A stretch of DNA of 64,000 bases from an uncultured Thermoguttaceae bacterium (GTDB lineage Bacteria > Planctomycetota > Planctomycetia > Pirellulales > Thermoguttaceae). The DNA lies in NCBI GenBank assembly GCA_937951625.1, contig CALFBP010000039.1, positions 1-64,000 of the forward strand. The letters run 5' to 3'. Positions within the stretch are counted from its first letter, which is position 1. Each line of letters begins with the position of its first letter. A program made the position numbers and the translations under genes. Shown piece by piece: positions 1-64,000 of this stretch. The notes beneath the pieces are model-generated. The model was not told the DNA's origin. It saw nothing but the letters and a program-made list of their open reading frames with translations, and made no database searches.

Positions 1-189
1 CCGTTTTATGGGCATGTTCAAGCGATCATTGATTTCCCAACCCCGACGACCTTTTTTTCGCGATGGATCATCGTCGCGCGGTGATGGCTGTGACAGCTTA
101 ACACTTGGAAATTATCAAACTGCGTTCCCCACTTTTTGTGGAGCCAAACGATATCCTGTCGGATGCTATCACGCAGGATCCTCGCCTAG

Positions 190-1431
190 CTACGCCTTCA
201 GCCCCCGAAGGTTGACCTCTCGGGTCTTCGCTTCCTTGATCACTTCGTCCATGGTCAGCCACGTCTTGCGCGCGGCGGCCTCGCGGCCAAGAATCGCCGT
301 AAGGTGGCAATCGACTGAACGGTGAGCGGTGGGGTTGTCGAAGCGGCCTTCGATGATGCAGCGATAGAACTCGGCGATGTTGGCCTTGGCGCCGTCGGCG
401 TAGATACTGCCGGACACCGCGCCTGAGTAATGTTTCGGGCCGCCGCGGACAAAAACCTTGCCCGTGTAGGCCAGGTGGGCCGTGGCTTGGCGTCCCATGA
501 GGTCGGCCGCCAGGTTGTACATCACGGCGTTGTTTTCCAAAAGTTGGTTGTGGTGGGTCCAAACCGTGCCGTCGGCGAGTTGGAACACGACGCCGCCGCA
601 ATCCGTGCGATCGCCGTGGGGCTCGGGACGGACGATTCGCGAATAGCCACAGGCCGCGACCGCGCGTTGACCAATGGCCCACGTCACGCCGTCGATGATG
701 TGGATGTCGTACAGCAGCAGCAGATCGCCACTGAGCGCGATGTGCGAATACCACGCCCGGCGGAAGAGGTTTTCGATCGTGGGACCAGGCTTAGGATCAG
801 GAATCGGACCACACGTTCCGCCCGAGTAAATGTGCGCCAAACCGTTCAAGGCCCCTTCGCCTACACGTTTCTTCACTTCTTGGTTAGCGGGATCTGTGGG
901 CAACTGGTAGTCGACGAGGAAACAAAGTTTCTTTTCCGTGGCCTTTTTCGCCAGGGCCTGCATCTTGAACACGGCAGGTACGTCGATCGCGAACGGTTTG
1001 GCCATATACACGTGGCAACCCGCGTCGATGGCCGCGGCGGCCTGCTCGGGATAAAAATACGGGATGCCTTCGAGGACCAAGGCATCGACGCCGGCGTCCA
1101 GCGCCCGTTTGTAACCGGAGAGGCCCCAAAAGCGTCGTCCCGCTGGCACCCCTAGTTTGTCGCCTACTGCGTTGGCTGTTTCTTCGAAGTAATCCACGGC
1201 TGCGGCGATTTCGTAGCCCGGGTGCTGCTTGAACAGGTCGGCGATCCAGCTCCCGCGGTTGCCAAGCCCCACGATGCCAATGCGGAGTTTGCGGCCCACT
1301 GGCTCGTTACTGGCCGGGTTGGACGACGCTTGTTGAGCGGCCGCCCCGGCTGCGGCTAAGAAAGGAACTGCTGCGGCCCCAACGCTTTGTTCAACAAACG
1401 CCCGCCTTGTCCACCGACGAGATTCGGCCAT
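190..1431 (-). CDS. Tat-exported Gfo/Idh/MocA family oxidoreductase
   Basis: The 413-aa product begins with a twin-arginine leader (RRAFVEQ near residues 9-15, then an Ala-rich hydrophobic stretch ending in AAAQQ), so it is probably exported folded with its cofactor. A Rossmann dinucleotide motif, GIVGLGNRG, follows near residues 52-60, and MAKPFAIDV lies where the family has its EKP motif. These mark the Gfo/Idh/MocA family, which oxidises or epimerises sugars and related polyols with NAD(P). The ATG has an AGGAGA ribosome site close upstream. It is transcribed alone towards the left edge. The substrate cannot be read from the sequence; such exported paralogues are very abundant in Planctomycetota. 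Confidence 0.9.
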   Translation of the reverse strand: MAESRRWTRRAFVEQSVGAAAVPFLAAAGAAAQQASSNPASNEPVGRKLRIGIVGLGNRGSWIADLFKQHPGYEIAAAVDYFEETANAVGDKLGVPAGRRFWGLSGYKRALDAGVDALVLEGIPYFYPEQAAAAIDAGCHVYMAKPFAIDVPAVFKMQALAKKATEKKLCFLVDYQLPTDPANQEVKKRVGEGALNGLAHIYSGGTCGPIPDPKPGPTIENLFRRAWYSHIALSGDLLLLYDIHIIDGVTWAIGQRAVAACGYSRIVRPEPHGDRTDCGGVVFQLADGTVWTHHNQLLENNAVMYNLAADLMGRQATAHLAYTGKVFVRGGPKHYSGAVSGSIYADGAKANIAEFYRCIIEGRFDNPTAHRSVDCHLTAILGREAAARKTWLTMDEVIKEAKTREVNLRGLKA

Positions 1432-2083
1432 GGATTGAGTCTCCTGTTCATGAATAATCGCCCCTGACTATTGGCAGATAGTACCATCCGGGGCAATCGA
1501 ATCCAACAGCCTGCCCGCCGCTGCTGGCAGCCCAACGTCGAATCATCGCCCCCGGATTTCGACTTATTGACAATATAGTTTTCATCATGGGAGTGGTTTT
1601 TTCTGTTTTGATGGCCCTAGGAAGGCGAAAAGCCCGGCAGGAGTTTGAAACGAGGATTGGCTCGGCGGGTTGCGAGTTTTTGCGTCCATTCATCCATCAC
1701 TCGAATTTGCGAGCGGACGCAAAGATCTATGGAGTGCCGGTCTGTTTGGCAGTTGCATCAGTTTTTCGGATGGTGCGTTACCCGCCTAGCGTTTTTGCGC
1801 TGCGATCAGTTGGCTTTGGGGCTGTGATCAACGTTGATCCGATGAAGTAAATAAAAGTAGAGCGGAGCAATCTTCGGTAAAGAGGGTTTACACACCCCCT
1901 AAATGTAGCATCTCAACAGGGCCAAGCCCACGTTTGGAGGCTGCGCGGAGGATTCCGCTGCGCCCCTTTTGTCGATACCATGAACGGCTGGTCCAGGTTG
2001 CGGAGCGACGCTGCGTGTTACAACGATTACCAAGCATAAGTCCGCCGATTCAGGTGGAGACGCCGCCGGTCCATATCAGGATT
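1432..2083. other. Gene-poor spacer between divergent genes
   Basis: About 650 bp separate the minus-strand oxidoreductase from the plus-strand acyltransferase. The open frames inside have no recognisable domain or good ribosome site. The stretch is more AT-rich than its neighbours and should hold the divergent promoters, but I cannot place one reliably: a TTGACA near 1565 has no matching -10 box at the right distance. Confidence 0.4.
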
Positions 2084-2686
2084 ATGGGGGCCGGCTTGGC
2101 GCTGCTCGCCAAGTTTTTGAGTGGAGCGAGCGTCCGCTGGATCGACTCGCAGCCCGACACGTGCCAGCGGGTGTACTTTGCCAACCACACGAGCCATCTG
2201 GACGCCATTGTGCTCTGGTCGGCTTTACCGGCGGAGGTGCGGGCCTTGACCCGGCCAGTGGCTGCCAAAGACTACTGGACGGCGGGCCGCGTGCGGCACT
2301 ACCTGGCCACCCGGGTGTTCAACGCCTTGCTGATCGACCGCACGGAAATCAAGGTCCACCAGAGCCCGGTCGACGTGATGATCCGCGAGATCGGCCACCG
2401 ATATTCGCTGATCGTGTTTCCCGAGGGCGGCCGCACGACGGGAGAGGGAGTGAGCGAATTCAAAAGCGGGCTGTATTACCTCTGCAAAAAGCGTCCTGAT
2501 CTGGAATTGATCCCCGTCTACATCGACAACATGAACCGGATCCTCCCCCGCGGTGAGGTGTTGCCCGTGCCGCTGTTGTCGTCGATCAGCTTCGGTCCGC
2601 CGATCTGGTTGGAAGCAGGGGAACCCAAGGCCGATTTCCTCCGCCGTGCCCGCGAGGCTGTCTTGCGCCTGAAGGAATCGTATTAG
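2084..2686 (+). CDS. PlsC-like 1-acylglycerol-3-phosphate acyltransferase
   Basis: This 200-aa protein carries the acyltransferase block NHTSHLD (H35-x4-D40, catalytic His/Asp) and the glycerol-phosphate-binding motif FPEGGRT at 112-118, diagnostic of the PlsC/LPLAT family. It would acylate lysophosphatidate to phosphatidate at the inner face of the membrane. The frame stays open up to 1934, but the extra 50 residues look non-coding in composition; the ATG at 2084 puts the NHxxxxD motif about 35 residues in, as in relatives. It ends 13 bp before cdsA, the next enzyme of phospholipid synthesis, so the two are probably co-transcribed. Another glycerolipid acyltransferase role is possible. Confidence 0.85.
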   Translation: MGAGLALLAKFLSGASVRWIDSQPDTCQRVYFANHTSHLDAIVLWSALPAEVRALTRPVAAKDYWTAGRVRHYLATRVFNALLIDRTEIKVHQSPVDVMIREIGHRYSLIVFPEGGRTTGEGVSEFKSGLYYLCKKRPDLELIPVYIDNMNRILPRGEVLPVPLLSSISFGPPIWLEAGEPKADFLRRAREAVLRLKESY

Positions 2687-2699
2687 CGATCTGCGATCG

Positions 2700-3791
2700 A
2701 TGGACGCGAAGACCATTGGGTTGGTATGCGGAGTGCTTGCCCTGCTCGGGGCGGCCACGGCGGTGGTTTGGGTGCTCCGCCGCCGGACCGATAGCGGCAT
2801 CGATCCGGCCATTGTGGAGACTTTCTGGTTGCGGATCCGGGCGTGGTGGATTTTCTGCGCCGTGCTGGTCACCGCCTTAGTGATCGCCAAAACGGTCACT
2901 GTAATCTTGTTTTGGCTGATTTCCTTTTGGGCGTTGCGGGAATTCATCACCCTCACGCCCACGCGACCAAGCGACCATCGTGCGCTGTTTTGGGTGTTTT
3001 TCGTGGTCACCCCGCTGCAATTCCTTTTGGTGGGATTGGAATTGTATGGGTTCAAGCTGTACGGTTTGCACAGCATCCTGATTCCGGTGTATGTGTTCCT
3101 ATTTGTGCAGGCGCGGATCGCGATGTCGGGCGACGCCAAACGATTCTTGGATCGCACGGCGAAGATCCAAGCCGGGCTTCTTATTTGTGTGTATTGCTTG
3201 AGCTACGCCCCGGCCTTGCTGGCCTTGCCATTGTCAAAGCCCCCTTCCGCTGCGTCCCGCGTCGAGCAACCCAGCGATCCCACGGCCGACCCGGAGACCT
3301 CGCTTCCAGTCTCCAGTGCCAATTTGCTCAGCCGAGCGTATGAAAACCCCGATCCGGGAAGTAACGCTCGACTGCTTTTTTTCTTTATTCTGATGGTGCA
3401 ACTTAGCGACACCCTTCAGTACGCCTGGTCTCAGATTCCCAGCAAGCACGTGATTGTGCCGTCGATCCACCCGGGCAAGACCTGGGAAGGCTTGTTAGGC
3501 GGGGCCGGAAGCGTGGCCTTGATCGGGGCTGCGCTGTGGTGGGCGATTCCACCTTTCCCCTACTGGTTCGCCGCAGGCATGTCGATCGTCATCGCCTTCA
3601 TGGGTTTTGCCGGGGCGATTACCATGTCGGCCATCAAACGCGATCGGGGGGTCAAAGACTTCGGTACCTTGGTCGCCGGCCACGGCGGGATTCTCGATCG
3701 CATCGACTCGGTCTGTTTTGCTGCCCCCGTCTTCTACCACTTCACCCGCTATTGGCTCATCTACCACGGCTATCTGGACGCCTCCGCGTGA
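2700..3791 (+). CDS. cdsA: Phosphatidate cytidylyltransferase
   Basis: The 363-aa polytopic protein has the CdsA signature at residues 310-336 (S-A-I-K-R-D then KDFG, GHGGILDRID), plus the conserved HPGKTWEG block about 45 residues earlier. CdsA makes CDP-diacylglycerol from phosphatidate and CTP in the inner membrane, feeding all phospholipid head-group branches. Several hydrophobic helices are visible before and after the motifs. A hydrophilic Pro/Ser-rich insert of about 45 residues (roughly 180-225) interrupts the membrane core. It follows the PlsC-like gene by 13 bp, matching consecutive steps of one pathway. Confidence 0.95.
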   Translation: MDAKTIGLVCGVLALLGAATAVVWVLRRRTDSGIDPAIVETFWLRIRAWWIFCAVLVTALVIAKTVTVILFWLISFWALREFITLTPTRPSDHRALFWVFFVVTPLQFLLVGLELYGFKLYGLHSILIPVYVFLFVQARIAMSGDAKRFLDRTAKIQAGLLICVYCLSYAPALLALPLSKPPSAASRVEQPSDPTADPETSLPVSSANLLSRAYENPDPGSNARLLFFFILMVQLSDTLQYAWSQIPSKHVIVPSIHPGKTWEGLLGGAGSVALIGAALWWAIPPFPYWFAAGMSIVIAFMGFAGAITMSAIKRDRGVKDFGTLVAGHGGILDRIDSVCFAAPVFYHFTRYWLIYHGYLDASA

Positions 3792-3888
3792 AAATAGGGC
3801 GGATAGACGGTCGGCGGGAGGTTTGAAGGCGTGCGGCCTCGTTACGGCACGTCAATGCTTCAACCGTTCGGTTGGTGTAGTGATCCCT

Positions 3889-3903
3889 AGCCCCTCCGGG
3901 GCT
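3889..3903. terminator. GC-rich hairpin after cdsA
   Basis: AGCCCC and GGGGCT form a perfect 6-bp stem with a 3-nt loop about 100 bp after the cdsA stop. There is no T-tract, so it may be a weak terminator, a transcript-stabilising hairpin or part of a dispersed palindrome. Confidence 0.3.
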
Positions 3904-4038
3904 GATGGTTTCCGAGACCGACGGTTCAAGATTCTCTGCCCAGGAGCGAATAGCCCTTCAGGTGTTTGGCTTCGCTCGCTGTCGCGTTGGGGGGAGATCA
4001 CCATGAAGCCCCCACGGTTGAGGAAGGGAGAATACGAG

Positions 4039-4863
4039 ATGATCAAGAAAGCCATTTTGGGGACATTCCTGGTCGTCGTGTTTGCGCTGGTGTTGGTGGG
4101 TCGGGACGCTTTAAGCTATGTGCGAACCTCGTTAGGCTATGTGAAGGAAACGATTCACGAGGCCGTGCCGATCAGCTTCCAAATCGACCGCGCCCGGCAG
4201 ATGATTCGCGATTTGGAGCCTGAAATCCGCAGAAACATGCACCTTATCGCCAAGGAGGAGGTGGAAGTCGAAAGGCTCCAGCAACAAATCGCCAATTTGG
4301 AGGCCCGGCTGACCCAGGAGGAGGAGGAACTGAAAAAGCTGCACGCCGACGTCAAGGCGGGCAAAAAGCAGTTTGAGTATGGCGGCCGGAAATACACCGT
4401 CGAGCAGGTGCGGGCCGACATGGCCAGCCGTTTCGAGCGGTTGAAGACCGGACAGGCGACGCTGAAAAGCCTCCGCGAGATTCACGCCGCGCGGAGCAAG
4501 AGCATGGAGGCTGCCCGGCGGAAGTTGGAGGGCATGTTGGCCGCACGGCGGCAACTCAAGGTCGATGTAGAAGGCCTCGAGGCCCGAATGCACCTGATCG
4601 CCGCGGCCCAGACCACGAGCAACTACCAATTCGACGACAGCCAGTTGGGCCGGGTGAAGGAGTTGGTCAACGATCTGCGGACCCGGCTCGATGTGACCGA
4701 ACGCCTCGTCGCCAGCGAGATGACGTTTTACGATGAGATTCCCGTGAACCAGACCGCAGCGACCAATATCGTGGAACAGGTGGAACAGTACTTTGCCGAA
4801 TCGCAGGTCGCTACCGCAGCGGTCACAACGCCGGGCACGGACACGTTGGCGAAGGCGAAGTAA
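4039..4863 (+). CDS. Membrane-anchored coiled-coil protein
   Basis: The 274-aa product has a single N-terminal hydrophobic segment (about residues 5-22), then a long charged helical region (about 40-210) rich in E, R, K, Q and L with heptad character, so it is likely a membrane-tethered coiled coil. The open frame extends upstream to 3607, but AGGAAGGGAG lies 8-9 bp before the ATG at 4039 and a hydrophobic anchor follows, which fixes the start. The helical region is loosely reminiscent of PspA-type proteins, but I cannot assign a family. It opens a same-strand run with the FHA, kinase and sigma genes, suggesting a cell-envelope role linked to that signalling set. Confidence 0.8.
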   Translation: MIKKAILGTFLVVVFALVLVGRDALSYVRTSLGYVKETIHEAVPISFQIDRARQMIRDLEPEIRRNMHLIAKEEVEVERLQQQIANLEARLTQEEEELKKLHADVKAGKKQFEYGGRKYTVEQVRADMASRFERLKTGQATLKSLREIHAARSKSMEAARRKLEGMLAARRQLKVDVEGLEARMHLIAAAQTTSNYQFDDSQLGRVKELVNDLRTRLDVTERLVASEMTFYDEIPVNQTAATNIVEQVEQYFAESQVATAAVTTPGTDTLAKAK

Positions 4864-4995
4864 GGGCGCAGGCCCCACTGCGGGGAGGCGCGGCCCGGGA
4901 ATGACGACGATCCAGGATGCTCGAGTTTCGCCCCTGAAGTTTCAAGGTCAGGCCCGGTTCCGCGGATTTGAGATATGGTATCTTGAAACCTTCTC

Positions 4996-5685
4996 ATGAT
5001 TCGACTTGCGATCGATCCCTGGAATCCCTCTCCGATGGACCGCTCCTTTGGAAAATCCGGGCGACGGTTCTTGTTGTGGATCGATGCCGTGGGCGGCTTT
5101 TGGGTATGCCTGGATGATACGGTGGTGTTAGGGCAGCCAGACCCGGCGGCGAAGGTCGATATTCCCATTCTGGGCGACTTATCAACTCAACACGCCCGAA
5201 TCCGACGCGATGCAGAGGGATACATGATCGAAGGCCTGCGCGAGACCAGGGTCAACGGACGCCGGGCCGAGCCGTGGGCCCTTTTGGGTCATGGCGCGAC
5301 GATTGCCTTGGGAGAGACTGTCCGATTGCTTTTTCGACGCCCGTTGGTCCTCAGCGCCACCGCTCGACTGGACTTTCTCAGCCGGCATCGCACCCAACCC
5401 TCGAGCGACGCGGTGCTGCTGATGGCCGAGGCCTGCGTGCTTGGGCCGCGACCGACGAGCCACGTGGTCTGCCGCGACTGGCCCTGCGAGGTCGTGCTTT
5501 ACCGCCACGAGGGCGAGTTGTTTTGCCGGGTGGCGAATGTTGGCAATTCGCCGGGCGAGCCTCCCGGCCTTCCAACGGAGGCGGTTTTCGAGATTGACGG
5601 ACAAAAACACCGGCAGCGGGGGCAGATTCACCCCAACGCCCACGTGGTCGGAGAGGGGTTTTCCTTATGTCTAGAAGAAATTTGA
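4996..5685 (+). CDS. Tandem FHA-like domain protein
   Basis: The 229-aa protein looks like two forkhead-associated domains. The first (about 43-114) keeps the phosphothreonine-binding Ser and His (LSTQHARI, S63 and H66) and a VNG turn at 86-88, but the usual GR arginine is Q47 (VLGQ). The second (about 145-228) begins CVLGPRPTSHVVC and ends with IHPNAHVVGEGFSLCLE; it is more degenerate. FHA domains read phosphothreonine, and a Ser/Thr kinase gene begins 73 bp downstream, so this protein is a plausible reader or substrate of it. No signal peptide is seen. A shorter start at ATG 5035 is possible. Confidence 0.75.
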   Translation: MIRLAIDPWNPSPMDRSFGKSGRRFLLWIDAVGGFWVCLDDTVVLGQPDPAAKVDIPILGDLSTQHARIRRDAEGYMIEGLRETRVNGRRAEPWALLGHGATIALGETVRLLFRRPLVLSATARLDFLSRHRTQPSSDAVLLMAEACVLGPRPTSHVVCRDWPCEVVLYRHEGELFCRVANVGNSPGEPPGLPTEAVFEIDGQKHRQRGQIHPNAHVVGEGFSLCLEEI

Positions 5686-5758
5686 AGTGTGATTCGGTAC
5701 AATCGAAGGGGGGGCGGGAAGCAAGAGCTCGGCGCCCCCCGCCCCACCGGTCTGATCC

Positions 5759-7831
<2,073 letters not shown>

Positions 7832-7917
7832 GGAGGAGCTTCGACCTCTCTTCGAGGGCGTCAGATTCCCGCAAGCGGCGAGGGATTCGTCGGATCGCGG
7901 AGATGGAGGCGAAAAGG

Positions 7918-9012
7918 ATGGCGTTCGCTGTGCTTCCTGCTTGGGACATCATACCTCGACGCGCCGCCCAAATACCACCTGTGCCATCCGTGGCGTATTC
8001 TTCGCGTCTTGAGAAGGCGGTTTCGCTCCTCATGTTTTTGGGGGCCGCGGTGATTGGGCTAGACAACCTTTTTATTCGCGACCACGCCCGCCGATTCTCC
8101 AAAACGTCTTTCAGCCTACCGCTGGTGGTTCTGGGAGTCGTCTTTTTTTCGTTGGCAGTGCCGCTGGCTACTTACGGACTTTCAGGATCATTCTCGCCGC
8201 AGGCGTCCGGAGGGGGGCATCCCGATCTTGCGGTCGCCACGCCCCCCAACGCTAGCCAAAATCCCGCGTTGGCCATCCCCGCCACCCCCAAATCCAACGG
8301 CGTGCCGACGGCCGAAGGCAAGGATTCGTCGAATGCTGGGGGGAACGGTTCGTGGGTGTTTGGGGAGTTCCTCGGGGTGTTGAACAAGGCGTTTGCCAAC
8401 GCTTTGCGAATGACGTTTGTCCGGGAAGTGCCCGACGAAACGGCCGCGCCGCCCGATCTGCTTTCCGGTCTCTCCCCATCGGCGGCATCCGCCACGCGCC
8501 CGGCTTGGGTCGACGCCCCGCCTTCGACAACCAGCGAGGCGTATGAAATCGCCGTCAAGGCCGGGCCGTGGAAAACGCCCGAAGAATGCCAGGAAGCGCT
8601 CGATGAGCAAATCGCCGGGGCCATCGACGATTACGTTGCCAGGTGGATCGGAGATCACGCCCGCGGTCAGGTGGTCCTTCCGGCGGACTACGTTCGACGC
8701 TTCCTCATCAAGGACCAATGGTTGGAAAAGATCAACACGTCGCTGGGCGAGATGTACAACCTCCACGCCTTGTTGGCGTTCGATCGGCAGATTGACGGCC
8801 GACTCCGCGATGCGTGGAATGAGACCGTGGCCGCGGCGCGGCTGGTGCTGGCGGTATTCGTTTTCTTGGGAACGATCTTGCCGTTGAGTGTGATTTATGG
8901 ATACTTGAGAATCGACCAGGCGACCGGTGGGGTGTATCGACGACGGCTGCGGCTGGCTGCCGCGGGGATATTGATCTTGATTGCCGCCGGAGCCGTGTAC
9001 GCGCTTTCGTGA
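7918..9012 (+). CDS. Membrane protein of unknown function in the kinase cassette
   Basis: I do not recognise a family. The 364-aa product has two hydrophobic helices near the N-terminus (about 33-50 and 65-85), a long Ala/Pro/Ser/Thr-rich stretch (about 90-200), a charged helical region, and two C-terminal hydrophobic helices (about 300-320 and 342-362). The open frame extends to 7192 but that part overlaps the kinase gene in another frame; the ATG at 7918 has GGAGG 8 bp upstream. An ATG at 7903 is the alternative. It sits between the kinase and sigma genes, so it may be a membrane partner or substrate of either. Confidence 0.75.
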   Translation: MAFAVLPAWDIIPRRAAQIPPVPSVAYSSRLEKAVSLLMFLGAAVIGLDNLFIRDHARRFSKTSFSLPLVVLGVVFFSLAVPLATYGLSGSFSPQASGGGHPDLAVATPPNASQNPALAIPATPKSNGVPTAEGKDSSNAGGNGSWVFGEFLGVLNKAFANALRMTFVREVPDETAAPPDLLSGLSPSAASATRPAWVDAPPSTTSEAYEIAVKAGPWKTPEECQEALDEQIAGAIDDYVARWIGDHARGQVVLPADYVRRFLIKDQWLEKINTSLGEMYNLHALLAFDRQIDGRLRDAWNETVAAARLVLAVFVFLGTILPLSVIYGYLRIDQATGGVYRRRLRLAAAGILILIAAGAVYALS

Positions 9013-9084
9013 GGTTTTCCCCTCGGTAGCCGTCAGTCCAAGGGGCGACCCGGGCCATCGCCATCCGCATGGCCCAAATGCCGC

Positions 9085-9735
9085 ATGACCCCAGCGAACC
9101 AATCCGATCTTTTGCTCGTCCAGCGTGTCCGTTCGGGCGAGGCGGAGGCGTGGGAAGAGTTGATCGCGCGCTTCGAGGGCCGCTTGCTGGCGTTCGTCGA
9201 GCATCGCACGCGGAACCGCGCGGCGGCGGAAGACGTGGTCCAGGAGACGTTCATCGGCTTCCTCACCAGCCTGCCGAATTACGACGCCCGACGCTCGCTG
9301 GAAAGCTACCTTTTCTCGATTGCCGCACATAAGCTTACCGACCATCTCCGCCGCGAGGGACGAAGACCAACGTTGATGCTGACCGCGTCCTCCGACGGCG
9401 ACCCCAGCAGTTGGGAGCCGCAAGGGACGGTCCGGCCGGCAAGCAGCATCGTACGCAGCGGGGAACGCCGCGAGCTGGAAGAATCGGCCTTGATCGCCGC
9501 GCTTCAAGAGCAAATTACCGCTTACCAGCGCCGCGGCGACTGGAAAAAGGTGGCGTGCATGGAACTCCTCCTGGTGCGCGGCTGGACCAACAAGGACGCG
9601 GCCGCGGGGCTGGGCCTTTCCGAGCAACAGGTGGCCAATTTCAAGTTCGAGTTTTTGGCCAAGCTCCGCGCCAGCGTGCGGAGGCAGGGGCTGCCCGAGG
9701 ATGTCTTTCCCGAACTCTACGAAGATTCGCGATGA
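9085..9735 (+). CDS. ECF-type RNA polymerase sigma factor
   Basis: The 216-aa protein shows sigma region 2 (about 9-95): an acidic helix around EAWEELIARF, then AAAEDVVQETFIGFL and the DNA-contacting LESYLFSIAAHKLTDHLR. A divergent region 4 helix-turn-helix lies at about 168-195 (GWTNKDAAAGLGLSEQQVANFK), after a linker of about 60 residues. Size and layout fit group 4 (ECF) sigma factors, here of a planctomycete-like subtype. The last bases overlap the next start (ATGA), so the two products are translationally coupled. It closes the kinase/FHA cassette, which suggests that phosphorylation could control its activity, as proposed for some kinase-linked ECF groups; that link is inference. Confidence 0.9.
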   Translation: MTPANQSDLLLVQRVRSGEAEAWEELIARFEGRLLAFVEHRTRNRAAAEDVVQETFIGFLTSLPNYDARRSLESYLFSIAAHKLTDHLRREGRRPTLMLTASSDGDPSSWEPQGTVRPASSIVRSGERRELEESALIAALQEQITAYQRRGDWKKVACMELLLVRGWTNKDAAAGLGLSEQQVANFKFEFLAKLRASVRRQGLPEDVFPELYEDSR

Positions 9736-10145
9736 GTGAAACCTTCACCCGAGCCGAGCTGGAAGCGTATCTCGACGAGGCCCTGCCTGCCGAACTCATG
9801 GCCCGGATCGAACAGGCCCTCCGCAACGACCGAGGCTTGCTCCGTCGTTTAGCCGCCATCCGTGCGCGGCGCGACGCCGGCGTCCACTCGCTCGGCGAGA
9901 TTTGGCGACGGCATCGGCTGACTTGCGCGACGCGTGAGCAACTAGGCAGCTTCCTGCTGGGCGCGCTGCCCCAAGACGCGGCCGATTATCTCACGTTCCA
10001 CCTCGAGGTGGTCGGATGCCGTTATTGTCAGGCCAATCTCGCGGACCTTCGCAAGCAACAGGCCGAATCCAGCGACCTCGCCCACTCCCGACGACGCAAG
10101 TATTTCCAATCCAGTGCGGGCTATTTGCGGCGAGAAAAACGTTGA
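9732..10145 (+). CDS. Small sigma-factor partner with a His/Cys motif
   Basis: This 137-aa protein starts at an ATG overlapping the sigma-factor stop by four bases. It is soluble and helical, with a conserved-looking segment near residues 95-115 that reads FHLEVVGCRYCQANLADL: one His, then C-x2-C. This is similar to, but spaced differently from, the zinc HxxxCxxC motif of anti-sigma factors. No membrane helix is seen, so it is not a classical membrane anti-sigma factor. I infer a regulatory partner of the sigma factor from coupling and motif. The basic C-terminus (RRRKYF, LRREKR) is unexplained. Confidence 0.75.
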   Translation: MSETFTRAELEAYLDEALPAELMARIEQALRNDRGLLRRLAAIRARRDAGVHSLGEIWRRHRLTCATREQLGSFLLGALPQDAADYLTFHLEVVGCRYCQANLADLRKQQAESSDLAHSRRRKYFQSSAGYLRREKR

Positions 10146-10235
10146 AGCGTCTTCGCTTCGCTCACGCCGACATTTCGGTTTACGCAAGGCGACTCGATAT
10201 TCCCCACGCGAAACCTCGTCTTCCCGAGGACTTCG

Positions 10236-13200
10236 TCATTCAAATAGTAGACATCCAAAGCCTTCCGGAACCAACTCCACGGCGGCGGGAAAACTGAACG
10301 CCTGGAATCCGACGCCGGGGACGAGCCGCTGGATGCCGATGGCCCAAGCCGTGCCTTTTCCCACCGCCTCGTTAAGGAGTTGTTCCAGGGGGATGGCGAT
10401 TTCCGCGGTCCATGCCGTTTCCGATGAGGCGGCCGCGACAAACCACGTGGGATTCCACGTCGTGTCGCCCCAGCAGTCGTCGCGCGTGAAGCCGCGGTCG
10501 TCCACGGCCAGACGGTAAAAGGTAGTGTAATCCCGGTCGATGTCGAGGAGGAACTCGACGCGGTCATGGGCCGCCAGTTCGGCGTCCCGACGCCGGGGAC
10601 CAGCCGCCGGTTCGTATCGAAAGCCCGGGGCCTTGCGGACTTCCACGGCGATGTAGAGAAATTCCCGATCGTAAGCCATGCGGGCCGTGGCCGGCCAGGA
10701 AGCGTCGTCATTCAGCGGACTTTGCAAAGGCACGGCTTCAGCCTGTTGCCACACCGCGTCGTCCAGCACACCATCCAAATACGGCCGGACGGTGGCCGGG
10801 CGGCAACGCAGCAGGGGCTTGGGCGCGACGCCACGCGGATCGGCCAGCCACTGCTCCAGTTGGGCACAGCGCCGCCAAGCGGGATCGACCGCCCCAGCCC
10901 GCTGAGCGGCGTAGAAACGCTCGGCCAGTCGTGGCTCCGCGCGGCGTTGCATTGCTGCCAACGGAAAGCCGACCCAAGGCTGGGCAAGCAGCTCAGGCCG
11001 CGTCTGCTGAAGTAGGTTGCCGAGGGCCACGGCCCGTTCCCTGAGCGTTTCCGATCGGTCCGCGCCGAGCAGGGCCGAAGCTTGGCGCACGGTTGCTTGT
11101 TCCCGCAACGCCGCCCGACAACGCGCCTCGCCGCTGGCGTAGTATTGAACCAGCCACGTCTGAGCGGCGCGCGACAACGATTGGGCCGCGTACTCCCGGC
11201 TGATGACCTGGAACACTTCGGCCGCGCAATCCCACTCGCCCGAGGCGTGATAACTTTGGGCCAATTGATAAAGCAATTCAACGGCCGCATCAGGCTCGAT
11301 CCCTTCGGCCAGGTCGCGGACCTCGGCCACCAAGGCTGCGCGGCTCCTCGGATCGTCTTTTCCACGCTGAATGATTGCCTGGGCGTTCTGTCGACGCTGC
11401 GCAAGCCGCCGGAGGAGGTCCGGGCTTTCCATGGTTCCCGCAAGCGGCAGCCGTCGACAATCGCTTTCCGGAGCCAGCTTCAGTCCCGCGAAAAAATCCC
11501 GCCCTCGCCGATCCGGGGCCGCGAGATCGAACGCCACTTGAAAGCCGAGCATTTGCGGGGCGGGCTCCACGCGATTGGCTACCAGTCCCCGGGCCCTGCT
11601 CCCCACCTCACCCAACGTGCGTCCCAAGCGATCGGCCAATTGGCTGGACGTCACTTGAAGCGGAGCGGGCGTCGTTGGTCCAAGGGCCGAAACCACGCGA
11701 GTCACTTGCCAAGGAGCCAGGCCCATCGTGTCGCCGTGATTCCTATCCGCCCCCGGTTCGGCGGCCGCAGCAACGGCCTTGAGCGCGGTCTGGGCAAGCA
11801 GACGAACCGCATCCGTCTCGGCACGCGCTGGGTCGTGTATGACGACCACCTCCGGCCGCCAGGTGCGTAGCAGCCGGATCAAATACGCCTCGAGCGATTC
11901 CAGTCCCCGCCCTTCATAAATCGCGTCCCAGGCTTGGACGATCTGGGCGGATGGCATTTCCAGCCCTGGCTGCCTCAAAGGGAATTGCCAGGCAGACAGA
12001 CCGGCGCACGCCCCAACACGGACCGCGGCTTCCTGAAACCGATCGGCGAAGGGGACCTCATGACGTGGGGGCAGCTCGGCATCGCGCCGAAATACACTCA
12101 CTGCCGCGGCCAAATAGCCGTCGTTGCCTGCACAGCGGGCGAAGAGTTCCCAGGGCACGTCCTTCGGTTCACCGAAGATGCCCAACAAAGCCACGCGGGC
12201 ACCGCCCGACCGCTGGACTTTCCAATTCCGTCCTCCATCCGTGGTCGCTAGGATCGTGCCCAACGCCCCCACGGCCCAGCCATGTTCGTCATCCACGAAA
12301 TAGAGGGCCTCCAAGGGCAGGTTTTGGCCGGTGGGAAACGCTGACCAAGTGACTCCGGCGTCGGGCGTGAAGAAGACCCGCGTGCCTGGATCGCCCGCGA
12401 TCCAGCACTTCGGCCCTCGCACCGCCAGGGCCTTGAAGTCGAAAAAACGCGAACCGAGCGTTGCCATTTCGCCAGGCGGGGCGTGCCATGTGAGGCCAAG
12501 GTCTGCCGTGCGCCACACCATGCCGCCTTGACCGACGATCCAGCCACCGTTGGGGCTCGTCAGTTCCAAGCGGTGCGGCTGACGAAGGTCGCTTGAGGAC
12601 CGTGGCAAGTCGCTAGGCGCGAGACCTTCAAGGGTCACGGAAACGGCCGAGTCCCTGTCCACGACCGCCCCCGTGCGACGATCGAGAAAGTCGCCCGCTT
12701 GATGACCGAGGGTCCGCCAGCCAGGGACAGGATCCCAACTCCTCCCACCCGTCTCGGTGATAAAGATGCCCGAGGGCTGGAACGCCGACGGCAACCCGAT
12801 CACTACCCCCAGTCGCGGCCCAAAAAAACGCACTCGCCTCAGTGGCGGCACAAGCAGCTTGGTGTGACGATGCCAATGCTCACCACCATCCTCCGTGAAC
12901 AGCAGAACGCCAGAGCCGGTGTGCAAACAGGGATGCAGTTCCTCGCCCGCCGCCCAACCGAGTTTCGAATCGACAAAACAAACCGAGTGGAGGCGGCAGG
13001 TCACGCCCGATGATTGAAGAACCCAGCGCCGGCCGCCATCGCGTGTGTGCCAGATCGTGCCCCGATCGCCGACTGCCCAACCGTGCTGCCGATCCACGAA
13101 GTAGACGTCGGCCAACGTGGCGTCATTGCGGAGCGTGTCGCTGGCCAAGGGGTCTACCGTCGGCGATTGTCCCTTTCGTTCCCCCGAGACCTCATCGTGC

Positions 13201-13394
13201 GGCGAATCGGTCTCTTCCGCGGCGAGTCGTTCTTCTTTGGGGAGGAATCGAGCGGAAGCGAATCCGCGGCCAGGGCGATCCTCGGCTTCGAGTTCGGGAA
13301 CAACCCCTGCCAAGCCCGCTAAGATCGTGATGCTCCAGGCGACGCTTGCCCGACCGGCCCCAACTCGTCGAACTTCCCTTCCTTGAGAAGACAT
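10236..13394 (-). CDS. Giant exported YCF48-type propeller protein with C-terminal CBM9-like domain
   Basis: The 1052-aa protein has an N-terminal hydrophobic segment (about 17-38), then repeats of the YCF48/BNR kind, such as VYFVDRQHGWAVGDRGTIWH and ALYFVDDEHGWAVGALGTI, forming a beta-propeller at about 90-405. A middle part (about 420-870) includes helical, TPR-like stretches. The last 170 residues (from RPYLDGVLDDAVWQQAE) resemble the CBM9-like domain of exported carbohydrate-binding proteins, with DRVEFLLDID and EIAIPLEQL. Propellers of this type help assemble photosystem II in phototrophs, but in heterotrophs they occur in varied secreted proteins. It is convergent with the sigma-partner gene. 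The function is unknown. Confidence 0.88.
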   Translation of the reverse strand: MSSQGREVRRVGAGRASVAWSITILAGLAGVVPELEAEDRPGRGFASARFLPKEERLAAEETDSPHDEVSGERKGQSPTVDPLASDTLRNDATLADVYFVDRQHGWAVGDRGTIWHTRDGGRRWVLQSSGVTCRLHSVCFVDSKLGWAAGEELHPCLHTGSGVLLFTEDGGEHWHRHTKLLVPPLRRVRFFGPRLGVVIGLPSAFQPSGIFITETGGRSWDPVPGWRTLGHQAGDFLDRRTGAVVDRDSAVSVTLEGLAPSDLPRSSSDLRQPHRLELTSPNGGWIVGQGGMVWRTADLGLTWHAPPGEMATLGSRFFDFKALAVRGPKCWIAGDPGTRVFFTPDAGVTWSAFPTGQNLPLEALYFVDDEHGWAVGALGTILATTDGGRNWKVQRSGGARVALLGIFGEPKDVPWELFARCAGNDGYLAAAVSVFRRDAELPPRHEVPFADRFQEAAVRVGACAGLSAWQFPLRQPGLEMPSAQIVQAWDAIYEGRGLESLEAYLIRLLRTWRPEVVVIHDPARAETDAVRLLAQTALKAVAAAAEPGADRNHGDTMGLAPWQVTRVVSALGPTTPAPLQVTSSQLADRLGRTLGEVGSRARGLVANRVEPAPQMLGFQVAFDLAAPDRRGRDFFAGLKLAPESDCRRLPLAGTMESPDLLRRLAQRRQNAQAIIQRGKDDPRSRAALVAEVRDLAEGIEPDAAVELLYQLAQSYHASGEWDCAAEVFQVISREYAAQSLSRAAQTWLVQYYASGEARCRAALREQATVRQASALLGADRSETLRERAVALGNLLQQTRPELLAQPWVGFPLAAMQRRAEPRLAERFYAAQRAGAVDPAWRRCAQLEQWLADPRGVAPKPLLRCRPATVRPYLDGVLDDAVWQQAEAVPLQSPLNDDASWPATARMAYDREFLYIAVEVRKAPGFRYEPAAGPRRRDAELAAHDRVEFLLDIDRDYTTFYRLAVDDRGFTRDDCWGDTTWNPTWFVAAASSETAWTAEIAIPLEQLLNEAVGKGTAWAIGIQRLVPGVGFQAFSFPAAVELVPEGFGCLLFE

Positions 13395-13598
13395 TCAATC
13401 CCCTCGTTCGTTGCCCACGAGCCATGAAACCGAAGCTTTCCGAAAGACCGTGCCGCGCGTACGATTCTATCGCATCGCCCAGAAACCCACTACGGAGATT
13501 TGGCAGGGTTCTGGACGTGTGGACGTGGCGATTCCCCCTTGGCCCGAACCGGCAGGCCTGCTGCCTTTTCAGGGCAAGATGGGTTGGCCCGAAACCCT

Positions 13599-14795
13599 CT
13601 AGCGTACGCTGGTGCGTTCGACAAGAACGGCCGATGTGTCATCATGCCGGCCGCTGCCTCGCGTGAAGGCCTGCGAGTCGACGAAGAGCTTGTCCAGGGC
13701 CTCGTCCAAGCTGAGATGCGCTGCCGACTGAAGGGTCTTGATGATGCCTTTTTCGCCGAACTGATCGTACATGTCGCCGCCTGCTGGGAAGGCGTCGGTC
13801 AGGCCGTCGGAAAAGATGAGCAACCGGGAATCCTCGGGCATTTCGACGCTGACCGAATGATAAGTTTCGTTGGGGTCGATCCCCAGCGGCATGCCCGCTT
13901 CAGCCTCGCCGCCCAATTGGATCACTTCATTGGTCCTCAAGTTGTGCAAAAGAGGCATGGGGTGGCCGGCCGAGGTGTACTGGAGCCGGTGCGTTGCGGT
14001 GTTCAGCGTGCAATACATCATGGTGATGAATCCGCCCTCGTCCTGAACGATGGCCTTGTTGGCCAATCGTTGATTCACCTCGGCCACGAAATGGGCGGTG
14101 TCGACGTAACTCTTGTCTTGGATCATGTGGATCAACGTCCGCATGGTCATGATCGACATACAGGCCTTGATGCCGTGCCCGGCGGCGTCGCCCACCAGCA
14201 GAATCAAATTGTTGGCATCCATGCTGAAAATATCGTAGTAGTCGCCTCCTGCCAGAATGACAGGCTGGTCGCCGAGCACGCGAATTTGGGCAGGTTCGTA
14301 CCGGGCGGCGATGCGGTAGCCCGGGGGGGTCGGAATGTCCCGTGGAATGACCGACTCTTGAAGCTGGCGGACCGATTCGATTTCCTCGCGGAGTCGTTCA
14401 GCCAACTGTTTGGAGCGTTGAGCGAGCATCGCTTGGTTGGCTGATTCGATCACGGATCCCAAAAGAAGGATGAACTCGCCGCCCGCGTCCCGGGTAACGA
14501 AATTGTGCAACCCGTGCGACATGAAGCGGGCGAGATGGACCACTTCGCCCTGGTAGCAGGCCCCCAGGACCGGGGCTTCGGGCTGCAAGGCGCGAATCTT
14601 GGTAAACAAGTCGAAGGACTTCTCCAGCGAGGGGAAATTGAGGGCCATGAGGATAACGTCCCAAACCCCCATGGCCGCCGCGTTTTCAAACTCTTCGGGA
14701 TCGGTGGTAATCTTTGCCTGGATGTCCCCGACATTGAGAAACAGCCCGATCGTTTCCGCCTCGTTGGGATTGTCCCAGCCGACTAGGACCTGCAT
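13599..14795 (-). CDS. SpoIIE/PP2C-type serine phosphatase with degenerate receiver domain
   Basis: The C-terminal half (about 150-395) is a SpoIIE/RsbU-type phosphatase: GGDYYDIF, then GDAAGHG, FSDGLTDA and RHDDTSAVLVE supply the metal-binding acidic residues. The N-terminal 110 residues look like a response-regulator receiver, but at the phospho-acceptor position the motif reads VILMALNFP, with A51 where aspartate is expected, so it is probably a pseudo-receiver. A helix rich in E, R and Q (about 120-145) joins them, as in RsbU-like proteins. Start at ATG 14795 follows AGGGAG; the longer frame to 14972 is less likely. Typical targets are anti-anti-sigma factors, none of which is in this window. 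Confidence 0.9.
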   Translation of the reverse strand: MQVLVGWDNPNEAETIGLFLNVGDIQAKITTDPEEFENAAAMGVWDVILMALNFPSLEKSFDLFTKIRALQPEAPVLGACYQGEVVHLARFMSHGLHNFVTRDAGGEFILLLGSVIESANQAMLAQRSKQLAERLREEIESVRQLQESVIPRDIPTPPGYRIAARYEPAQIRVLGDQPVILAGGDYYDIFSMDANNLILLVGDAAGHGIKACMSIMTMRTLIHMIQDKSYVDTAHFVAEVNQRLANKAIVQDEGGFITMMYCTLNTATHRLQYTSAGHPMPLLHNLRTNEVIQLGGEAEAGMPLGIDPNETYHSVSVEMPEDSRLLIFSDGLTDAFPAGGDMYDQFGEKGIIKTLQSAAHLSLDEALDKLFVDSQAFTRGSGRHDDTSAVLVERTSVR

Positions 14796-15612
14796 CGATT
14801 GCTCCCTGACGTAGATTCCGTCACGGTTTATAAAACTAGGCCGCCGATTGTAAGCAAGATGGGCCACCCTCGGTAGGAGTCGCAACTCCTCCACAAGCCC
14901 CGGGCACCATCTCGTAAGTTCTATTCTTCCAGATTCGACTCGAAAGATACAGTAGTCTAAGCCACTCTCCAAGAGCGTTGAAGCAAAAAACTGTTACTGC
15001 TCCCTCCGACCCCTGAAAAACCTCAAAACCGTCCCTGCATCGCAACAGCATGTCGCTGCACGCCAGCAAAGTGGTGCGGTTTGGGAACGACAATCATTTG
15101 ATTTTACCAGCCACGGAAAGCACTGAGAGAGTCGCAACCCAATAAAAATGAATCATTTACGATGCTGCTTGGTGCCTTATAGAAATCTTGGTATGGAAAT
15201 TGCAAGCAGGTACCGGTAGAGCCGTGACCAGTCAAAATGGAGCGACCTTAGCTGATCCAGGGGAGGCTTCGGCTATGAAGACCCACGGCAGCAAAGTTCT
15301 CGACCCGATTTGCGAAACCCGTGTGCTGGAGTGGCTTGTGGTGCCCACCCGGGAGTGTCCCGACGCGGCTTCGGAAACCAAAATTGCAACCAAGTACTTT
15401 CGAATGCCCCACCCCTCGTCGGGATCGCTGAGGGCCTTCGTTCGACCGGTAGAAGTGCGACGAAGTCGTCGACGCGTCCTCTTTTGCCAAGAATTGGGGG
15501 TAGATTTGTAGACCACAGGTGGCATTCGGCGGGATCCGTCTCCAGACAGGCTGGAGTTCGGTCTAGACGATCCCTCCAGGATTCACCACCTGAACGAACT
15601 GATGATTTCCCA
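14796..15612. other. 817-bp spacer without a convincing gene
   Basis: This region between two minus-strand genes should contain the phosphatase promoter and the end of the lipoprotein operon. The part near 15100-15190 is AT-rich. One plus-strand frame (ATG 15275 to 15511, 78 aa) has AGGGGAGG upstream but no recognisable content, so I leave it uncalled. I see no RNA gene here. Confidence 0.35.
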
Positions 15613-15954
15613 TCATCCTTTTGGACACTTCGGACAGGCGATATGGATCGCCTTCTGGAGTTTTGCCGAGCTGGCATCAAAGCGCTGGCGTTGCTCGGCA
15701 GTGGGCTGCTTGGGGATCATCAACATCTTGTGTTGCACTTGGGCAGCCTTCTCGGCAAGGCCCGCTACTTCCTTCGCCACCGCCTCATCCGCGGGGGTCT
15801 TCCCCTGCGCCAGCGCAGCCGCTCGATCGGCAATCTTCTGATACTCCCGCAACAACGATTCGTAGTCATTGCCCGACGATTGGCATCCAGCCACCAGCGC
15901 CATCAAGGCCGGGCAAACCAATCCTAAGCCAACCAGTAACCTAAGTCGCATCAT
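15613..15954 (-). CDS. Small putative lipoprotein
   Basis: The 113-aa product begins with a basic N-terminus and a hydrophobic run ending in the lipobox LVAGC (C24), so it is probably lipidated and held in a membrane. The mature part is a charged helical segment (about 30-95) ending in CPKCPKG. It starts 59 bp after the DnaJ-like/PEGA gene on the same strand and probably forms an operon with it. The ATG at 15954 (or 15951) is chosen because it places the hydrophobic run at the N-terminus. No family is recognised. Confidence 0.7.
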   Translation of the reverse strand: MMRLRLLVGLGLVCPALMALVAGCQSSGNDYESLLREYQKIADRAAALAQGKTPADEAVAKEVAGLAEKAAQVQHKMLMIPKQPTAEQRQRFDASSAKLQKAIHIACPKCPKG

Positions 15955-16013
15955 GGTTGAATGTCTGCTGAATGGTTTTCGTTCGCTCAGTGCTATTTTC
16001 GACAACTCGAAAT

Positions 16014-16979
16014 TCAGGTCTTCTCTTCCGACTTGGTATCAGCCTTGAGGCGTTTGATGTTGGGATCTTCGCTCGGGGAGTCGCTCTCCGCCTTACCAGG
16101 ACCTGCTGATGCTTCGTCTGGAACCTCTTCTTTGAGAGCACGCCACACAGGCCGAACCAGGGTCGTCTGACGCGGCGTCACGGAAACCATCAATTCGTAG
16201 GGCTTGAAACCGGGACGCTGGATACGGACTTGGCGTGGGCCGCCAGGCAGCGGCACAATAATATTTCCTGACGGCGGCAGACTCACGAGCTTGCCCTCGA
16301 CAAACAGCGTCCCGCCTTCCCGCTCTTCCTCCGGCCAACTTACCTCCAGCGTTCCGTCCGGAGACCAACTCTGGTGAATTTTCCAGACAACGACGACCAA
16401 GGCCACCGCGGCCACCGCGGCGGCGCTCCACGAAATCGCCACGCCGATCTTCTCCCGGCGACGGGCTCGTGTGGGCCTCGCAGGTGGGGGGGGAAACGAA
16501 TCCTGCCCACCAAGGATTTCCTCCAGATCGGCAGCCACCTCTCGGACAGCAGGAAACTCTGAAACTGGCGGTGGAGAAGGGGCGGGAGAAACTCTCGGCG
16601 GCGGACTGGACGCCGAAAGCGGGATTTCCGCTGCCGGCGCGACGTTTTCCACCGTCGGCGGGGCCGCGATATCCAGGGGAGGCGGCGGTGCGGTCGCGGC
16701 AAGCTGTTCACGGAGCCAGGCATCGTACTCCGCCTTCCGCTCCGGTCGAAGCAGCCATAAGCGCGCCACCTGGATCTGCTCGATGACCTCCTGGGCCAAA
16801 GCCGCGTGCGGACCGGATTGGAAACCCCGCAAAAACGCCATTTGACGGTCGACCGCGTTTGCGATCACGTCCAGATTGTCCTCGAACGGCTCCAACCCAA
16901 GGAGGCGATAGCAATGTGGCGGCTGCTCGCTCGGCGGAATGCCCAACCATTTGTGCAACGGATCGAAGTCGTCCGCCAT
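16014..16979 (-). CDS. DnaJ-like N-domain / single-pass membrane / PEGA-like protein
   Basis: The 321-aa protein has three parts. Residues 1-95 resemble a divergent J-like helical domain frequent in planctomycetes (HKWLGIPPSEQPPHCYRLLG, then RPERKAEYDAWL), but no HPD tripeptide is present, so Hsp70 stimulation is doubtful. A Pro/Ala/Ser linker leads to one transmembrane helix (about 178-200). The outer part (about 205-275) looks like a PEGA surface domain: GTLFVEGKLVSLPPSGN, then PGFKPYELMVSV. The tail is acidic and lysine-rich. The ATG has GAGGGA upstream. The likely topology is cytoplasmic N-terminus and exported PEGA domain; it is probably co-transcribed with the lipoprotein gene that follows. 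Confidence 0.8.
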   Translation of the reverse strand: MADDFDPLHKWLGIPPSEQPPHCYRLLGLEPFEDNLDVIANAVDRQMAFLRGFQSGPHAALAQEVIEQIQVARLWLLRPERKAEYDAWLREQLAATAPPPPLDIAAPPTVENVAPAAEIPLSASSPPPRVSPAPSPPPVSEFPAVREVAADLEEILGGQDSFPPPPARPTRARRREKIGVAISWSAAAVAAVALVVVVWKIHQSWSPDGTLEVSWPEEEREGGTLFVEGKLVSLPPSGNIIVPLPGGPRQVRIQRPGFKPYELMVSVTPRQTTLVRPVWRALKEEVPDEASAGPGKAESDSPSEDPNIKRLKADTKSEEKT

Positions 16980-17050
16980 AGGGTGAATCCCTCGCGCGTT
17001 ACTCCATGTTAACAGGCGTTCCTAACAGGCGTCTAAAGTTTTAACGGCCA

Positions 17051-18166
17051 TCAATCCAGTCTACCTGAGGCCTCGATCGGCCATACGTCGATCACGCGGC
17101 CATCCTCACATACATACAGGTGGCGGTAAAGGTTGCAGGTCGTGCAGGCATGACTGGGGATCAGGCGGACCACGTCGCCCACCCGCCATGCGGCAGGGGC
17201 GTTGCGAACGATGCAATGCTCCTCCGACAAAATCTGCGGTGTTTCGGCCTCCGGGAATCCGAAGATGCGGGGCGGGCCAAATTCACTGCCCACGCCTTTG
17301 GCCCCCACGTCGAGCACCGCCACGCCCGGCCTTTTGCTCACTACAAGAGTGAGGATCGATAAGGCGATCTCGAACTCGGGTGCCAGCTCAGCGTAACGCC
17401 AATCCATGGTCGCGTAGGTTCCAGCCTGGATTTCGTCGACCCCCTCCATGGCGCCGATGGTCCGATACGTCGAAGAGGCGCCGCCGCTGATCACGTTCAC
17501 CGGTATGCCCGCCGCCTCCAACAACCGCCGCGTTTCCAAGGCTTGCTGCATGGCCTGTCGGGCCATCTCTGCACGGCGTTCGCCGTCGGTCATATAGACC
17601 ACGTGGCCCTCGTAAGCCTGGAGTCCCTCGAAGCGCAGCCCGGGCAAAGTTTGGATCGCACTGGCCAAGTCCAGCGCGGCTTGTCCTGGCGCCACACCGC
17701 AACGCCCCATGCCGATGTCCACTTCGACCAACACGCCAACCGTTACCCCGGCGGCCGCCGCGGCTTGAGAAACGGCCCTCGCCTGCTCCAAGTCATCCAC
17801 CGCGATCTTGATATGGATTTTTCGCGCTATTTCGACGAGGCGTGCGATTTTTTTGGGGCCGACGACTTGATTGGCGAGCAGTACGTCCTGGAACCCGTGC
17901 GAGGCCAACACCTCGGCCTCGCCTAACTTGGCGCACGTTATGCCCACACAATTGCCTGCCTCGAGCTGCCGCCGCGCCAACTCCGGGCATTTGTGATTCT
18001 TGAAATGGGGGCGCAATCGACACCTCCGCCCCTCGAAGAACGCCGCCATGCGTTGCAAGTTCCGCTGGGCACTGGGCCAATCCAGCAGCAGGGCTGGTGT
18101 GGCGAGTGCCTCCACGGCCAAGCCGACGCTCTCTCGCCTTGAAGACGTCATCAGAGAGGCAACCAT
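17051..18166 (-). CDS. D-threonine aldolase / D-serine dehydratase-like PLP enzyme
   Basis: The 371-aa protein has the alanine-racemase-type N-terminal barrel with the PLP-lysine block RPHFKNHKCPEL and, near the end, IPSHACTTCNL, the metal-binding HxC motif of the DSD1/D-threonine aldolase family. Such enzymes cleave D-3-hydroxyamino acids with PLP and a divalent metal in the cytoplasm; D-serine dehydratase is the main alternative. The open frame runs to 18403, but that extension crosses a dispersed palindromic repeat, so I start at ATG 18166 (ATG 18151 also fits). It appears monocistronic. Confidence 0.85.
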   Translation of the reverse strand: MVASLMTSSRRESVGLAVEALATPALLLDWPSAQRNLQRMAAFFEGRRCRLRPHFKNHKCPELARRQLEAGNCVGITCAKLGEAEVLASHGFQDVLLANQVVGPKKIARLVEIARKIHIKIAVDDLEQARAVSQAAAAAGVTVGVLVEVDIGMGRCGVAPGQAALDLASAIQTLPGLRFEGLQAYEGHVVYMTDGERRAEMARQAMQQALETRRLLEAAGIPVNVISGGASSTYRTIGAMEGVDEIQAGTYATMDWRYAELAPEFEIALSILTLVVSKRPGVAVLDVGAKGVGSEFGPPRIFGFPEAETPQILSEEHCIVRNAPAAWRVGDVVRLIPSHACTTCNLYRHLYVCEDGRVIDVWPIEASGRLD

Positions 18167-18265
18167 GACAAACAAGGCTTTTCGACCCGACGAGTTGCGA
18201 CGACGGAATCTCCCCTGCGGACCGTTCCAAACGCGGGCGTTTTTCCCCTTCGTCTGCAAAGATCT

Positions 18266-18313
18266 CGCACCCGCACCTCGACCCTCTCCCAGTGGGGGAG
18301 GGGACTTTCGGGA
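18266..18313. repeat. Dispersed palindromic repeat upstream of the D-threonine aldolase-type gene
   Basis: The core at 18282-18302 is CCCTCTCCC, AGT, GGGGGAGGG: a nine-pair stem (one T-G pair) with a 3-nt loop, flanked by CGCACCTCGA. This type of CTCTCCC/GGGAGAGG intergenic element is common in GC-rich bacterial genomes. In the longer reading of the neighbouring gene it would translate to a Gly/Pro/Arg-rich peptide, which argues against that start. Confidence 0.6.
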
Positions 18314-18596
18314 TAGGCTCTCGACACAAGTTGCTTTGAATTGTAGCATCGACCAACAAGGCCGGGAACTCTCACCATGCAAGCCCTTAAGGACGGGATA
18401 CACTCGGCGGACGGCCGGCCGCGTAAGTTCGTCCGCTGGTTTGCCAAACGGCTATCCGACATGATCTCTTGCAGGACAGCTAGCCAGCCGTCGGCCAGGG
18501 ACATGCGGGCGTTGCCGCTGGAATCGTCAGCGGGTCCCAAGGGGGCTGAGGCACAAGCCGGTGGACGCACTGCCGTCTGTCTGCTAAAAAAACCTC

Positions 18597-19874
18597 ATGC
18601 CCGACACCATCATTTGCCCGAACTGCAAGTACGAAATCGAGGTCACCGAGGTCCTCTCGTCGCAACTACGCGACCAGCTCCGCAAAGAGTATGAAGCGGA
18701 GTTGCGCCGAAAGGAGCAGGATTTCGCCGCTAAGGCCGAGGAGATTCGGCAGCGGGAATTGGCCTTGCAAAAGTCGCGGGAATCCTTGGAGGTTGAACTT
18801 CAAACGCGATTATCCCAGGAGCGGGCTCGCGTGGCTCAGGAAGCCCTCCTCAAGGCCAGGGAGGCCGTGGCGTTGGAACTCAGCGAGAGGGACGCCGCGC
18901 TGTCGGAGGCCAAAGCCAAGCTCCAGCAGGCCCAGCAGGCAGAACTCGAGCTGCGGAAGCGAGCCCGAGAATTAGAAGAACAGAAGCGCGAACTCGACCT
19001 GACGGTTGCCCGAAAGATCGACGAGGAAAGAGAAAAGGTCCGCCAGCAGGCCAAAAAGGAGGCCGCCGAGGAACGGGCGCTCAAGGAAGCAGAAAAAGAC
19101 AAGCTCATCGAGGACCTCCGCAAGCAAATCGGCGAACTCCAGCGGAAATCCGAACAGGGTTCTCAACAGGCCCAGGGCGAGGTCCTGGAACTCGAATTGG
19201 AGCAGCTCCTGCGGCGACAATTTCCGTTCGACGAGATTGTGCCCGTGCCCAAAGGCGTTCATGGTGGCGACGTGCTCCAGCATGTCCACGACGCCAACGG
19301 CACGCCTTGCGGGACGATCCTTTGGGAGTCGAAGCGTACCAAGGCGTGGAGCGACGGCTGGTTGCCCAAGCTTCGGGACGACCAGCGTGCGGCCAAGGCC
19401 CAGCTTGCGGTCCTCGCCTCGGTGGAGCTGCCCAAGGGATTGAACACCTTTGACTACATCGACGGCGTTTGGGTGACTAGCCGAGCCTGCGCCCTGGGGT
19501 TGGCCGCGGCGCTTCGGGCAGGACTCATCGAGGTGGCCGCGGCCAAACGCGCCCTGGAAGGCCGTCAAGGCAAGATGGAAGTGCTTTACAACTACCTATC
19601 CGGCCCAGAGTTTCGCCACCGCGTCCAAGGCATCGTCGAGGCCTTCGTCACGCTCCGCGAGGATTTGGAAGCGGAGAAGCGGGCCATGCAGCGGCAATGG
19701 GCCAAGCGGGAAAAACAACTGGAAAGGGCCGTCGCGAACACCGCGGGCTTGTATGGGGACCTGTCGGGAATCATCGGCGCAAGCTTGCCCCAGATCGAGT
19801 CACTCGAATGGCCCAAGTTGCTTGAAGAAACAACCGCTAACCCAACCGGGCCGAATGGGGACATCGCCGGCTGA
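18597..19874 (+). CDS. DUF2130 coiled-coil protein
   Basis: The 425-aa product starts with a C-x2-C segment (IICPNCKYEIEV), followed by a long heptad-rich coiled coil (about 20-200, very rich in E, K, R, A and Q). The C-terminal domain matches DUF2130: FPFDEIVPVPKGVHGGDVLQ, TILWESKRTKAWSDGWLPKL, then DYIDGVWVTS. The WESK block with flanking acidic residues recalls a restriction-endonuclease-like (PD-(D/E)xK) core, so a nucleic-acid role is possible. No export signal is seen. It stands alone between divergent and unrelated genes. Confidence 0.88.
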   Translation: MPDTIICPNCKYEIEVTEVLSSQLRDQLRKEYEAELRRKEQDFAAKAEEIRQRELALQKSRESLEVELQTRLSQERARVAQEALLKAREAVALELSERDAALSEAKAKLQQAQQAELELRKRARELEEQKRELDLTVARKIDEEREKVRQQAKKEAAEERALKEAEKDKLIEDLRKQIGELQRKSEQGSQQAQGEVLELELEQLLRRQFPFDEIVPVPKGVHGGDVLQHVHDANGTPCGTILWESKRTKAWSDGWLPKLRDDQRAAKAQLAVLASVELPKGLNTFDYIDGVWVTSRACALGLAAALRAGLIEVAAAKRALEGRQGKMEVLYNYLSGPEFRHRVQGIVEAFVTLREDLEAEKRAMQRQWAKREKQLERAVANTAGLYGDLSGIIGASLPQIESLEWPKLLEETTANPTGPNGDIAG

Positions 19875-20039
19875 CACACGCCGGTGGTTCTGTTTCCGCT
19901 TCGCTTCGAAACGACGCCGAGAACGCCCCATGGCGCCGCTTCGGAGCTGCATCGCGGGGACAGAATCGCGAGGAGGAGAAGGTTTCAAGGCAGAGGCATC
20001 GCTCCAAAAGTTTACAGTTCCGTTTCGAGGAGCTTCGTC

Positions 20040-23000
20040 ATGGTCCGAACATCGAACCTGAGGAACTTGAATTCAGCGATCGGGCTTTCCCAGTCGGCTT
20101 TCATCGCTTTAGTTGTTGGAGGTCTGGCGGCGGTGTCGGCAGGCACGGCAGCCACGGTTCAGGAGCGGTACTACGCCCATCCGGCGGTTCACGACCAATA
20201 TGGAGTGATCGCCCCCTGGTATCAGGGCCAGAACGGGCAGCTCGATTTCCGCATTCGCGTGGCGGCCGAGACATTGAAGCGCTATCCTTGGGTAGAACCC
20301 CCGGCCGCCGTCAGCGCAGCGCCTCATTTCGTCTTCAGCGGCCACTGGAGGATCGATTCCCAGGGCACGATCACGCCCGTGCCCATCAACGATTGGGATA
20401 ATGGCGACCTTGGCCAACGCGCGGCCTACGTCCTTTCGGCGTTGATCGATTATTATCGCTACACGGGCGATCCAGCGGCGATCGCATTGATGACTCTCCA
20501 AGCCGACGCGCTTTTGGATCATTGTTGCACGCCTTCCGATCACCCCTGGCCCAACTTCTTGATCAGCGTGCCGGTCAAAGGCAAGCCCTATGGCAAGTGC
20601 GATCCGGCTGGCATGATCCAGCTCGACATCGTGGCCGAGGTGGGCCTACCGCTATTGAGGGCGTATCAGATCACCGGCAATAAGCGGTGGTTCGAGGCGG
20701 CCAAGCACTGGGGCGACGTGATGGCGGCCAAGCGGAACCGGTCGGGCGGGGCCCCCTGGGGACGCTATGCCAATCCCGAGTCCGCCCCTTGGAAAGATGT
20801 GCAGCAGACCGGCGGTGTGGTGTTCTTAGCCTATTTTTTCGATGAGTTGATCCGGTTGGGCCACCTGGGAACGAACAACGAGATCGTTCAGGCCCGGGAT
20901 GCGGCCCAAGCATACCTCCGCGATACACTCTTACCCGCCTGGACCGTCAACGACACTTGGGGCCGCAATTACTGGGATTGGAACAACCCCGTGCAGGCCG
21001 AAAACGTGACCGAATTCGCCGCTCGGTACTTGATGGATAACCAACAGGCGTTTCCCAACTGGCGAAATGACGTGCGGAACATCCTTTCGCTTTTTCTGAA
21101 CCACACGAGCGTGGATCCCCATTCCGGCGGCGAGGTTTACAGCGGTGCTTGGGCCTTTCCCGAGTCGAGTTCTTGTTGCGGTCGGTCGTTGTGGTACGGC
21201 CCCATGGAGTTGGCGGTCGCCTTTGCCCAGTATGGCGTGGAAGCGCAAAGTCCTTGGGCTCGGGAACTTGCCCGCCGTATGCAGATTCTCGCCACCTACG
21301 ATGGCCACGAGACGGGGGTTTCGGAGGACAATATCGACGGACGTTTCGTGGTCAACGACGGCTGGTTCAAAATTGCCCACCCCATGGCCTTGAAACACCT
21401 CTTGGCCACCATCGCGTGGATGCCCGAGGAATTCGGCCCGGCCAGGGAAAATCACATCGTCCACAGCACCGCTGTGGTGCGCGACGTGTGGTATTCCGAT
21501 CCCATGGTCGAGTTTACGACCTTCGACGCCCCGGCTGGAACGATGACCACGCTCCGCCTGAAGGCCCCGCCTGAGGCCGTGATCATCCCCGATGCCGACA
21601 AAAAACTTCCACAGCACGAGCGTCTTGAACAGAACGGGTATACGGTAAAACCCTTGAGCAACGGCGACGCCATCGTGAGAATCCGGCACGACGGCATCCC
21701 ACGTCTGATAGTGACGCTTCCACGCTTGGCAGAGGATGGAAAACTGCTCGCCAGCGCTACCCCGAGCGAGCCCCAGGCCCGGCCTCTTCCGTTGCAAGGG
21801 AATTGGACGGAAGAGGGGACGTATCGGGTCAGCGACCAGGCCGGGGCCACGGTCAACGTGGAATTCGAGGGGAACCAAGTTCGCGTGCTCGGCAATACCG
21901 GCCCGGATGGCGGATTGGCCGAGATTGAACTCGATGGCGTAAAGCAACGTGTGGGGATCGACTGCTGGAATCCCGTCGCCCGGCGAGGCGTGTTGTACTA
22001 TCGCAATGGTTTGCCCAACGGCCGACATAGCCTCACGATTCGCGTCTTGGGCAAAAAGAATCCAGTCTCGTCGGGCGCCCGGGTCTATCTGAGTAGCGTG
22101 GAGTGGTCGGCGGCCACCGGGACCAGCGGCTTTGGCGAGGGTGGCGGTCCGACCGATGCCCAACGCATGGTCTTCGGCTATCCGGGCCGCGAGGACATCA
22201 AAGATTCAATGGGGAACTGGTGGCGGCCTGGCACCGAGTTTGTCGTTCGCTTGGGTGCAGGCGCCGATAGCGTAGCGCAGGCTTGGTGGACCACGCCAGT
22301 CGCCCAGGCCATCGCGGGGACTCCGGACCCCGACCTCTACCGCTACGGCGTTTACGGGAAAGAATTGATCGTCAATGTGACCGTCGGGCCTGGCAAGTAT
22401 CACGCCCGCCTCAAATTTGCTGCTGCCCGCGGCCTCGATACCAACCGCAACCACATCACGCTCTCGATCAACGGTCGGGAAGTGGTCCGAAAGATGGACG
22501 TCATGGCCACGGCGGGCGGGCCGAATCGAGCCGTGGACCTGGTGTTCAACGACCTCGAACCCCGCAACGGCGTCATCGATTTCCGTTTCGTGGGAAGCAA
22601 CCCAAACTCCGCAAACGCCGGGGTGGCTTTCGTCCAAGCCCTTGAAGTTGGACCGGGCGACGGCGGCACAGGCGCGACGCCGGTTAGCGTCGCTCACGGC
22701 AACCTCTTACGCAATCCGAGTTTCGAGACCTGGGACACGCAAGCCGCTAGCGGTCTGCCGGCTTCGTGGAAGTCCACGGGCGATGGGGCCTTGGCCCAGC
22801 GCGAGACGGCGGCGGCCAAAGTCTTGGATCGACCCGCTTTCGTAATCGCCGACACCGAGGCGGTGCGGATCGTCGGTAAAGGCCGCTGCCGACTGAGCCA
22901 AGAGGTCGTCGTGCGGCCGTCGGCCAACTACCGAGCCTCGGTGGTGGTAAAGACCTGGGATGCCGGTGATGATTCGGGCCGCCCTTCCAGCGATGTGGCA

Positions 23001-24017
23001 GCCGTGGTTGTGGAGGAAATGGACGCGGAAGGCAACGTCATCGCCCAGAGCTCGGAGGTGGCGAAAAGCCCGGAAGCGTATCTCTCCCTGACGCTCACCA
23101 CCAAGCCCAACACAGCCAAGCTCCGCTTCGCGCTGGATAGCGTTCAGCACTCCGATCCCGGGCACGGTGGCGTCACTTTCGACGCCTGCGTGCTCGACGG
23201 CCCGCCGGCCCCGGCTTCGCTCGTGGGCACCGTGGTGGACGAACGAAACAACCCCGTGGCCGGCGCCTTGGTCACGGCCCAGGGGCGATCGGTATTGACG
23301 GGCGCGGACGGGAGGTTCGAGATTTCGGGTTTCGAAGACCTAGCCATCGTTTCACTGCAAGCCGCCAAGCAAGGCCACTACCCCCTGGCCCGAGTGGTTC
23401 AGTTGAATGCCGGCGAGAATCGTTTGGAGCTGACTCTGGCGCCCCTGCCTACGAGCAATTTGTTGCTCAACGGGGGCTTTGAAGAGGGCTTTGCCGCAGC
23501 GCGGAGCATGGAGCACGGCATCAGTGGCCAACGTGGTCCCTGGTCGTTTCAGTTTTCGCCTGGCGTCGCCTGCTACATCTATCCCGAGTCGATCTACACT
23601 TGGCGGCCCAAGCGAATCTTCTCGGGCAAGGAGGCGGTAAGCCACGTGACCGACGGCGGTGGCGAGCTTCGCCTTTGGCAAGACGTGGCCGTGGATCCGA
23701 ACACCGACCTGACCGCCTCCGCCTGGGTCCAAGGACTGGATGTGACGGGCCAGGGCAACGGGTTCGGGACAGCGGCCACCGATTTTGCCGGTTTGCTGAT
23801 CGAGGAATTCGATGTCCAAGGCCAAATCGTTCGTCAACACGAAAAGGTAGGCATCCGCAAGGCGACTTCCGACTTCGAGCGAGTGGCTTTGCATTTTCGC
23901 ACCGCCCCCACGACGGTGAGAGTTCGTTTCACGCTTTACAGCCACATCGGTTGCATCTGGCAGCAAGGCGCGGCAATCTTCGACGAGTGCGTGTTGGAAA
24001 AGACTCCCCAAAAGTGA
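20040..24017 (+). CDS. 1325-aa exported carbohydrate-type multidomain protein
   Basis: A signal peptide (about 1-38, ending AGTAATV) is followed by a predicted alpha/alpha-toroid region (about 60-520) with hairpin-like pairs such as LGQRAAYVLSALIDYYRYTG, as in glycoside hydrolases and lyases that process unusual glycans. A beta-sandwich (about 585-700), a malectin-like domain (about 710-870), a CBM4/9-like module (about 885-1060, LLRNPSFE), a carboxypeptidase-regulatory-like Ig fold (about 1065-1140, GTVVDERNNPVAGALV) and a last CBM-like module (LLLNGGFE) follow. The ATG has GAGGAG upstream; the frame opens at 19884. Catalytic residues cannot be assigned. It probably binds and degrades polysaccharide outside the cytoplasm. 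Confidence 0.85.
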   Translation: MVRTSNLRNLNSAIGLSQSAFIALVVGGLAAVSAGTAATVQERYYAHPAVHDQYGVIAPWYQGQNGQLDFRIRVAAETLKRYPWVEPPAAVSAAPHFVFSGHWRIDSQGTITPVPINDWDNGDLGQRAAYVLSALIDYYRYTGDPAAIALMTLQADALLDHCCTPSDHPWPNFLISVPVKGKPYGKCDPAGMIQLDIVAEVGLPLLRAYQITGNKRWFEAAKHWGDVMAAKRNRSGGAPWGRYANPESAPWKDVQQTGGVVFLAYFFDELIRLGHLGTNNEIVQARDAAQAYLRDTLLPAWTVNDTWGRNYWDWNNPVQAENVTEFAARYLMDNQQAFPNWRNDVRNILSLFLNHTSVDPHSGGEVYSGAWAFPESSSCCGRSLWYGPMELAVAFAQYGVEAQSPWARELARRMQILATYDGHETGVSEDNIDGRFVVNDGWFKIAHPMALKHLLATIAWMPEEFGPARENHIVHSTAVVRDVWYSDPMVEFTTFDAPAGTMTTLRLKAPPEAVIIPDADKKLPQHERLEQNGYTVKPLSNGDAIVRIRHDGIPRLIVTLPRLAEDGKLLASATPSEPQARPLPLQGNWTEEGTYRVSDQAGATVNVEFEGNQVRVLGNTGPDGGLAEIELDGVKQRVGIDCWNPVARRGVLYYRNGLPNGRHSLTIRVLGKKNPVSSGARVYLSSVEWSAATGTSGFGEGGGPTDAQRMVFGYPGREDIKDSMGNWWRPGTEFVVRLGAGADSVAQAWWTTPVAQAIAGTPDPDLYRYGVYGKELIVNVTVGPGKYHARLKFAAARGLDTNRNHITLSINGREVVRKMDVMATAGGPNRAVDLVFNDLEPRNGVIDFRFVGSNPNSANAGVAFVQALEVGPGDGGTGATPVSVAHGNLLRNPSFETWDTQAASGLPASWKSTGDGALAQRETAAAKVLDRPAFVIADTEAVRIVGKGRCRLSQEVVVRPSANYRASVVVKTWDAGDDSGRPSSDVAAVVVEEMDAEGNVIAQSSEVAKSPEAYLSLTLTTKPNTAKLRFALDSVQHSDPGHGGVTFDACVLDGPPAPASLVGTVVDERNNPVAGALVTAQGRSVLTGADGRFEISGFEDLAIVSLQAAKQGHYPLARVVQLNAGENRLELTLAPLPTSNLLLNGGFEEGFAAARSMEHGISGQRGPWSFQFSPGVACYIYPESIYTWRPKRIFSGKEAVSHVTDGGGELRLWQDVAVDPNTDLTASAWVQGLDVTGQGNGFGTAATDFAGLLIEEFDVQGQIVRQHEKVGIRKATSDFERVALHFRTAPTTVRVRFTLYSHIGCIWQQGAAIFDECVLEKTPQK

Positions 24018-24313
24018 ACAGCAAGGCTCGCGAAGCCCCGCGCGGCGCGGATGGCCATGCTCGCGGCGAATGCCAGGCCGTTTTCCGTCCCAAGACTTCA
24101 CTCTCACGGGGTCGTTCGCTATGATCCCAGAGACGGGCAAACTAGGCCGGAAGGGAAACCAGTCCCGGTGGTGAAGCTTGGCCTCCGCCAATCGGCGGTC
24201 CCATGACTTGGTGGTCCGATCCGCGATTCGAGGGTTTCGCCTCGAAGTTGGAACCGAGCTGCGGCACGATGTCCTTAGGCCCTTGCCGCCGTGCTTCGGA
24301 AAGGAGCAAGCCC

Positions 24314-25228
24314 ATGAATCTCGAAGAACTCTTGACCCGCACTCGAAGCATCCGGCGTTTCCGTCAGGAACCGGCGGTCGAGGAAAAGACCTTGATCGAG
24401 TTGGTTTCGCTCACCCGACTGTGTGGATCGGCAGGGAACCGTCAACCGCTGAAGTATGTACTCTCATGCGATCCGGAGCGGAATCGGGCCATCTTTGCTC
24501 ATCTGCGTTGGGCGGCCGCGCTTCAAGACTGGCCTGGCCCGGCCGAAGGCGAGCGGCCCACGGCCTACATCGTCATCGTCGGCGACACGCGGATTGCCAA
24601 GGACTTTCACTGCGATCACGGCATTGCCGCCCAGACGATCCTCCTGGGGGCGACCGAGCGTGGCCTGGGCGGCTGCACGATCGCCTCGATCGACCGCGTG
24701 GGGCTGGCTCAAACCCTGAACCTCCCCACCCGTTACGAGATCCTGCTGGTGCTGGCCCTCGGCGTTCCCGGAGAGACTGTCGTGTTGGAGCACGGCACGA
24801 GTCCAGACAATGTACCTTATTGGCGTGACGCCGACGGCGTGCATCACGTACCCAAACGGGCCGTTGAAGAGTTGATCCTGCGGCTTCCTGAGAAATCTTT
24901 GACCGACGAAGAGGGGAGTCCCCAGCCGTTGGTTTCGCTTGCCACCGAGGCCGAGGCGGCCAGCATCGTGGCGGCCTTGGCCGAACGCGGCATCGAGGCC
25001 CAGGCCTTGGAGGGCACCGCCTTCGCGGGAACGATTGGCTTGGACGGCGCGGTCCAGGTCATGGTCAAGCAAGCCGATTTGCAGCGTGCCAAGCAGGCCC
25101 TCGAAGAATTGCAAAAGGGAGCCAGCGATCTGGATTGGTCGGAGGTCGACGTCGGCGAGGCGGAGGAAAACGGCGAGGCGGAGGAATACAACGACGAAAA
25201 CCAACGTGCCACCGACGAGAAATCGTAG
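24314..25228 (+). CDS. Nitroreductase-family protein fused to a DUF2007-like domain
   Basis: Residues 1-185 form a nitroreductase domain: RTRSIRRFRQEP and SAGNRQPLKYV bind FMN phosphate and ring, and GLGGCTIASID completes the site. Such enzymes reduce nitro or quinone compounds with NAD(P)H. After a short linker, about 205-275 (SLATEAEAASIVAALAERGI, then VQVMVKQADLQRAKQALEEL) resembles DUF2007, a small putative signal-transducing fold usually encoded alone. An acidic tail follows. One uninterrupted frame covers both. The ATG at 24314 has AAGGAG 7-8 bp upstream. The next gene is mobA, but the 160-bp gap gives little operon evidence. Confidence 0.85.
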   Translation: MNLEELLTRTRSIRRFRQEPAVEEKTLIELVSLTRLCGSAGNRQPLKYVLSCDPERNRAIFAHLRWAAALQDWPGPAEGERPTAYIVIVGDTRIAKDFHCDHGIAAQTILLGATERGLGGCTIASIDRVGLAQTLNLPTRYEILLVLALGVPGETVVLEHGTSPDNVPYWRDADGVHHVPKRAVEELILRLPEKSLTDEEGSPQPLVSLATEAEAASIVAALAERGIEAQALEGTAFAGTIGLDGAVQVMVKQADLQRAKQALEELQKGASDLDWSEVDVGEAEENGEAEEYNDENQRATDEKS

Positions 25229-25390
25229 CATCCGGCAAGCGCGTGATAGCCCTACCGCACCGCGAACGACATAGCAGGCCATCAAGAAGCGCGACTGCGG
25301 CCGCTCCATGCGATTCTCTTGTCCCAAGTTCAACTCATCGCAAGAGCAACGTTCCGCGGAAGGCTGCCTGCGTTTATTCACCGTTGAGTT

Positions 25391-26032
25391 ATGGGCGAAG
25401 CCCGGTTGATGAACATCGAGTCTCCGGCAAAAGCGGGCGGAATCGTGCTTTGCGGCGGAAACAGCCGGCGCATGGGCCAACCGAAGCACCTGTTGCCGTT
25501 CGGGCCGGAATTGATGCTGCATCGGGTGTTGCGTCTGGTCAGTCAGGCGGTTCAGCCTGTCGTCCTCGTCGCGGCGCCTGGCCAACTCCTACCAGATCTG
25601 CCGGACGCTTTTCCGGTGGTTTACGATCGCCGACCCGGTGTGGGGCCGCTGGAAGGAATCGCCGCGGGATTGGCCCGGCTGGCGGGCGAAGTCGACTTGG
25701 CTTTCGTGACCGGATGCGACGCGCCGCTTTTGCGACCGGCGTTCATTCGCCGCTTGATCGAGTTGGCCGAGGGCTGGGAAATCGTCGTGCCGCACGCCGG
25801 CGGATTCGATCATCCCTTGGCAGGCGTGTATCGGACGCGGGTTTTGCCGGTGGCCGAATCGCTGCTCGCGTCGGGCCAAGTCCGGCCTGCCTTCCTTTTC
25901 GACCATGTTCCCACACGGCGCGTCCTGCCCGAGGAACTCGCCTGTGTCGATCCCGAATTGGAAAGCCTCGTCAATCTCAACCGGCCCGAGGACTACGCCG
26001 CGGCGTTGAAGAAACTCGCCCAAGTCGGGTAA
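25391..26032 (+). CDS. mobA: Molybdenum cofactor guanylyltransferase
   Basis: The 213-aa protein shows the MobA nucleotide-binding start LCGGNSRRMGQPKHLLPFG (about 19-37), GPLEGIAAGLARL, the metal-site block FVTGCDAPLL and the C-terminal VNLNRPEDY. MobA joins GMP to molybdopterin to make the bis-MGD cofactor of molybdoenzymes in the cytoplasm. The ORF begins at ATG 25391; an ATG at 25409 would also keep the whole domain. No other molybdenum gene is nearby. A related nucleotidyltransferase, such as a MocA-type cytidylyltransferase, is less likely. Confidence 0.85.
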   Translation: MGEARLMNIESPAKAGGIVLCGGNSRRMGQPKHLLPFGPELMLHRVLRLVSQAVQPVVLVAAPGQLLPDLPDAFPVVYDRRPGVGPLEGIAAGLARLAGEVDLAFVTGCDAPLLRPAFIRRLIELAEGWEIVVPHAGGFDHPLAGVYRTRVLPVAESLLASGQVRPAFLFDHVPTRRVLPEELACVDPELESLVNLNRPEDYAAALKKLAQVG

Positions 26033-26126
26033 GTCGTGGTGTCGGAACCGTCAAAAATGCAGTCCTTTTTTTCTCGCCGAAGCCTGCACCCGTGAAGGCA
26101 ATCCCTTTCGCTTCAACGAGCCTACG

Positions 26127-26146
26127 TCGCGGCAAAGCGGCCGCGA
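26127..26146. terminator. Hairpin between convergent genes
   Basis: TCGCGGC and GCCGCGA form a perfect 7-bp stem with a 6-nt loop in the short space between mobA and the convergent cytochrome gene. It lacks a T-tract, so it may be a factor-dependent or bidirectional stop. Confidence 0.35.
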
Positions 26147-26174
26147 TCAACTTGCCGTTCCCGCATGGCTGCCC

Positions 26175-29100
26175 TCACTTTTGGGACGGCGGTGTTTCCA
26201 GGGACCGCAGCAGTTCGATGCGGTCGAACAGGGCATCGCCGCCCATGGCGGTGGGGGCGATGCCCGTCAGCGTAAACGCGCCGAAGTCTTTCCACAGGTC
26301 GCAGGTGACGGTGGTCCATTCGGTCGGGGCCTCGGGGGCGACCTGGACGGCGGCCCAGCCTGTCGTGTTCCTGCCCGCGTAATAGCGCCGCAAAGGCCTC
26401 TCAGCCGGTGGCCATTGGCCCTCGGCGGCCAGTTCGACCATCACCCCGTGCCCGCCCAGCGATTTCCAAGCGAAGCGGAGATAGCGGAACTCGTTCGGGG
26501 CGGGGTTCTCAGCAATGCGGTACTGCCAGCCTGGAATCGCGGCGTTGGCACGTTGCAGGGGCGCTATGCGAAGCGAGGCCGTGCCCGAGTGCTTGTCGCC
26601 CGACTCCAGGCGCGCCGCGCCCTGGCCTTCGTGAAGCGCTGCCAGCAGGTCGCTTTCATCATCGAACAGCACGACCGCTGTCGGCGAGGCGGGGCCGAAC
26701 GCCTCGCGAAGGTACGCCACCAGATCCGCGAGGTCCTGCGGCGTGACTTCCTTTTCCAGGTTCTCCGGCATCATGGAACTGGTCGAGGCCGCCATTTGCT
26801 CGATGTCCTTGCGAAGAATCACCTCGTCCACCGCGTTTTCCTTGCGGAGCGTGACGCTGGTGGCGGTCTCCGCGGCCAGCACGCCAGTAAAGATCCTCCC
26901 GTCCTCCGTGATGACCGAATACTGGTTATATCCGGCCGTGATCTGGTTGCTAGGTTCGAGCACGTCGGAGACGAGCATCTCGTCCGAGCGGCGCGTGCTG
27001 GAGGAGAGGTCCGGGCCGACGGCGAACCCCTTGCCCTCGGCCTGGTGGCACTTGGAGCAATGCTTCTCGAAGACTTGTCTGCCGTGGGCGGTGTTGCGAG
27101 GGTTGGCCAGGGCGGCGAGGTAGCGGGCCATGACTTCCCGCCGATCGTTACTCTCCGCGGCGGCCCCCAAGATCGCCCTGGCCCGCTGCCGGATCTGTGG
27201 ATTCGGGTTCTCCAGAAGCTGGGCACGGCGGATCGGCTCCAGGCCCGCCAGGGGAATCTTCTTGGCTTCCAAGGCGTCGAGCAAAGCGGGCAGGCGGTTC
27301 TGGCGGCTGAAGACCGCGTCGATCACTGCGGCCTGGATTTTGGGTGTACTGCTTGCCCAAATGCCGAGCAGAACTTCGGCCGCGCGGGGATCCTCGGACG
27401 AGGCGACGGCCCGGATGGCGGCAAGTTGAATCTCCAGCGGCTGGCGCCAATCGAGGAGCTTCGTCACCGTGGCCTCCAGTTCGGCCAGGGGGCTTCCGGC
27501 CAACAACCCAATTGCGTCGAGTCGTTCCGCGACCCCTTGCGAATCGTCGAGGGCCAGCTTCGCTGCCGAGGCGAAGGCGGCCTGCATCTCCGGCGACGAA
27601 CGGAGCTGGACGCGACCGGCAATGGCCAGGGCGAGTTCGGCGACTTTCGGCTGAGGGTGGGCCAGGAGGCCGCGCAAGGCAAGCTGCCCGGCTCCCAGCT
27701 CCACCGCTTGCGACCTCGAGCGCTTCAGCCCTTCCAAGAGTCCGGCAAGCGCGGCGATCTGAAGCGACGCGGCATCTTCGCCCGAAACTGCGGCCACGGC
27801 CTCCAACACGCGGCTCAACTCCACATCGCGGTGCCGGGCCCCGACGATCGAGGCCAAAGCCGGAATCAGCGCGCGGCCCTGTCCCGCTTCCGAGGGACGG
27901 CGGAGGATCGAAGTCAGGAGTTCGGTTGACGATTCCGACGCCGAGCTGAGGATGGCGGCCTGGATCCAGCGGTCGGCGCCGTGCCGGGCCGCGATCTGCT
28001 TGAGCGTCTGGACGGCCCGAGGGTCCGCGGTCGTCCCCAGCGTCAGGGCGGCCTGGAGCAGGACCCGCGGGTGTGGATCGCTAGCCAGCGCCACGGTCTT
28101 TTCCAACACGCGAGGCTCTTTGTCGAGCCACGGCTCGGCCAAGGCCAAGGCGTGCATTCGCACGGCGAAGTGCGGATCGTCAAGGGCCGCCAGCAGCAAC
28201 GGTGGGTCAATCGCCTGGAGGCCTTCGAGCGTGTACAAGGCATGAAGCCGGGCCTGGGGCAATTTGCCTTCGCGAACCACCGCTGCCGCAAGCGGCAGGG
28301 CGGTTTTTTCGCCCCGTTCCACCAGGAGCCGTTGGGCCGTGCGACGCCGCCACCACGTGGGACTGGAAAACTCGGCGACCAATTGCTCGGTGGTGGCGGC
28401 TGTCAGGTCGGGGCATGTGGCGCGTCGTGGCGGAACGGCGACGGCGGCCTTGCCTTCGGACGAAGCGGCGGAGCCGCCTTTCATCGGGGCAGGCAGGCTC
28501 GTCTCGGCCACGATCCGCCAAATCCGCCCCTTGTCAGCCCCGGCCACCAGCGACTCGATGTAGATCTGCTGCAACCACCGCGGGATCGCCGAGTAGTCCT
28601 CGATGATCGCCCGGTACATGTCCACCACGTACAGCGCCCCATCAGGGCCGGTCGTCAGGTTCACCGGCCGGAACCATTGCTCGGTCGAGGTGAGGAACTC
28701 TTTTTGCTCCTCGCCCTGGGCGCGTCTAACGGCGTACAAGACGCCGTCGGGCGTAAGCAGGCAGCGGTGGATCAAGTTCTGCGCGTTGTCGACGCTGAAA
28801 TGGTTGCCGTAGTATTCCGCCGGAAATTGGTCGCCAAGGTAGATCGTCTGGCCGCTGGCCGCGGTGAAGAAGCCGTTGGCCGTGGCCTCGGCCACGCCAT
28901 AGAACCGGACCCAAGCCGGGTCTTTGCTCCGCGCCAACCGCCACGGATCCGGCTGGCTTGTGGGAAACAACCGCGCCGGGTGGCCGTAGGTCGAGATGTT
29001 GACCACGGCATCCGGGGCCGCGTAGTAGGGGTTGCGGACCATCGCCCGGTACGGAAGCGGAGCGACAAACAGGGCGTGCTGCTGGTTGGTCACCAGGAAT

Positions 29101-29915
29101 CGATCTCCCCAATCATCGATTGCCAAACCAAAACCGCTCACCGAGCCACTGGTCGGCTCCAAGGCGCTGCCATCAGATTTGAAGCGAAACGTGGTCGAGG
29201 GGAGGGACAATTCCTGGGGCAGCGCCGGGCCGCGAATCGTGCCCCCGCTTTGAATCCCATTGGCCGCGTAAATCCAGTTATCCAGCCCCCAACGAGGATT
29301 GTTGATCCGCGACCAAAGTTCATACACCCCAAAACCCGTGAACAACTTCTCCTGAACCTCCGCCTTGCCGTCGCCGTCGCGGTCGGCCAGAAAAAGGATG
29401 TCGGGCGCGCACAGGACGATGACCCCATCGCGGGCAGCGACTACGCCGTAACACGGCGGCAGGCGGTCGGCCCAGACCGTCATTCGGTCCATGCGACCAT
29501 CGCCGTCGGTGTCTTCCAGGAGTTTCACGGTGCCGTACTGGTTCTCGGCGGCCATCTTGGCGGCCTCGGGGGTGGCCGGGATTCGCCGCACGGCCTTGTC
29601 GAGCACGCCCGTCTTGTTCAACTCGAGAACGTCGAGATAGCCCTCGAGGTTGTAGCCATGGATTTCACAAACGAAGATGCGGCCCCGGGCGTCGAAATCC
29701 ATGGCCACCGGGTCGGCCAGCAGCGGTTCGGCCGCTACCAGCTCGACGCGGAACCCCTTGGGGAGTTGAAAACGCTTTACGCTTTCCTCCGCCGGTAGCG
29801 GTTGCGGGGCATCGGTCGCTAGGGGAATCTGACCGACGCTCCGCCCGGCTGCAAACGCCAGCCCCAGGACCAAGACGACCCCCCTGAAACCTGAGCAGCC
29901 GATCAAGGACTGCAT
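26175..29915 (-). CDS. PVC-type heme-binding CxxCH membrane-bound dehydrogenase family protein
   Basis: This 1246-aa protein has a signal peptide (hydrophobic run about 8-26) and an N-terminal propeller-like region typical of the PVC 'membrane-bound dehydrogenase' family (QLPKGFRVELVAAEPLLADP, then VYVVDMYR type blocks). A HEAT-like helical middle follows (about 520-950). The c-type cytochrome motif HCSKCH (genomic about 27050-27065) covalently binds heme in the periplasm. The C-terminal 150 residues look like a jelly-roll. ATG 29915 is chosen because the hydrophobic leader directly follows; the frame extends to 30005. It probably acts as an exported redox enzyme or electron carrier for an unknown organic substrate. 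Confidence 0.9.
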   Translation of the reverse strand: MQSLIGCSGFRGVVLVLGLAFAAGRSVGQIPLATDAPQPLPAEESVKRFQLPKGFRVELVAAEPLLADPVAMDFDARGRIFVCEIHGYNLEGYLDVLELNKTGVLDKAVRRIPATPEAAKMAAENQYGTVKLLEDTDGDGRMDRMTVWADRLPPCYGVVAARDGVIVLCAPDILFLADRDGDGKAEVQEKLFTGFGVYELWSRINNPRWGLDNWIYAANGIQSGGTIRGPALPQELSLPSTTFRFKSDGSALEPTSGSVSGFGLAIDDWGDRFLVTNQQHALFVAPLPYRAMVRNPYYAAPDAVVNISTYGHPARLFPTSQPDPWRLARSKDPAWVRFYGVAEATANGFFTAASGQTIYLGDQFPAEYYGNHFSVDNAQNLIHRCLLTPDGVLYAVRRAQGEEQKEFLTSTEQWFRPVNLTTGPDGALYVVDMYRAIIEDYSAIPRWLQQIYIESLVAGADKGRIWRIVAETSLPAPMKGGSAASSEGKAAVAVPPRRATCPDLTAATTEQLVAEFSSPTWWRRRTAQRLLVERGEKTALPLAAAVVREGKLPQARLHALYTLEGLQAIDPPLLLAALDDPHFAVRMHALALAEPWLDKEPRVLEKTVALASDPHPRVLLQAALTLGTTADPRAVQTLKQIAARHGADRWIQAAILSSASESSTELLTSILRRPSEAGQGRALIPALASIVGARHRDVELSRVLEAVAAVSGEDAASLQIAALAGLLEGLKRSRSQAVELGAGQLALRGLLAHPQPKVAELALAIAGRVQLRSSPEMQAAFASAAKLALDDSQGVAERLDAIGLLAGSPLAELEATVTKLLDWRQPLEIQLAAIRAVASSEDPRAAEVLLGIWASSTPKIQAAVIDAVFSRQNRLPALLDALEAKKIPLAGLEPIRRAQLLENPNPQIRQRARAILGAAAESNDRREVMARYLAALANPRNTAHGRQVFEKHCSKCHQAEGKGFAVGPDLSSSTRRSDEMLVSDVLEPSNQITAGYNQYSVITEDGRIFTGVLAAETATSVTLRKENAVDEVILRKDIEQMAASTSSMMPENLEKEVTPQDLADLVAYLREAFGPASPTAVVLFDDESDLLAALHEGQGAARLESGDKHSGTASLRIAPLQRANAAIPGWQYRIAENPAPNEFRYLRFAWKSLGGHGVMVELAAEGQWPPAERPLRRYYAGRNTTGWAAVQVAPEAPTEWTTVTCDLWKDFGAFTLTGIAPTAMGGDALFDRIELLRSLETPPSQK

Positions 29916-30200
29916 GGCAACAATCCCCCAACACGAATCGACGCAGCCGCAACTGCTGGGACGCCCTTGGATGAGATTATAGGTGAGGTGCCGCCGCTGA
30001 CTCAATCAAATCGGCCTCGGAGAGGGAGAAGGCCGTTGCCAGGCGTTCGGGAAACCTGCGTCCAGCAAGGGCCGCAGCATGGAAATGAAATAGCGTCGCA
30101 TGGGGAGTTCCGCTCGATCTAGCCTGGTGGTAGAATGGGCATCTTTAGGTATCCTCGGGATTCGATCCCTGATAAAAGACTACTTGATTGTTGCACGAAC

Positions 30201-31055
30201 ATGCTGGTAAGTGCCCGCGAGATCCTTGCCGACGCTCGGTCGCGGCATTACGCCGTACCCGCGTTCGATTGCGTTGAGGACGTGTTTGTCCGCGCGATTT
30301 TGGAGACGGCCGAGGCCTGCCGCGCCCCCGTGTTTTTGATGTGTTTGGAACCGGACGTGCGTGGCAACGGGTGGATTTACTTCTCGGGTCTGGTCAGGGC
30401 CGTGGCCGGGCACCATCAGATTCCGATCGTGTTGCACCTCGATCATACCACGGAGTTGGATTCGGTGCGCAAGGCGGTCGAACTTGGTTTCACGTCGGTG
30501 ATGATCGACGGATCGAGCCTCCCGTTCGACGAGAATGTGCGGCTGACGCGTGCGGCCGTGGAGATTGCGCATCCCCGGGGAGTGAGCGTTGAGGCGGAAC
30601 TCGGGCACGTTGGCGGGGCCGACCTGGAGGCCACGACCCATGTGGAGAACGTGCTGACGGAACCCTGCGAGGTGACCCGCTTCGTGGAGCTGACGGGCTG
30701 TGATGCACTGGCCGTCTCGATCGGCACTTCCCACGGCGTGTATAAGTCCTTGCCGACGCTGAACATCGAACGGCTCAAGGAGCTGAATCAGGCCAGCCCA
30801 GCGCCGCTGGTAATGCACGGCGGCTCGGGCACGCCGCCCGATCAGGTGCAGGAGGCCGTGCGCCATGGGATCTGCAAGATGAATATCTATGCCGACTGCC
30901 GCATCGCGATGCGCCGGGGCTTGGAATTGGCCGCCAGGTCCCAGCGCCGCGAGGACCCGCTTCCGCACGAGGTTTTCGGGCCGATCCGCGAACAGATCGC
31001 CGCCGTAGCCAGGGAAAAGATCGAGTTGTTGTTTGCCGCGGGGAAGGCGTGTTAA
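30201..31055 (+). CDS. Class II fructose-bisphosphate aldolase family protein
   Basis: The 284-aa protein has the class II aldolase pattern: VPAFDCVED early, HLDHTTELDSV (catalytic Asp and zinc His), EAELGHVGG, MHGGSGTP and NIYADCRIAM (second zinc His and substrate phosphate loop). It would cleave a ketose (bis)phosphate by zinc catalysis in the cytoplasm; GatY/KbaY-like or sugar-acid aldolases are as likely as glycolytic FBA. ATG 30201 begins at the conserved N-terminus; no clear ribosome site is seen. It leads a same-strand run of two dehydrogenases and a lactonase-type protein, which suggests a catabolic pathway. Confidence 0.9.
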   Translation: MLVSAREILADARSRHYAVPAFDCVEDVFVRAILETAEACRAPVFLMCLEPDVRGNGWIYFSGLVRAVAGHHQIPIVLHLDHTTELDSVRKAVELGFTSVMIDGSSLPFDENVRLTRAAVEIAHPRGVSVEAELGHVGGADLEATTHVENVLTEPCEVTRFVELTGCDALAVSIGTSHGVYKSLPTLNIERLKELNQASPAPLVMHGGSGTPPDQVQEAVRHGICKMNIYADCRIAMRRGLELAARSQRREDPLPHEVFGPIREQIAAVAREKIELLFAAGKAC

Positions 31056-31158
31056 GGACCACGATTGCGGCTTGTTGGCGTAGGGACGCGGTGCAAAGCG
31101 TTTGCGTTGCCCCAGAAGGACTTGGCGATCCCGCAACACAACCTGGTGGAAGTCTCGC

Positions 31159-32199
31159 ATGAAGCTCTTGGCCATCAGCGACACCTACATCCCGGCCGAA
31201 TTCATGGCCCAAGGATTTTCCGCCCTGAAGCCGCTAGGGGTTGAAGTCGAGGTCCGCCGCTGGGAACATCCCACGCTGGTCGCGCTTCAAGAGGCGAATC
31301 TTTTGATCGAAAAGGGCGGACCAGAGGCAGTCCCTTTGCCCGCCGAAGTGACCGACCACGTCGCGGGCTTCGACATCGTGGCCGTCCAATTCACCCCCCT
31401 GAGCCGAAAATTCATCGAGTCGGCCCAACGTTTGAAGGTCATCGCCGTGCTTCGCGGCGGCACGGAAAATGTGGATGTCGCCTGCGCCACAGAGCGGGGG
31501 ATCGCCGTGCTGAACACGCCAGGCCGCAATGCCCGGGCCGTGGCCGAATGCGCCTTGGGGCTGATCTTGGCCGAAATCCGCAATCTGGCCCGGGCCCACG
31601 CTTGCCTCAAGGCCGGCCAGTGGCGGCGCTCGTTCCCCAACAGCGATGCCATTCCCGAGCTGAACGGTAAAACCGTAGGCCTGGTGGGATTCGGCGCCGT
31701 GGCCAGGCTTTTGGCGGGCTATCTGGCCGCTTTGGGGAGCCGCGTGATCGCCTACGACCCGTATTTCCAAGGCGATTCGGGCACGGTTCAGATGGTGGAC
31801 CTGCCCGCCTTGCTCCGCGAGTCGGATGTGGTCTCGATCCATGCCCGACTGACCGACGAAAACCGTCACCTGATTGGAGAGCGAGAATTGGGCTGGATGA
31901 AACCGACCGCCGTGCTGGTGAACACGGCCCGAAGCGGCCTGGTCGACGAACAGGCCCTGGTGCGGGCCCTCACGGAGCGGCGGATCATGGGCGCGGCACT
32001 CGATGTGTTCGATATCGAGCCGCTGCCGATTGATCATCCCTTGCTGCAACTGGATAATGTGACTTTGACCCCGCACCTGGCCGGCAGCTCGATCGACGCA
32101 TTCCGCAATAGTCCCAAGCTCATGGCCGCGCACCTGGAACGCATGTTGCGCGGGGAGCGGGATTTGCCGATCGTCAACGGCGTTTGGCCCCGCCTATGA
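31159..32199 (+). CDS. D-isomer-specific 2-hydroxyacid dehydrogenase
   Basis: The 346-aa enzyme has the NAD-binding motif GLVGFGAVARLLAGYL (about 171-186), the catalytic arginine in NTARSGLVDE, the glutamate in DVFDIEPLP and the acid-base histidine in LTPHLAGSS. These define the D-2-hydroxyacid dehydrogenase family, which interconverts 2-keto and 2-hydroxy acids. The ATG at 31159 follows GGTGGAAG. It lies 103 bp after the aldolase and 58 bp before a glycerol dehydrogenase-like gene, so the run may convert a sugar acid or polyol. The exact substrate is not readable; phosphoglycerate dehydrogenase is an alternative. Confidence 0.9.
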   Translation: MKLLAISDTYIPAEFMAQGFSALKPLGVEVEVRRWEHPTLVALQEANLLIEKGGPEAVPLPAEVTDHVAGFDIVAVQFTPLSRKFIESAQRLKVIAVLRGGTENVDVACATERGIAVLNTPGRNARAVAECALGLILAEIRNLARAHACLKAGQWRRSFPNSDAIPELNGKTVGLVGFGAVARLLAGYLAALGSRVIAYDPYFQGDSGTVQMVDLPALLRESDVVSIHARLTDENRHLIGERELGWMKPTAVLVNTARSGLVDEQALVRALTERRIMGAALDVFDIEPLPIDHPLLQLDNVTLTPHLAGSSIDAFRNSPKLMAAHLERMLRGERDLPIVNGVWPRL

Positions 32200-32257
32200 A
32201 TTCCGCCCGCACGCCCCAACAAGGCGAAAAGAAACGTAACAGCGAAAGGACCATGCG

Positions 32258-33367
32258 ATGAAAGCCGTGTTGATTGCTCCAAGGAAATACGTCCAGGGTC
32301 GAGGGGTGCTTCGGGAGCTGGGCACATACCTGACTGTGTTGGGCAAGCGGCCCATGGTGCTTTGGGACGAGGCGGTCAAAGGGATCGTCGGTCCGACCGT
32401 GTTGGAGAGCATCCGCACCGCGGGCCTGGAAGCGATCGACGTGGCGTTCCAGGGCGAATCGACGCGTGCCGAGGCCGCCCGCGTCGCCAAAATCGCCAGG
32501 GAACAAGGGGCCGACATTGCGGTCGGTATCGGCGGCGGCAAGACGCTCGATACGGCCAAGGCAGCCGCCGTGGAAAACAAGATCGCCATGGCGACCGTTC
32601 CGACGATCGCCTCGAACGATTCGCCCACCAGCGCCGCCTCGGTGTGGTATGACGAGCAAGGTAACTGCATCGGTTGGGATTGCTGGCCGTTCAATCCCGA
32701 CTTGGTGCTGGTCGATAGCCAAGTGATCGCCAACGCCCCGGTTCGGGCGTTCGTGGCAGGCATGGGCGATGCCCTGGCGACCTGGCTGGAGGCCGAGGCG
32801 GCTTTTAAGACCCGGGCCTTGAATCTAGCGGGCGGCGTGCCCACGATGGCCGCCATGACCTTGGCTCGACTGTGCTTCGACACGCTGCTGGAGCATGGCG
32901 TCGAGGCCAAACGAGCGGTGGAGCTGCACGTCGTCACCCCGGCGGTCGAAAAGGTGATCGAGGCCAACGTCTTGCTTTCCGGCCTGGGTTTCGAGAGCGG
33001 CGGCCTGGCCACGGCCCACATGATCGCCAACGCCTTGCCCTCTTTCCCCGAGTGCAAGCGGTTCATGCACGGCGAGAAGGTAGGCTTCGGGGTCATCAGC
33101 CAGTTGTGCCTCGATGACGAAAAGCCGACCGCGGAGATTTACCGCATCGTCGATTTTGAGATCGCCGTGGGCTTGCCAGTGACCTTCGCGGACGTGAATC
33201 TCGAGGGCGTGAGCCGCCAACGGCTAATGACCATCGGCGAAATCTGCGCCGGGGAGGGGTCGCTCTGCAAGAACCATCCCTTCAAGGTCACCGCCGACGA
33301 TGTCGTCGACGCCATGATCGCGGCCGATGCCCTCGGCCGTCAGCGCAAACGGCTCGCGCTTCCTTGA
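32258..33367 (+). CDS. Glycerol dehydrogenase-like iron/zinc alcohol dehydrogenase
   Basis: The 369-aa protein follows the GldA pattern: GIGGGKTLDTAKA (NAD phosphate loop), PTIASNDSPTSAASVWYDEQG, GMGDALATW (metal-ligand Asp) and the two metal histidines in ATAHMIANAL and FMHGEKVGFG. GldA oxidises glycerol to dihydroxyacetone; relatives act on other diols or sugar-derived alcohols. AAAGGA precedes the ATG by 8 bp. Its position among an aldolase, a hydroxyacid dehydrogenase and an SMP-30-type protein favours a shared carbon pathway. Glycerol-1-phosphate dehydrogenase is a less likely reading. Confidence 0.9.
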   Translation: MKAVLIAPRKYVQGRGVLRELGTYLTVLGKRPMVLWDEAVKGIVGPTVLESIRTAGLEAIDVAFQGESTRAEAARVAKIAREQGADIAVGIGGGKTLDTAKAAAVENKIAMATVPTIASNDSPTSAASVWYDEQGNCIGWDCWPFNPDLVLVDSQVIANAPVRAFVAGMGDALATWLEAEAAFKTRALNLAGGVPTMAAMTLARLCFDTLLEHGVEAKRAVELHVVTPAVEKVIEANVLLSGLGFESGGLATAHMIANALPSFPECKRFMHGEKVGFGVISQLCLDDEKPTAEIYRIVDFEIAVGLPVTFADVNLEGVSRQRLMTIGEICAGEGSLCKNHPFKVTADDVVDAMIAADALGRQRKRLALP

Positions 33368-33496
33368 AATTACGTTTCGGATGATGATCAACATGGGGAA
33401 CCGGTGGACCCTTCGTGGGAGGGAAAAATTGGGGCCCTTGGCATCCTCTCTCGATGGCGGGAGAAGGACCATAGTTCGAAGCAAGGAGATGACGTG

Positions 33497-34630
33497 ATGA
33501 TGAGAACCCGCAGTTGCTTTGCCGTTGTTGGAATCGTGGCAATCACGTCCGTGGCAGTCTTGGTGGCGCACAGCGTGGCGGGCGAGGCTGCGAAGGGCAA
33601 ACGTTTGCTCGGCAAGCTCCGGCGTGCGGCCGAAGTCCCACAGCTCAAAAAGGCTGAACTCTTGCTGGAATTGCCCGACTCGTGCAATACACCGGACGGC
33701 ATGGCGTTGTTGCCCAACGGCGACATTATCCTTTCCGTGCCCAATTTCAACGACAAAAAAGCCCCACCCCTGTTGATGAAGATCACCAAGGACAACAAGC
33801 TGGAAGAATTTTTCAAGTTGCCCGGTCACCCCGAAACCGGCCGAGCCGGACCCATGGGCATCTGCGCGGCGCCCAACGGTGATCTCTATTTGGCCGACAA
33901 CCAGCTCTTCCACGACCCGGATGGAAAACCGATGCTCTACGGCAAATCGCGATTGGTCCGTGTGGTGGTCAAGGATGGGAAGGCCGTTGACTTGGTGGAG
34001 GTGGTCGACGGATTCAACGTCTCGAACGCGGTGGCGATCCACGACGGCCACGTCTACGTAACCGAGACGATCCTCGAGCCCGACTCCAAGCCCTTGATCA
34101 GTGGCGTGTTTCGCTTCAAGCTCGGCGAGGAAAAGGTGAAACTCAAAACCCCTTTGAAAGACGATCCCCACCTCATCGCCACGATCAAGACGTTCAACGA
34201 AAAGATTCCCTTTGGGGCCGATGGGGCGACCTTCGATGAGCAGGGCAACCTCTATATCGGCAACTTCGCCGACGGCACGATGCATAAGCTGGTGTTCGAC
34301 AAGGAAGGCAAGGTGGTCTCCAACGAGATTTTCGCCAAAGCCCCCTTCATGAAGTCGTGCGACGGCATTTGGTACGACGCCCGCACTAAGAAAATCTACG
34401 TCGCCGACTCGTTGGCGAACGCGGTGCAAATGGTCTCGCTCGACGGCACGGTCCAGACCTTGGCCCAGGACGAGAACAACAACGGAGCTGGCGGCCGGCT
34501 GGACCAGCCCTGCGAGGTCCTGGTCCGCGGCAACGAAGTGATCGTGTCGAACATGGATTTTCCCGTGCCGGGCGGCGTGAACACGACCTTCGACAAACCT
34601 TACACGATGTCGATCATCCGGCTCGACTGA
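33497..34630 (+). CDS. Exported SMP-30/gluconolactonase-type beta-propeller
   Basis: The 377-aa protein has a signal peptide (hydrophobic run about 7-25, then HSVAGEAA) and a six-bladed propeller typical of SMP-30/gluconolactonase/LRE-like proteins: LPNGDIILSVPNFND, MGICAAPNGDLYLADNQ, GATFDEQGNLYIGNF and IWYDARTKKIYVADS. The conserved acidic and Asn residues could form the single calcium site. It would hydrolyse a lactone or bind a ligand outside the cytoplasm. AAGGAG precedes ATG 33497 by 8 bp (upstream frame to 33404 rejected). It is 129 bp after the glycerol dehydrogenase-like gene, same strand. Confidence 0.85.
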   Translation: MMRTRSCFAVVGIVAITSVAVLVAHSVAGEAAKGKRLLGKLRRAAEVPQLKKAELLLELPDSCNTPDGMALLPNGDIILSVPNFNDKKAPPLLMKITKDNKLEEFFKLPGHPETGRAGPMGICAAPNGDLYLADNQLFHDPDGKPMLYGKSRLVRVVVKDGKAVDLVEVVDGFNVSNAVAIHDGHVYVTETILEPDSKPLISGVFRFKLGEEKVKLKTPLKDDPHLIATIKTFNEKIPFGADGATFDEQGNLYIGNFADGTMHKLVFDKEGKVVSNEIFAKAPFMKSCDGIWYDARTKKIYVADSLANAVQMVSLDGTVQTLAQDENNNGAGGRLDQPCEVLVRGNEVIVSNMDFPVPGGVNTTFDKPYTMSIIRLD

Positions 34631-35003
34631 GAACTCGAGACGAGAGCTCGAACGGACTGCGGCGGCTCGGGCGATTGTCCGCCCGGGGCCGCCATAGGCC
34701 CGAGCCTGGGTGGGGAACGCGGTCGGTTCTTCGGGAATGCCGGAGACAGGATACGTAATTCCCCCGGCTCCGCTTAGAATGCGCATACTGTCCCCGGAAC
34801 TTCTGGACCGTCAGTTCGAGGCGTAACCGTCCCAAGAGATTTTCGCAGGTTCGGCTGCCAAGTCCCTGCGGTACGCTGCAAAAGGAAGCGAGGCTGTGGC
34901 TACCTTAGGCGGCTGGTACCCAAGCAACACGGTCCGTTGCCGCCGTTATCATTCTTTGCGACCTACCGAATGCTTGACTGCGGCCACGACCGCGCCTAGT
35001 TTT
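34631..35003. other. Spacer with one imperfect inverted repeat
   Basis: This 373-bp region lies between a plus-strand gene and a convergent minus-strand gene. It contains the inverted repeat at 34740-34797 listed separately; I find no gene, promoter or RNA in the remainder. Confidence 0.4.
34740..34797. repeat. Imperfect inverted repeat with GGACAG/CTGTCC core
   Basis: The left arm starts CCGGAGACAGGATACG (34740) and the right arm (34778-34797) reads, as reverse complement, CCGGGGACAGTATGCGCATT. About 16 of 20 positions pair, around a 17-nt loop. The form resembles REP-like elements mobilised by Y1 transposases in many bacteria, though no transposase is in the window. It sits between convergent genes, where it could also help end transcription. 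Confidence 0.5.
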
Positions 35004-35837
35004 TCAGGTCGCGTCGTCAACGCTTGCAGCGAGGCAGTGGAGCATGTACTCGATGCTTTCTTTTGCCAGTCGCTCGATTCCCGGGCTGTAGTCGAACACC
35101 TCCACCGACACCCAGCCCCGATAGTCGATTTCTCCTAGGGCCTGGAAAATGGGCTTGAAATCGAGGGAACCGAAACCGGGTCCCTGACGGTTCGGGTCGT
35201 TGGCGTGAAAATGCGCTAGCAGCGCGCCATACTGGCGGATGAGTTCCGGAATCGGCTGGCTCTCGGTCGCCATAGCTTTGCAGTCGAGGTGCAATCGCAC
35301 ATAGGGGGAGCCGAGACGCTCAATCAATTCCACTGCCTCTGCCGTCGTAACCAGAAAATTGGTTTCCTGCGGACCGAGGGGCTCCACGGCCACGGTCACG
35401 CCAGTTTGTTCAAGCGTGGGCAGGAGCTTGGTGAAGACCTCTTCCGCGTAGTCCATTCCCTGCTTTCGGTCGATGCCTGGCGCAAGGTTCCTCTGCAAGG
35501 GCGAGCCGAAGACCATCAACGAACCGCCGAGGTCGGCGCAGCAGCGTGCGAGTTCGGCAAGGTATTCGGCCGTTCGCCGTCGCTGCTCGGCGTCGGCACT
35601 GGTCACGTGGAATCCCTCGGTCTTGGCCAACAGCCAGTGCAGCCCGATAATCTCAAGCCCCGCGGCGCTGGCAATCCGTCGGACTTCCTCTCGCTGCTGT
35701 GGGGTGACTTCGGTCACATATTTGGCGAGGGTGAACGGCGCGATCTCCAGTCCCGTGTAACCGCAGCTTGCCGCGAACGCGCACGCTTTGTCGATTGGCC
35801 AGTCTTGAAACGTCTCGTTACAAATCGCGAACTTCAT
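35004..35837 (-). CDS. Sugar phosphate isomerase/epimerase (AP-endonuclease-2-like TIM barrel)
   Basis: The 277-aa protein is a TIM barrel of the xylose-isomerase-like family. Metal-binding residues are spread as usual: E in VAVEPLG, D in RLHLDCKAM, H in AHFHAND and E in VSVEVFD, all near strand ends. Relatives are hydroxypyruvate isomerases, tagatose/psicose epimerases and inositol enzymes. No signal peptide is seen, so it acts in the cytoplasm. It is convergent with the SMP-30-type gene, so co-regulation with that cluster is only a guess. Confidence 0.88.
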   Translation of the reverse strand: MKFAICNETFQDWPIDKACAFAASCGYTGLEIAPFTLAKYVTEVTPQQREEVRRIASAAGLEIIGLHWLLAKTEGFHVTSADAEQRRRTAEYLAELARCCADLGGSLMVFGSPLQRNLAPGIDRKQGMDYAEEVFTKLLPTLEQTGVTVAVEPLGPQETNFLVTTAEAVELIERLGSPYVRLHLDCKAMATESQPIPELIRQYGALLAHFHANDPNRQGPGFGSLDFKPIFQALGEIDYRGWVSVEVFDYSPGIERLAKESIEYMLHCLAASVDDAT

Positions 35838-36195
35838 GGGTTTTCTCGGATTTTAGGGGTCGTCAACGCCGCATTGCGGCACATTCTGCGTTTTCAAGCC
35901 GGGTTTGTCCATATCCCCCGATTCGGTCCTATTCTCCGAATTGGTGTCGGCTCATCTTGGCTAGCAGGCAAACGGCCGCTTGGTCGTAAAGTGGGGGCTT
36001 CGAGGCTTGCCACTATGACAAACCGGTAAGCTGGCAAATCTTGTCAAGATCACCCAACTATTCGGCCGAAGGCTGAAAACGAAGGTCCGGGACGCCCTCA
36101 AGTATTTTGAGGTCCGCGCGGTGGTCCCGGCAATTGTGTTTGAGGGTAGCGCCTGACCGTTACCCAAGCGGAAAATCGCGACGTTGGATCGAGCT
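35838..36195. other. Divergent spacer with nested hairpin
   Basis: This region separates the epimerase gene (minus) from the recombinase gene (plus) and must hold both promoters, none of which I can place. It carries a TTCGGCCGAA palindrome at 36061-36070 and the nested stem described below. Confidence 0.4.
36087..36130 (+). repeat. Nested stem-loop upstream of xer
   Basis: An outer stem CCGGGAC (36087-36093) pairs with GTCCCGG (36124-36130); inside it CCTCAA (36096-36101) pairs with TTGAGG (36107-36112) over a 5-nt loop. It ends about 65 bp before the recombinase start and could be a leader structure or a protein-binding palindrome. Confidence 0.4.
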
Positions 36196-37137
36196 ATGGG
36201 TGGAGGACACCGACGGCCGCTTCGACCGAAACCGCCAGCCCCTTTGCCCGGCGGCCGCGTCTGGATTCAGGCGTTTCTCGAGTATTCGGCGGGCGAATGC
36301 CACCTTTCGGAAAACACGGTGGCGGCCTACGGTCGGGACCTGAAGCGGTTTGCCACGTGGCTTCGCGATCGCGATGTGGCTTCGCTGACCATCCGCGACC
36401 TGGCCGACTACACGGCCTGGCTCCATGATCAAGGTTTAAGCCCCGCGAGTTTGGCCCGGCACCTCGTCTCGTTGAAGGTGTTTTTCCGTTATCTCCAGCT
36501 CGAAGGCGTTCTCCAAACGAACCTGGCCGAACTTTTGGGAAGTCAAAAACTTTGGCAACGGGTACCTAAGGTCCTCAGTCCGGAACAAATCGACCGTTTG
36601 CTCCAAAGCCCTGCCAAGTACGATCCGTTCTGGCGTCGCGACCGGGCTTTATTAGAACTGTTGTATGCGACGGGGTGCCGGGCATCGGAAATTTCCTATC
36701 TGAAGCTTCAGGATTTACACCTCGACGAGGGGTACTGCCTGTGCCGTGGCAAAGGGAATAAAGAACGCCTGGTGCCGCTCGGCCAACGCGCCATCGAGTC
36801 GGTGCGCGAGTACCTGGAACATGAACGGGGCATCCTGGTGGCCCGGGCCGGGGGAGATGCCCCTTGGGTGTTGTTGTCATACCGGGGGCGGCGACTACGC
36901 AGGGAGCGGATTTGGGAGTTGCTGAAGCACTATGCGCTGCGTGTGGGCGCCCCCTCGACCGTAAGCCCCCATACCCTCCGTCACAGTTTTGCCACTCACT
37001 TGTTGGCCGGGGGGGCCGATCTGCGTCAAGTCCAGGAAATGCTCGGCCACGCCTCGATCGCCACCACCCAAATCTACACTCACGTCGATACCTCCCGACT
37101 CAAAGCAATCCATCGGCGTTTCCATCCCAGATCGTAA
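36196..37137 (+). CDS. XerC/XerD-type tyrosine recombinase
   Basis: The 313-aa protein has the SAM-like N-terminal DNA-binding domain (about 20-110, HLSENTVAAYGRDLKRFATW) and the catalytic domain with all tyrosine-recombinase residues: R162 (GCRASE), K186 (GKGNKERLVPLG), H259-x2-R262 (HTLRHSFATHLL), H285 (GHASI) and nucleophile Y294 (TTQIYTHV). Length and motifs match XerC/XerD, which resolve chromosome dimers at dif with FtsK. The ATG at 36196 is preferred; a TTG at 36184 is in frame. No integrated element or att pair surrounds it, so a housekeeping role is more likely than a phage integrase. Confidence 0.92.
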   Translation: MGGGHRRPLRPKPPAPLPGGRVWIQAFLEYSAGECHLSENTVAAYGRDLKRFATWLRDRDVASLTIRDLADYTAWLHDQGLSPASLARHLVSLKVFFRYLQLEGVLQTNLAELLGSQKLWQRVPKVLSPEQIDRLLQSPAKYDPFWRRDRALLELLYATGCRASEISYLKLQDLHLDEGYCLCRGKGNKERLVPLGQRAIESVREYLEHERGILVARAGGDAPWVLLSYRGRRLRRERIWELLKHYALRVGAPSTVSPHTLRHSFATHLLAGGADLRQVQEMLGHASIATTQIYTHVDTSRLKAIHRRFHPRS

Positions 37138-37484
37138 CACAATGCTGTATCGAAAGTTGTGATCCAACTTGACCGATCAGACGCAGGCGTCTTTCCGCCA
37201 CGGCCGAATCCGGGCCCAGGGGCTGGAGCACGCCCTGGATCGTGTCGCTACAGGGGCAACATGGGCCATGTCTAACGGGATGGATAGTCCTAAACAGCGG
37301 TCTAATTCCCCCCATAAACGAAAAGCCCTGGACGAGTTTTTCTCGGCTCGGGTATGATCATGGAACTAGGCCCGGCCGTTGCGGCAGAGGCCCGGCCGAT
37401 CCGCCTACCGTGCTCGTTTGGCCCCGGCCGAAATACGATGTCGCTGCTCGCCATCTGGCTTTTCGAATTGGGGGATCATTTGTT
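37138..37484. other. Spacer without recognised features
   Basis: The 347-bp region between the recombinase and the small unknown gene has frames open upstream of 37485, but they lack motifs and a ribosome site. I see no RNA gene or strong hairpin. Confidence 0.35.
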
Positions 37485-37808
37485 ATGCCGTTGTTCGAGA
37501 TCGAGACGGAATCGCATATCATCATCACTTGGGCAGACGGGGAATCGGCGGCTCGGGAGGTGGTAAAAGCCAATTACCCGAGAGAGAATCCCATCCGCGT
37601 CACCCGCCGGCCGCGCGACACTTGGGTGATCTCTAAGGCCGCACTTGGGATCTCCAATGGGTTCGACCCTTGCCATATCGCTCGCGACTGTCTGGCCAAG
37701 GCCGCCGGCGACAAAATCCACGCGATTCGGCTCTACATGCAAGAGACGGGAACGGATTTGGAACGTGCCCGCAAGGTCATCGAATCGAACATGGTGATGG
37801 GATGGTAA
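37485..37808 (+). CDS. Small conserved-looking protein of unknown function
   Basis: The 107-aa product is unrecognised. It begins MPLFEIETESHIIITWADGE, a beta-rich start, and has TRRPRDTWVISKA, an ISNGFDPCHIARDCLAKAAG segment with two Cys near residues 63 and 69, and a helical end (LERARKVIESNMVMGW). GGGGGA lies about 9 bp before the ATG. It has no signal or membrane segment. The frame upstream to 37242 is probably not translated. It converges on the ferredoxin gene. Confidence 0.65.
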   Translation: MPLFEIETESHIIITWADGESAAREVVKANYPRENPIRVTRRPRDTWVISKAALGISNGFDPCHIARDCLAKAAGDKIHAIRLYMQETGTDLERARKVIESNMVMGW

Positions 37809-37830
37809 CGGCCCGACGGGCCTGTTGCGA

Positions 37831-38754
37831 TTAGAGATCCAGGCCATCGATCCGATCCACGAGTTGGTCGAGCGTGGCTTGGTTGGTTTCCCTGGGCGCC
37901 TGGGCAGAATCGCCTTTTTCCGACGAGGGAGGAGCGTCCGCCAATGCCCTCTCGCGCTCGCGAGCGGCCACGCTGGCCCGATCCAGGGCGGGTGAAATCT
38001 GGTACAGCTCCGGCTTGGGCCCTCCGAGCGACTTCTGGGGATCGCCAGCAATCGCTGGATCATTGTGTTGCGGAAACATAATCGCCCCCGCCGGACAGAT
38101 CCTGGCACAGGCGGGGCAGCCGGGACGGCAGGCGTCCGGGTCCTCGACAAAGATCTTTCCGGCATGATCAAAACCCCATACGCCGAACAGGCAGAAATTC
38201 AAACATTCGTTACAACCTAAGCAACGAGCTCGATCCACCACGGGATACCAGCGCGGGCGGGTCGGCTCTTCCAACACGCGGACCTTGCCATCGGGCTTGT
38301 CGGTCGGCACTGCGACGGCCGATGCCGAGGCTTTGCTTACGGTCTCGTCGATTTGACGCAGGAAGTACTCCGGCTGACTGTTGGAGCGGAGGTCGAAACA
38401 CCAGATCGTGCGGTTGGGCAAGCCGCTCTCGGATTCGTGTTCCAGCCATTCGTTCACCGCCTCCTCCACGCCCAGTGAAGGAGTCTGTCCAAGCTTGCCG
38501 CAAATCTGATTCGCCTCCAGGACCCAATAGACGGACCGTGGATAGAGCCATGCCAATACAATCAGATCGCCTTCGATGGCCCGCAACGTTTGCACCGTTG
38601 GGCCTTCCGGTGCGAGGTCGTAGAGGTGTGGCACCACGAGCACTTGCAGTCTGTCGCGCGATTCGAGTCCCGCCAATAAAGCTTGTTCCATGGCGATCTG
38701 CCAAGGCCCTGGATCCCGGTTGCGCGAAAGAATGACGGCGGGCTTGTTCGGCAT
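37831..38754 (-). CDS. Ferredoxin-type 2[4Fe-4S] protein with long N-terminal domain
   Basis: The 307-aa protein carries two cluster motifs near residues 180-225: CLGCNECLNFC and CRPGCPACARICP, enough for two [4Fe-4S] clusters. About 170 residues before them (VILSRNRDPGPWQIAMEQALL, WLYPRSVYWVL) form a domain I do not recognise, and the last 80 residues are polar and helical. It probably passes electrons in the cytoplasm, perhaps to a partner docked by the N-terminal domain. No redox partner is adjacent, and nuoI is more than 18 kb away. Starts at ATG 38754. Confidence 0.85.
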   Translation of the reverse strand: MPNKPAVILSRNRDPGPWQIAMEQALLAGLESRDRLQVLVVPHLYDLAPEGPTVQTLRAIEGDLIVLAWLYPRSVYWVLEANQICGKLGQTPSLGVEEAVNEWLEHESESGLPNRTIWCFDLRSNSQPEYFLRQIDETVSKASASAVAVPTDKPDGKVRVLEEPTRPRWYPVVDRARCLGCNECLNFCLFGVWGFDHAGKIFVEDPDACRPGCPACARICPAGAIMFPQHNDPAIAGDPQKSLGGPKPELYQISPALDRASVAARERERALADAPPSSEKGDSAQAPRETNQATLDQLVDRIDGLDL

Positions 38755-39122
38755 GTTTTCCTCCGAGAATGGGAATCGATGGATTTATCTTGGACGAAGG
38801 GAAAAGGGCCTGGGCGTGCCGGCGGCCCTATGGCCAGCGTCATCGCCCCCCTGAACGCGACGCCCAAGGGGCCGTTTGCTCCCAATACTTCAATAGAAAC
38901 GGGCAGGCCGGCGGATGCAAGACATCCGCGGTCGCACACAATTCGTTTTCGCAAAACCCGATCCTCGACTGCCCGGCCTTCACGGCTCGCACCGCAATCG
39001 CTTTCACCGCGCCGCTCGGGGGGACTGCGGAATCCGGTTGACGGCGGCGGAGGGGACCGTCAGAATGGTCGCGGAATTCGCACCACCGAACGTGCCCCTG
39101 AGTTTTCCAACTGGAGGCTTCC
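38755..39122. other. Divergent spacer
   Basis: The 368-bp region separates the ferredoxin gene from the beta-helix gene and should hold both promoters. I could not place a promoter, hairpin or small gene in it. Confidence 0.35.
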
Positions 39123-40493
39123 ATGGCAAAGCGATGTTTCATTGGCTGCGCGATTTTGGTGATTGCGGTGTGGGGGCATTGCCGAGAAACGACGGCCGCG
39201 GAACCCCCCAAGACCATCCGCGACTTCGGGGCCAAAGGCGATGGCCAAGCCGACGATACCGAGGCCATCGAGCAGGCGGTGAACGCCGGGATCGGCGACG
39301 TGCGTTTTCCGCGTGGCGTGTATCGCGTGACGCGAACGATTGTGATCGACTTGGACCGCGTCGGCCCGATTGCGCTCATTGCCGAGGGGACCGGACGCGT
39401 GGTGATGGCCGGCCCCGGCCCGGCGTTCCGGTTCGTGGGCACTCATGAGGGGACCGCTGGGCCGCAAACATTCAAGCCCGAGGTTTGGCAGCGCCAACGT
39501 TCGCCGATGGTCGACGGTTTGGAGATCGTCGGCGACCATCCCGAGGCATGTGGCCTGGAGGCCACGGGCACCATGCAATGGACCATCACCCGCACCGTCA
39601 TCCGCAAGACGCTGCACGCCATCCATTTGGTCAAACGCAACCGCAACGTGATGATCTCCGATTGCCACCTTTACGAGAACGCGGGAACGGGCGTTTTCTT
39701 CGACGATGTGAATCTGCACCAAACCAACATCACAGGCTGCCACATCAGTTACAACCGGGCCGGGGGAATCGTCTGCCGGGGCGGCGACGTGCGGAACATT
39801 CACATCGCCGGATGCGATATCGAAGGAAACATGGCCCCGGACGGCCCCCCTTCCGCTAACGTGCTCATCGACGCCACGAACAGCCCGGCGGGCATCGCCG
39901 AAATCGCCATCACCGGCTGCACGATTCAACACGCCAACGTGCCGGGGGCAGCCAATATCCGTTTCCTCGGCGCCGATGCCAAAGATCGCCGCTGGGGACA
40001 CTTCACCATCACCGGCAACGTGCTCAGCGACGTCGAATGGAACATCGAGCTCCGTAAGGCCCGCGGCGTGACCCTCGTGGGCAACACCTTCTGGATGGGA
40101 TTTGCCGGCGATCTTTTGGCAGAAGATTGCTCGAACCTAGTGATCGGCCCGAATAACTTTGATCGCAATCCCGCGTATTCCTACGGCCGCAGCCTGGAGG
40201 CCAAGGGAGGCGTCACGCTCCGCGATTGCCGCGATTGCACCCTCACGGGGCTTCACCTCAACGGAGTTCACGGCACGCCCGCGGGCCTGATTCTTCAAAA
40301 CTGCACGCGCTGCCTCGTCGCCCAATGCACGATCTTGGATTGCGAAAACGCGGGCGTGCTTTGGGACAACGTGACGGACAGTCGTTTGACGGGCTGCCTC
40401 ATCCGCAACGACGTGGTGGACCCCAGCCAGTGGACCGCGATCCGAGTTCAGGGGGGCAAAGGCAATATGATCGAAGGCGCTACGCCGCGTTAG
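39123..40493 (+). CDS. Exported right-handed beta-helix (pectate lyase superfamily) protein
   Basis: After a signal peptide (about 1-26, ending TTAAEP) the 456-aa protein opens with IRDFGAKGDGQADDTEAIEQ, the classic start of pectate-lyase-superfamily/GH28-like beta-helices. Short repeats such as HLYENAGTGVFFDD, GCHISYNRAGGIVC and GLILQNCTRCLVAQCTI then build parallel-helix turns. Proteins of this kind cleave or bind acidic polysaccharides outside the cytoplasm. GGAGG precedes the ATG by about 5 bp. A clear catalytic Asp cluster cannot be assigned, so it may bind rather than cut. Confidence 0.88.
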   Translation: MAKRCFIGCAILVIAVWGHCRETTAAEPPKTIRDFGAKGDGQADDTEAIEQAVNAGIGDVRFPRGVYRVTRTIVIDLDRVGPIALIAEGTGRVVMAGPGPAFRFVGTHEGTAGPQTFKPEVWQRQRSPMVDGLEIVGDHPEACGLEATGTMQWTITRTVIRKTLHAIHLVKRNRNVMISDCHLYENAGTGVFFDDVNLHQTNITGCHISYNRAGGIVCRGGDVRNIHIAGCDIEGNMAPDGPPSANVLIDATNSPAGIAEIAITGCTIQHANVPGAANIRFLGADAKDRRWGHFTITGNVLSDVEWNIELRKARGVTLVGNTFWMGFAGDLLAEDCSNLVIGPNNFDRNPAYSYGRSLEAKGGVTLRDCRDCTLTGLHLNGVHGTPAGLILQNCTRCLVAQCTILDCENAGVLWDNVTDSRLTGCLIRNDVVDPSQWTAIRVQGGKGNMIEGATPR

Positions 40494-40592
40494 TCGCGGC
40501 CGGCCCCGGTGGGCGAGCCTGACACTGCAAAGCGAGGGGCTCATCCACCCCGGGGCTGCGCTTTTGCCTCGCTCGCGATTCCGCGATTCGAC

Positions 40593-42182
40593 TCATGCCT
40601 CCGCGACAAAGCGGAATTTCAAGGCCCGGGCCAACTCCTGGGCTGGCTCGTACAGGTCGCCGTAGAACGTGACCCGGTGCCAGCCGTAAAGGTGCCAGAA
40701 GTTGAAGAGTTTCTCCATGTCGCCCACGACTTCGGCAGCCAATTTCGTGCGGCACGCCCGGTCCATGACCACGTTGTCCACCGCTTTGGCCCGGTGGCAG
40801 AGGATTTCCCGACGCCCGGGGTGAATTTCCAACGTCGTCGTCATGAAGCCCGACGGCAGGAAGGAGCGAACGGCCGCGCCCTTGCGATCCTCGGCATGGG
40901 TGAGGATCTCGAAAGAGTTCGCCGGGCCTGAGGGGCCAAACGGCTTGGTCGTGGCGACGCAATGGGCATAGATGATTTGCCGCTTCGAGGTGTCGAGGAC
41001 CGGATCGGAGATGAAGCCCGGGCGGCCCGCCAAGTGCTTCATCGCGATCATCGTCACCGAAGACAGCAAATCGGCTTCGCAGGCGCCGATCAACCCCTGA
41101 TCGAGAAGCTCGACGAAACCGAGGCACGGATAGGCTTTCAAGTGACCGCCGTAGAAACCGCCCAGACAGTTGATCGTGATCGCTTCGGCCCCGTGTTTTT
41201 TGAGCATCGCTTGCTGGGCGAGATACAGCCGCGCAGACTGTTCCAGCGTGGCGTCGGGCTCTTCGAGCGTGACTTTGCAGGCGGCTTTCTTCCATTGTTC
41301 CGCGATGGGACGGACCTTCTCGGCATCCACCGCGGCCGCCGCGGCGGCGAACTCCTTGAAGTCGATCTCGATGACATCGACGCCCAACAGCTCGTGGATT
41401 TCCTTGACCACATTGTGCATCTTGCCGCCGACCGTCAGCAGCTTGGCCTGCTTCATCGCTTTCAGGCATTGGCCCACATCGGCCAGCTTGAGAGGATCCT
41501 CGTTGCTGGGAGTGCCGCTGGCAGGCGGAGTTCGCTCCCGACGCACCCGGTCGCAAGCGGCCACGAAATCGGCCACTGAACCTCCTTTTTTCAACACCTG
41601 AAAACACTTGGCCGCCTCGGCCAAGTCCTCGATCTTCGTCGAGGACATGATCGAGATATTCTTGTGCGTCCGTCGCAGGGCGGACGTATAGACCAGGAAC
41701 CCGCCACTGCCGGCAAAAGGAAAGTCGGCGATCAACGTGGGCTTGCCCGACGCGGCGATCGTCTGCATCACCCGAATCCAGTTGTTCATCTGGTAAACGA
41801 TGTAGCCGTCGATGCGGTCGGCGTCGCCCGCGGCGAGGAGCTTCGCAGCATCTTCCGGGCTATGGACTACCACGGGCAGGAATTCAACCTCCGGGCAGAG
41901 CTGACGCATGGCCTGGGTCACATGCTCGATGTCGCCCGTGAAGTCATAGCCGATGTGCGGCCAAGTGGGCCGGTCCTGTTTGATGGCGAAACAAGCGAAA
42001 ATCAGCCGCACCCTCGCCCGCTGGGACTCGCTGGTTGGCTGCGTTTCTGCCGCGATTGTCGGCCGACCGCCCAACGCTCGATGGGTCGCCGCGCCCACGC
42101 AAAACCCGCAAGCAGTCGTCAGAAACCGGCGACGGCTCGCACAGCACCCGCACTCAGACCTCTCGAAAAGTTGAGTTCTCAT
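40593..42182 (-). CDS. Tat-exported protein resembling L-fucose/arabinose isomerase fold
   Basis: The 529-aa product has a Tat leader (SRRRFLTTACGFCVG, about 16-30). The body has features of FucI/AraA-like sugar isomerases: an N-terminal Rossmann-like part (IFACFAIKQDRPTWPHIGYD), a middle (KLLTVGGKMHNVV) and a C-terminal region (PVLDTSKRQIIYAHCVATTK, EIHPGRREILCHRAKAVDN) like their metal-site lobe. True isomerases are cytoplasmic, so a Tat-exported version is unusual. GGAGG precedes the ATG. I am confident in the gene and export, moderate on the fold, and cannot state a reaction. It converges on the beta-helix gene. Confidence 0.75.
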   Translation of the reverse strand: MRTQLFERSECGCCASRRRFLTTACGFCVGAATHRALGGRPTIAAETQPTSESQRARVRLIFACFAIKQDRPTWPHIGYDFTGDIEHVTQAMRQLCPEVEFLPVVVHSPEDAAKLLAAGDADRIDGYIVYQMNNWIRVMQTIAASGKPTLIADFPFAGSGGFLVYTSALRRTHKNISIMSSTKIEDLAEAAKCFQVLKKGGSVADFVAACDRVRRERTPPASGTPSNEDPLKLADVGQCLKAMKQAKLLTVGGKMHNVVKEIHELLGVDVIEIDFKEFAAAAAAVDAEKVRPIAEQWKKAACKVTLEEPDATLEQSARLYLAQQAMLKKHGAEAITINCLGGFYGGHLKAYPCLGFVELLDQGLIGACEADLLSSVTMIAMKHLAGRPGFISDPVLDTSKRQIIYAHCVATTKPFGPSGPANSFEILTHAEDRKGAAVRSFLPSGFMTTTLEIHPGRREILCHRAKAVDNVVMDRACRTKLAAEVVGDMEKLFNFWHLYGWHRVTFYGDLYEPAQELARALKFRFVAEA

Positions 42183-42392
42183 GACAGGTCCTCCCGCAAA
42201 ATGGCGCCATCCAACACCAGAATTCCTGCCCTGAGGACGAATCTAAACACTCGTGTGCAGTCGGGCAATGGCCACTCGATTCGATTTCCCGGGGAAGGCC
42301 CATTTCGCACCCCGAGGTGCTCGCCGCAGCGTGCGGGGAGAGGACAATTGTTTCACTTTTTCAAGCGGCAATTGCGTAAAAACCCTGCCCAT

Positions 42393-45194
42393 TCAACGCT
42401 CGTCTTCGGCGTCTTCGAATGCGGCCGCGGCAAGGGACGCCAATGGTCCGTCGCCGCAAATCGCGGCGAATTCCTCGAAGTATTCAGGTGGGGGCTGCAC
42501 GGGCGGCCAGAATTCCTCCCGTCGAATTCTGCGAATCACCTCTTCGGCCGTCTCATCTGCCGATGCGAGCTGCTCCTCAGTCCACTCCGCTTCCACGAGT
42601 TCCACGCCGCCCACGTCCTTGGGAAGATTGACGTAGCCCAGATGCAAACGCCCGCTCAAGCCCAACGCGCGGACCAAGTGACGATAAAGCGGCAACTGGA
42701 GATCGACCCACGCGCCTTTCTGGAGGTGAACGTCGTCGGGCGACTTGGCGCGATCCGCCGTCTTATAGTCGATCAGAAACCACTCGCCACGCTGGGCGTG
42801 ATAGTCGATGCGGTCGATGCGTCCTCGGAGATACATCGGCTGGCCGTCCACGACCAGCGATGCCCCTGGGGCTTCTGGCTCGGCCTCGACGTGGACCACT
42901 TGCCACCCGTTGGCCCTCCGATCAGCCTGCCATTTCGCGAAGGCCGCCAGACGCAAGCGGAGCTGCTCGGCCTGAACGCGGATCGTCGGCAACGGCGTTT
43001 GGCCGTAATCGGCTCGCAAGAGCCCATCTAGGGAGCGGCTCAAAAAAGCGGCGATTTCGTCGGCATCGGCGGAATCCCTCAACTCGCTCTCGCCAAACAT
43101 CTTGAGCACGGCGTGAGCAAGCGATCCGAAAGCCGCTCCATCGAGTTCTTCCGAGGCGTCGTCAAGCGCGGTGAGTCCCAATTGGTGTCGTAGGTAATAG
43201 CGATACGGACAAGCGAGGTAGTCGCGAAACTCGGTCACGCGCATGGAAGTGATGGGGCGATTCAGCGGCCGAGGGCGGGGAGGCTCATAGATCATCCGCG
43301 TGCAGCCTGGCTGCAACCGGCCTGGCCAAATCGTCGATGGACTTTCTTCCTCGCCGGCCGCGAAGAAGGTCAGCACGCGACGGGCAGACGACTCGGCGTC
43401 GCAGGCGAAGAGCAATCGGCTGGGGAGCAAGGGGGTTTTGTCCGCCGAACGCCGCCCGACGATGAAGCGCAACTCCGCCCGCGACGCAGCCAAAACCTTC
43501 ACGGCGTAGGCATCGCGGGCGTAGCGGCGATCGTTGTCCTCGATGCCCAAGGCCCGCCGCAGCCGATTCGGCAGGAAGGCGTCGGCGCTAACGCTCCGAG
43601 GCACCCTGCCTTCGTTGAAACCCGTGATGATCAGTGCAGGCGCGTCGTCCAGTGGCAATTCGAGCCATCCCAATAGCTCCACGGCGTTCCGAACCGGCAT
43701 GGCGGGCACGGTCTCCGCGACCAATTCCCGCAGGACCAGCCGTATCGCCTCCGAGGCAGTTCCCGTGGGGGCAAGCGACGGGGGGACGCCCCGCAAGGTC
43801 TTCAACGCCTCTCGAATCGCCTCGCACGCCGCGAAGATCGTCCGGTCCGGTTCCGTCGCCGGGTCCAACGGCTGACTCCCGAAGACAGCCACCAGCGACT
43901 CCAAGATTTCTGGTGCCCACTCCGACGGCACTCGGCGATCGCCAAACCGACCAAGGAGCCGCTCGACGGCGCGATGGGCCTTCTTCAGGCCGCGATACGC
44001 ATGGTTCGGTCCCAGCCACTCCTCCTCGAAATTGAAACGAAGGTGGTTTTCATGGTACGTGTCGAGCTCGATCAGCCAGGTCGGAGGAACCCCCTGTGCG
44101 ACAAGCCATCGTTCCACGTCGGGATGCCGCGCCAAGGCGGCAAAAGCCGAAAAGCGTCGGCCGTCGAGGTACTCGGCCACAGCGGCCAAGAACCGGCAGG
44201 GGGCGGTTTGAAGCAGGGGCAGTCCGACACCGTAGCGAACCGGTACGTCCGCCTGGCGGAGTGTCTGTTCCAAGTAAGGGACGACCTCCGCATCGGGCAC
44301 GCCGATGGTGATCTCGTCCCCGCGGAAACGGCCCTCCCATGAGGCCAGCGTGCGGACCGCGGCTGCGGCCTGCTCGGTCGGCCCTTCGACCACTTCGATC
44401 CGCCGAGGGTCCAAGTCCAAAACCACGTCTTTCCAGCGTTCGCTCCGCAGGCAACCGAACTCATCGAAATAGTCGGAAAAACTCTCGGGCGCGACGACCA
44501 GAGGCGTGACCTTTTCCCGAACTTGATCGAGCATGAGCTGCTCGGCGCGGTTCATATCGGCAACGGCCACGAGCAGGATCTCGGACTGTGTCTGGCACTC
44601 GGCCTGACGAATGGCAACCAAGCGGGCGGTCTGTTGGTCCCAAAGCCCCAGGCCGTCGAGGATTTGCAGGTAGGCGGCTTGAAGCTTCGCCAAGGCCCGC
44701 CATCGGTCTCCTTCGTGAAAGCCGCCTAAACTCTGCCCGCAGTTGGCCACGGCCGCAAAATCCAGCGCGTCAGCCGCCAACTCGCGGTGCAGGCGCGAGA
44801 GGGTCTGCCCCAACACAAGCCACGCCAAAAGATCCTCGTCGCCGGGCAAGGCGGGAAAAACAGCTTGGACCAGCGAGGCCTCCGCCTCGCGGATGGCCTG
44901 GACCCAAGCGAGCTGCTGCACCAGTTCGTTGGCGAAAGGCCGTTTGGGCTGATATAGCAGTTCGGGCAGTCTCCCCTGGGTAACGATGGTCGGCGGGAAG
45001 AACACCGCCCCCACACGCTCCGCGCGATCGATCAACAGTTCCAGCAGCCGCCGTCCAGCCCGACCTCCCGGAACGACAATGACCACTTTTCGCAAGTCGA
45101 AATTTCCTGCTTGAGCGTACCGCTCCAGCACGTAATCGGCCGCCGAAATCAACCCTGGTTGATCCCAACCCAAGAAAACCGGAGACTGCGGCAT
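42393..45194 (-). CDS. AddB-like PD-(D/E)xK nuclease / inactivated helicase
   Basis: The 933-aa protein resembles AddB of the AddAB recombination-repair enzyme. The C-terminal nuclease has YLRGRIDRIDYH followed by EWFLIDYKTADRAK (Asp and D-Y-K of PD-(D/E)xK), preceded by FRDYLACPYRYYLRHQLGL. The N-terminal helicase part has VVIVVPGGRAGRRLLELL but no GxGKT Walker A loop, so ATPase activity is unlikely. The Fe-S cysteine set of Bacillus AddB is also not visible. AAGGAAA lies 7 bp before ATG 45194. The usual partner addA is not adjacent: the neighbours are nuoN and an isomerase-fold gene. Confidence 0.85.
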   Translation of the reverse strand: MPQSPVFLGWDQPGLISAADYVLERYAQAGNFDLRKVVIVVPGGRAGRRLLELLIDRAERVGAVFFPPTIVTQGRLPELLYQPKRPFANELVQQLAWVQAIREAEASLVQAVFPALPGDEDLLAWLVLGQTLSRLHRELAADALDFAAVANCGQSLGGFHEGDRWRALAKLQAAYLQILDGLGLWDQQTARLVAIRQAECQTQSEILLVAVADMNRAEQLMLDQVREKVTPLVVAPESFSDYFDEFGCLRSERWKDVVLDLDPRRIEVVEGPTEQAAAAVRTLASWEGRFRGDEITIGVPDAEVVPYLEQTLRQADVPVRYGVGLPLLQTAPCRFLAAVAEYLDGRRFSAFAALARHPDVERWLVAQGVPPTWLIELDTYHENHLRFNFEEEWLGPNHAYRGLKKAHRAVERLLGRFGDRRVPSEWAPEILESLVAVFGSQPLDPATEPDRTIFAACEAIREALKTLRGVPPSLAPTGTASEAIRLVLRELVAETVPAMPVRNAVELLGWLELPLDDAPALIITGFNEGRVPRSVSADAFLPNRLRRALGIEDNDRRYARDAYAVKVLAASRAELRFIVGRRSADKTPLLPSRLLFACDAESSARRVLTFFAAGEEESPSTIWPGRLQPGCTRMIYEPPRPRPLNRPITSMRVTEFRDYLACPYRYYLRHQLGLTALDDASEELDGAAFGSLAHAVLKMFGESELRDSADADEIAAFLSRSLDGLLRADYGQTPLPTIRVQAEQLRLRLAAFAKWQADRRANGWQVVHVEAEPEAPGASLVVDGQPMYLRGRIDRIDYHAQRGEWFLIDYKTADRAKSPDDVHLQKGAWVDLQLPLYRHLVRALGLSGRLHLGYVNLPKDVGGVELVEAEWTEEQLASADETAEEVIRRIRREEFWPPVQPPPEYFEEFAAICGDGPLASLAAAAFEDAEDER

Positions 45195-45489
45195 GGGCGA
45201 TTTTCCTTGATCTGAGCAAGTCGACGACGGGTAAGTGTATCGCAGCGTGGACCGCACCGAAAAGGGTTTTTGGGTCGCATCGAACAGAGTGGAGACGGCC
45301 TTGATCTGCCGCGCGTGGGATACATGCCCCTGGAGGTTGCCGCTGATGTAGCCTCGCAAGTTGCGAACCTCAGCGGCGCTGACTGCCTGAACCCAGCAAT
45401 CGCCCAGCGAGCCGTACCTTCAGCTTTGTCGCTCGGGGCGTTGGCGTCGAAACTTGCGGAAGCTGGCGCGGCATGTCCGCGGACGTGCC

Positions 45490-47082
45490 TCAGTGCTGGC
45501 CAAGCGCTGGCGAGGGAATCAAGGCGGCGGTCGCGGTCTGCGCCCAATCCAACGGGGCCCACCACACGAACAGAACGCCCAAGGCCACCGCGATCATCAA
45601 ACAGTAGAGTCCCGCGGGCGAGGCAAGCGGAACCGAGGGGGCGGGACGATCCACTGGCTCCGGGGCGAGAACCATCACCCTCACGATGCGGACATAGTAA
45701 AACAAACTCAGCACGGTATTGACCACACCGACAACCAAAAGGCCCAACAGGTCAGCCCGATACAACGAGGCAAACACCGCAAACTTGCCCGAGAACCCAG
45801 CCAGCGGCGGCAGCCCCACCAGGCTGAAGAGGATGATGGAGAAGCACACGACCACGCCCGGCGAGCGGCGGACCAAGCCGGCATAGTCTTCGATCTCTTC
45901 GCTGCCCGTCGCGTTACGCAAAAACGCCGCGGCGGCAAACGCCCCGAGGTTCATGAACAGGTAGATGACGATATAGAAAGTCATCGCGGCCACGGCCCAG
46001 GAAGCATCCACCTTGCGTGTTCCGGCAAGCGCCGTGGCAGCAGCGACGGCCATCATCATGTAACCGGCGTGGGCGATGGTAGAGTAGGCCAACAGCCGCT
46101 TGATGTTCGTCTGGCCATAGGCCGCGAGATTGCCGAAAATGCAGGTCACTGCCGAGATCAGCACCAATAGAGCAGTGAGGAACACCCGCGCCGTTTCCAC
46201 CCCGGCGAAAGCTAGGGAGAGCCGGGCCAGGAGGGCCAAGGCGGCCGCCTTCGAGGCCACGGAGAGAAAAGCGCCGACCTCAGCGGTCGCTCCCTCGAAC
46301 ACGTCGGGCGCCCAAAAATGAAAGGGGACGGCGGAGAGCTTGAAGGCCAGCCCGACCGCCAGCATCAAGCCGCCGAGCACCAGCACCAGCCCACGCTCCG
46401 CAGCCATGCCCTCATAGACCATTTCGGCGAGCTGGGCGGACATGGTAGGCAAATGGAGCGAACCGAGGGCCCCCGCCAATAGACTGATCCCGTAGAGCAT
46501 CACACCCGCCGTAGCCCCGCCAAATACCGCGAATTTCAACGCCGCCTCGCTGCTCACCCGACGGCTCTTGAGCATTCCCGCCAGGCCATACGACGGGACG
46601 CTGGCCATTTCCACCCCGAGGAATACGATCAGCATGTGGTTGGCCGCCGCCATCAAGCACATTCCCAACGTGGCCCCCAGCACTAGAACGAAGAACTCGG
46701 TGGCGTCCTCGTCTTGCGGCATCCCCGAAATCCGCGTCAGCACCACAAAAAGGACGGAAAACAACAGCAACAGGCTCCGCACGTACACGGAGAACTGATC
46801 GAAGACCAACATCCCCGTAAAAATCGGCGTGGGGGTCTGAGGATCAACCACCACGGCTGCGCCCACGGGCCCGCCCCAAGGCCAAGGCGCCGCGAGTCCC
46901 AAGGCCACGAGCGAGCCGATCAGCGTCAGACCGAAGGCCCATCCGCCGCGGGCACGCGACATCATGCGGGCCAGCAACAAGGCCACGATCGTGGCGCAAA
47001 GGACCAATTCCGGGGCAAAAGCCGGCAACGATGTGCCGAGCGTGTCGTCCACCACGGTCTGAATCAGTTCGTAAAAGTTCAT
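45490..47082 (-). CDS. nuoN: NADH-quinone oxidoreductase subunit N
   Basis: The 530-aa polytopic protein has antiporter-like complex I features: LAFKLSAVPFHFWAPDVFEGA (proton-channel lysine and HFWxPD motif), ASKAAALALLARL and an early conserved Glu in a membrane helix. NuoN is one of three Mrp-like proton-pumping subunits in the membrane arm. It is the last gene of the operon, 27 bp after nuoM. About fourteen helices can be counted, as expected. Confidence 0.95.
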   Translation of the reverse strand: MNFYELIQTVVDDTLGTSLPAFAPELVLCATIVALLLARMMSRARGGWAFGLTLIGSLVALGLAAPWPWGGPVGAAVVVDPQTPTPIFTGMLVFDQFSVYVRSLLLLFSVLFVVLTRISGMPQDEDATEFFVLVLGATLGMCLMAAANHMLIVFLGVEMASVPSYGLAGMLKSRRVSSEAALKFAVFGGATAGVMLYGISLLAGALGSLHLPTMSAQLAEMVYEGMAAERGLVLVLGGLMLAVGLAFKLSAVPFHFWAPDVFEGATAEVGAFLSVASKAAALALLARLSLAFAGVETARVFLTALLVLISAVTCIFGNLAAYGQTNIKRLLAYSTIAHAGYMMMAVAAATALAGTRKVDASWAVAAMTFYIVIYLFMNLGAFAAAAFLRNATGSEEIEDYAGLVRRSPGVVVCFSIILFSLVGLPPLAGFSGKFAVFASLYRADLLGLLVVGVVNTVLSLFYYVRIVRVMVLAPEPVDRPAPSVPLASPAGLYCLMIAVALGVLFVWWAPLDWAQTATAALIPSPALGQH

Positions 47083-47109
47083 GGAAGATTTCGATCCGGC
47101 GAGTCAAAA

Positions 47110-48900
47110 TCACTTGGACGCGGAGGGAGCCACGGGCAAGGCTGAGGCCGACGGCTCGATCGGCCCGGCTATGGCCACCGGCGCCGGCAGGGCGTCGGTT
47201 CCCGCCAGCCGCGGAGCCTTGACCTCCTTGGTCCAGCGGGCCAATTGGGACACCGTCCGATCGACGCTGGGCGACATGTAACGGAAAACCGCCTGCGGAT
47301 AGACGCCGAAAAGGATGGCGAATGCCAGCAGAGGCGCGGCCACGGCCACCTCGCGGCGCGTGATGGGCGTCAGGGCCTCCGGGTGCGGGCCCTTGTATTC
47401 CGGCCCCAGGTACACCCGCTGGATCGTCCACAAAATGTATCCCGCCGTCAAAATCACCACCGAAGCCGACACCACGGCCAAGGCGATGTCGTAGTTCCAC
47501 ACCGACAAAACGACCAACACCTCGCCGATGAAACCACACAGGCCAGGCAAGCCCAAAGCGGCGAAAAAGATGCCCACGGCCAAGCCGCTGTACAAGGGCA
47601 TCCGCGCGAACATGCCCCCGAAGTTATCCAGATCGCGATGATGCACACGGTCGTAGAGCACCCCGACCATGAAGAACATGCCGGCGGAACTCAAGCCGTG
47701 AGCAATCATTTGGAACATGGCCCCGTTCATGCCCATTTTCCAATAGTCGCTCACAAAGGCGTTGCCCGCCGTCGCCGTCCACACCCCCATGCCCAACAGC
47801 ACATAGCCCATGTGGCTGACCGAGCTATAGGCCACCAAGCGTTTGAAGTCTTTCTGAGCCATGGCGGCCAGGGCGCCATAGACCATGCTCACCACGCCCA
47901 ACGCGCAGACGAGCCAAGCCAGATCATAGGCGGCGTCGGGACACATCGGATAACAGAAGCGAATGATCCCGTAGCCCCCCATCTTCAGCAAAACCCCGGC
48001 CAAAAGCATCGAGATGGGCGTGGGGGCTTCGACGTGGGCGTCCGGCAGCCACGTATGCACAGGGACGGAAGGCACCTTGATGATGAACCCGATCAACAGC
48101 AAGACGAAGGCCCACCACTGCACCGACTTGCCCCACAGCAGCGGGGTGTCGAAGGGCGACTGCTTCATCTGGCCCATCTCGGCCAAGGCCAGCATGTTGA
48201 AGGTATGGACAGGGCGAGGGGTGCTGCTCGAACGCGCCGCGGCAATCGCCCGCAATTCCTCAGGCTGGAGCCGGGCGGCCGTCTGTTGGCTGGGGGTCAA
48301 CTTGCTCAAATCGCTGGAGAAATAAAGCGCGAGCATCGCCACCAGCATGAGCACGCTGCCGACCAGGGTGAAGAGGAAGAACTTGATCGCGGCATACTCC
48401 CGCCGCGGTCCACCCCAGACGCCGATCAGGAAGTACATCGGCAACAGCATCACTTCCCAGAACACATAGAACAGGAAGAAGTCCAAGGCCATGAACACGC
48501 CCAGCATCCCCGTTTCCAAGAGCAGAAACAGGATGCAATAACCCTTGACGTGCTTGGCGATGTTCCAACTGGCTGCCATGGCGAGCATTGACAAGAACGA
48601 AGTCAACAGGACCAGTGGAAAGCTGATCCCATCGATGCCCATGGCGTAGTAGATGTCGAAGGCCGGGATCCAAGGGATGCGGAAGACTTGCTGCATCGCG
48701 CTTTGGCCGACCACGAAGGTGCTCGGCTCGCCGCGCCCGGTGCTAGGGATGGCAAGCCAGGCGGTGAGGAGAAACACCGCGATGGTAATCAACAGCGAAA
48801 ACAGCTTGATGAAATCCTCTCGATCCTTGGAGGTAAACGCGATGGCCAGGGCCCCCGCGGCGGGAAGAAAAACAATCAAACTTAGAACGACGTGCGGCAT
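47110..48900 (-). CDS. nuoM: NADH-quinone oxidoreductase subunit M
   Basis: The 596-aa membrane protein shows FYVFWEVMLLPMYFLIGVWGG (conserved Glu), KVPSVPVHTWLPDAHVEAPT (channel Lys/His) and LLAGVLLKMGGYGIIRF, all diagnostic of NuoM. It is the second antiporter-like proton channel. It is longer than the usual 500 aa because of a hydrophilic segment near 190-230 and a Pro/Ala/Ser-rich tail of about 45 residues. It follows nuoL by 76 bp. Confidence 0.95.
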   Translation of the reverse strand: MPHVVLSLIVFLPAAGALAIAFTSKDREDFIKLFSLLITIAVFLLTAWLAIPSTGRGEPSTFVVGQSAMQQVFRIPWIPAFDIYYAMGIDGISFPLVLLTSFLSMLAMAASWNIAKHVKGYCILFLLLETGMLGVFMALDFFLFYVFWEVMLLPMYFLIGVWGGPRREYAAIKFFLFTLVGSVLMLVAMLALYFSSDLSKLTPSQQTAARLQPEELRAIAAARSSSTPRPVHTFNMLALAEMGQMKQSPFDTPLLWGKSVQWWAFVLLLIGFIIKVPSVPVHTWLPDAHVEAPTPISMLLAGVLLKMGGYGIIRFCYPMCPDAAYDLAWLVCALGVVSMVYGALAAMAQKDFKRLVAYSSVSHMGYVLLGMGVWTATAGNAFVSDYWKMGMNGAMFQMIAHGLSSAGMFFMVGVLYDRVHHRDLDNFGGMFARMPLYSGLAVGIFFAALGLPGLCGFIGEVLVVLSVWNYDIALAVVSASVVILTAGYILWTIQRVYLGPEYKGPHPEALTPITRREVAVAAPLLAFAILFGVYPQAVFRYMSPSVDRTVSQLARWTKEVKAPRLAGTDALPAPVAIAGPIEPSASALPVAPSASK

Positions 48901-48976
48901 AGTTGCATCCCAGGATGGAACCCCTCAAATTTCCCTTGCGTGATGTGGGCGGAGGTCGATCTTCGATCCTTTGCTT

Positions 48977-51307
48977 TCACGGTCCAGCGAGCGTGTAACT
49001 CCAAAGGAACATGGCCAGCACGAACAGGCCCACGGTCCCGGCAGCGACCCACATCACGTACTGGCGGATGGCGCCGGTCTGGATCTCGCGGAGCCGCAGG
49101 CCCGCCTCGTAGGTGACGTTCGCCGTGGCGTTCACGGCCCCATCGACGAACAAGCGGTCGATCCAGTCGTCGAAGCGAGAGAAGAGCCGGACGGCCCCGG
49201 CCAAGGCGTGCGCGAGTCCGTCAATGACCACCCGGTCAATCCCCGCGGCCAGGCGCGCGCCTGCTAGCACCGGCCGAACGAAAAGGAACTGGTACAATTC
49301 GTCGAACCACCATTTATTGCGGAGAAAGTCATGCACCGGCCAGAACATCCGAGAAATCACGTCCGCGTCAAGCAACCGCCACCAATAGATCACGGCGGCC
49401 AACAGGAAGCCGGCCACGGCCACCGAGAAGGCGAGGAGCGTGACCGGGACGTGGATTTCGTGGGCGTGCGACAAATGCTCGGCTGGCAGGGTCAAGGTGG
49501 GCAGGAAAAGCCCTTGCGACGCCCCTTCGGCGGTGCCCAACGGCCGAGCTTGTTCCAATAGCGGTTGCAGCCCAAGCTCCGTGCCCGGCACATTCCAGCC
49601 CGCAATCACCGCGAACACGGCCAGAATGACCAGCGGGACGACCATCACGCGAGGCGACTCGTGGGCATGGGCGTAGACGTGCTCGTCGCGCGGCGATCCC
49701 AGGAATGTCATGAACCAGAGACGGAACATGTAGAAGGCAGTCAAGGCGGCCCCGCCAGCGGCGACGTAGAATAGCCAGGCGTAAGATGGATTCTGCCCTG
49801 CGAAAGAGTAGAGCTGCGCCAGGATGCCGTCCTTGGAATAGTACCCGCTCAGGCCGATGACCAGCGGAATGCCCGCCCCCGCAATCGCCAGGCAACCAAC
49901 GAGCATCGTTCCGGCCGTCCAAGGCATCTTTCGCAACAACCCGCCCATGCGCGGCATCTCGTTCGTTCCCGTGGCATGAATCACGGAACCAGAGCATAGG
50001 AACAACAGGGCCTTGAAAAAGGCATGAGTAAACAGGTGGAACAGCCCGGCCACCCAGCCGCCGACCCCCAGGGCCAGCATCATGTAGCCCAACTGGCTCA
50101 CCGTCGAGTAAGCCAGCACTCGTTTGATGTCGGTGGCCGTCAAGGCGATCGTGGCCGCGATAAAAAGCGTGATGCATCCCACGACGGCGATCACCAACAA
50201 GACCTCGGGCGTGAAGACCGGATAGAACCGTCCGACCAGATACACGCCCGCCGCGACCATCGTGGCGGCATGGATCAAGGCGCTGACGGGCGTGGGGCCT
50301 TCCATGGCGTCGGGCAACCAGACGTGGAGCGGGAACTGGGCGCTTTTGCCCACGCAGCCGCAAAAAATCCCCAAACCGGCCACCACCAGCAGACCGTATC
50401 CCAATCCCTCGGCACGCCACCCGGGAAGTTGCTCCCGAATCGCGTGCTCCGCTTGACGCGCATCCGGCGTCCCCTGGTAAATCGCGGCGATTTCCTCGCG
50501 CGCCGCGAACCGAACCATGCCGTCGGGAACGGTCAGGGCGTGGCCGTGGGCCGCAGGGCCGTGACCGGCTGGCCGGACTTGTTGGAAGATCTCGTCGAAA
50601 GAAAACGTCCCCAGGCCGCTCCACAGGGCCATCAGGCCGACGATCATCCCGAAGTCGCCCACACGGTTGACGATGAACGCCTTGTTCGCCGCGTTCGACG
50701 CACTTTTCCGCTCGATGTAGAAGCCGATCAACAAATACGAACAAATCCCCACCAGTTCCCAAAAGACGAAGACCATCGCCACGTTGCCGGCGATGACCAG
50801 GCCCAACATGCTGAAGCAGAACAGCGACAGATATTGGAAAAACCGATGGAAACGGCCCCGACGCTTGAGCGTCTGACCGTTGGCCAGCGTCACCAGCGGA
50901 TCGGTCACCTCGTGCAGCTCTTCGTGCATGTAGCCCAGGCTGTAGACATGAATGCATAGGGCCACGACGGTGACCATCGCGAACATGGCCACGGTCAAAC
51001 CGTCGATATAGTAGCCGATCGCGATTTTTAACTCGCCGGCGACTGCCAGGGGGTACCATTCGCCGGCAATAGCTGCGACGGGATGCGCCGCATCGTGCCC
51101 GCCACCCAACGGATGAGCAATCAGCCAAGCGATCAAGGCCAGGATCGAGAGCACGGCCGACGCCGCGATCGCGCCGATGGCCACGTAGCCAGCGCCCTTG
51201 CCCGCATGGCCCATGCGAGGACCGAAAAACACGATCGCCGCGAACGATGCCAGCGGCGTCAACCAGGCGAGCCCCAACAGCAGCGGCAAAACTTGTGCAA
51301 GGTCCAT
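48977..51307 (-). CDS. nuoL: NADH-quinone oxidoreductase subunit L
   Basis: The 776-aa protein has VFWELVGICSYLLIGFYIER, KSAQFPLHVWLPDAMEGPTP and ALIHAATMVAAGVYLV, typical of NuoL, the distal proton channel with the long lateral helix. It exceeds the usual 610-700 aa; a hydrophilic insert of about 60 residues lies after residue 215. Its ATG overlaps the nuoK stop by one base (TGATG), giving translational coupling. The longer frame to 51706 overlaps nuoK and is not used. Confidence 0.95.
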   Translation of the reverse strand: MDLAQVLPLLLGLAWLTPLASFAAIVFFGPRMGHAGKGAGYVAIGAIAASAVLSILALIAWLIAHPLGGGHDAAHPVAAIAGEWYPLAVAGELKIAIGYYIDGLTVAMFAMVTVVALCIHVYSLGYMHEELHEVTDPLVTLANGQTLKRRGRFHRFFQYLSLFCFSMLGLVIAGNVAMVFVFWELVGICSYLLIGFYIERKSASNAANKAFIVNRVGDFGMIVGLMALWSGLGTFSFDEIFQQVRPAGHGPAAHGHALTVPDGMVRFAAREEIAAIYQGTPDARQAEHAIREQLPGWRAEGLGYGLLVVAGLGIFCGCVGKSAQFPLHVWLPDAMEGPTPVSALIHAATMVAAGVYLVGRFYPVFTPEVLLVIAVVGCITLFIAATIALTATDIKRVLAYSTVSQLGYMMLALGVGGWVAGLFHLFTHAFFKALLFLCSGSVIHATGTNEMPRMGGLLRKMPWTAGTMLVGCLAIAGAGIPLVIGLSGYYSKDGILAQLYSFAGQNPSYAWLFYVAAGGAALTAFYMFRLWFMTFLGSPRDEHVYAHAHESPRVMVVPLVILAVFAVIAGWNVPGTELGLQPLLEQARPLGTAEGASQGLFLPTLTLPAEHLSHAHEIHVPVTLLAFSVAVAGFLLAAVIYWWRLLDADVISRMFWPVHDFLRNKWWFDELYQFLFVRPVLAGARLAAGIDRVVIDGLAHALAGAVRLFSRFDDWIDRLFVDGAVNATANVTYEAGLRLREIQTGAIRQYVMWVAAGTVGLFVLAMFLWSYTLAGP

Positions 51308-51654
51308 CAGCGTTTCAACTCGTTGGCTTGGTCCACATCCACGGTGGCATGGGCGTTGTAGAAGCTCAGGGCGATGGCCAGGGCCATGGCTGCCTCGGCC
51401 GCGGCCAACACGATCACGAATAACGCCATGAGGTGGCCATCCAACCCGAGCGATGGCGCGCCTCCCGATTGCAGGTACGGACTGCCGAAGGCCACGAAAT
51501 TCAGGTTCGCCCCGTTCAGCACCAACTCGATTCCCATCAAGACGCCGATCGCGTTTCGCTTGGCGGTCATGCAAACCACGCCGCAAACGAACAGGATGGC
51601 GCCGACCACGAGGTAATGCATCAAACTCACGGGTTCTGCAACTGGGTTGATCAT
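51307..51654 (-). CDS. nuoK: NADH-quinone oxidoreductase subunit K
   Basis: The 115-aa protein has three hydrophobic helices and the conserved membrane glutamates in GIELVLNGANLNFVAF and LAAAEAAMALAIAL, which carry protons across the E-channel region. Size and motifs match NuoK. It is tightly coupled to nuoL and follows nuoJ by 108 bp. A Gly/Pro loop of about 10 residues (SGGAPSLGLDG) lies before the last helix. Confidence 0.95.
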   Translation of the reverse strand: MINPVAEPVSLMHYLVVGAILFVCGVVCMTAKRNAIGVLMGIELVLNGANLNFVAFGSPYLQSGGAPSLGLDGHLMALFVIVLAAAEAAMALAIALSFYNAHATVDVDQANELKR

Positions 51655-51762
51655 GATGGCGAAGGTCGTAGGTCAGGAAATTGGCGAAACGTCGGCGTCG
51701 CGCCACGCGTTTTATATGCCACGGAAGAGCCGATCAATGGTCTTGGCGGCGCACCAGGCCTT

Positions 51763-52407
51763 TTAATCTCCCGGATCTAAGTTGTTGGAATCGCCTGACG
51801 TAGCGGCCATCGGCGGGGTCGTCGCACGGCGTCTGGCCCGGGCCAGATAGGCTGCCCCGATCAAAACCACCACCAGATGAACCGACACGATCTCAAAAGG
51901 AAGCAAGTAACCGGCCATTCCTTTGCCCAAGGCGGCGTCTGTCCTTTCGGCATTGAGGCGGTCGGCACGAACCCCGAGCAGGGCCAAGCCGATTGGGGTG
52001 GCGGTCGGTTTCGAAACATGGGAACGGTCCGCGACGATTTGGCCTGAATGCGTCCACTTGCCGGCGGTTGTGGCCGCATACAGCAACACGGCCAAAAGCG
52101 ACGCGCCGATCAGGCCCACCATGGCCCATTGCGCCCGACTTGTCTGAATGTTGGCCAGCGGCCCACGCGCCGTCAGCATGACCCCGAAAATCAACAACAC
52201 CAGCGTGCCGCCGACGTAGATCATCAGTTGCAGCGCGCCGACGAAGTCCGCGCCCGCCAAGAAGAAAAGGCCCGCCACTGCCCCCAAACAGGCCACCAAA
52301 TAAAACGCCATGCGGACGATGTTGTTCGATAAGACCACGGCCACGGCGAACCCGCAGGCGAGGATCGCCAAAAGATAAAACAGCACAGTGTGGAAAACGA
52401 TACCCAT
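51763..52407 (-). CDS. nuoJ: NADH-quinone oxidoreductase subunit J
   Basis: The 214-aa protein has five hydrophobic helices with the NuoJ pattern FLLAGADFVGALQLMIYVGGTLVLLIFGVML (given here as its parts: ADFVGALQLMIYVG then VLLIFGVML). NuoJ lies between NuoA/K and NuoH and its third helix rotates during pumping. It starts 4 bp after the nuoH stop. A hydrophilic stretch of about 35 residues precedes the final helix. Confidence 0.93.
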   Translation of the reverse strand: MGIVFHTVLFYLLAILACGFAVAVVLSNNIVRMAFYLVACLGAVAGLFFLAGADFVGALQLMIYVGGTLVLLIFGVMLTARGPLANIQTSRAQWAMVGLIGASLLAVLLYAATTAGKWTHSGQIVADRSHVSKPTATPIGLALLGVRADRLNAERTDAALGKGMAGYLLPFEIVSVHLVVVLIGAAYLARARRRATTPPMAATSGDSNNLDPGD

Positions 52408-52411
52408 CTTG

Positions 52412-53533
52412 TCAACCGCCTCCTGAGCGGAAGATCAGGCCGACCGGGAACGCATAAAGGTAGATCATCGTGCCCACAAACATCACTGCGGCCAACGGGA
52501 TGCAGTATTTCAAACACATGGTCATGACCTGGTCAATCCGCAGCCGCGGGAGCGTCCAGCGGGCCCACATCATCAGGAGCACGCCCAACGTCGCCTTGAT
52601 GAGGATGTTCACCATCCCCAGAAAATTGCCGAAGTAGGCTAAGAGCGCATGGGGTTCATAGCCTGTGGCCGGGTTCGGCGCCAGCCCGAGCCACACGGTG
52701 ATCGGCAGCGGCCCATTCCATCCGCCCAAGAACAGGATTGCCGCCAACATGCTGACGGCGAACATGGAAGCGTATTCGGCCATGAAGAACACGCTCCAGC
52801 GAAAACCCGAATACTCCGTGAGGAACCCGGCTACGAGTTCGCTTTCGGCTTCCGGCAGGTCGAAGGGGGCGCGGTTCACGCTCGCCACCGCACAGGTGAA
52901 GTAGATGAAGAACGTGATGAACAGGAAAGGGTTGTGGAAAATCAGCCAATTCCACGCCCAGCCCGCCTGCATGTTGCCAATGGCCACCAAGTCCATCGTT
53001 CCCGCGACCATCACGGGGATCACCGCGCAGAGGGCCAGTGGGACTTCGTAACTGACGACTTGAGCGGCTTCGCGCATCGCCCCGAAGAGCGACCATTTCG
53101 AACCCGAGGCATAACCGCCCAGAATCACCCCCAGCACCTCCAGACCCGCCACGGCCAGGACGAAAAACACGGCGATGTCCAATGGCTGGGCGACCCAGCC
53201 GTTGGCGAAGGGCAAGGCCAGGTAGACGCAGAAGGAGGCGCAGAAGCTGACGTAAGGAGCGGTGCGAAACAACAAGGGGTCGGCATTTCTGGGGATGATG
53301 TCCTCTTTGCTGACGAGCTTCAAGCCGTCGGCCACGGCCTGGAGCCAACCGAAGCGTCCACCGACCCGCGTCGGCCCCAAGCGATCCTGAATCCGGCCCG
53401 CCACTTTTCGTTCCGCCCAGGTGAACGCCGCTGCCGCAGTCAGCGCTAAGGTCAGAATCAGCGTCACATGCACCAGCGCGGCCAGCGTCAGGGCCAACCA
53501 ACTTGGCAGCCAAATTGCTAGGAAATCCGCCAC
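52412..53533 (-). CDS. nuoH: NADH-quinone oxidoreductase subunit H
   Basis: The 373-aa protein carries the NuoH signatures AERKVAGRIQDRLGPTRVG and PFDLPEAESELVAGF plus eight or more helices. NuoH forms the quinone-chamber roof and the first half-channel. The start is a GTG, directly after the 140-bp nuoD-nuoH spacer. nuoI, normally next to nuoH, is absent here and lies upstream of nuoA. Confidence 0.95.
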   Translation of the reverse strand: MADFLAIWLPSWLALTLAALVHVTLILTLALTAAAAFTWAERKVAGRIQDRLGPTRVGGRFGWLQAVADGLKLVSKEDIIPRNADPLLFRTAPYVSFCASFCVYLALPFANGWVAQPLDIAVFFVLAVAGLEVLGVILGGYASGSKWSLFGAMREAAQVVSYEVPLALCAVIPVMVAGTMDLVAIGNMQAGWAWNWLIFHNPFLFITFFIYFTCAVASVNRAPFDLPEAESELVAGFLTEYSGFRWSVFFMAEYASMFAVSMLAAILFLGGWNGPLPITVWLGLAPNPATGYEPHALLAYFGNFLGMVNILIKATLGVLLMMWARWTLPRLRIDQVMTMCLKYCIPLAAVMFVGTMIYLYAFPVGLIFRSGGG

Positions 53534-53673
53534 AGTATGTCAATCCTCAATGCGACTCTCGAATGCAAAGCAGCTTGCCACGATGGAAAGCGGATGCTGG
53601 ACGGTCTCGGACCACGCTCCGAGCGAACGTTGCACGCGCTTGGCCAGGACTCGGTTCTCGCTCCAACTCACCT

Positions 53674-54879
53674 TCAACGGTCGATTTCTCCCAAAACAAT
53701 GTCCAGCGACCCGAGGATGGCGGGCACGTCGGCAATCAGGCAGCCACGGCACAGCTCGGAGAGCACCGAGAGGTTGCAAAAACTGCTGCTTCGGGCCCTC
53801 GCCCGCCAAGGAATCGCCGCGCCGTCGCTGACGATCATGAACCCCATCTGGCCTTTAGGGGCCTCGGTCTCCAAATAGACCTCGCCCTTGGGGAGCTTCT
53901 GCATCAACTTGATCGGCTCGCCGATGCCGCCTTTGGCCCGCGAATACTTCTCCATTCCCTGCCGGATCAAGCGCATCGACTCCACGCACTCCAACATCCG
54001 GACATAATAACGGTGCCAACAATCGCCGAGCACGGCCGCCTTGGGCACCGGATGCCCGGGTCGCTCCACAGGATACCGGCCGTTGGTCTGTGCGATCACG
54101 TGGAATTCGTAGCCCTCGTACATCCGCGTGTACCAAGGGTCGCCGTCGCGTCGCAGGTCCCAAGCGACACCGCTTCCGCGAAGTACCGGGCCCGTGCAGC
54201 CATAATCGATCGCCACCTCCGCCGGCAAGACACCGATGCCGGCAGTACGGCGGATGAAAATCGTGTTGTCGGTCAACAGGGCGTGGAGTTCATCGACCAC
54301 AGGCTCGAATTCGTTCAGGAACTTCTCGCATTTTTCCAACCATCCCGAGGGAAAATCGGCCATCGCCCCGCCGATGGTGATGTAGCTATAGGTCAACCGC
54401 GCGCCGCAGACCAGCTCGAACAGGTCGTAGATTTTCTCGCGTTCGCGAAAGGCATACATGAAGGGCGTGAAACTGCCCAGGTCCAGACCATACGTGCCCG
54501 CCGCAACGAGATGGCTGGCGATGCGGTTCAATTCCACGATGATCACGCGGAGGTGCCTGGCTTTCTCCGGCACCTCCAACTTCAGCAGCTTCTCGACGCA
54601 CAACGACCAGCCCAGATTCATGTTCATCCCGGCCAGGTAATCCATGCGGTCGGTGTAGGGGATCCATTGGCGCGGGCTGACGTTCTCGCCGATTTTCTCA
54701 GCACAGCGATGGAGATAGCCGATGTGGGGCGTAGCTTCCAGCACGACCTCTCCATCGGTTCGCAGAACCACCCGAAGCACGCCGTGGGTGCTGGGGTGCT
54801 GAGGTCCCATGTTGATCAGGATTTCGTCGGTGCGTACGTCGCATTCCGCTACTTCGGGATCAACGCCTTCGACCGCCAT
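53674..54879 (-). CDS. nuoD: NADH-quinone oxidoreductase subunit D
   Basis: The 401-aa protein shows NMGPQHPSTHGVLR near the start, TPHIGYLHRCAEK, the conserved MNLGWSLCVEKL block and the C-terminal DIVLGEIDR, all of NuoD (49-kDa type). It forms the quinone site with NuoB. I prefer ATG 54879, which has GGGAGG 8 bp upstream; an in-frame GTG at 54888 overlaps the nuoC stop. NuoC and NuoD are separate here, not fused. Confidence 0.95.
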   Translation of the reverse strand: MAVEGVDPEVAECDVRTDEILINMGPQHPSTHGVLRVVLRTDGEVVLEATPHIGYLHRCAEKIGENVSPRQWIPYTDRMDYLAGMNMNLGWSLCVEKLLKLEVPEKARHLRVIIVELNRIASHLVAAGTYGLDLGSFTPFMYAFREREKIYDLFELVCGARLTYSYITIGGAMADFPSGWLEKCEKFLNEFEPVVDELHALLTDNTIFIRRTAGIGVLPAEVAIDYGCTGPVLRGSGVAWDLRRDGDPWYTRMYEGYEFHVIAQTNGRYPVERPGHPVPKAAVLGDCWHRYYVRMLECVESMRLIRQGMEKYSRAKGGIGEPIKLMQKLPKGEVYLETEAPKGQMGFMIVSDGAAIPWRARARSSSFCNLSVLSELCRGCLIADVPAILGSLDIVLGEIDR

Positions 54880-54884
54880 CCCCT

Positions 54885-55409
54885 TCACCTCCCGCGTATC
54901 CCTTGGTACTCCAATGGCATTACATAATCTTTCCGAAGCGGATGTCCCTCCCAGTCTTCAGGACAAAGAATCCGCTCCAAACGCGGATGGCCGAGAAAAC
55001 GCACGCCCATCAGGTCGTACACCTCGCGCTCGTGCCAGTTGGCCGTGCTCCACACGCTACACACCGAAGGGACCTCGGGAAGCTGGCCCTCCACTCCGTC
55101 TTTCCAGCGCGGTAAGATCGTCTTCAACACCAAGCGATGGCGATGAACCATGCTCTCCAGATGATAGATCAACTCGATCCGCGGCTGACCCTCGATCTTT
55201 CGCTTCGGGTCGGTTTGAAGGTAATCGACGCCCGTGATGCAGTGGAGAAAATCAAATCGCAGTCGCGGTTCATCGCGAAGAAATCGGGCCACCTCGGCAA
55301 CTGCCTCGGGCAGGACCTCGATCCAGGGGTCGATCGCTTCCGCGACCACCCCAACGACCCGCTCCCCAAATCGCTCCGCGACCAATTTCGCGATCTCGCT
55401 GAACTCCAT
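54885..55409 (-). CDS. nuoC: NADH-quinone oxidoreductase subunit C
   Basis: The 174-aa protein ends with the complex I 30-kDa signature: HEREVYDLMGVRFLGHPRL, then ILCPEDWEGHPLRKDY. It belongs to the peripheral arm next to NuoD. The frame runs to 55574 but overlaps nuoA out of frame; ATG 55409 starts directly at the family N-terminus (MEFSEIAKLVAERFG). It is only 38 bp after nuoA, leaving no room for nuoB, which normally lies between. Confidence 0.95.
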   Translation of the reverse strand: MEFSEIAKLVAERFGERVVGVVAEAIDPWIEVLPEAVAEVARFLRDEPRLRFDFLHCITGVDYLQTDPKRKIEGQPRIELIYHLESMVHRHRLVLKTILPRWKDGVEGQLPEVPSVCSVWSTANWHEREVYDLMGVRFLGHPRLERILCPEDWEGHPLRKDYVMPLEYQGIRGR

Positions 55410-55447
55410 ACGATGACTTTCTTGAACGCCGCGCGGCGTCGCCTGCC

Positions 55448-56095
55448 TCAACCCACCGGAGTCCCGGCATCTTCTCGTACCGCGGCCCGGACGACACGAT
55501 CGGAAGACGCTTCCCCTGGAATGCCAACTCTCTCGGGTATGGCACGCACCCAGTTCAAATCTCCGCGGCTCCAAACATACGCGAAACCTACCATCAGCAC
55601 GAGGAAAAACACCGCCATGTCGGCCATGGCGGCCAAGGCCAACTTCCGCGCAGATTCACGGATCCTGGCGGCATCCGCTGCGTTCCAATCGGAACCGCGA
55701 GTCTGGGACGCTGGCACCCCCAGTTGACGCATCTGTTCGGCCACCCAAGCCGACCCTTGACCAGCAGCGGCTGCTTCGCCAACGCCGGAATCCACCGCGG
55801 CAACAACGGGAGACGATCCCAATTTCGCCGCCTTACCAAACACCGTGGCCCATGGAAAAAAGAATGCGACTTCGACATCGAAAATAAGGAAAACCAGCGC
55901 CACCACGTAGAAGCGGAGGTCGAACTGGACGTAGCTCGTGCCCACGGTCCGTTCACCGCACTCGTAGGTCTCGAGCTTCTCCAAGCTGGGCGACTGAGGC
56001 CGCACCAGTCGCCCCAAGAGCAAGGCCACCAGCACAACGCCAAAAGCCGCTGAGGCGAACAAAACCAGATAGGCCACGACGGAGGTCGGACTCAT
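55448..56095 (-). CDS. nuoA: NADH-quinone oxidoreductase subunit A, enlarged
   Basis: The 215-aa protein has the NuoA helices and motifs: YECGERTVG at 44-52, DLRFYVVALVFLIFDVEVAFFFPWA at about 59-83 and a final helix with VWSRGDLNW. NuoA is usually about 120-140 aa. Here about 65 residues (86-152, Ala/Gly/Ser-rich then helical) are inserted before the last helix, and the C-terminus is extended. ATG 56095 is preferred over TTG 56107. It probably lines the quinone channel with NuoJ and NuoH. Confidence 0.93.
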   Translation of the reverse strand: MSPTSVVAYLVLFASAAFGVVLVALLLGRLVRPQSPSLEKLETYECGERTVGTSYVQFDLRFYVVALVFLIFDVEVAFFFPWATVFGKAAKLGSSPVVAAVDSGVGEAAAAGQGSAWVAEQMRQLGVPASQTRGSDWNAADAARIRESARKLALAAMADMAVFFLVLMVGFAYVWSRGDLNWVRAIPERVGIPGEASSDRVVRAAVREDAGTPVG

Positions 56096-56234
56096 GGCGG
56101 GCAGCAATAGTTCCCGGGAATGGTGTCGGAAAGTCCGAATGGCTCGCTCATTCTAAACCGAGCGAAATGTTTTGCAACCCTCTCCGTATTCTCACTCACC
56201 CGCCCAGCTTGCCCACCGCGGAACCTTCCCTTCC

Positions 56235-56693
56235 CTACCAGTCGATCCTCTGGCGGCCACGATAGCCTGCGTCGCATTCATGCCAATAGGCCACCTCGGG
56301 CTCTCCCAGTTGCCAGCAAAGATAAATCATCCGTCCGTTGCGAATTGACGGAAAATCCACAATCCCATCCGTGGCGCTCTTGGCCTCCACCCCCAACTGC
56401 CGCAGTTCGTCTACATATTCCATAATCCGACGACTGTCCGCCTCCAGCTCGCGCTCCATTTGCGCCAACTCTTCCTCATAGGGGTCTTTAGCCCTACGGC
56501 GATTCGTACGTGCGACACTGAGCAAACGTTGACGCCGCTGAGCAACATCACGACCAAGCTGGACGAGATCCGTTACGATCGCCCGCACCAGTGGCAGCGC
56601 CGCATTCGCCTCACGTACGGTAAACGTCCGTACCGCCGCCGAACGATCGTGGGCAGAATGGACCGAGCTAGGAACGCCCTTCTCTTCCCCCAT
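56235..56693 (-). CDS. DUF2203 family protein
   Basis: The 152-aa soluble protein matches DUF2203: REANAALPLVRAIVTDLVQL near the start, a charged helical middle (DPYEEELAQMERELEADSRR), then QLGVEAKSATDGIVDFPS, GRMIYLCWQLGEPEVAYWH and ends in a GRQ motif. Function is unknown. ATG 56693 follows the nuoI stop by 13 bp and lies before nuoA, inside the complex I operon; this placement may be accidental co-transcription or a small accessory role. Confidence 0.85.
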   Translation of the reverse strand: MGEEKGVPSSVHSAHDRSAAVRTFTVREANAALPLVRAIVTDLVQLGRDVAQRRQRLLSVARTNRRRAKDPYEEELAQMERELEADSRRIMEYVDELRQLGVEAKSATDGIVDFPSIRNGRMIYLCWQLGEPEVAYWHECDAGYRGRQRIDW

Positions 56694-56706
56694 TCGGATT
56701 GCCCGA

Positions 56707-57264
56707 CTATTGGTTGGGACCGCCGTGCACTGGAGCAACAACGTGTTTCGACGCAACCACCGCCGCCGGGTTCAACGTCGCCCGACCCCAGGCGATCTCC
56801 GGAGGAATGCGGGAAAAGTCAACAATGCAATAATCGCGACGGTAAGCGCTTAAATCATGAACTCCACCCATGAAAATGCAGTCTACCGGGCACGACTCCG
56901 TGCAAATCCCACAAAACATGCACTTGGTGTAATCGATCACGAAACTCGTGACGCGGAACCCCTTGCGGCCCTCAACGCGTTCTTTCCCGATGTAGATGCA
57001 GTCCACCGGACACTCCCGCGCACAACGGTCGCAGGCAATGCAACTGGTCAAGTCGTAGCGATGGAAACCGCGGTAGCGGGGGGCCGGTGTTAACGGCAAC
57101 TCGGGGTATTCGAAGTGCTCGGTGAACGTCTTGCGTATCGGGTGGTACGTTTTCCCCCAATTACGTATAGTCACCCAAAAGGCATTCGCAACGGTGCCAA
57201 TCGCTTGAAACAAATTGGTAAACCAATCCACTAAACTCGAGGCGCTATTCCCTCTAATGGTCAC
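56707..57264 (-). CDS. nuoI: NADH-quinone oxidoreductase subunit I
   Basis: The 185-aa protein (numbered from GTG 57264) has two ferredoxin motifs, C75-x2-C78-x2-C81-x3-C85-P and C115-x2-C118-x2-C121-x3-C125-P, binding clusters N6a and N6b between NuoG and NuoB. The block RYRGFHRYDLTSCIACDRC fits NuoI. The GTG start has GGAGG 8 bp upstream; an ATG at 57318 would add 18 residues but lacks a ribosome site. It is first in the operon instead of lying between nuoH and nuoJ. Its C-terminal 25 residues are Ala/Val/Pro-rich and beyond the usual end. Confidence 0.93.
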   Translation of the reverse strand: MTIRGNSASSLVDWFTNLFQAIGTVANAFWVTIRNWGKTYHPIRKTFTEHFEYPELPLTPAPRYRGFHRYDLTSCIACDRCARECPVDCIYIGKERVEGRKGFRVTSFVIDYTKCMFCGICTESCPVDCIFMGGVHDLSAYRRDYCIVDFSRIPPEIAWGRATLNPAAVVASKHVVAPVHGGPNQ

Positions 57265-57664
57265 TAAATTTCCCTCCTTTGATTGATAAAAACCAACTGC
57301 CGCCCGAAACTTACTCATAAAATTAATCCAACCCCTCCACAATGGGGAATATCCTAAGCACAGGCGGAGTACCTTGCTCGGTTTTGCGGCCCGACCCTGT
57401 TTAATTTAAACCTAAGCCGTTTATCCCCTAAGACATGGGGTTCGGACAGTCAGGATAGAATTTAACATTCGGTAGTAAGAAACCGTTGACCATTATATTC
57501 ATAGCCTGCCGAATTGGTAAAGCATTCGGGACGGGACCCCATCCAATCGAGCGAATCGGTTATGATGCCCCTGGCTCGAATTCCCCACTTAAAACCCGCA
57601 AACGGTGGTATGCATACTTGACTACCAGCATTTCTGTGCCTATTCTGGAGTAAGGCGGTTCCTG
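57265..57664. other. AT-rich divergent region between nuoI and csrA
   Basis: This region is distinctly more AT-rich than the surrounding coding DNA and contains the promoters of the complex I operon and of csrA, which I cannot place precisely. A palindrome GTTTAATTTAAAC lies at 57399-57411 and a CCCC/GGGG hairpin at about 57426-57441; either could be an operator. No tRNA was recognised despite a TTCGAATTCC-like patch near 57570. Confidence 0.45.
57399..57411. promoter_or_regulatory. Candidate operator palindrome upstream of nuoI
   Basis: GTTTAA and TTAAAC are perfect inverted arms around one base, about 135 bp upstream of nuoI. A site this AT-rich stands out in a GC-rich genome. There is no proof of binding. 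Confidence 0.25.
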
Positions 57665-57690
57665 TGCGCAAATAACCAAATGTTTGCGCA
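57665..57690 (+). promoter_or_regulatory. First leader hairpin before csrA
   Basis: TGCGCAAA (57665-57672) pairs perfectly with TTTGCGCA (57683-57690) over a 10-nt loop. It lies 47 bp before the csrA start, so it may be in the transcript leader or be an operator. Confidence 0.5.
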
Positions 57691-57695
57691 GCGGT

Positions 57696-57715
57696 CCTCC
57701 CATGCGGGAGGTTTT
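57696..57715 (+). terminator. Terminator-like hairpin before csrA
   Basis: CCTCCC (57696-57701) and GGGAGG (57706-57711) form a stem with an ATGC loop, followed by TTTT. The layout is that of a short intrinsic terminator or attenuator placed 22 bp before csrA, in the csrA transcript direction. Only four T residues follow, so it may be leaky. Confidence 0.45.
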
Positions 57716-57737
57716 ACCGGTGTCTAAGGAACGTAGG

Positions 57738-57974
57738 ATGTTGGTGCTTTCCCGTAAAAAGAACGAGAGTATTGTCATCAACGATGACATTACGATCGTC
57801 GTCGTCGAGATTCGAGGAGACAAGGTCCGCTTGGGCGTCGAGGCCCCGAAAGAGGTCCCAGTGCATCGGCGCGAAGTCTTCGATGCCATTCGCCGCAGTG
57901 AAGGGGCGGCCAAGGCTAAAGAAGGCGACGACCCCGCTGCAACTGACGCCGCGAAGACTGTGGGCGAACCGTAA
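57738..57974 (+). CDS. csrA: Carbon storage regulator, RNA-binding
   Basis: The 78-aa protein begins MLVLSRKKNESIVINDDITI and continues VEIRGDKVRLGVEAPKEVPVHRREV, matching CsrA including R44-type RNA contact residues. CsrA dimers bind GGA in mRNA leaders and change translation or stability. The last 20 residues form an acidic Ala/Glu/Asp tail beyond the family core. AAGGA lies 7 bp before the ATG. It is divergent from nuoI, and a terminator follows. Confidence 0.95.
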   Translation: MLVLSRKKNESIVINDDITIVVVEIRGDKVRLGVEAPKEVPVHRREVFDAIRRSEGAAKAKEGDDPAATDAAKTVGEP

Positions 57975-58042
57975 CGGTGATTGAGGATTCCATCGCCGCC
58001 GCTGGCAGAAAACGGATTGTTGCCGGTTTCTCGATTCAGACT

Positions 58043-58074
58043 CGCGACGCCGTGGTCGTCGCGCTTTCTTTTTT
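58043..58074 (+). terminator. Rho-independent terminator of csrA
   Basis: CGCGACG (58043-58049) pairs perfectly with CGTCGCG (58057-58063) around a 7-nt loop and is followed by CTTTCTTTTTT. This is the most convincing intrinsic terminator in the window, about 70 bp after the csrA stop. Confidence 0.75.
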
Positions 58075-58283
58075 GCACGCCTTTTCTATCCTGTTGCCCC
58101 GCCGAGTCCCAACCGCTTCGACGCGCGGTGCAGTCTGCGCACGGTTACCGGTGCGCTCGTCCAGCAGTCTCTCTGCGCAGCCGGCCCGGTAGCCCGAGAC
58201 ATTCTTTGGGCGGGCACTGCCGAAGTAGGTCCCACTCCCAATCCCCTGCCGGTTCAGCCTATTGGAGTCCGGGTTTGCCGAGA

Positions 58284-58311
58284 CCACTACGGCTCGACAA
58301 GCCAGTAGTGG
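58284..58311. repeat. Strong intergenic hairpin
   Basis: CCACTACGGCT (58284-58294) pairs with AGCC (58300-58303) and GTAGTGG (58305-58311), an 11-pair stem with one bulged A and a 5-nt loop. No T-tract follows. It lies about 120 bp before the giant gene and could stabilise or regulate its transcript. Confidence 0.45.
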
Positions 58312-58433
58312 CACTCGCTCAAAACCTGATCCAAAGAGGTTTGGACGCACTGTTGCATTCCGTTTCTGAACACCGTCCAATATCTCATTAACCCGGACAC
58401 GGCAACCCGAGCCACCCCCAAATAGAGGTAATT

Positions 58434-61400
58434 ATGCATTTAGGAAAAAAAAGTTGCGTTTATTTGTTGGCGTTCACGGTCTTCGCGGCTGTTGTGTCGC
58501 GGATCGCGGCGAGCCAGGCCGCCGAGGTGCTGCGGATTCCGATCCGCAATCCATCCTTTAGCGAGGGGACAGACGAGCGAGGCGTCCCTCGGGGGTGGTC
58601 GCTTTATGGTGGTGGGGGCAAGAGTCAGGAGGTAAAGGTCGTGGATTTGCTGGGCGGCGGCAAGGCAGTCCTGCTCGCCGATGGCGATCCGACGGCCGAG
58701 TTGGGAATCGTTCAAAGCTTCGCGTTGCGTGGGGGAGAAACGTACCAAGTCACGGCCAAGGTCCGCAGGATCGAAGGTGCTTCGACCGGCGGGGCGTATT
58801 TGCAGCTCCGTTTCTTGCCCTCGCAGCAGATAGCCCAAGTTGGCCTTGCGGCTCGGTCGGCGACGGAGTTTTCGCCGGTCTTCGTCAAGGCGACCGCGCC
58901 GCCGGGCACGACTCATGGCGTTGTTTACCTATACACGCACCGCGAGCCGACGCCCCAGGTGCTGGTCGCCGACGTGCGTGTGGAGGGCGGCCTACCTCCT
59001 CCGCCGCCGCCTCCACCCCCGCCCGTTCCTCCCCAATACACCAAACTCAAGGACTTGCATCGCGAGATCGCCTTGGTGCGAGGGGGACGGCCCAGCGCGG
59101 TGATTGTAGCGCCGGAGGGCATTGATCCCGCGGCTGCCCTGGCCATCCAGCAAGCGATCCAACAGCGAACTGGGACGACGTTGCCTATCGTTTCCGACCG
59201 ATCGCCAGAGGCAGCCGTGCCGCTGCGAGGGAACTTGATCGTGCTGGGCAATCGCTCGACGAACCAGACCATCAGCGCGTTGTATGACCGGTTCTTCGCG
59301 CTTGTCGATCTGAAATATCCCGGTCCGAAAGGTTACGTCATCCGAACCGTTCACAATCCCTTTGGCAACGGCTTCGGCGCGGTGATCGTCGGGGCGAGCG
59401 ATGCCCAGGGCGTCGCCGCGGGGACGAAGGCGTTGACCGACATTCTCTCGCAGACTCCTCCGCGCGATGGCAATCTCGCGCTGGGCTGGACCATGGTCAC
59501 CAGACTCGGCGAGGGACTGACGCCGCCTCAGGACCTTCGCCAATTCGAAACCTGGGAGGCCTCGAAGGGCTACGGCTCGATCGGCTATTTCGGTTGGAAC
59601 AGCATCAGCAAGCACATGGCCATGTACTACATGACCGGCGACGAGCGAAACGCCCGCGAGTTCGTCCGCCTTGCCTTTCCCGACGCGCAAGCCATCCGCC
59701 AGATCGAAACGATCGACGGCGAGCGGATCGAAAACAAGCTCGATCCCTTGGCGGGCTTCTACCACTACAACGCCCACATGGCCATCTTGTTCTGGGATTT
59801 GATCGAGGAAAGCCCGGTGTTCACCGACGACGAGCGGTTGAAGATCACCAACGCCTTTGCCCGACAATTGAACCATCGGAAATCCGAGGGGATCTACGGT
59901 TTGACCCAGCCGCCGCGGGGCGTGGGCACGCGACACGACCAATGGGCGGCGATCTCGCTCTATTGCCTCGGCCGGTACTTTCAGAACGGCTATCCCGAGC
60001 CGGTCTGGGCCCAATGTGTGCGGGCCGGGGAACTGGCCTTCCAATCGCTTCACGAGCACGCCTGGGTGGCCGGTGAAAATGACAACTTGTATTGGTATAG
60101 CACCGGAATCGCGCCCGTGCTCAGCTACATGATCCTCACCGGCGATCGCAAGCCGTTGGAAAACGGAGTGCTCCGCGAACTGCTACGGGGGCTGGAAATC
60201 CTCATTTCCGGCCGAGTGCCTGATTGGGCCCTCCGCTACGCTTCGCTGGACCTGTTTCACAAGGCGGCGTACTTGACGGGCGACGGACGCTGGATCGCTT
60301 ACCGCGATCGAATCGGAGTGGACACCGACGTTTTCCGCTTGGGCCAGTCGTTCTGGCCCGACGCCTCCATCCAACCCCAGACGCCCGAGGACCTGGTGGG
60401 CCGATGGAGCGTTCATCACTTGCCGCCGCCGGCCTGGGAGGCACGCAACAGTGACATCCCGCCGGAGGAATCGTTCTACGTAGCCAGCTACCGCAGCGCA
60501 CCGGATGCGGGCGGCGATTTCATCCTCCTCGATGGTTTCAACGGTGCATCGCGCAATCCTTATCACACCTTCGATCTTCTGGAACTTCGGCTCAACGGTC
60601 GGACCGTGCTGGAGGGCTACCACAACCAGGTCGTGACCAGCGCAGACGGGATGGTCGAGCCTCTGGTGGCCATGGACGCTGCCCTGCGGCGAAGCGACGT
60701 GATTGGACGCACGGCCTTTGCAATCGGCGAGGTGCCAAGGGCGGCTTTTTGCCATTGGCGACGCACGCTTTGCCAACGCATCGGCCGATACGCTTTGGTG
60801 GTCGACGATCTGGCCTTCCGGACGGAGAGCCAGAACATGAAGGTACGAACGACGTGGCAATCGCCCGGCGGACGCTGGGAGGCGAACCAACAAGCCATCC
60901 GCTTGCCCGCGGCCCCCCCCACGCCGTCGCTGGATTTCGAAATCCGCTGCTGCGACGTCCAGTCCGTGGCCGGATCGGACGTGGTCACGATGGATTGGCA
61001 GGGAGCCGTCCGGCGCGGGGACCATCGCGTCGTGTTTTATTTGATCGGGCAGACGCCCGCTAAGACGCCGGGCTCGTTGGCGTGTTCGCGGCTTGCAGAT
61101 AACGCGGCGGCCCTGGCCGTGCCCCGCCCGGCCCTGGCCGTGGTCGGCCAGTATGGAAAAATGGATGGAGACCTGGTCGTGTTGGCCGTCGATCACTTGT
61201 TCGGACTGGGGTTGACGAGCGCGGGCGTGGTCACCCCGCTCGTCGCCAGCGACCATCCAGTTGATCTCGATTGGGACTTCGCAAGCGGCACGCTGCACGT
61301 CGTGGCAGCGAGACCAACCGCGTTGCGTTTGGCCCTTGCCTCGGTCGAGAATCTGCACCTCGACAGCGCGCCGTTGGAAGTTCCCGTGCAGGCGGACGAA

Positions 61401-62741
61401 GTGCAGGTGGCCCTGCCCGCCGGGCGGCACGTTCTCGCCGGAGCGATTCCCAAGACCACCATCGGCGGCGAACTGGTCCAGTGGCTACGGAGTCAAACCG
61501 CCGCGGCGCGCGACGCGAGGGCAGCGGCGCCAAAGGCCCTCTCAGGCGCGCTCGATACCGCCCACGAGCCGCTGCCCGTCGCCTTCTCCGCCCAGCTTGG
61601 CGGCAGCGTGGCCAACATGATCGCCGTGCCTGGCTCTTCGGGGCCCGAATTGTACATCGCACAGGGAACCGCGATCCACGTCTTGAGTCTTGACGGGACG
61701 CAACGGCGGCTGCTTCCAACCGAGGGCAACATCCGTGTGCTTCGCTGGTGGGACGCGCCCAACCTCGTGCTGGCCGGTTGCGTCGATGAGAAGGTGGTCG
61801 CCTTCGATCGAAACGGGCAGCAACGATGGACGTTCGTCTCCGAGATGGATCCCGCCGTGTATCAGGCGGCCAAGACATATTGGTTCAAAAGCGCCCCTGG
61901 CCACGAGGGGATCCATGGCCTGTATACCGGCGAGTTTGACGAGGGCAAGAGCCGGTGTTTCGTGGGAAGTGCTTGCACGTTGGAAATCCTCGATGAGTCA
62001 GGCAAGCTCGTCCGACGGACGCCGGTCTTCTGGGGTCCCGGCAGAATGTTCCTATTGGTTCCCGGGCCTGAGGACTCCAAAAACCTCTTGATCTCCCGTT
62101 GGCCCAACGATAGCGAGGACCTGGCGATCGTCAATAGCCGAACCTTGGCAGTGGTTGGCCGAGGGTTCTACGGCGTCCCTGCGGGACATTCGTTCGTCGG
62201 CGGTTGGGACGCACAAAATCGCACCGCGCTGATCCACGAAGACCTCGACGGCGATGGCAAGAGGGAAGTGGCCACGGCGATCAACGGCACGTGGAATCGA
62301 GTGACCGTGTACTCCGAGGATGGCAAGCCGCTGGCCAATGCGCAGTTCGGCCCCGGCGCCAGTAGTGCCCCGCGAACCCAAATGCGCGACATGGACGTCG
62401 CCGACCTAGACGGCGACGGAAAAAAGGAACTGGTCGTCGGCATAAGCGAGGGGCTGGTCGTGGCCTTGAACCACGAGTGCAAAAAGGTCTGGGCCACACG
62501 CCTGCCCAGTCCTCCGCTTTCGCTCCGCTGTGCGAAACTCTCGGCGGCGAAGCTTCCCCGGGTCGTAGTAGGCTGCGACGACGGTAGCGTGGTAGCCCTG
62601 AATTCCCAAGGGGAAGTGGTGCGCATCGGCAAGTTGAACGGACGCCCGACACACGCGCAGATCGCGGCGGAATCCACGGGCGAGATTGTCGTTTTCGCCT
62701 CGGATCGCGGCGAGGTGCGTGGTTTCCGGCTTGGCGGTTGA
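58434..62741 (+). CDS. 1435-aa exported multidomain protein, possible glycan-active
   Basis: A signal peptide (hydrophobic about 9-25, then SQAAEV) precedes a beta-sandwich CBM-like domain (about 35-190), a run of consecutive prolines (about 190-200) as linker, and a GH67/GH20-type N-domain (about 205-345: AIQQRTGTTLPIVSDRS). An alpha/alpha-barrel-like region (about 370-640) and a beta-rich domain with heparinase-like strands follow. The C-terminal 300 residues are a propeller with VCBS/FG-GAP-like DLDGDGKREV and DLDGDGKKEL calcium loops. It probably binds and breaks down polysaccharide outside the cytoplasm. No catalytic residue can be assigned. AGAGG precedes the ATG. Confidence 0.85.
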   Translation: MHLGKKSCVYLLAFTVFAAVVSRIAASQAAEVLRIPIRNPSFSEGTDERGVPRGWSLYGGGGKSQEVKVVDLLGGGKAVLLADGDPTAELGIVQSFALRGGETYQVTAKVRRIEGASTGGAYLQLRFLPSQQIAQVGLAARSATEFSPVFVKATAPPGTTHGVVYLYTHREPTPQVLVADVRVEGGLPPPPPPPPPPVPPQYTKLKDLHREIALVRGGRPSAVIVAPEGIDPAAALAIQQAIQQRTGTTLPIVSDRSPEAAVPLRGNLIVLGNRSTNQTISALYDRFFALVDLKYPGPKGYVIRTVHNPFGNGFGAVIVGASDAQGVAAGTKALTDILSQTPPRDGNLALGWTMVTRLGEGLTPPQDLRQFETWEASKGYGSIGYFGWNSISKHMAMYYMTGDERNAREFVRLAFPDAQAIRQIETIDGERIENKLDPLAGFYHYNAHMAILFWDLIEESPVFTDDERLKITNAFARQLNHRKSEGIYGLTQPPRGVGTRHDQWAAISLYCLGRYFQNGYPEPVWAQCVRAGELAFQSLHEHAWVAGENDNLYWYSTGIAPVLSYMILTGDRKPLENGVLRELLRGLEILISGRVPDWALRYASLDLFHKAAYLTGDGRWIAYRDRIGVDTDVFRLGQSFWPDASIQPQTPEDLVGRWSVHHLPPPAWEARNSDIPPEESFYVASYRSAPDAGGDFILLDGFNGASRNPYHTFDLLELRLNGRTVLEGYHNQVVTSADGMVEPLVAMDAALRRSDVIGRTAFAIGEVPRAAFCHWRRTLCQRIGRYALVVDDLAFRTESQNMKVRTTWQSPGGRWEANQQAIRLPAAPPTPSLDFEIRCCDVQSVAGSDVVTMDWQGAVRRGDHRVVFYLIGQTPAKTPGSLACSRLADNAAALAVPRPALAVVGQYGKMDGDLVVLAVDHLFGLGLTSAGVVTPLVASDHPVDLDWDFASGTLHVVAARPTALRLALASVENLHLDSAPLEVPVQADEVQVALPAGRHVLAGAIPKTTIGGELVQWLRSQTAAARDARAAAPKALSGALDTAHEPLPVAFSAQLGGSVANMIAVPGSSGPELYIAQGTAIHVLSLDGTQRRLLPTEGNIRVLRWWDAPNLVLAGCVDEKVVAFDRNGQQRWTFVSEMDPAVYQAAKTYWFKSAPGHEGIHGLYTGEFDEGKSRCFVGSACTLEILDESGKLVRRTPVFWGPGRMFLLVPGPEDSKNLLISRWPNDSEDLAIVNSRTLAVVGRGFYGVPAGHSFVGGWDAQNRTALIHEDLDGDGKREVATAINGTWNRVTVYSEDGKPLANAQFGPGASSAPRTQMRDMDVADLDGDGKKELVVGISEGLVVALNHECKKVWATRLPSPPLSLRCAKLSAAKLPRVVVGCDDGSVVALNSQGEVVRIGKLNGRPTHAQIAAESTGEIVVFASDRGEVRGFRLGG

Positions 62742-62752
62742 TCGGGTTGGGA

Positions 62753-62767
62753 CGTGGCGGGGCCACG
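62753..62767. terminator. Short hairpin between convergent genes
   Basis: CGTGGC and GCCACG form a 6-bp stem with a GGG loop just after the giant gene, facing the convergent alcohol dehydrogenase. No T-tract is present. Confidence 0.25.
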
Positions 62768-62838
62768 CTAGCCTTGTGGTGACACGCTCACCCCCTCGAC
62801 CGCGGCGTGGGCATTCGGAGGGTCGGCCGAAGCGCGGC

Positions 62839-63837
62839 TCACCACGCCAGCACGCCGGTCCCGCTGATCTGATCGCTCTTGAGGTCCATCAAAGCCCGGT
62901 TCGCGTCAGACATGGCATAAACCGTCGTGTGCGGGCGGATGGGGATTTGCGCGGCCTCGGCCAATAGTTCGCGCCCGTCTTCCCGGGTGTTGCAGGTGAC
63001 TGAGCGGAGGTCGCGTTCGTAGAAGACGTAGCGTTGGTAATCCATCGTGGGGATGGGGGTCATGTGGATGCCGGCGAGGGCCAGCGTGCCGCCTTTCTTG
63101 AGCGATTCCAACGCCGGAAGCACGAGTTCGCCCGCCGGTGCGAAGAGGATCGCGCTGTCCACTTTCGCCGGCAGGTCCGAGGGCTGCTGTCCGGCCCAGA
63201 CTGCTCCCATGCGGCGGGCCAAGGCAACGTGCTTCTCGCCCCGGGTGACCACAAACACCTCGCAGCCACGGTGCAGGGCAATCTGGAGCACGACGTGGGC
63301 AGAGGAGCCGAAGCCCCAAAGCGCCAGCTTGCCGCCGCGAGGCAAGTTGCTCCGCTTCAGCGCCCGATAGCCGATGATGCCGGCGCAAAGCAAGGGGGTG
63401 GCCTCGACGTCGGAAAAAGAGTCGGGAATCGCGTAGGCGAAGGCCTCGGGCACTATCGCGTATTCCGCGTAACCGCCGTCGTGGTGATACCCCGTGAACT
63501 GGGCCGACTCGCAAAGGTTCTCTTTCTCTGCTCGGCAATAATCGCACACGCCACAGGTGTGCCGTAGCCAAGCCACCCCCAGCCGTTGGCCCACCGCGAA
63601 TCGGCGGCAATCGGCGCCCAGGGCGTCCACGACTCCGACGATCTGGTGGCCGGGCACGATCGGCAAGCGTTGGCGGGGCAGATCGCCCTCGATGACGTGC
63701 AAATCCGTGCGGCAAATGGCGCAGGCCCGCACGCGGAGCCGAACCTCGCCCGGTCCCGGCTCGGGCATCGGTAGGTCGCGCCACTCCAACGGCGAACTTT
63801 CCATCGGAGCTTGCGCCGCCAGAACCATTGCTTTCAT
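62839..63837 (-). CDS. Zinc-dependent alcohol dehydrogenase
   Basis: The 332-aa protein has the catalytic zinc ligands C42 (ICRTDLH) and H64 (PGHQIVG), the structural zinc cysteines C95, C98, C101 and C109 (CGVCDYCRAEKENLC) and the NAD(P) motif WGFGSSAHVVLQIA. It is a medium-chain alcohol dehydrogenase; substrates may be short alcohols or aldehydes. AAGGAAG lies 8 bp before ATG 63837. In GHQ the usual glutamate is glutamine, as in a subgroup of these enzymes. Confidence 0.92.
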   Translation of the reverse strand: MKAMVLAAQAPMESSPLEWRDLPMPEPGPGEVRLRVRACAICRTDLHVIEGDLPRQRLPIVPGHQIVGVVDALGADCRRFAVGQRLGVAWLRHTCGVCDYCRAEKENLCESAQFTGYHHDGGYAEYAIVPEAFAYAIPDSFSDVEATPLLCAGIIGYRALKRSNLPRGGKLALWGFGSSAHVVLQIALHRGCEVFVVTRGEKHVALARRMGAVWAGQQPSDLPAKVDSAILFAPAGELVLPALESLKKGGTLALAGIHMTPIPTMDYQRYVFYERDLRSVTCNTREDGRELLAEAAQIPIRPHTTVYAMSDANRALMDLKSDQISGTGVLAW

Positions 63838-63918
63838 GCTGTGCTTCCTTGAAATCAAGAGTCAAAATCCGCTTCAAAAAGCCGAACCAAGATGTGGTCC
63901 GTCATTCGGCCGGCGGGC

Positions 63919-64000
63919 TTACAATGGACCTGAAGCTGCCGCGCCCCGGTCCCGGGTTTCGAGATACGCGCTGAGCATCACCTGGGCGGCGAGCATGTCC
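63919..64000 (-). CDS. C-terminal end of a gene cut by the window edge
   Basis: Read on the minus strand from the right edge, one frame continues to a TAA at 63919-63921 and ends AAQVMLSAYLETRDRGAAA. This resembles the closing helix of Gfo/Idh/MocA oxidoreductases, but only 26 residues are visible. The alcohol dehydrogenase gene starts about 80 bp further on the same strand. Confidence 0.4.
   Translation of the reverse strand, partial: DMLAAQVMLSAYLETRDRGAAASGPL

What the first reader, a model, noticed from the sequence alone, without database searches (positions are those of the whole stretch)
4039..10145. Compact cassette: membrane coiled coil, tandem FHA, membrane-anchored kinase, membrane protein, sigma factor and partner
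Six same-strand genes combine a phosphothreonine writer, a likely reader, two membrane proteins and a transcription switch with a translationally coupled partner. Seen directly: the domains and order. Inference: kinase phosphorylation controls the sigma factor or its partner, perhaps sensing envelope state through the multi-pass kinase. No membrane anti-sigma factor is present, so phospho-control could replace it. The assembly is not one I know as a named system.
Basis: partly seen in the sequence, partly recalled or inferred. Interest (0 to 1): 0.6.

Follow-up and report, generated by a model that had tools for sequence, protein, structure and literature searches.

The report
Kinase-linked envelope-stress sigma-factor module
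Six neighbouring genes in a planctomycete bacterium form a very old, widely shared signalling unit that probably lets a membrane protein kinase control a transcription switch for repairing the cell envelope, and comparison of genomes revealed the likely DNA switch-site it uses and genes it turns on.

Summary
Six same-strand genes (CC, FHA, STK, MEM, SIG, PART) lie at 4039-10145. They are an ancient module, not a local accident. SIG orthologues occur in 104 of 146 genomes of the order and the coiled coil in 108. Both are present in 102 and both absent in 36. The order CC-FHA-STK-MEM-SIG(-PART) recurs across the order and into a sister group of the class. Deeper lineages carry FHA-STK-SIG-PART-CC, or the first order with SIG and PART fused. 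Where SIG has moved away, CC-FHA-STK-MEM mostly stays together.

PART is a soluble, zinc-finger, anti-sigma-like protein. The FHA protein lacks the usual phosphothreonine-contacting Arg (2 of 35), so it is a doubtful reader.

New: a promoter-like site, CCAAGAT-N13-GCGAA, with ECF spacing, lies 90-190 bp upstream of CC in 34 of 39 loci and 16 of 22 held-out loci. Order-wide, a stricter form precedes LemA, NfeD-like, SPFH, PH-domain, DUF4097 and ABC-transporter genes, resembling a sigma-W-type envelope-stress regulon. Phosphorylation is untested. SIG keeps its core-binding ED motif, so the EcfP mechanism does not fit. Kinase-linked planctomycete ECFs are a known kind; this is a new variant.

The parts
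3926..3951 (+). Promoter-like element TCAAGATTCTCTGCCCAGGAGCGAAT (AAG-N16-CGA), 111 bp before the CC start; proposed SIG-dependent promoter of the operon
   Evidence: Enriched dyad in 27 of 39 CC upstream regions against at most 5 in shuffles; PWM score 30.8; unique exact match in the window
4039..4863 (+). CC: membrane-anchored helical hairpin/coiled coil, 274 aa
   Evidence: TM at 2-20; AF2 model pLDDT 83 with hairpin helices 45-106 and 121-195; orthologues in 108/146 order genomes
4996..5685 (+). FHA: FHA domain plus degenerate second FHA-like half, soluble
   Evidence: Pfam FHA 20.8 bits; GR Arg lost in most orthologues
5759..7831 (+). STK: Hanks-type kinase with about 7-TM C-terminal part
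   Evidence: Pkinase 1.1e-50; GxGGFGEV, VALK, HRDLKPGN, DYG, APE present
7903..9012 (+). MEM: membrane protein, N-terminal TMs, conserved RPxWV...GPYxTxxEC beta-alpha-beta-beta domain (about 200-294), two C-terminal TMs
   Evidence: no known fold matched clearly
9085..9735 (+). SIG: ECF sigma factor, 216 aa
   Evidence: Sigma70_r2 3e-16, Sigma70_ECF 2.6e-6; orthologues 46-72% identical in 104/146 order genomes
9732..10145 (+). PART: soluble zinc-finger anti-sigma-like protein, 137 aa, overlapping SIG by 4 bp; C-terminal S-S/T tail
   Evidence: C65,H90,C96,C99 invariant in 38; zf-HC2 over threshold in L035 and L065; fused to SIG in deep lineages

Best explanation
The locus encodes an envelope-stress sigma system controlled by a membrane kinase. 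Proposed working: SIG is an ECF sigma factor kept in check by PART, a soluble zinc-finger anti-sigma-like protein. The multi-pass kinase STK, with FHA and MEM as scaffold or sensor proteins, responds to a membrane or envelope signal and changes the SIG-PART pair by phosphorylation; the conserved C-terminal S-(S/T) tail of PART and the Ser-rich sigma2-sigma4 linker of SIG are the best candidate sites. Freed SIG transcribes from CCAA(G/T)AT-N13-GCGAA promoters: its own operon, starting with the membrane-anchored coiled coil CC, and envelope-maintenance genes elsewhere (LemA, NfeD-like/SPFH, bacterial PH-domain, DUF4097, ABC transporters, further ECF sigmas). Shown: genes, conservation, fusion, promoter-like site and its neighbours. 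Inferred from family knowledge: ECF and anti-sigma roles. Inference only: that SIG (not another factor) reads the site, that STK phosphorylates PART or SIG, and what the signal is.
For: Phylum-wide linkage of the same families in two arrangements. SIG/CC co-occurrence 102 both, 36 neither, 8 discordant. SIG-PART fused in one ORF in L086-L090, L228, L229, L235. PART Cys/His invariant 38/38. Dyad motif 27/39 against at most 5 in shuffles; 34/39 CC loci by PWM; 16/22 held-out loci, including loci where SIG is unlinked. Stringent site: about 100 in 142 genomes against 1 control match; 62/107 module-bearing genomes against 2/35 lacking it, p=1e-8. Targets: LemA x4, bPH_2 x3, DUF4097 x2, sigma x2, ABC x2, Band_7, zinc peptidase, CvpA; the kinase gene itself in G020 (L370).
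Against: No direct evidence of phosphorylation or of SIG binding the site. SIG-only loci carry no site in front of SIG. The motif is not seen in the deeper lineages L221-L238. No SIG residue tracks the AAG/AAT variation of the site (small sample). LemA cases are confined to one family. Module-lacking genomes are mostly one family of small genomes, so the presence/absence test is partly phylogenetic (excluding it, p=0.003).
Confidence: 0.5

Rival explanations
1. CC-FHA-STK-MEM is a separate kinase signalling or scaffold unit for membrane or cell-division structure; SIG-PART is a classic ECF/anti-sigma pair that merely transcribes that operon. The kinase does not act on SIG or PART.
For: The module breaks repeatedly between MEM and SIG, leaving CC-FHA-STK-MEM intact (L201-L205, L208, L209, L211-L216); the site precedes CC, MEM or STK rather than SIG.
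Against: In deep lineages STK lies directly before SIG-PART (L088, L089, L221-L227), and SIG and CC are almost never found apart in the order.
Confidence: 0.25
2. The CCAAGAT-N13-GCGAA site belongs to another regulator or another sigma factor that controls the operon; SIG has different targets.
For: No direct binding data; no site before SIG; other ECF factors exist in the genome.
Against: AAG-N16-CGA spacing equals that of ECF promoters AAC-N16-CGT; site count tracks presence of the module; SIG is the sigma factor genetically tied to this operon.
Confidence: 0.18
3. Direct activation as in EcfP/EcfK (ECF43): the kinase phosphorylates region 2.2 of SIG to create the negative charge needed for core RNA polymerase binding.
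For: A kinase gene is next to an ECF gene, as in ECF43 (PMC8999054, PMC13147305).
Against: SIG keeps the charged (E/D)D-x-V-Q-(E/D) motif in essentially all of 61 homologues, whereas ECF43 members lack it; a linker site as in EcfK remains possible.
Confidence: 0.05

Closest known systems
Kinase-linked ECF sigma factors: EcfP/PknT (Vibrio), EcfK/PknS (Xanthomonas), ECF43
   Same: ECF sigma gene beside a transmembrane Hanks-type kinase
   Different: ECF43 has no anti-sigma-like partner and lacks the region 2.2 acidic motif; here both are present, plus CC, FHA and MEM
Planctomycete ECF groups ECF59, ECF61, ECF62, ECF217 (predicted phosphorylation-controlled, table in PMC8999054)
   Same: Planctomycete ECF with neighbouring kinase; SIG may well fall in one of these groups
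[quoted passage not shown]
   Same: Soluble Cys/His protein next to an ECF; kinase control of such a protein has precedent (PMC8999054)
   Different: Spacing H-x5-C-x2-C rather than H-x3-C-x2-C, an added zinc-less first repeat, a conserved C-terminal tail, and fusion to SIG in some lineages
Bacillus subtilis sigma W envelope-stress regulon (own knowledge)
   Same: Predicted targets are of the same kind: PH-domain, DUF4097, NfeD/SPFH, ABC-type genes
   Different: Different sigma and promoter sequence; sigma W uses a membrane anti-sigma (RsiW) and proteolysis
PspA/Vipp1 (ESCRT-III superfamily)
   Same: CC model has a long helical hairpin; best Foldseek hits are PspA/Vipp1
   Different: CC has a TM helix and no profile-level similarity (hhalign probability 1.7%)

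Membership tests
ECF sigma factor | sigma2 and sigma4 only, about 200 aa | tested here: met
   Sigma70_r2 3e-16 and Sigma70_ECF 2.6e-6 over residues 11-183, 216 aa
ECF43 (EcfP/EcfK type) | Acidic DxxD motif of region 2.2 replaced by uncharged residues with a phosphorylatable Thr | tested here: not met
   (E/D)D-x-V-Q-(E/D) retained across 61 homologues
ECF59/61/62/217 | Match to the group model of the ECF classification | not testable with these tools
   Models, member sequences and the classification paper not held
Zinc anti-sigma (ZAS/zf-HC2) | zf-HC2 domain with Cys/His zinc site | tested here: inconclusive
   Window PART 22.0 against cutoff 22.2; orthologues L035 (23.6) and L065 (28.4) pass; C/H/C/C invariant 38/38 but H-x5-C spacing
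Membrane anti-sigma factor | Transmembrane helix in the partner | tested here: not met
   No hydrophobic segment in PART
Phosphothreonine-binding FHA domain | Conserved G-R, S, H and N residues | tested here: not met
   Arg in 2/35 (Gln 28/35), S 32/35, H 31/35, no N-G-T
Hanks-type Ser/Thr kinase | Gly loop, catalytic Lys, HRD, D[FY]G, APE | tested here: met
   All motifs in the window protein; Pkinase 1.1e-50
PspA/Vipp1 (ESCRT-III) | PF04012 or profile-profile similarity | tested here: not met
   No PF04012 hit; hhalign 1.7%, like reversed controls
PspA/Vipp1 (ESCRT-III) | ESCRT-III hairpin fold | tested here: inconclusive
   Top Foldseek hits PspA/Vipp1 but E at least 0.077; VIA Z 11.5 tied with unrelated hairpins

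The most novel reading that the evidence does not exclude
A class-wide planctomycete counterpart of the sigma-W response in which a multi-pass membrane kinase, rather than regulated proteolysis, releases the ECF factor by phosphorylating the S-(S/T) tail of a soluble zinc anti-sigma. A membrane-anchored PspA-like coiled coil would be both the main product and a feedback sensor.
Probability: 0.27. Interest if true: 0.78.

Novelty: new variant of a known kind. Interest (0 to 1): 0.6.

Why it matters
Planctomycetes have unusual membranes and cell division, very many kinases and ECF factors, and almost no assigned regulons. This links one conserved kinase/ECF set to a defined promoter sequence and a list of envelope genes, so it can be tested directly in cultivated relatives. 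If the kinase acts on PART, it would be a second way, besides EcfP-type phosphorylation, for a kinase to gate an ECF factor.

Tried and rejected
CC as PspA/ESCRT-III homologue: suggested by Foldseek ranks, not supported by profiles or by Z-scores. Genome-wide counts of the looser motif as evidence: rejected, because it can be read in frame as Lys-Ile...Ala and is over-represented even without the module. Covariation between SIG residues and the AAG/AAT base: nothing clear. Known fold for MEM: no clear match; other folds are not excluded. Promoter/terminator consensus scan: uninformative. Upstream genes PlsC/CdsA as module members: not conserved neighbours. Jogler 2012, Casas-Pastor 2021 and Wiegand 2020 could not be read.

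Full report
WHAT IS THERE. The kinase has all catalytic motifs. The FHA assignment is marginal (20.8 against 20.7 bits) and the second half has no Pfam match.

CONSERVATION. SIG orthologues (46-72% identity) occur about once per genome in 104 of 146 genomes of the order, the Pirellulales judging from named relatives such as Bythopirellula, Mariniblastus and Roseiconus. CC occurs in 108 of 146; both are present in 102, both absent in 36, and 8 are discordant, mostly incomplete assemblies. Losses are shared in at least three lineages (all of family f8, genus g21, several f1 genera). In most loci the order CC-FHA-STK-MEM-SIG-PART is kept. In class relatives (f21, f22) CC-FHA-STK-x-SIG is kept. 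In other families of the phylum a second arrangement appears, FHA-STK-SIG-PART-CC, all on one strand. In eight deep loci SIG and PART are one ORF, a fusion that argues for a direct functional link. Where SIG stands alone, CC-FHA-STK-MEM is in most cases intact elsewhere in the genome.

PARTNER AND READER. PART has two zf-HC2-like repeats. The second carries Cys65, His90, Cys96 and Cys99, invariant in 38 homologues; the first has lost its ligands. Orthologues pass the Pfam threshold in the first repeat (L035) or the second (L065). PART has no TM. Its C-terminal S-(S/T) motif is conserved in nearly all homologues. The FHA domain has Gln in place of the pThr-contacting Arg in 28 of 35 and lacks the usual Asn, so phosphothreonine reading is doubtful. 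In deep lineages the FHA protein carries a long, probably repeat-containing N-terminal part.

SIGMA. Region 2.2 keeps (E/D)D-x-V-Q-(E/D) in essentially all 61 homologues, unlike ECF43 factors activated by phosphorylation there (PMC8999054, PMC13147305). The sigma2-sigma4 linker has conserved Ser residues (S120 in 59/61, S125 in 53/61), which are possible but unproven phosphosites; similar Ser residues may be common in planctomycete ECFs.

COILED COIL AND MEM. The CC model (pLDDT 83) is a TM helix plus a long hairpin. PspA/Vipp1 lead the Foldseek list, but not significantly. VIA scores tie with unrelated hairpins, and profile comparison gives no support. I treat CC as PspA-like in shape only. 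MEM has a confident beta-alpha-beta-beta domain without a clear match.

PROMOTER. An unbiased dyad count upstream of each gene found CCAAGAT-N13-GCGAA upstream of CC in 27 of 39 loci (largest dyad count in ten shuffles 5) and nothing comparable upstream of SIG, FHA or MEM. A matrix from these 27 scores at least 14 upstream of CC in 34 of 39 loci, 90-190 bp from the start. It also scores upstream of MEM or STK in some loci, with two unrelated hits in the roughly 60 loci scanned. In held-out loci it marks CC in 16 of 22, including many where SIG is not linked. The spacing AAG-N16-CGA equals the ECF pattern AAC-N16-CGT (PMC8103513 gives AAC and CGT; the 16-bp spacing is my knowledge). In the window it is at 3926-3951.

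PREDICTED TARGETS. A stricter pattern has about 100 sites in 142 order genomes against one for the reversed control, none in family f8, and a site in 62 of 107 module-bearing genomes against 2 of 35 lacking it (p=1e-8; p=0.003 when f8 is left out). Genes just downstream include LemA (four in this set plus L301, all family f7), PH-domain, DUF4097, Band_7, NfeD-like and PspB-like small membrane proteins (the last two by eye), ABC ATPases, a zinc peptidase, CvpA, two sigma factors and the kinase gene of the module in one genome. From my own knowledge this is the kind of content of the B. subtilis sigma W regulon. In this genome the other good sites are an ABC transporter gene (L267, score 21.4) and a 405-aa ORF (L241, 20.7). 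Some sites are probably inside coding sequence, and gene calls were mechanical.

VERDICT. An ancient kinase/ECF module with a zinc anti-sigma-like partner, most likely an envelope-stress system. The promoter and targets are new computational predictions. The phosphorylation step is inference. Kinase-linked planctomycete ECF groups are already predicted in the literature (PMC8999054), so I rate this a new variant of a known kind; the classification papers that might list this locus could not be read.

Noticed in passing
window 1934-2686 and 2700-3791, + strand: PlsC-like acyltransferase and CdsA-like phosphatidate cytidylyltransferase directly upstream on the same strand (named from sequence by eye); not conserved neighbours of the module in other genomes.
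   Followed up: partly
window 13599-14972, - strand: ORF with a receiver-like N-terminal half and an SpoIIE/PP2C-type phosphatase-like C-terminal half (by eye), a possible Ser/Thr phosphatase a few kb from the kinase.
   Followed up: no
window 10236-13394, - strand: Large ORF with repeated WAVG..GTI motifs like YCF48-type repeats, convergent with the module.
   Followed up: no
L086:8367-10883, L087:7293-9986: In deep lineages the kinase membrane part contains a TM2 domain (Pfam E about 1e-9 to 1e-10).
   Followed up: partly
G000 contigs C1, C7, C9, C22, C32 and others: A repeated element CCAAGATCTTTGCAGACGACGGGAA occurs about ten times in the genome; it matches the motif with one mismatch but looks like a dispersed repeat.
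   Followed up: no
L037, L040, L041 between SIG and PART: An extra gene of about 235-250 aa (or an about 1-kb gap) separates SIG and PART in family f16 and some others, so the overlap seen in the window is not universal.
   Followed up: no
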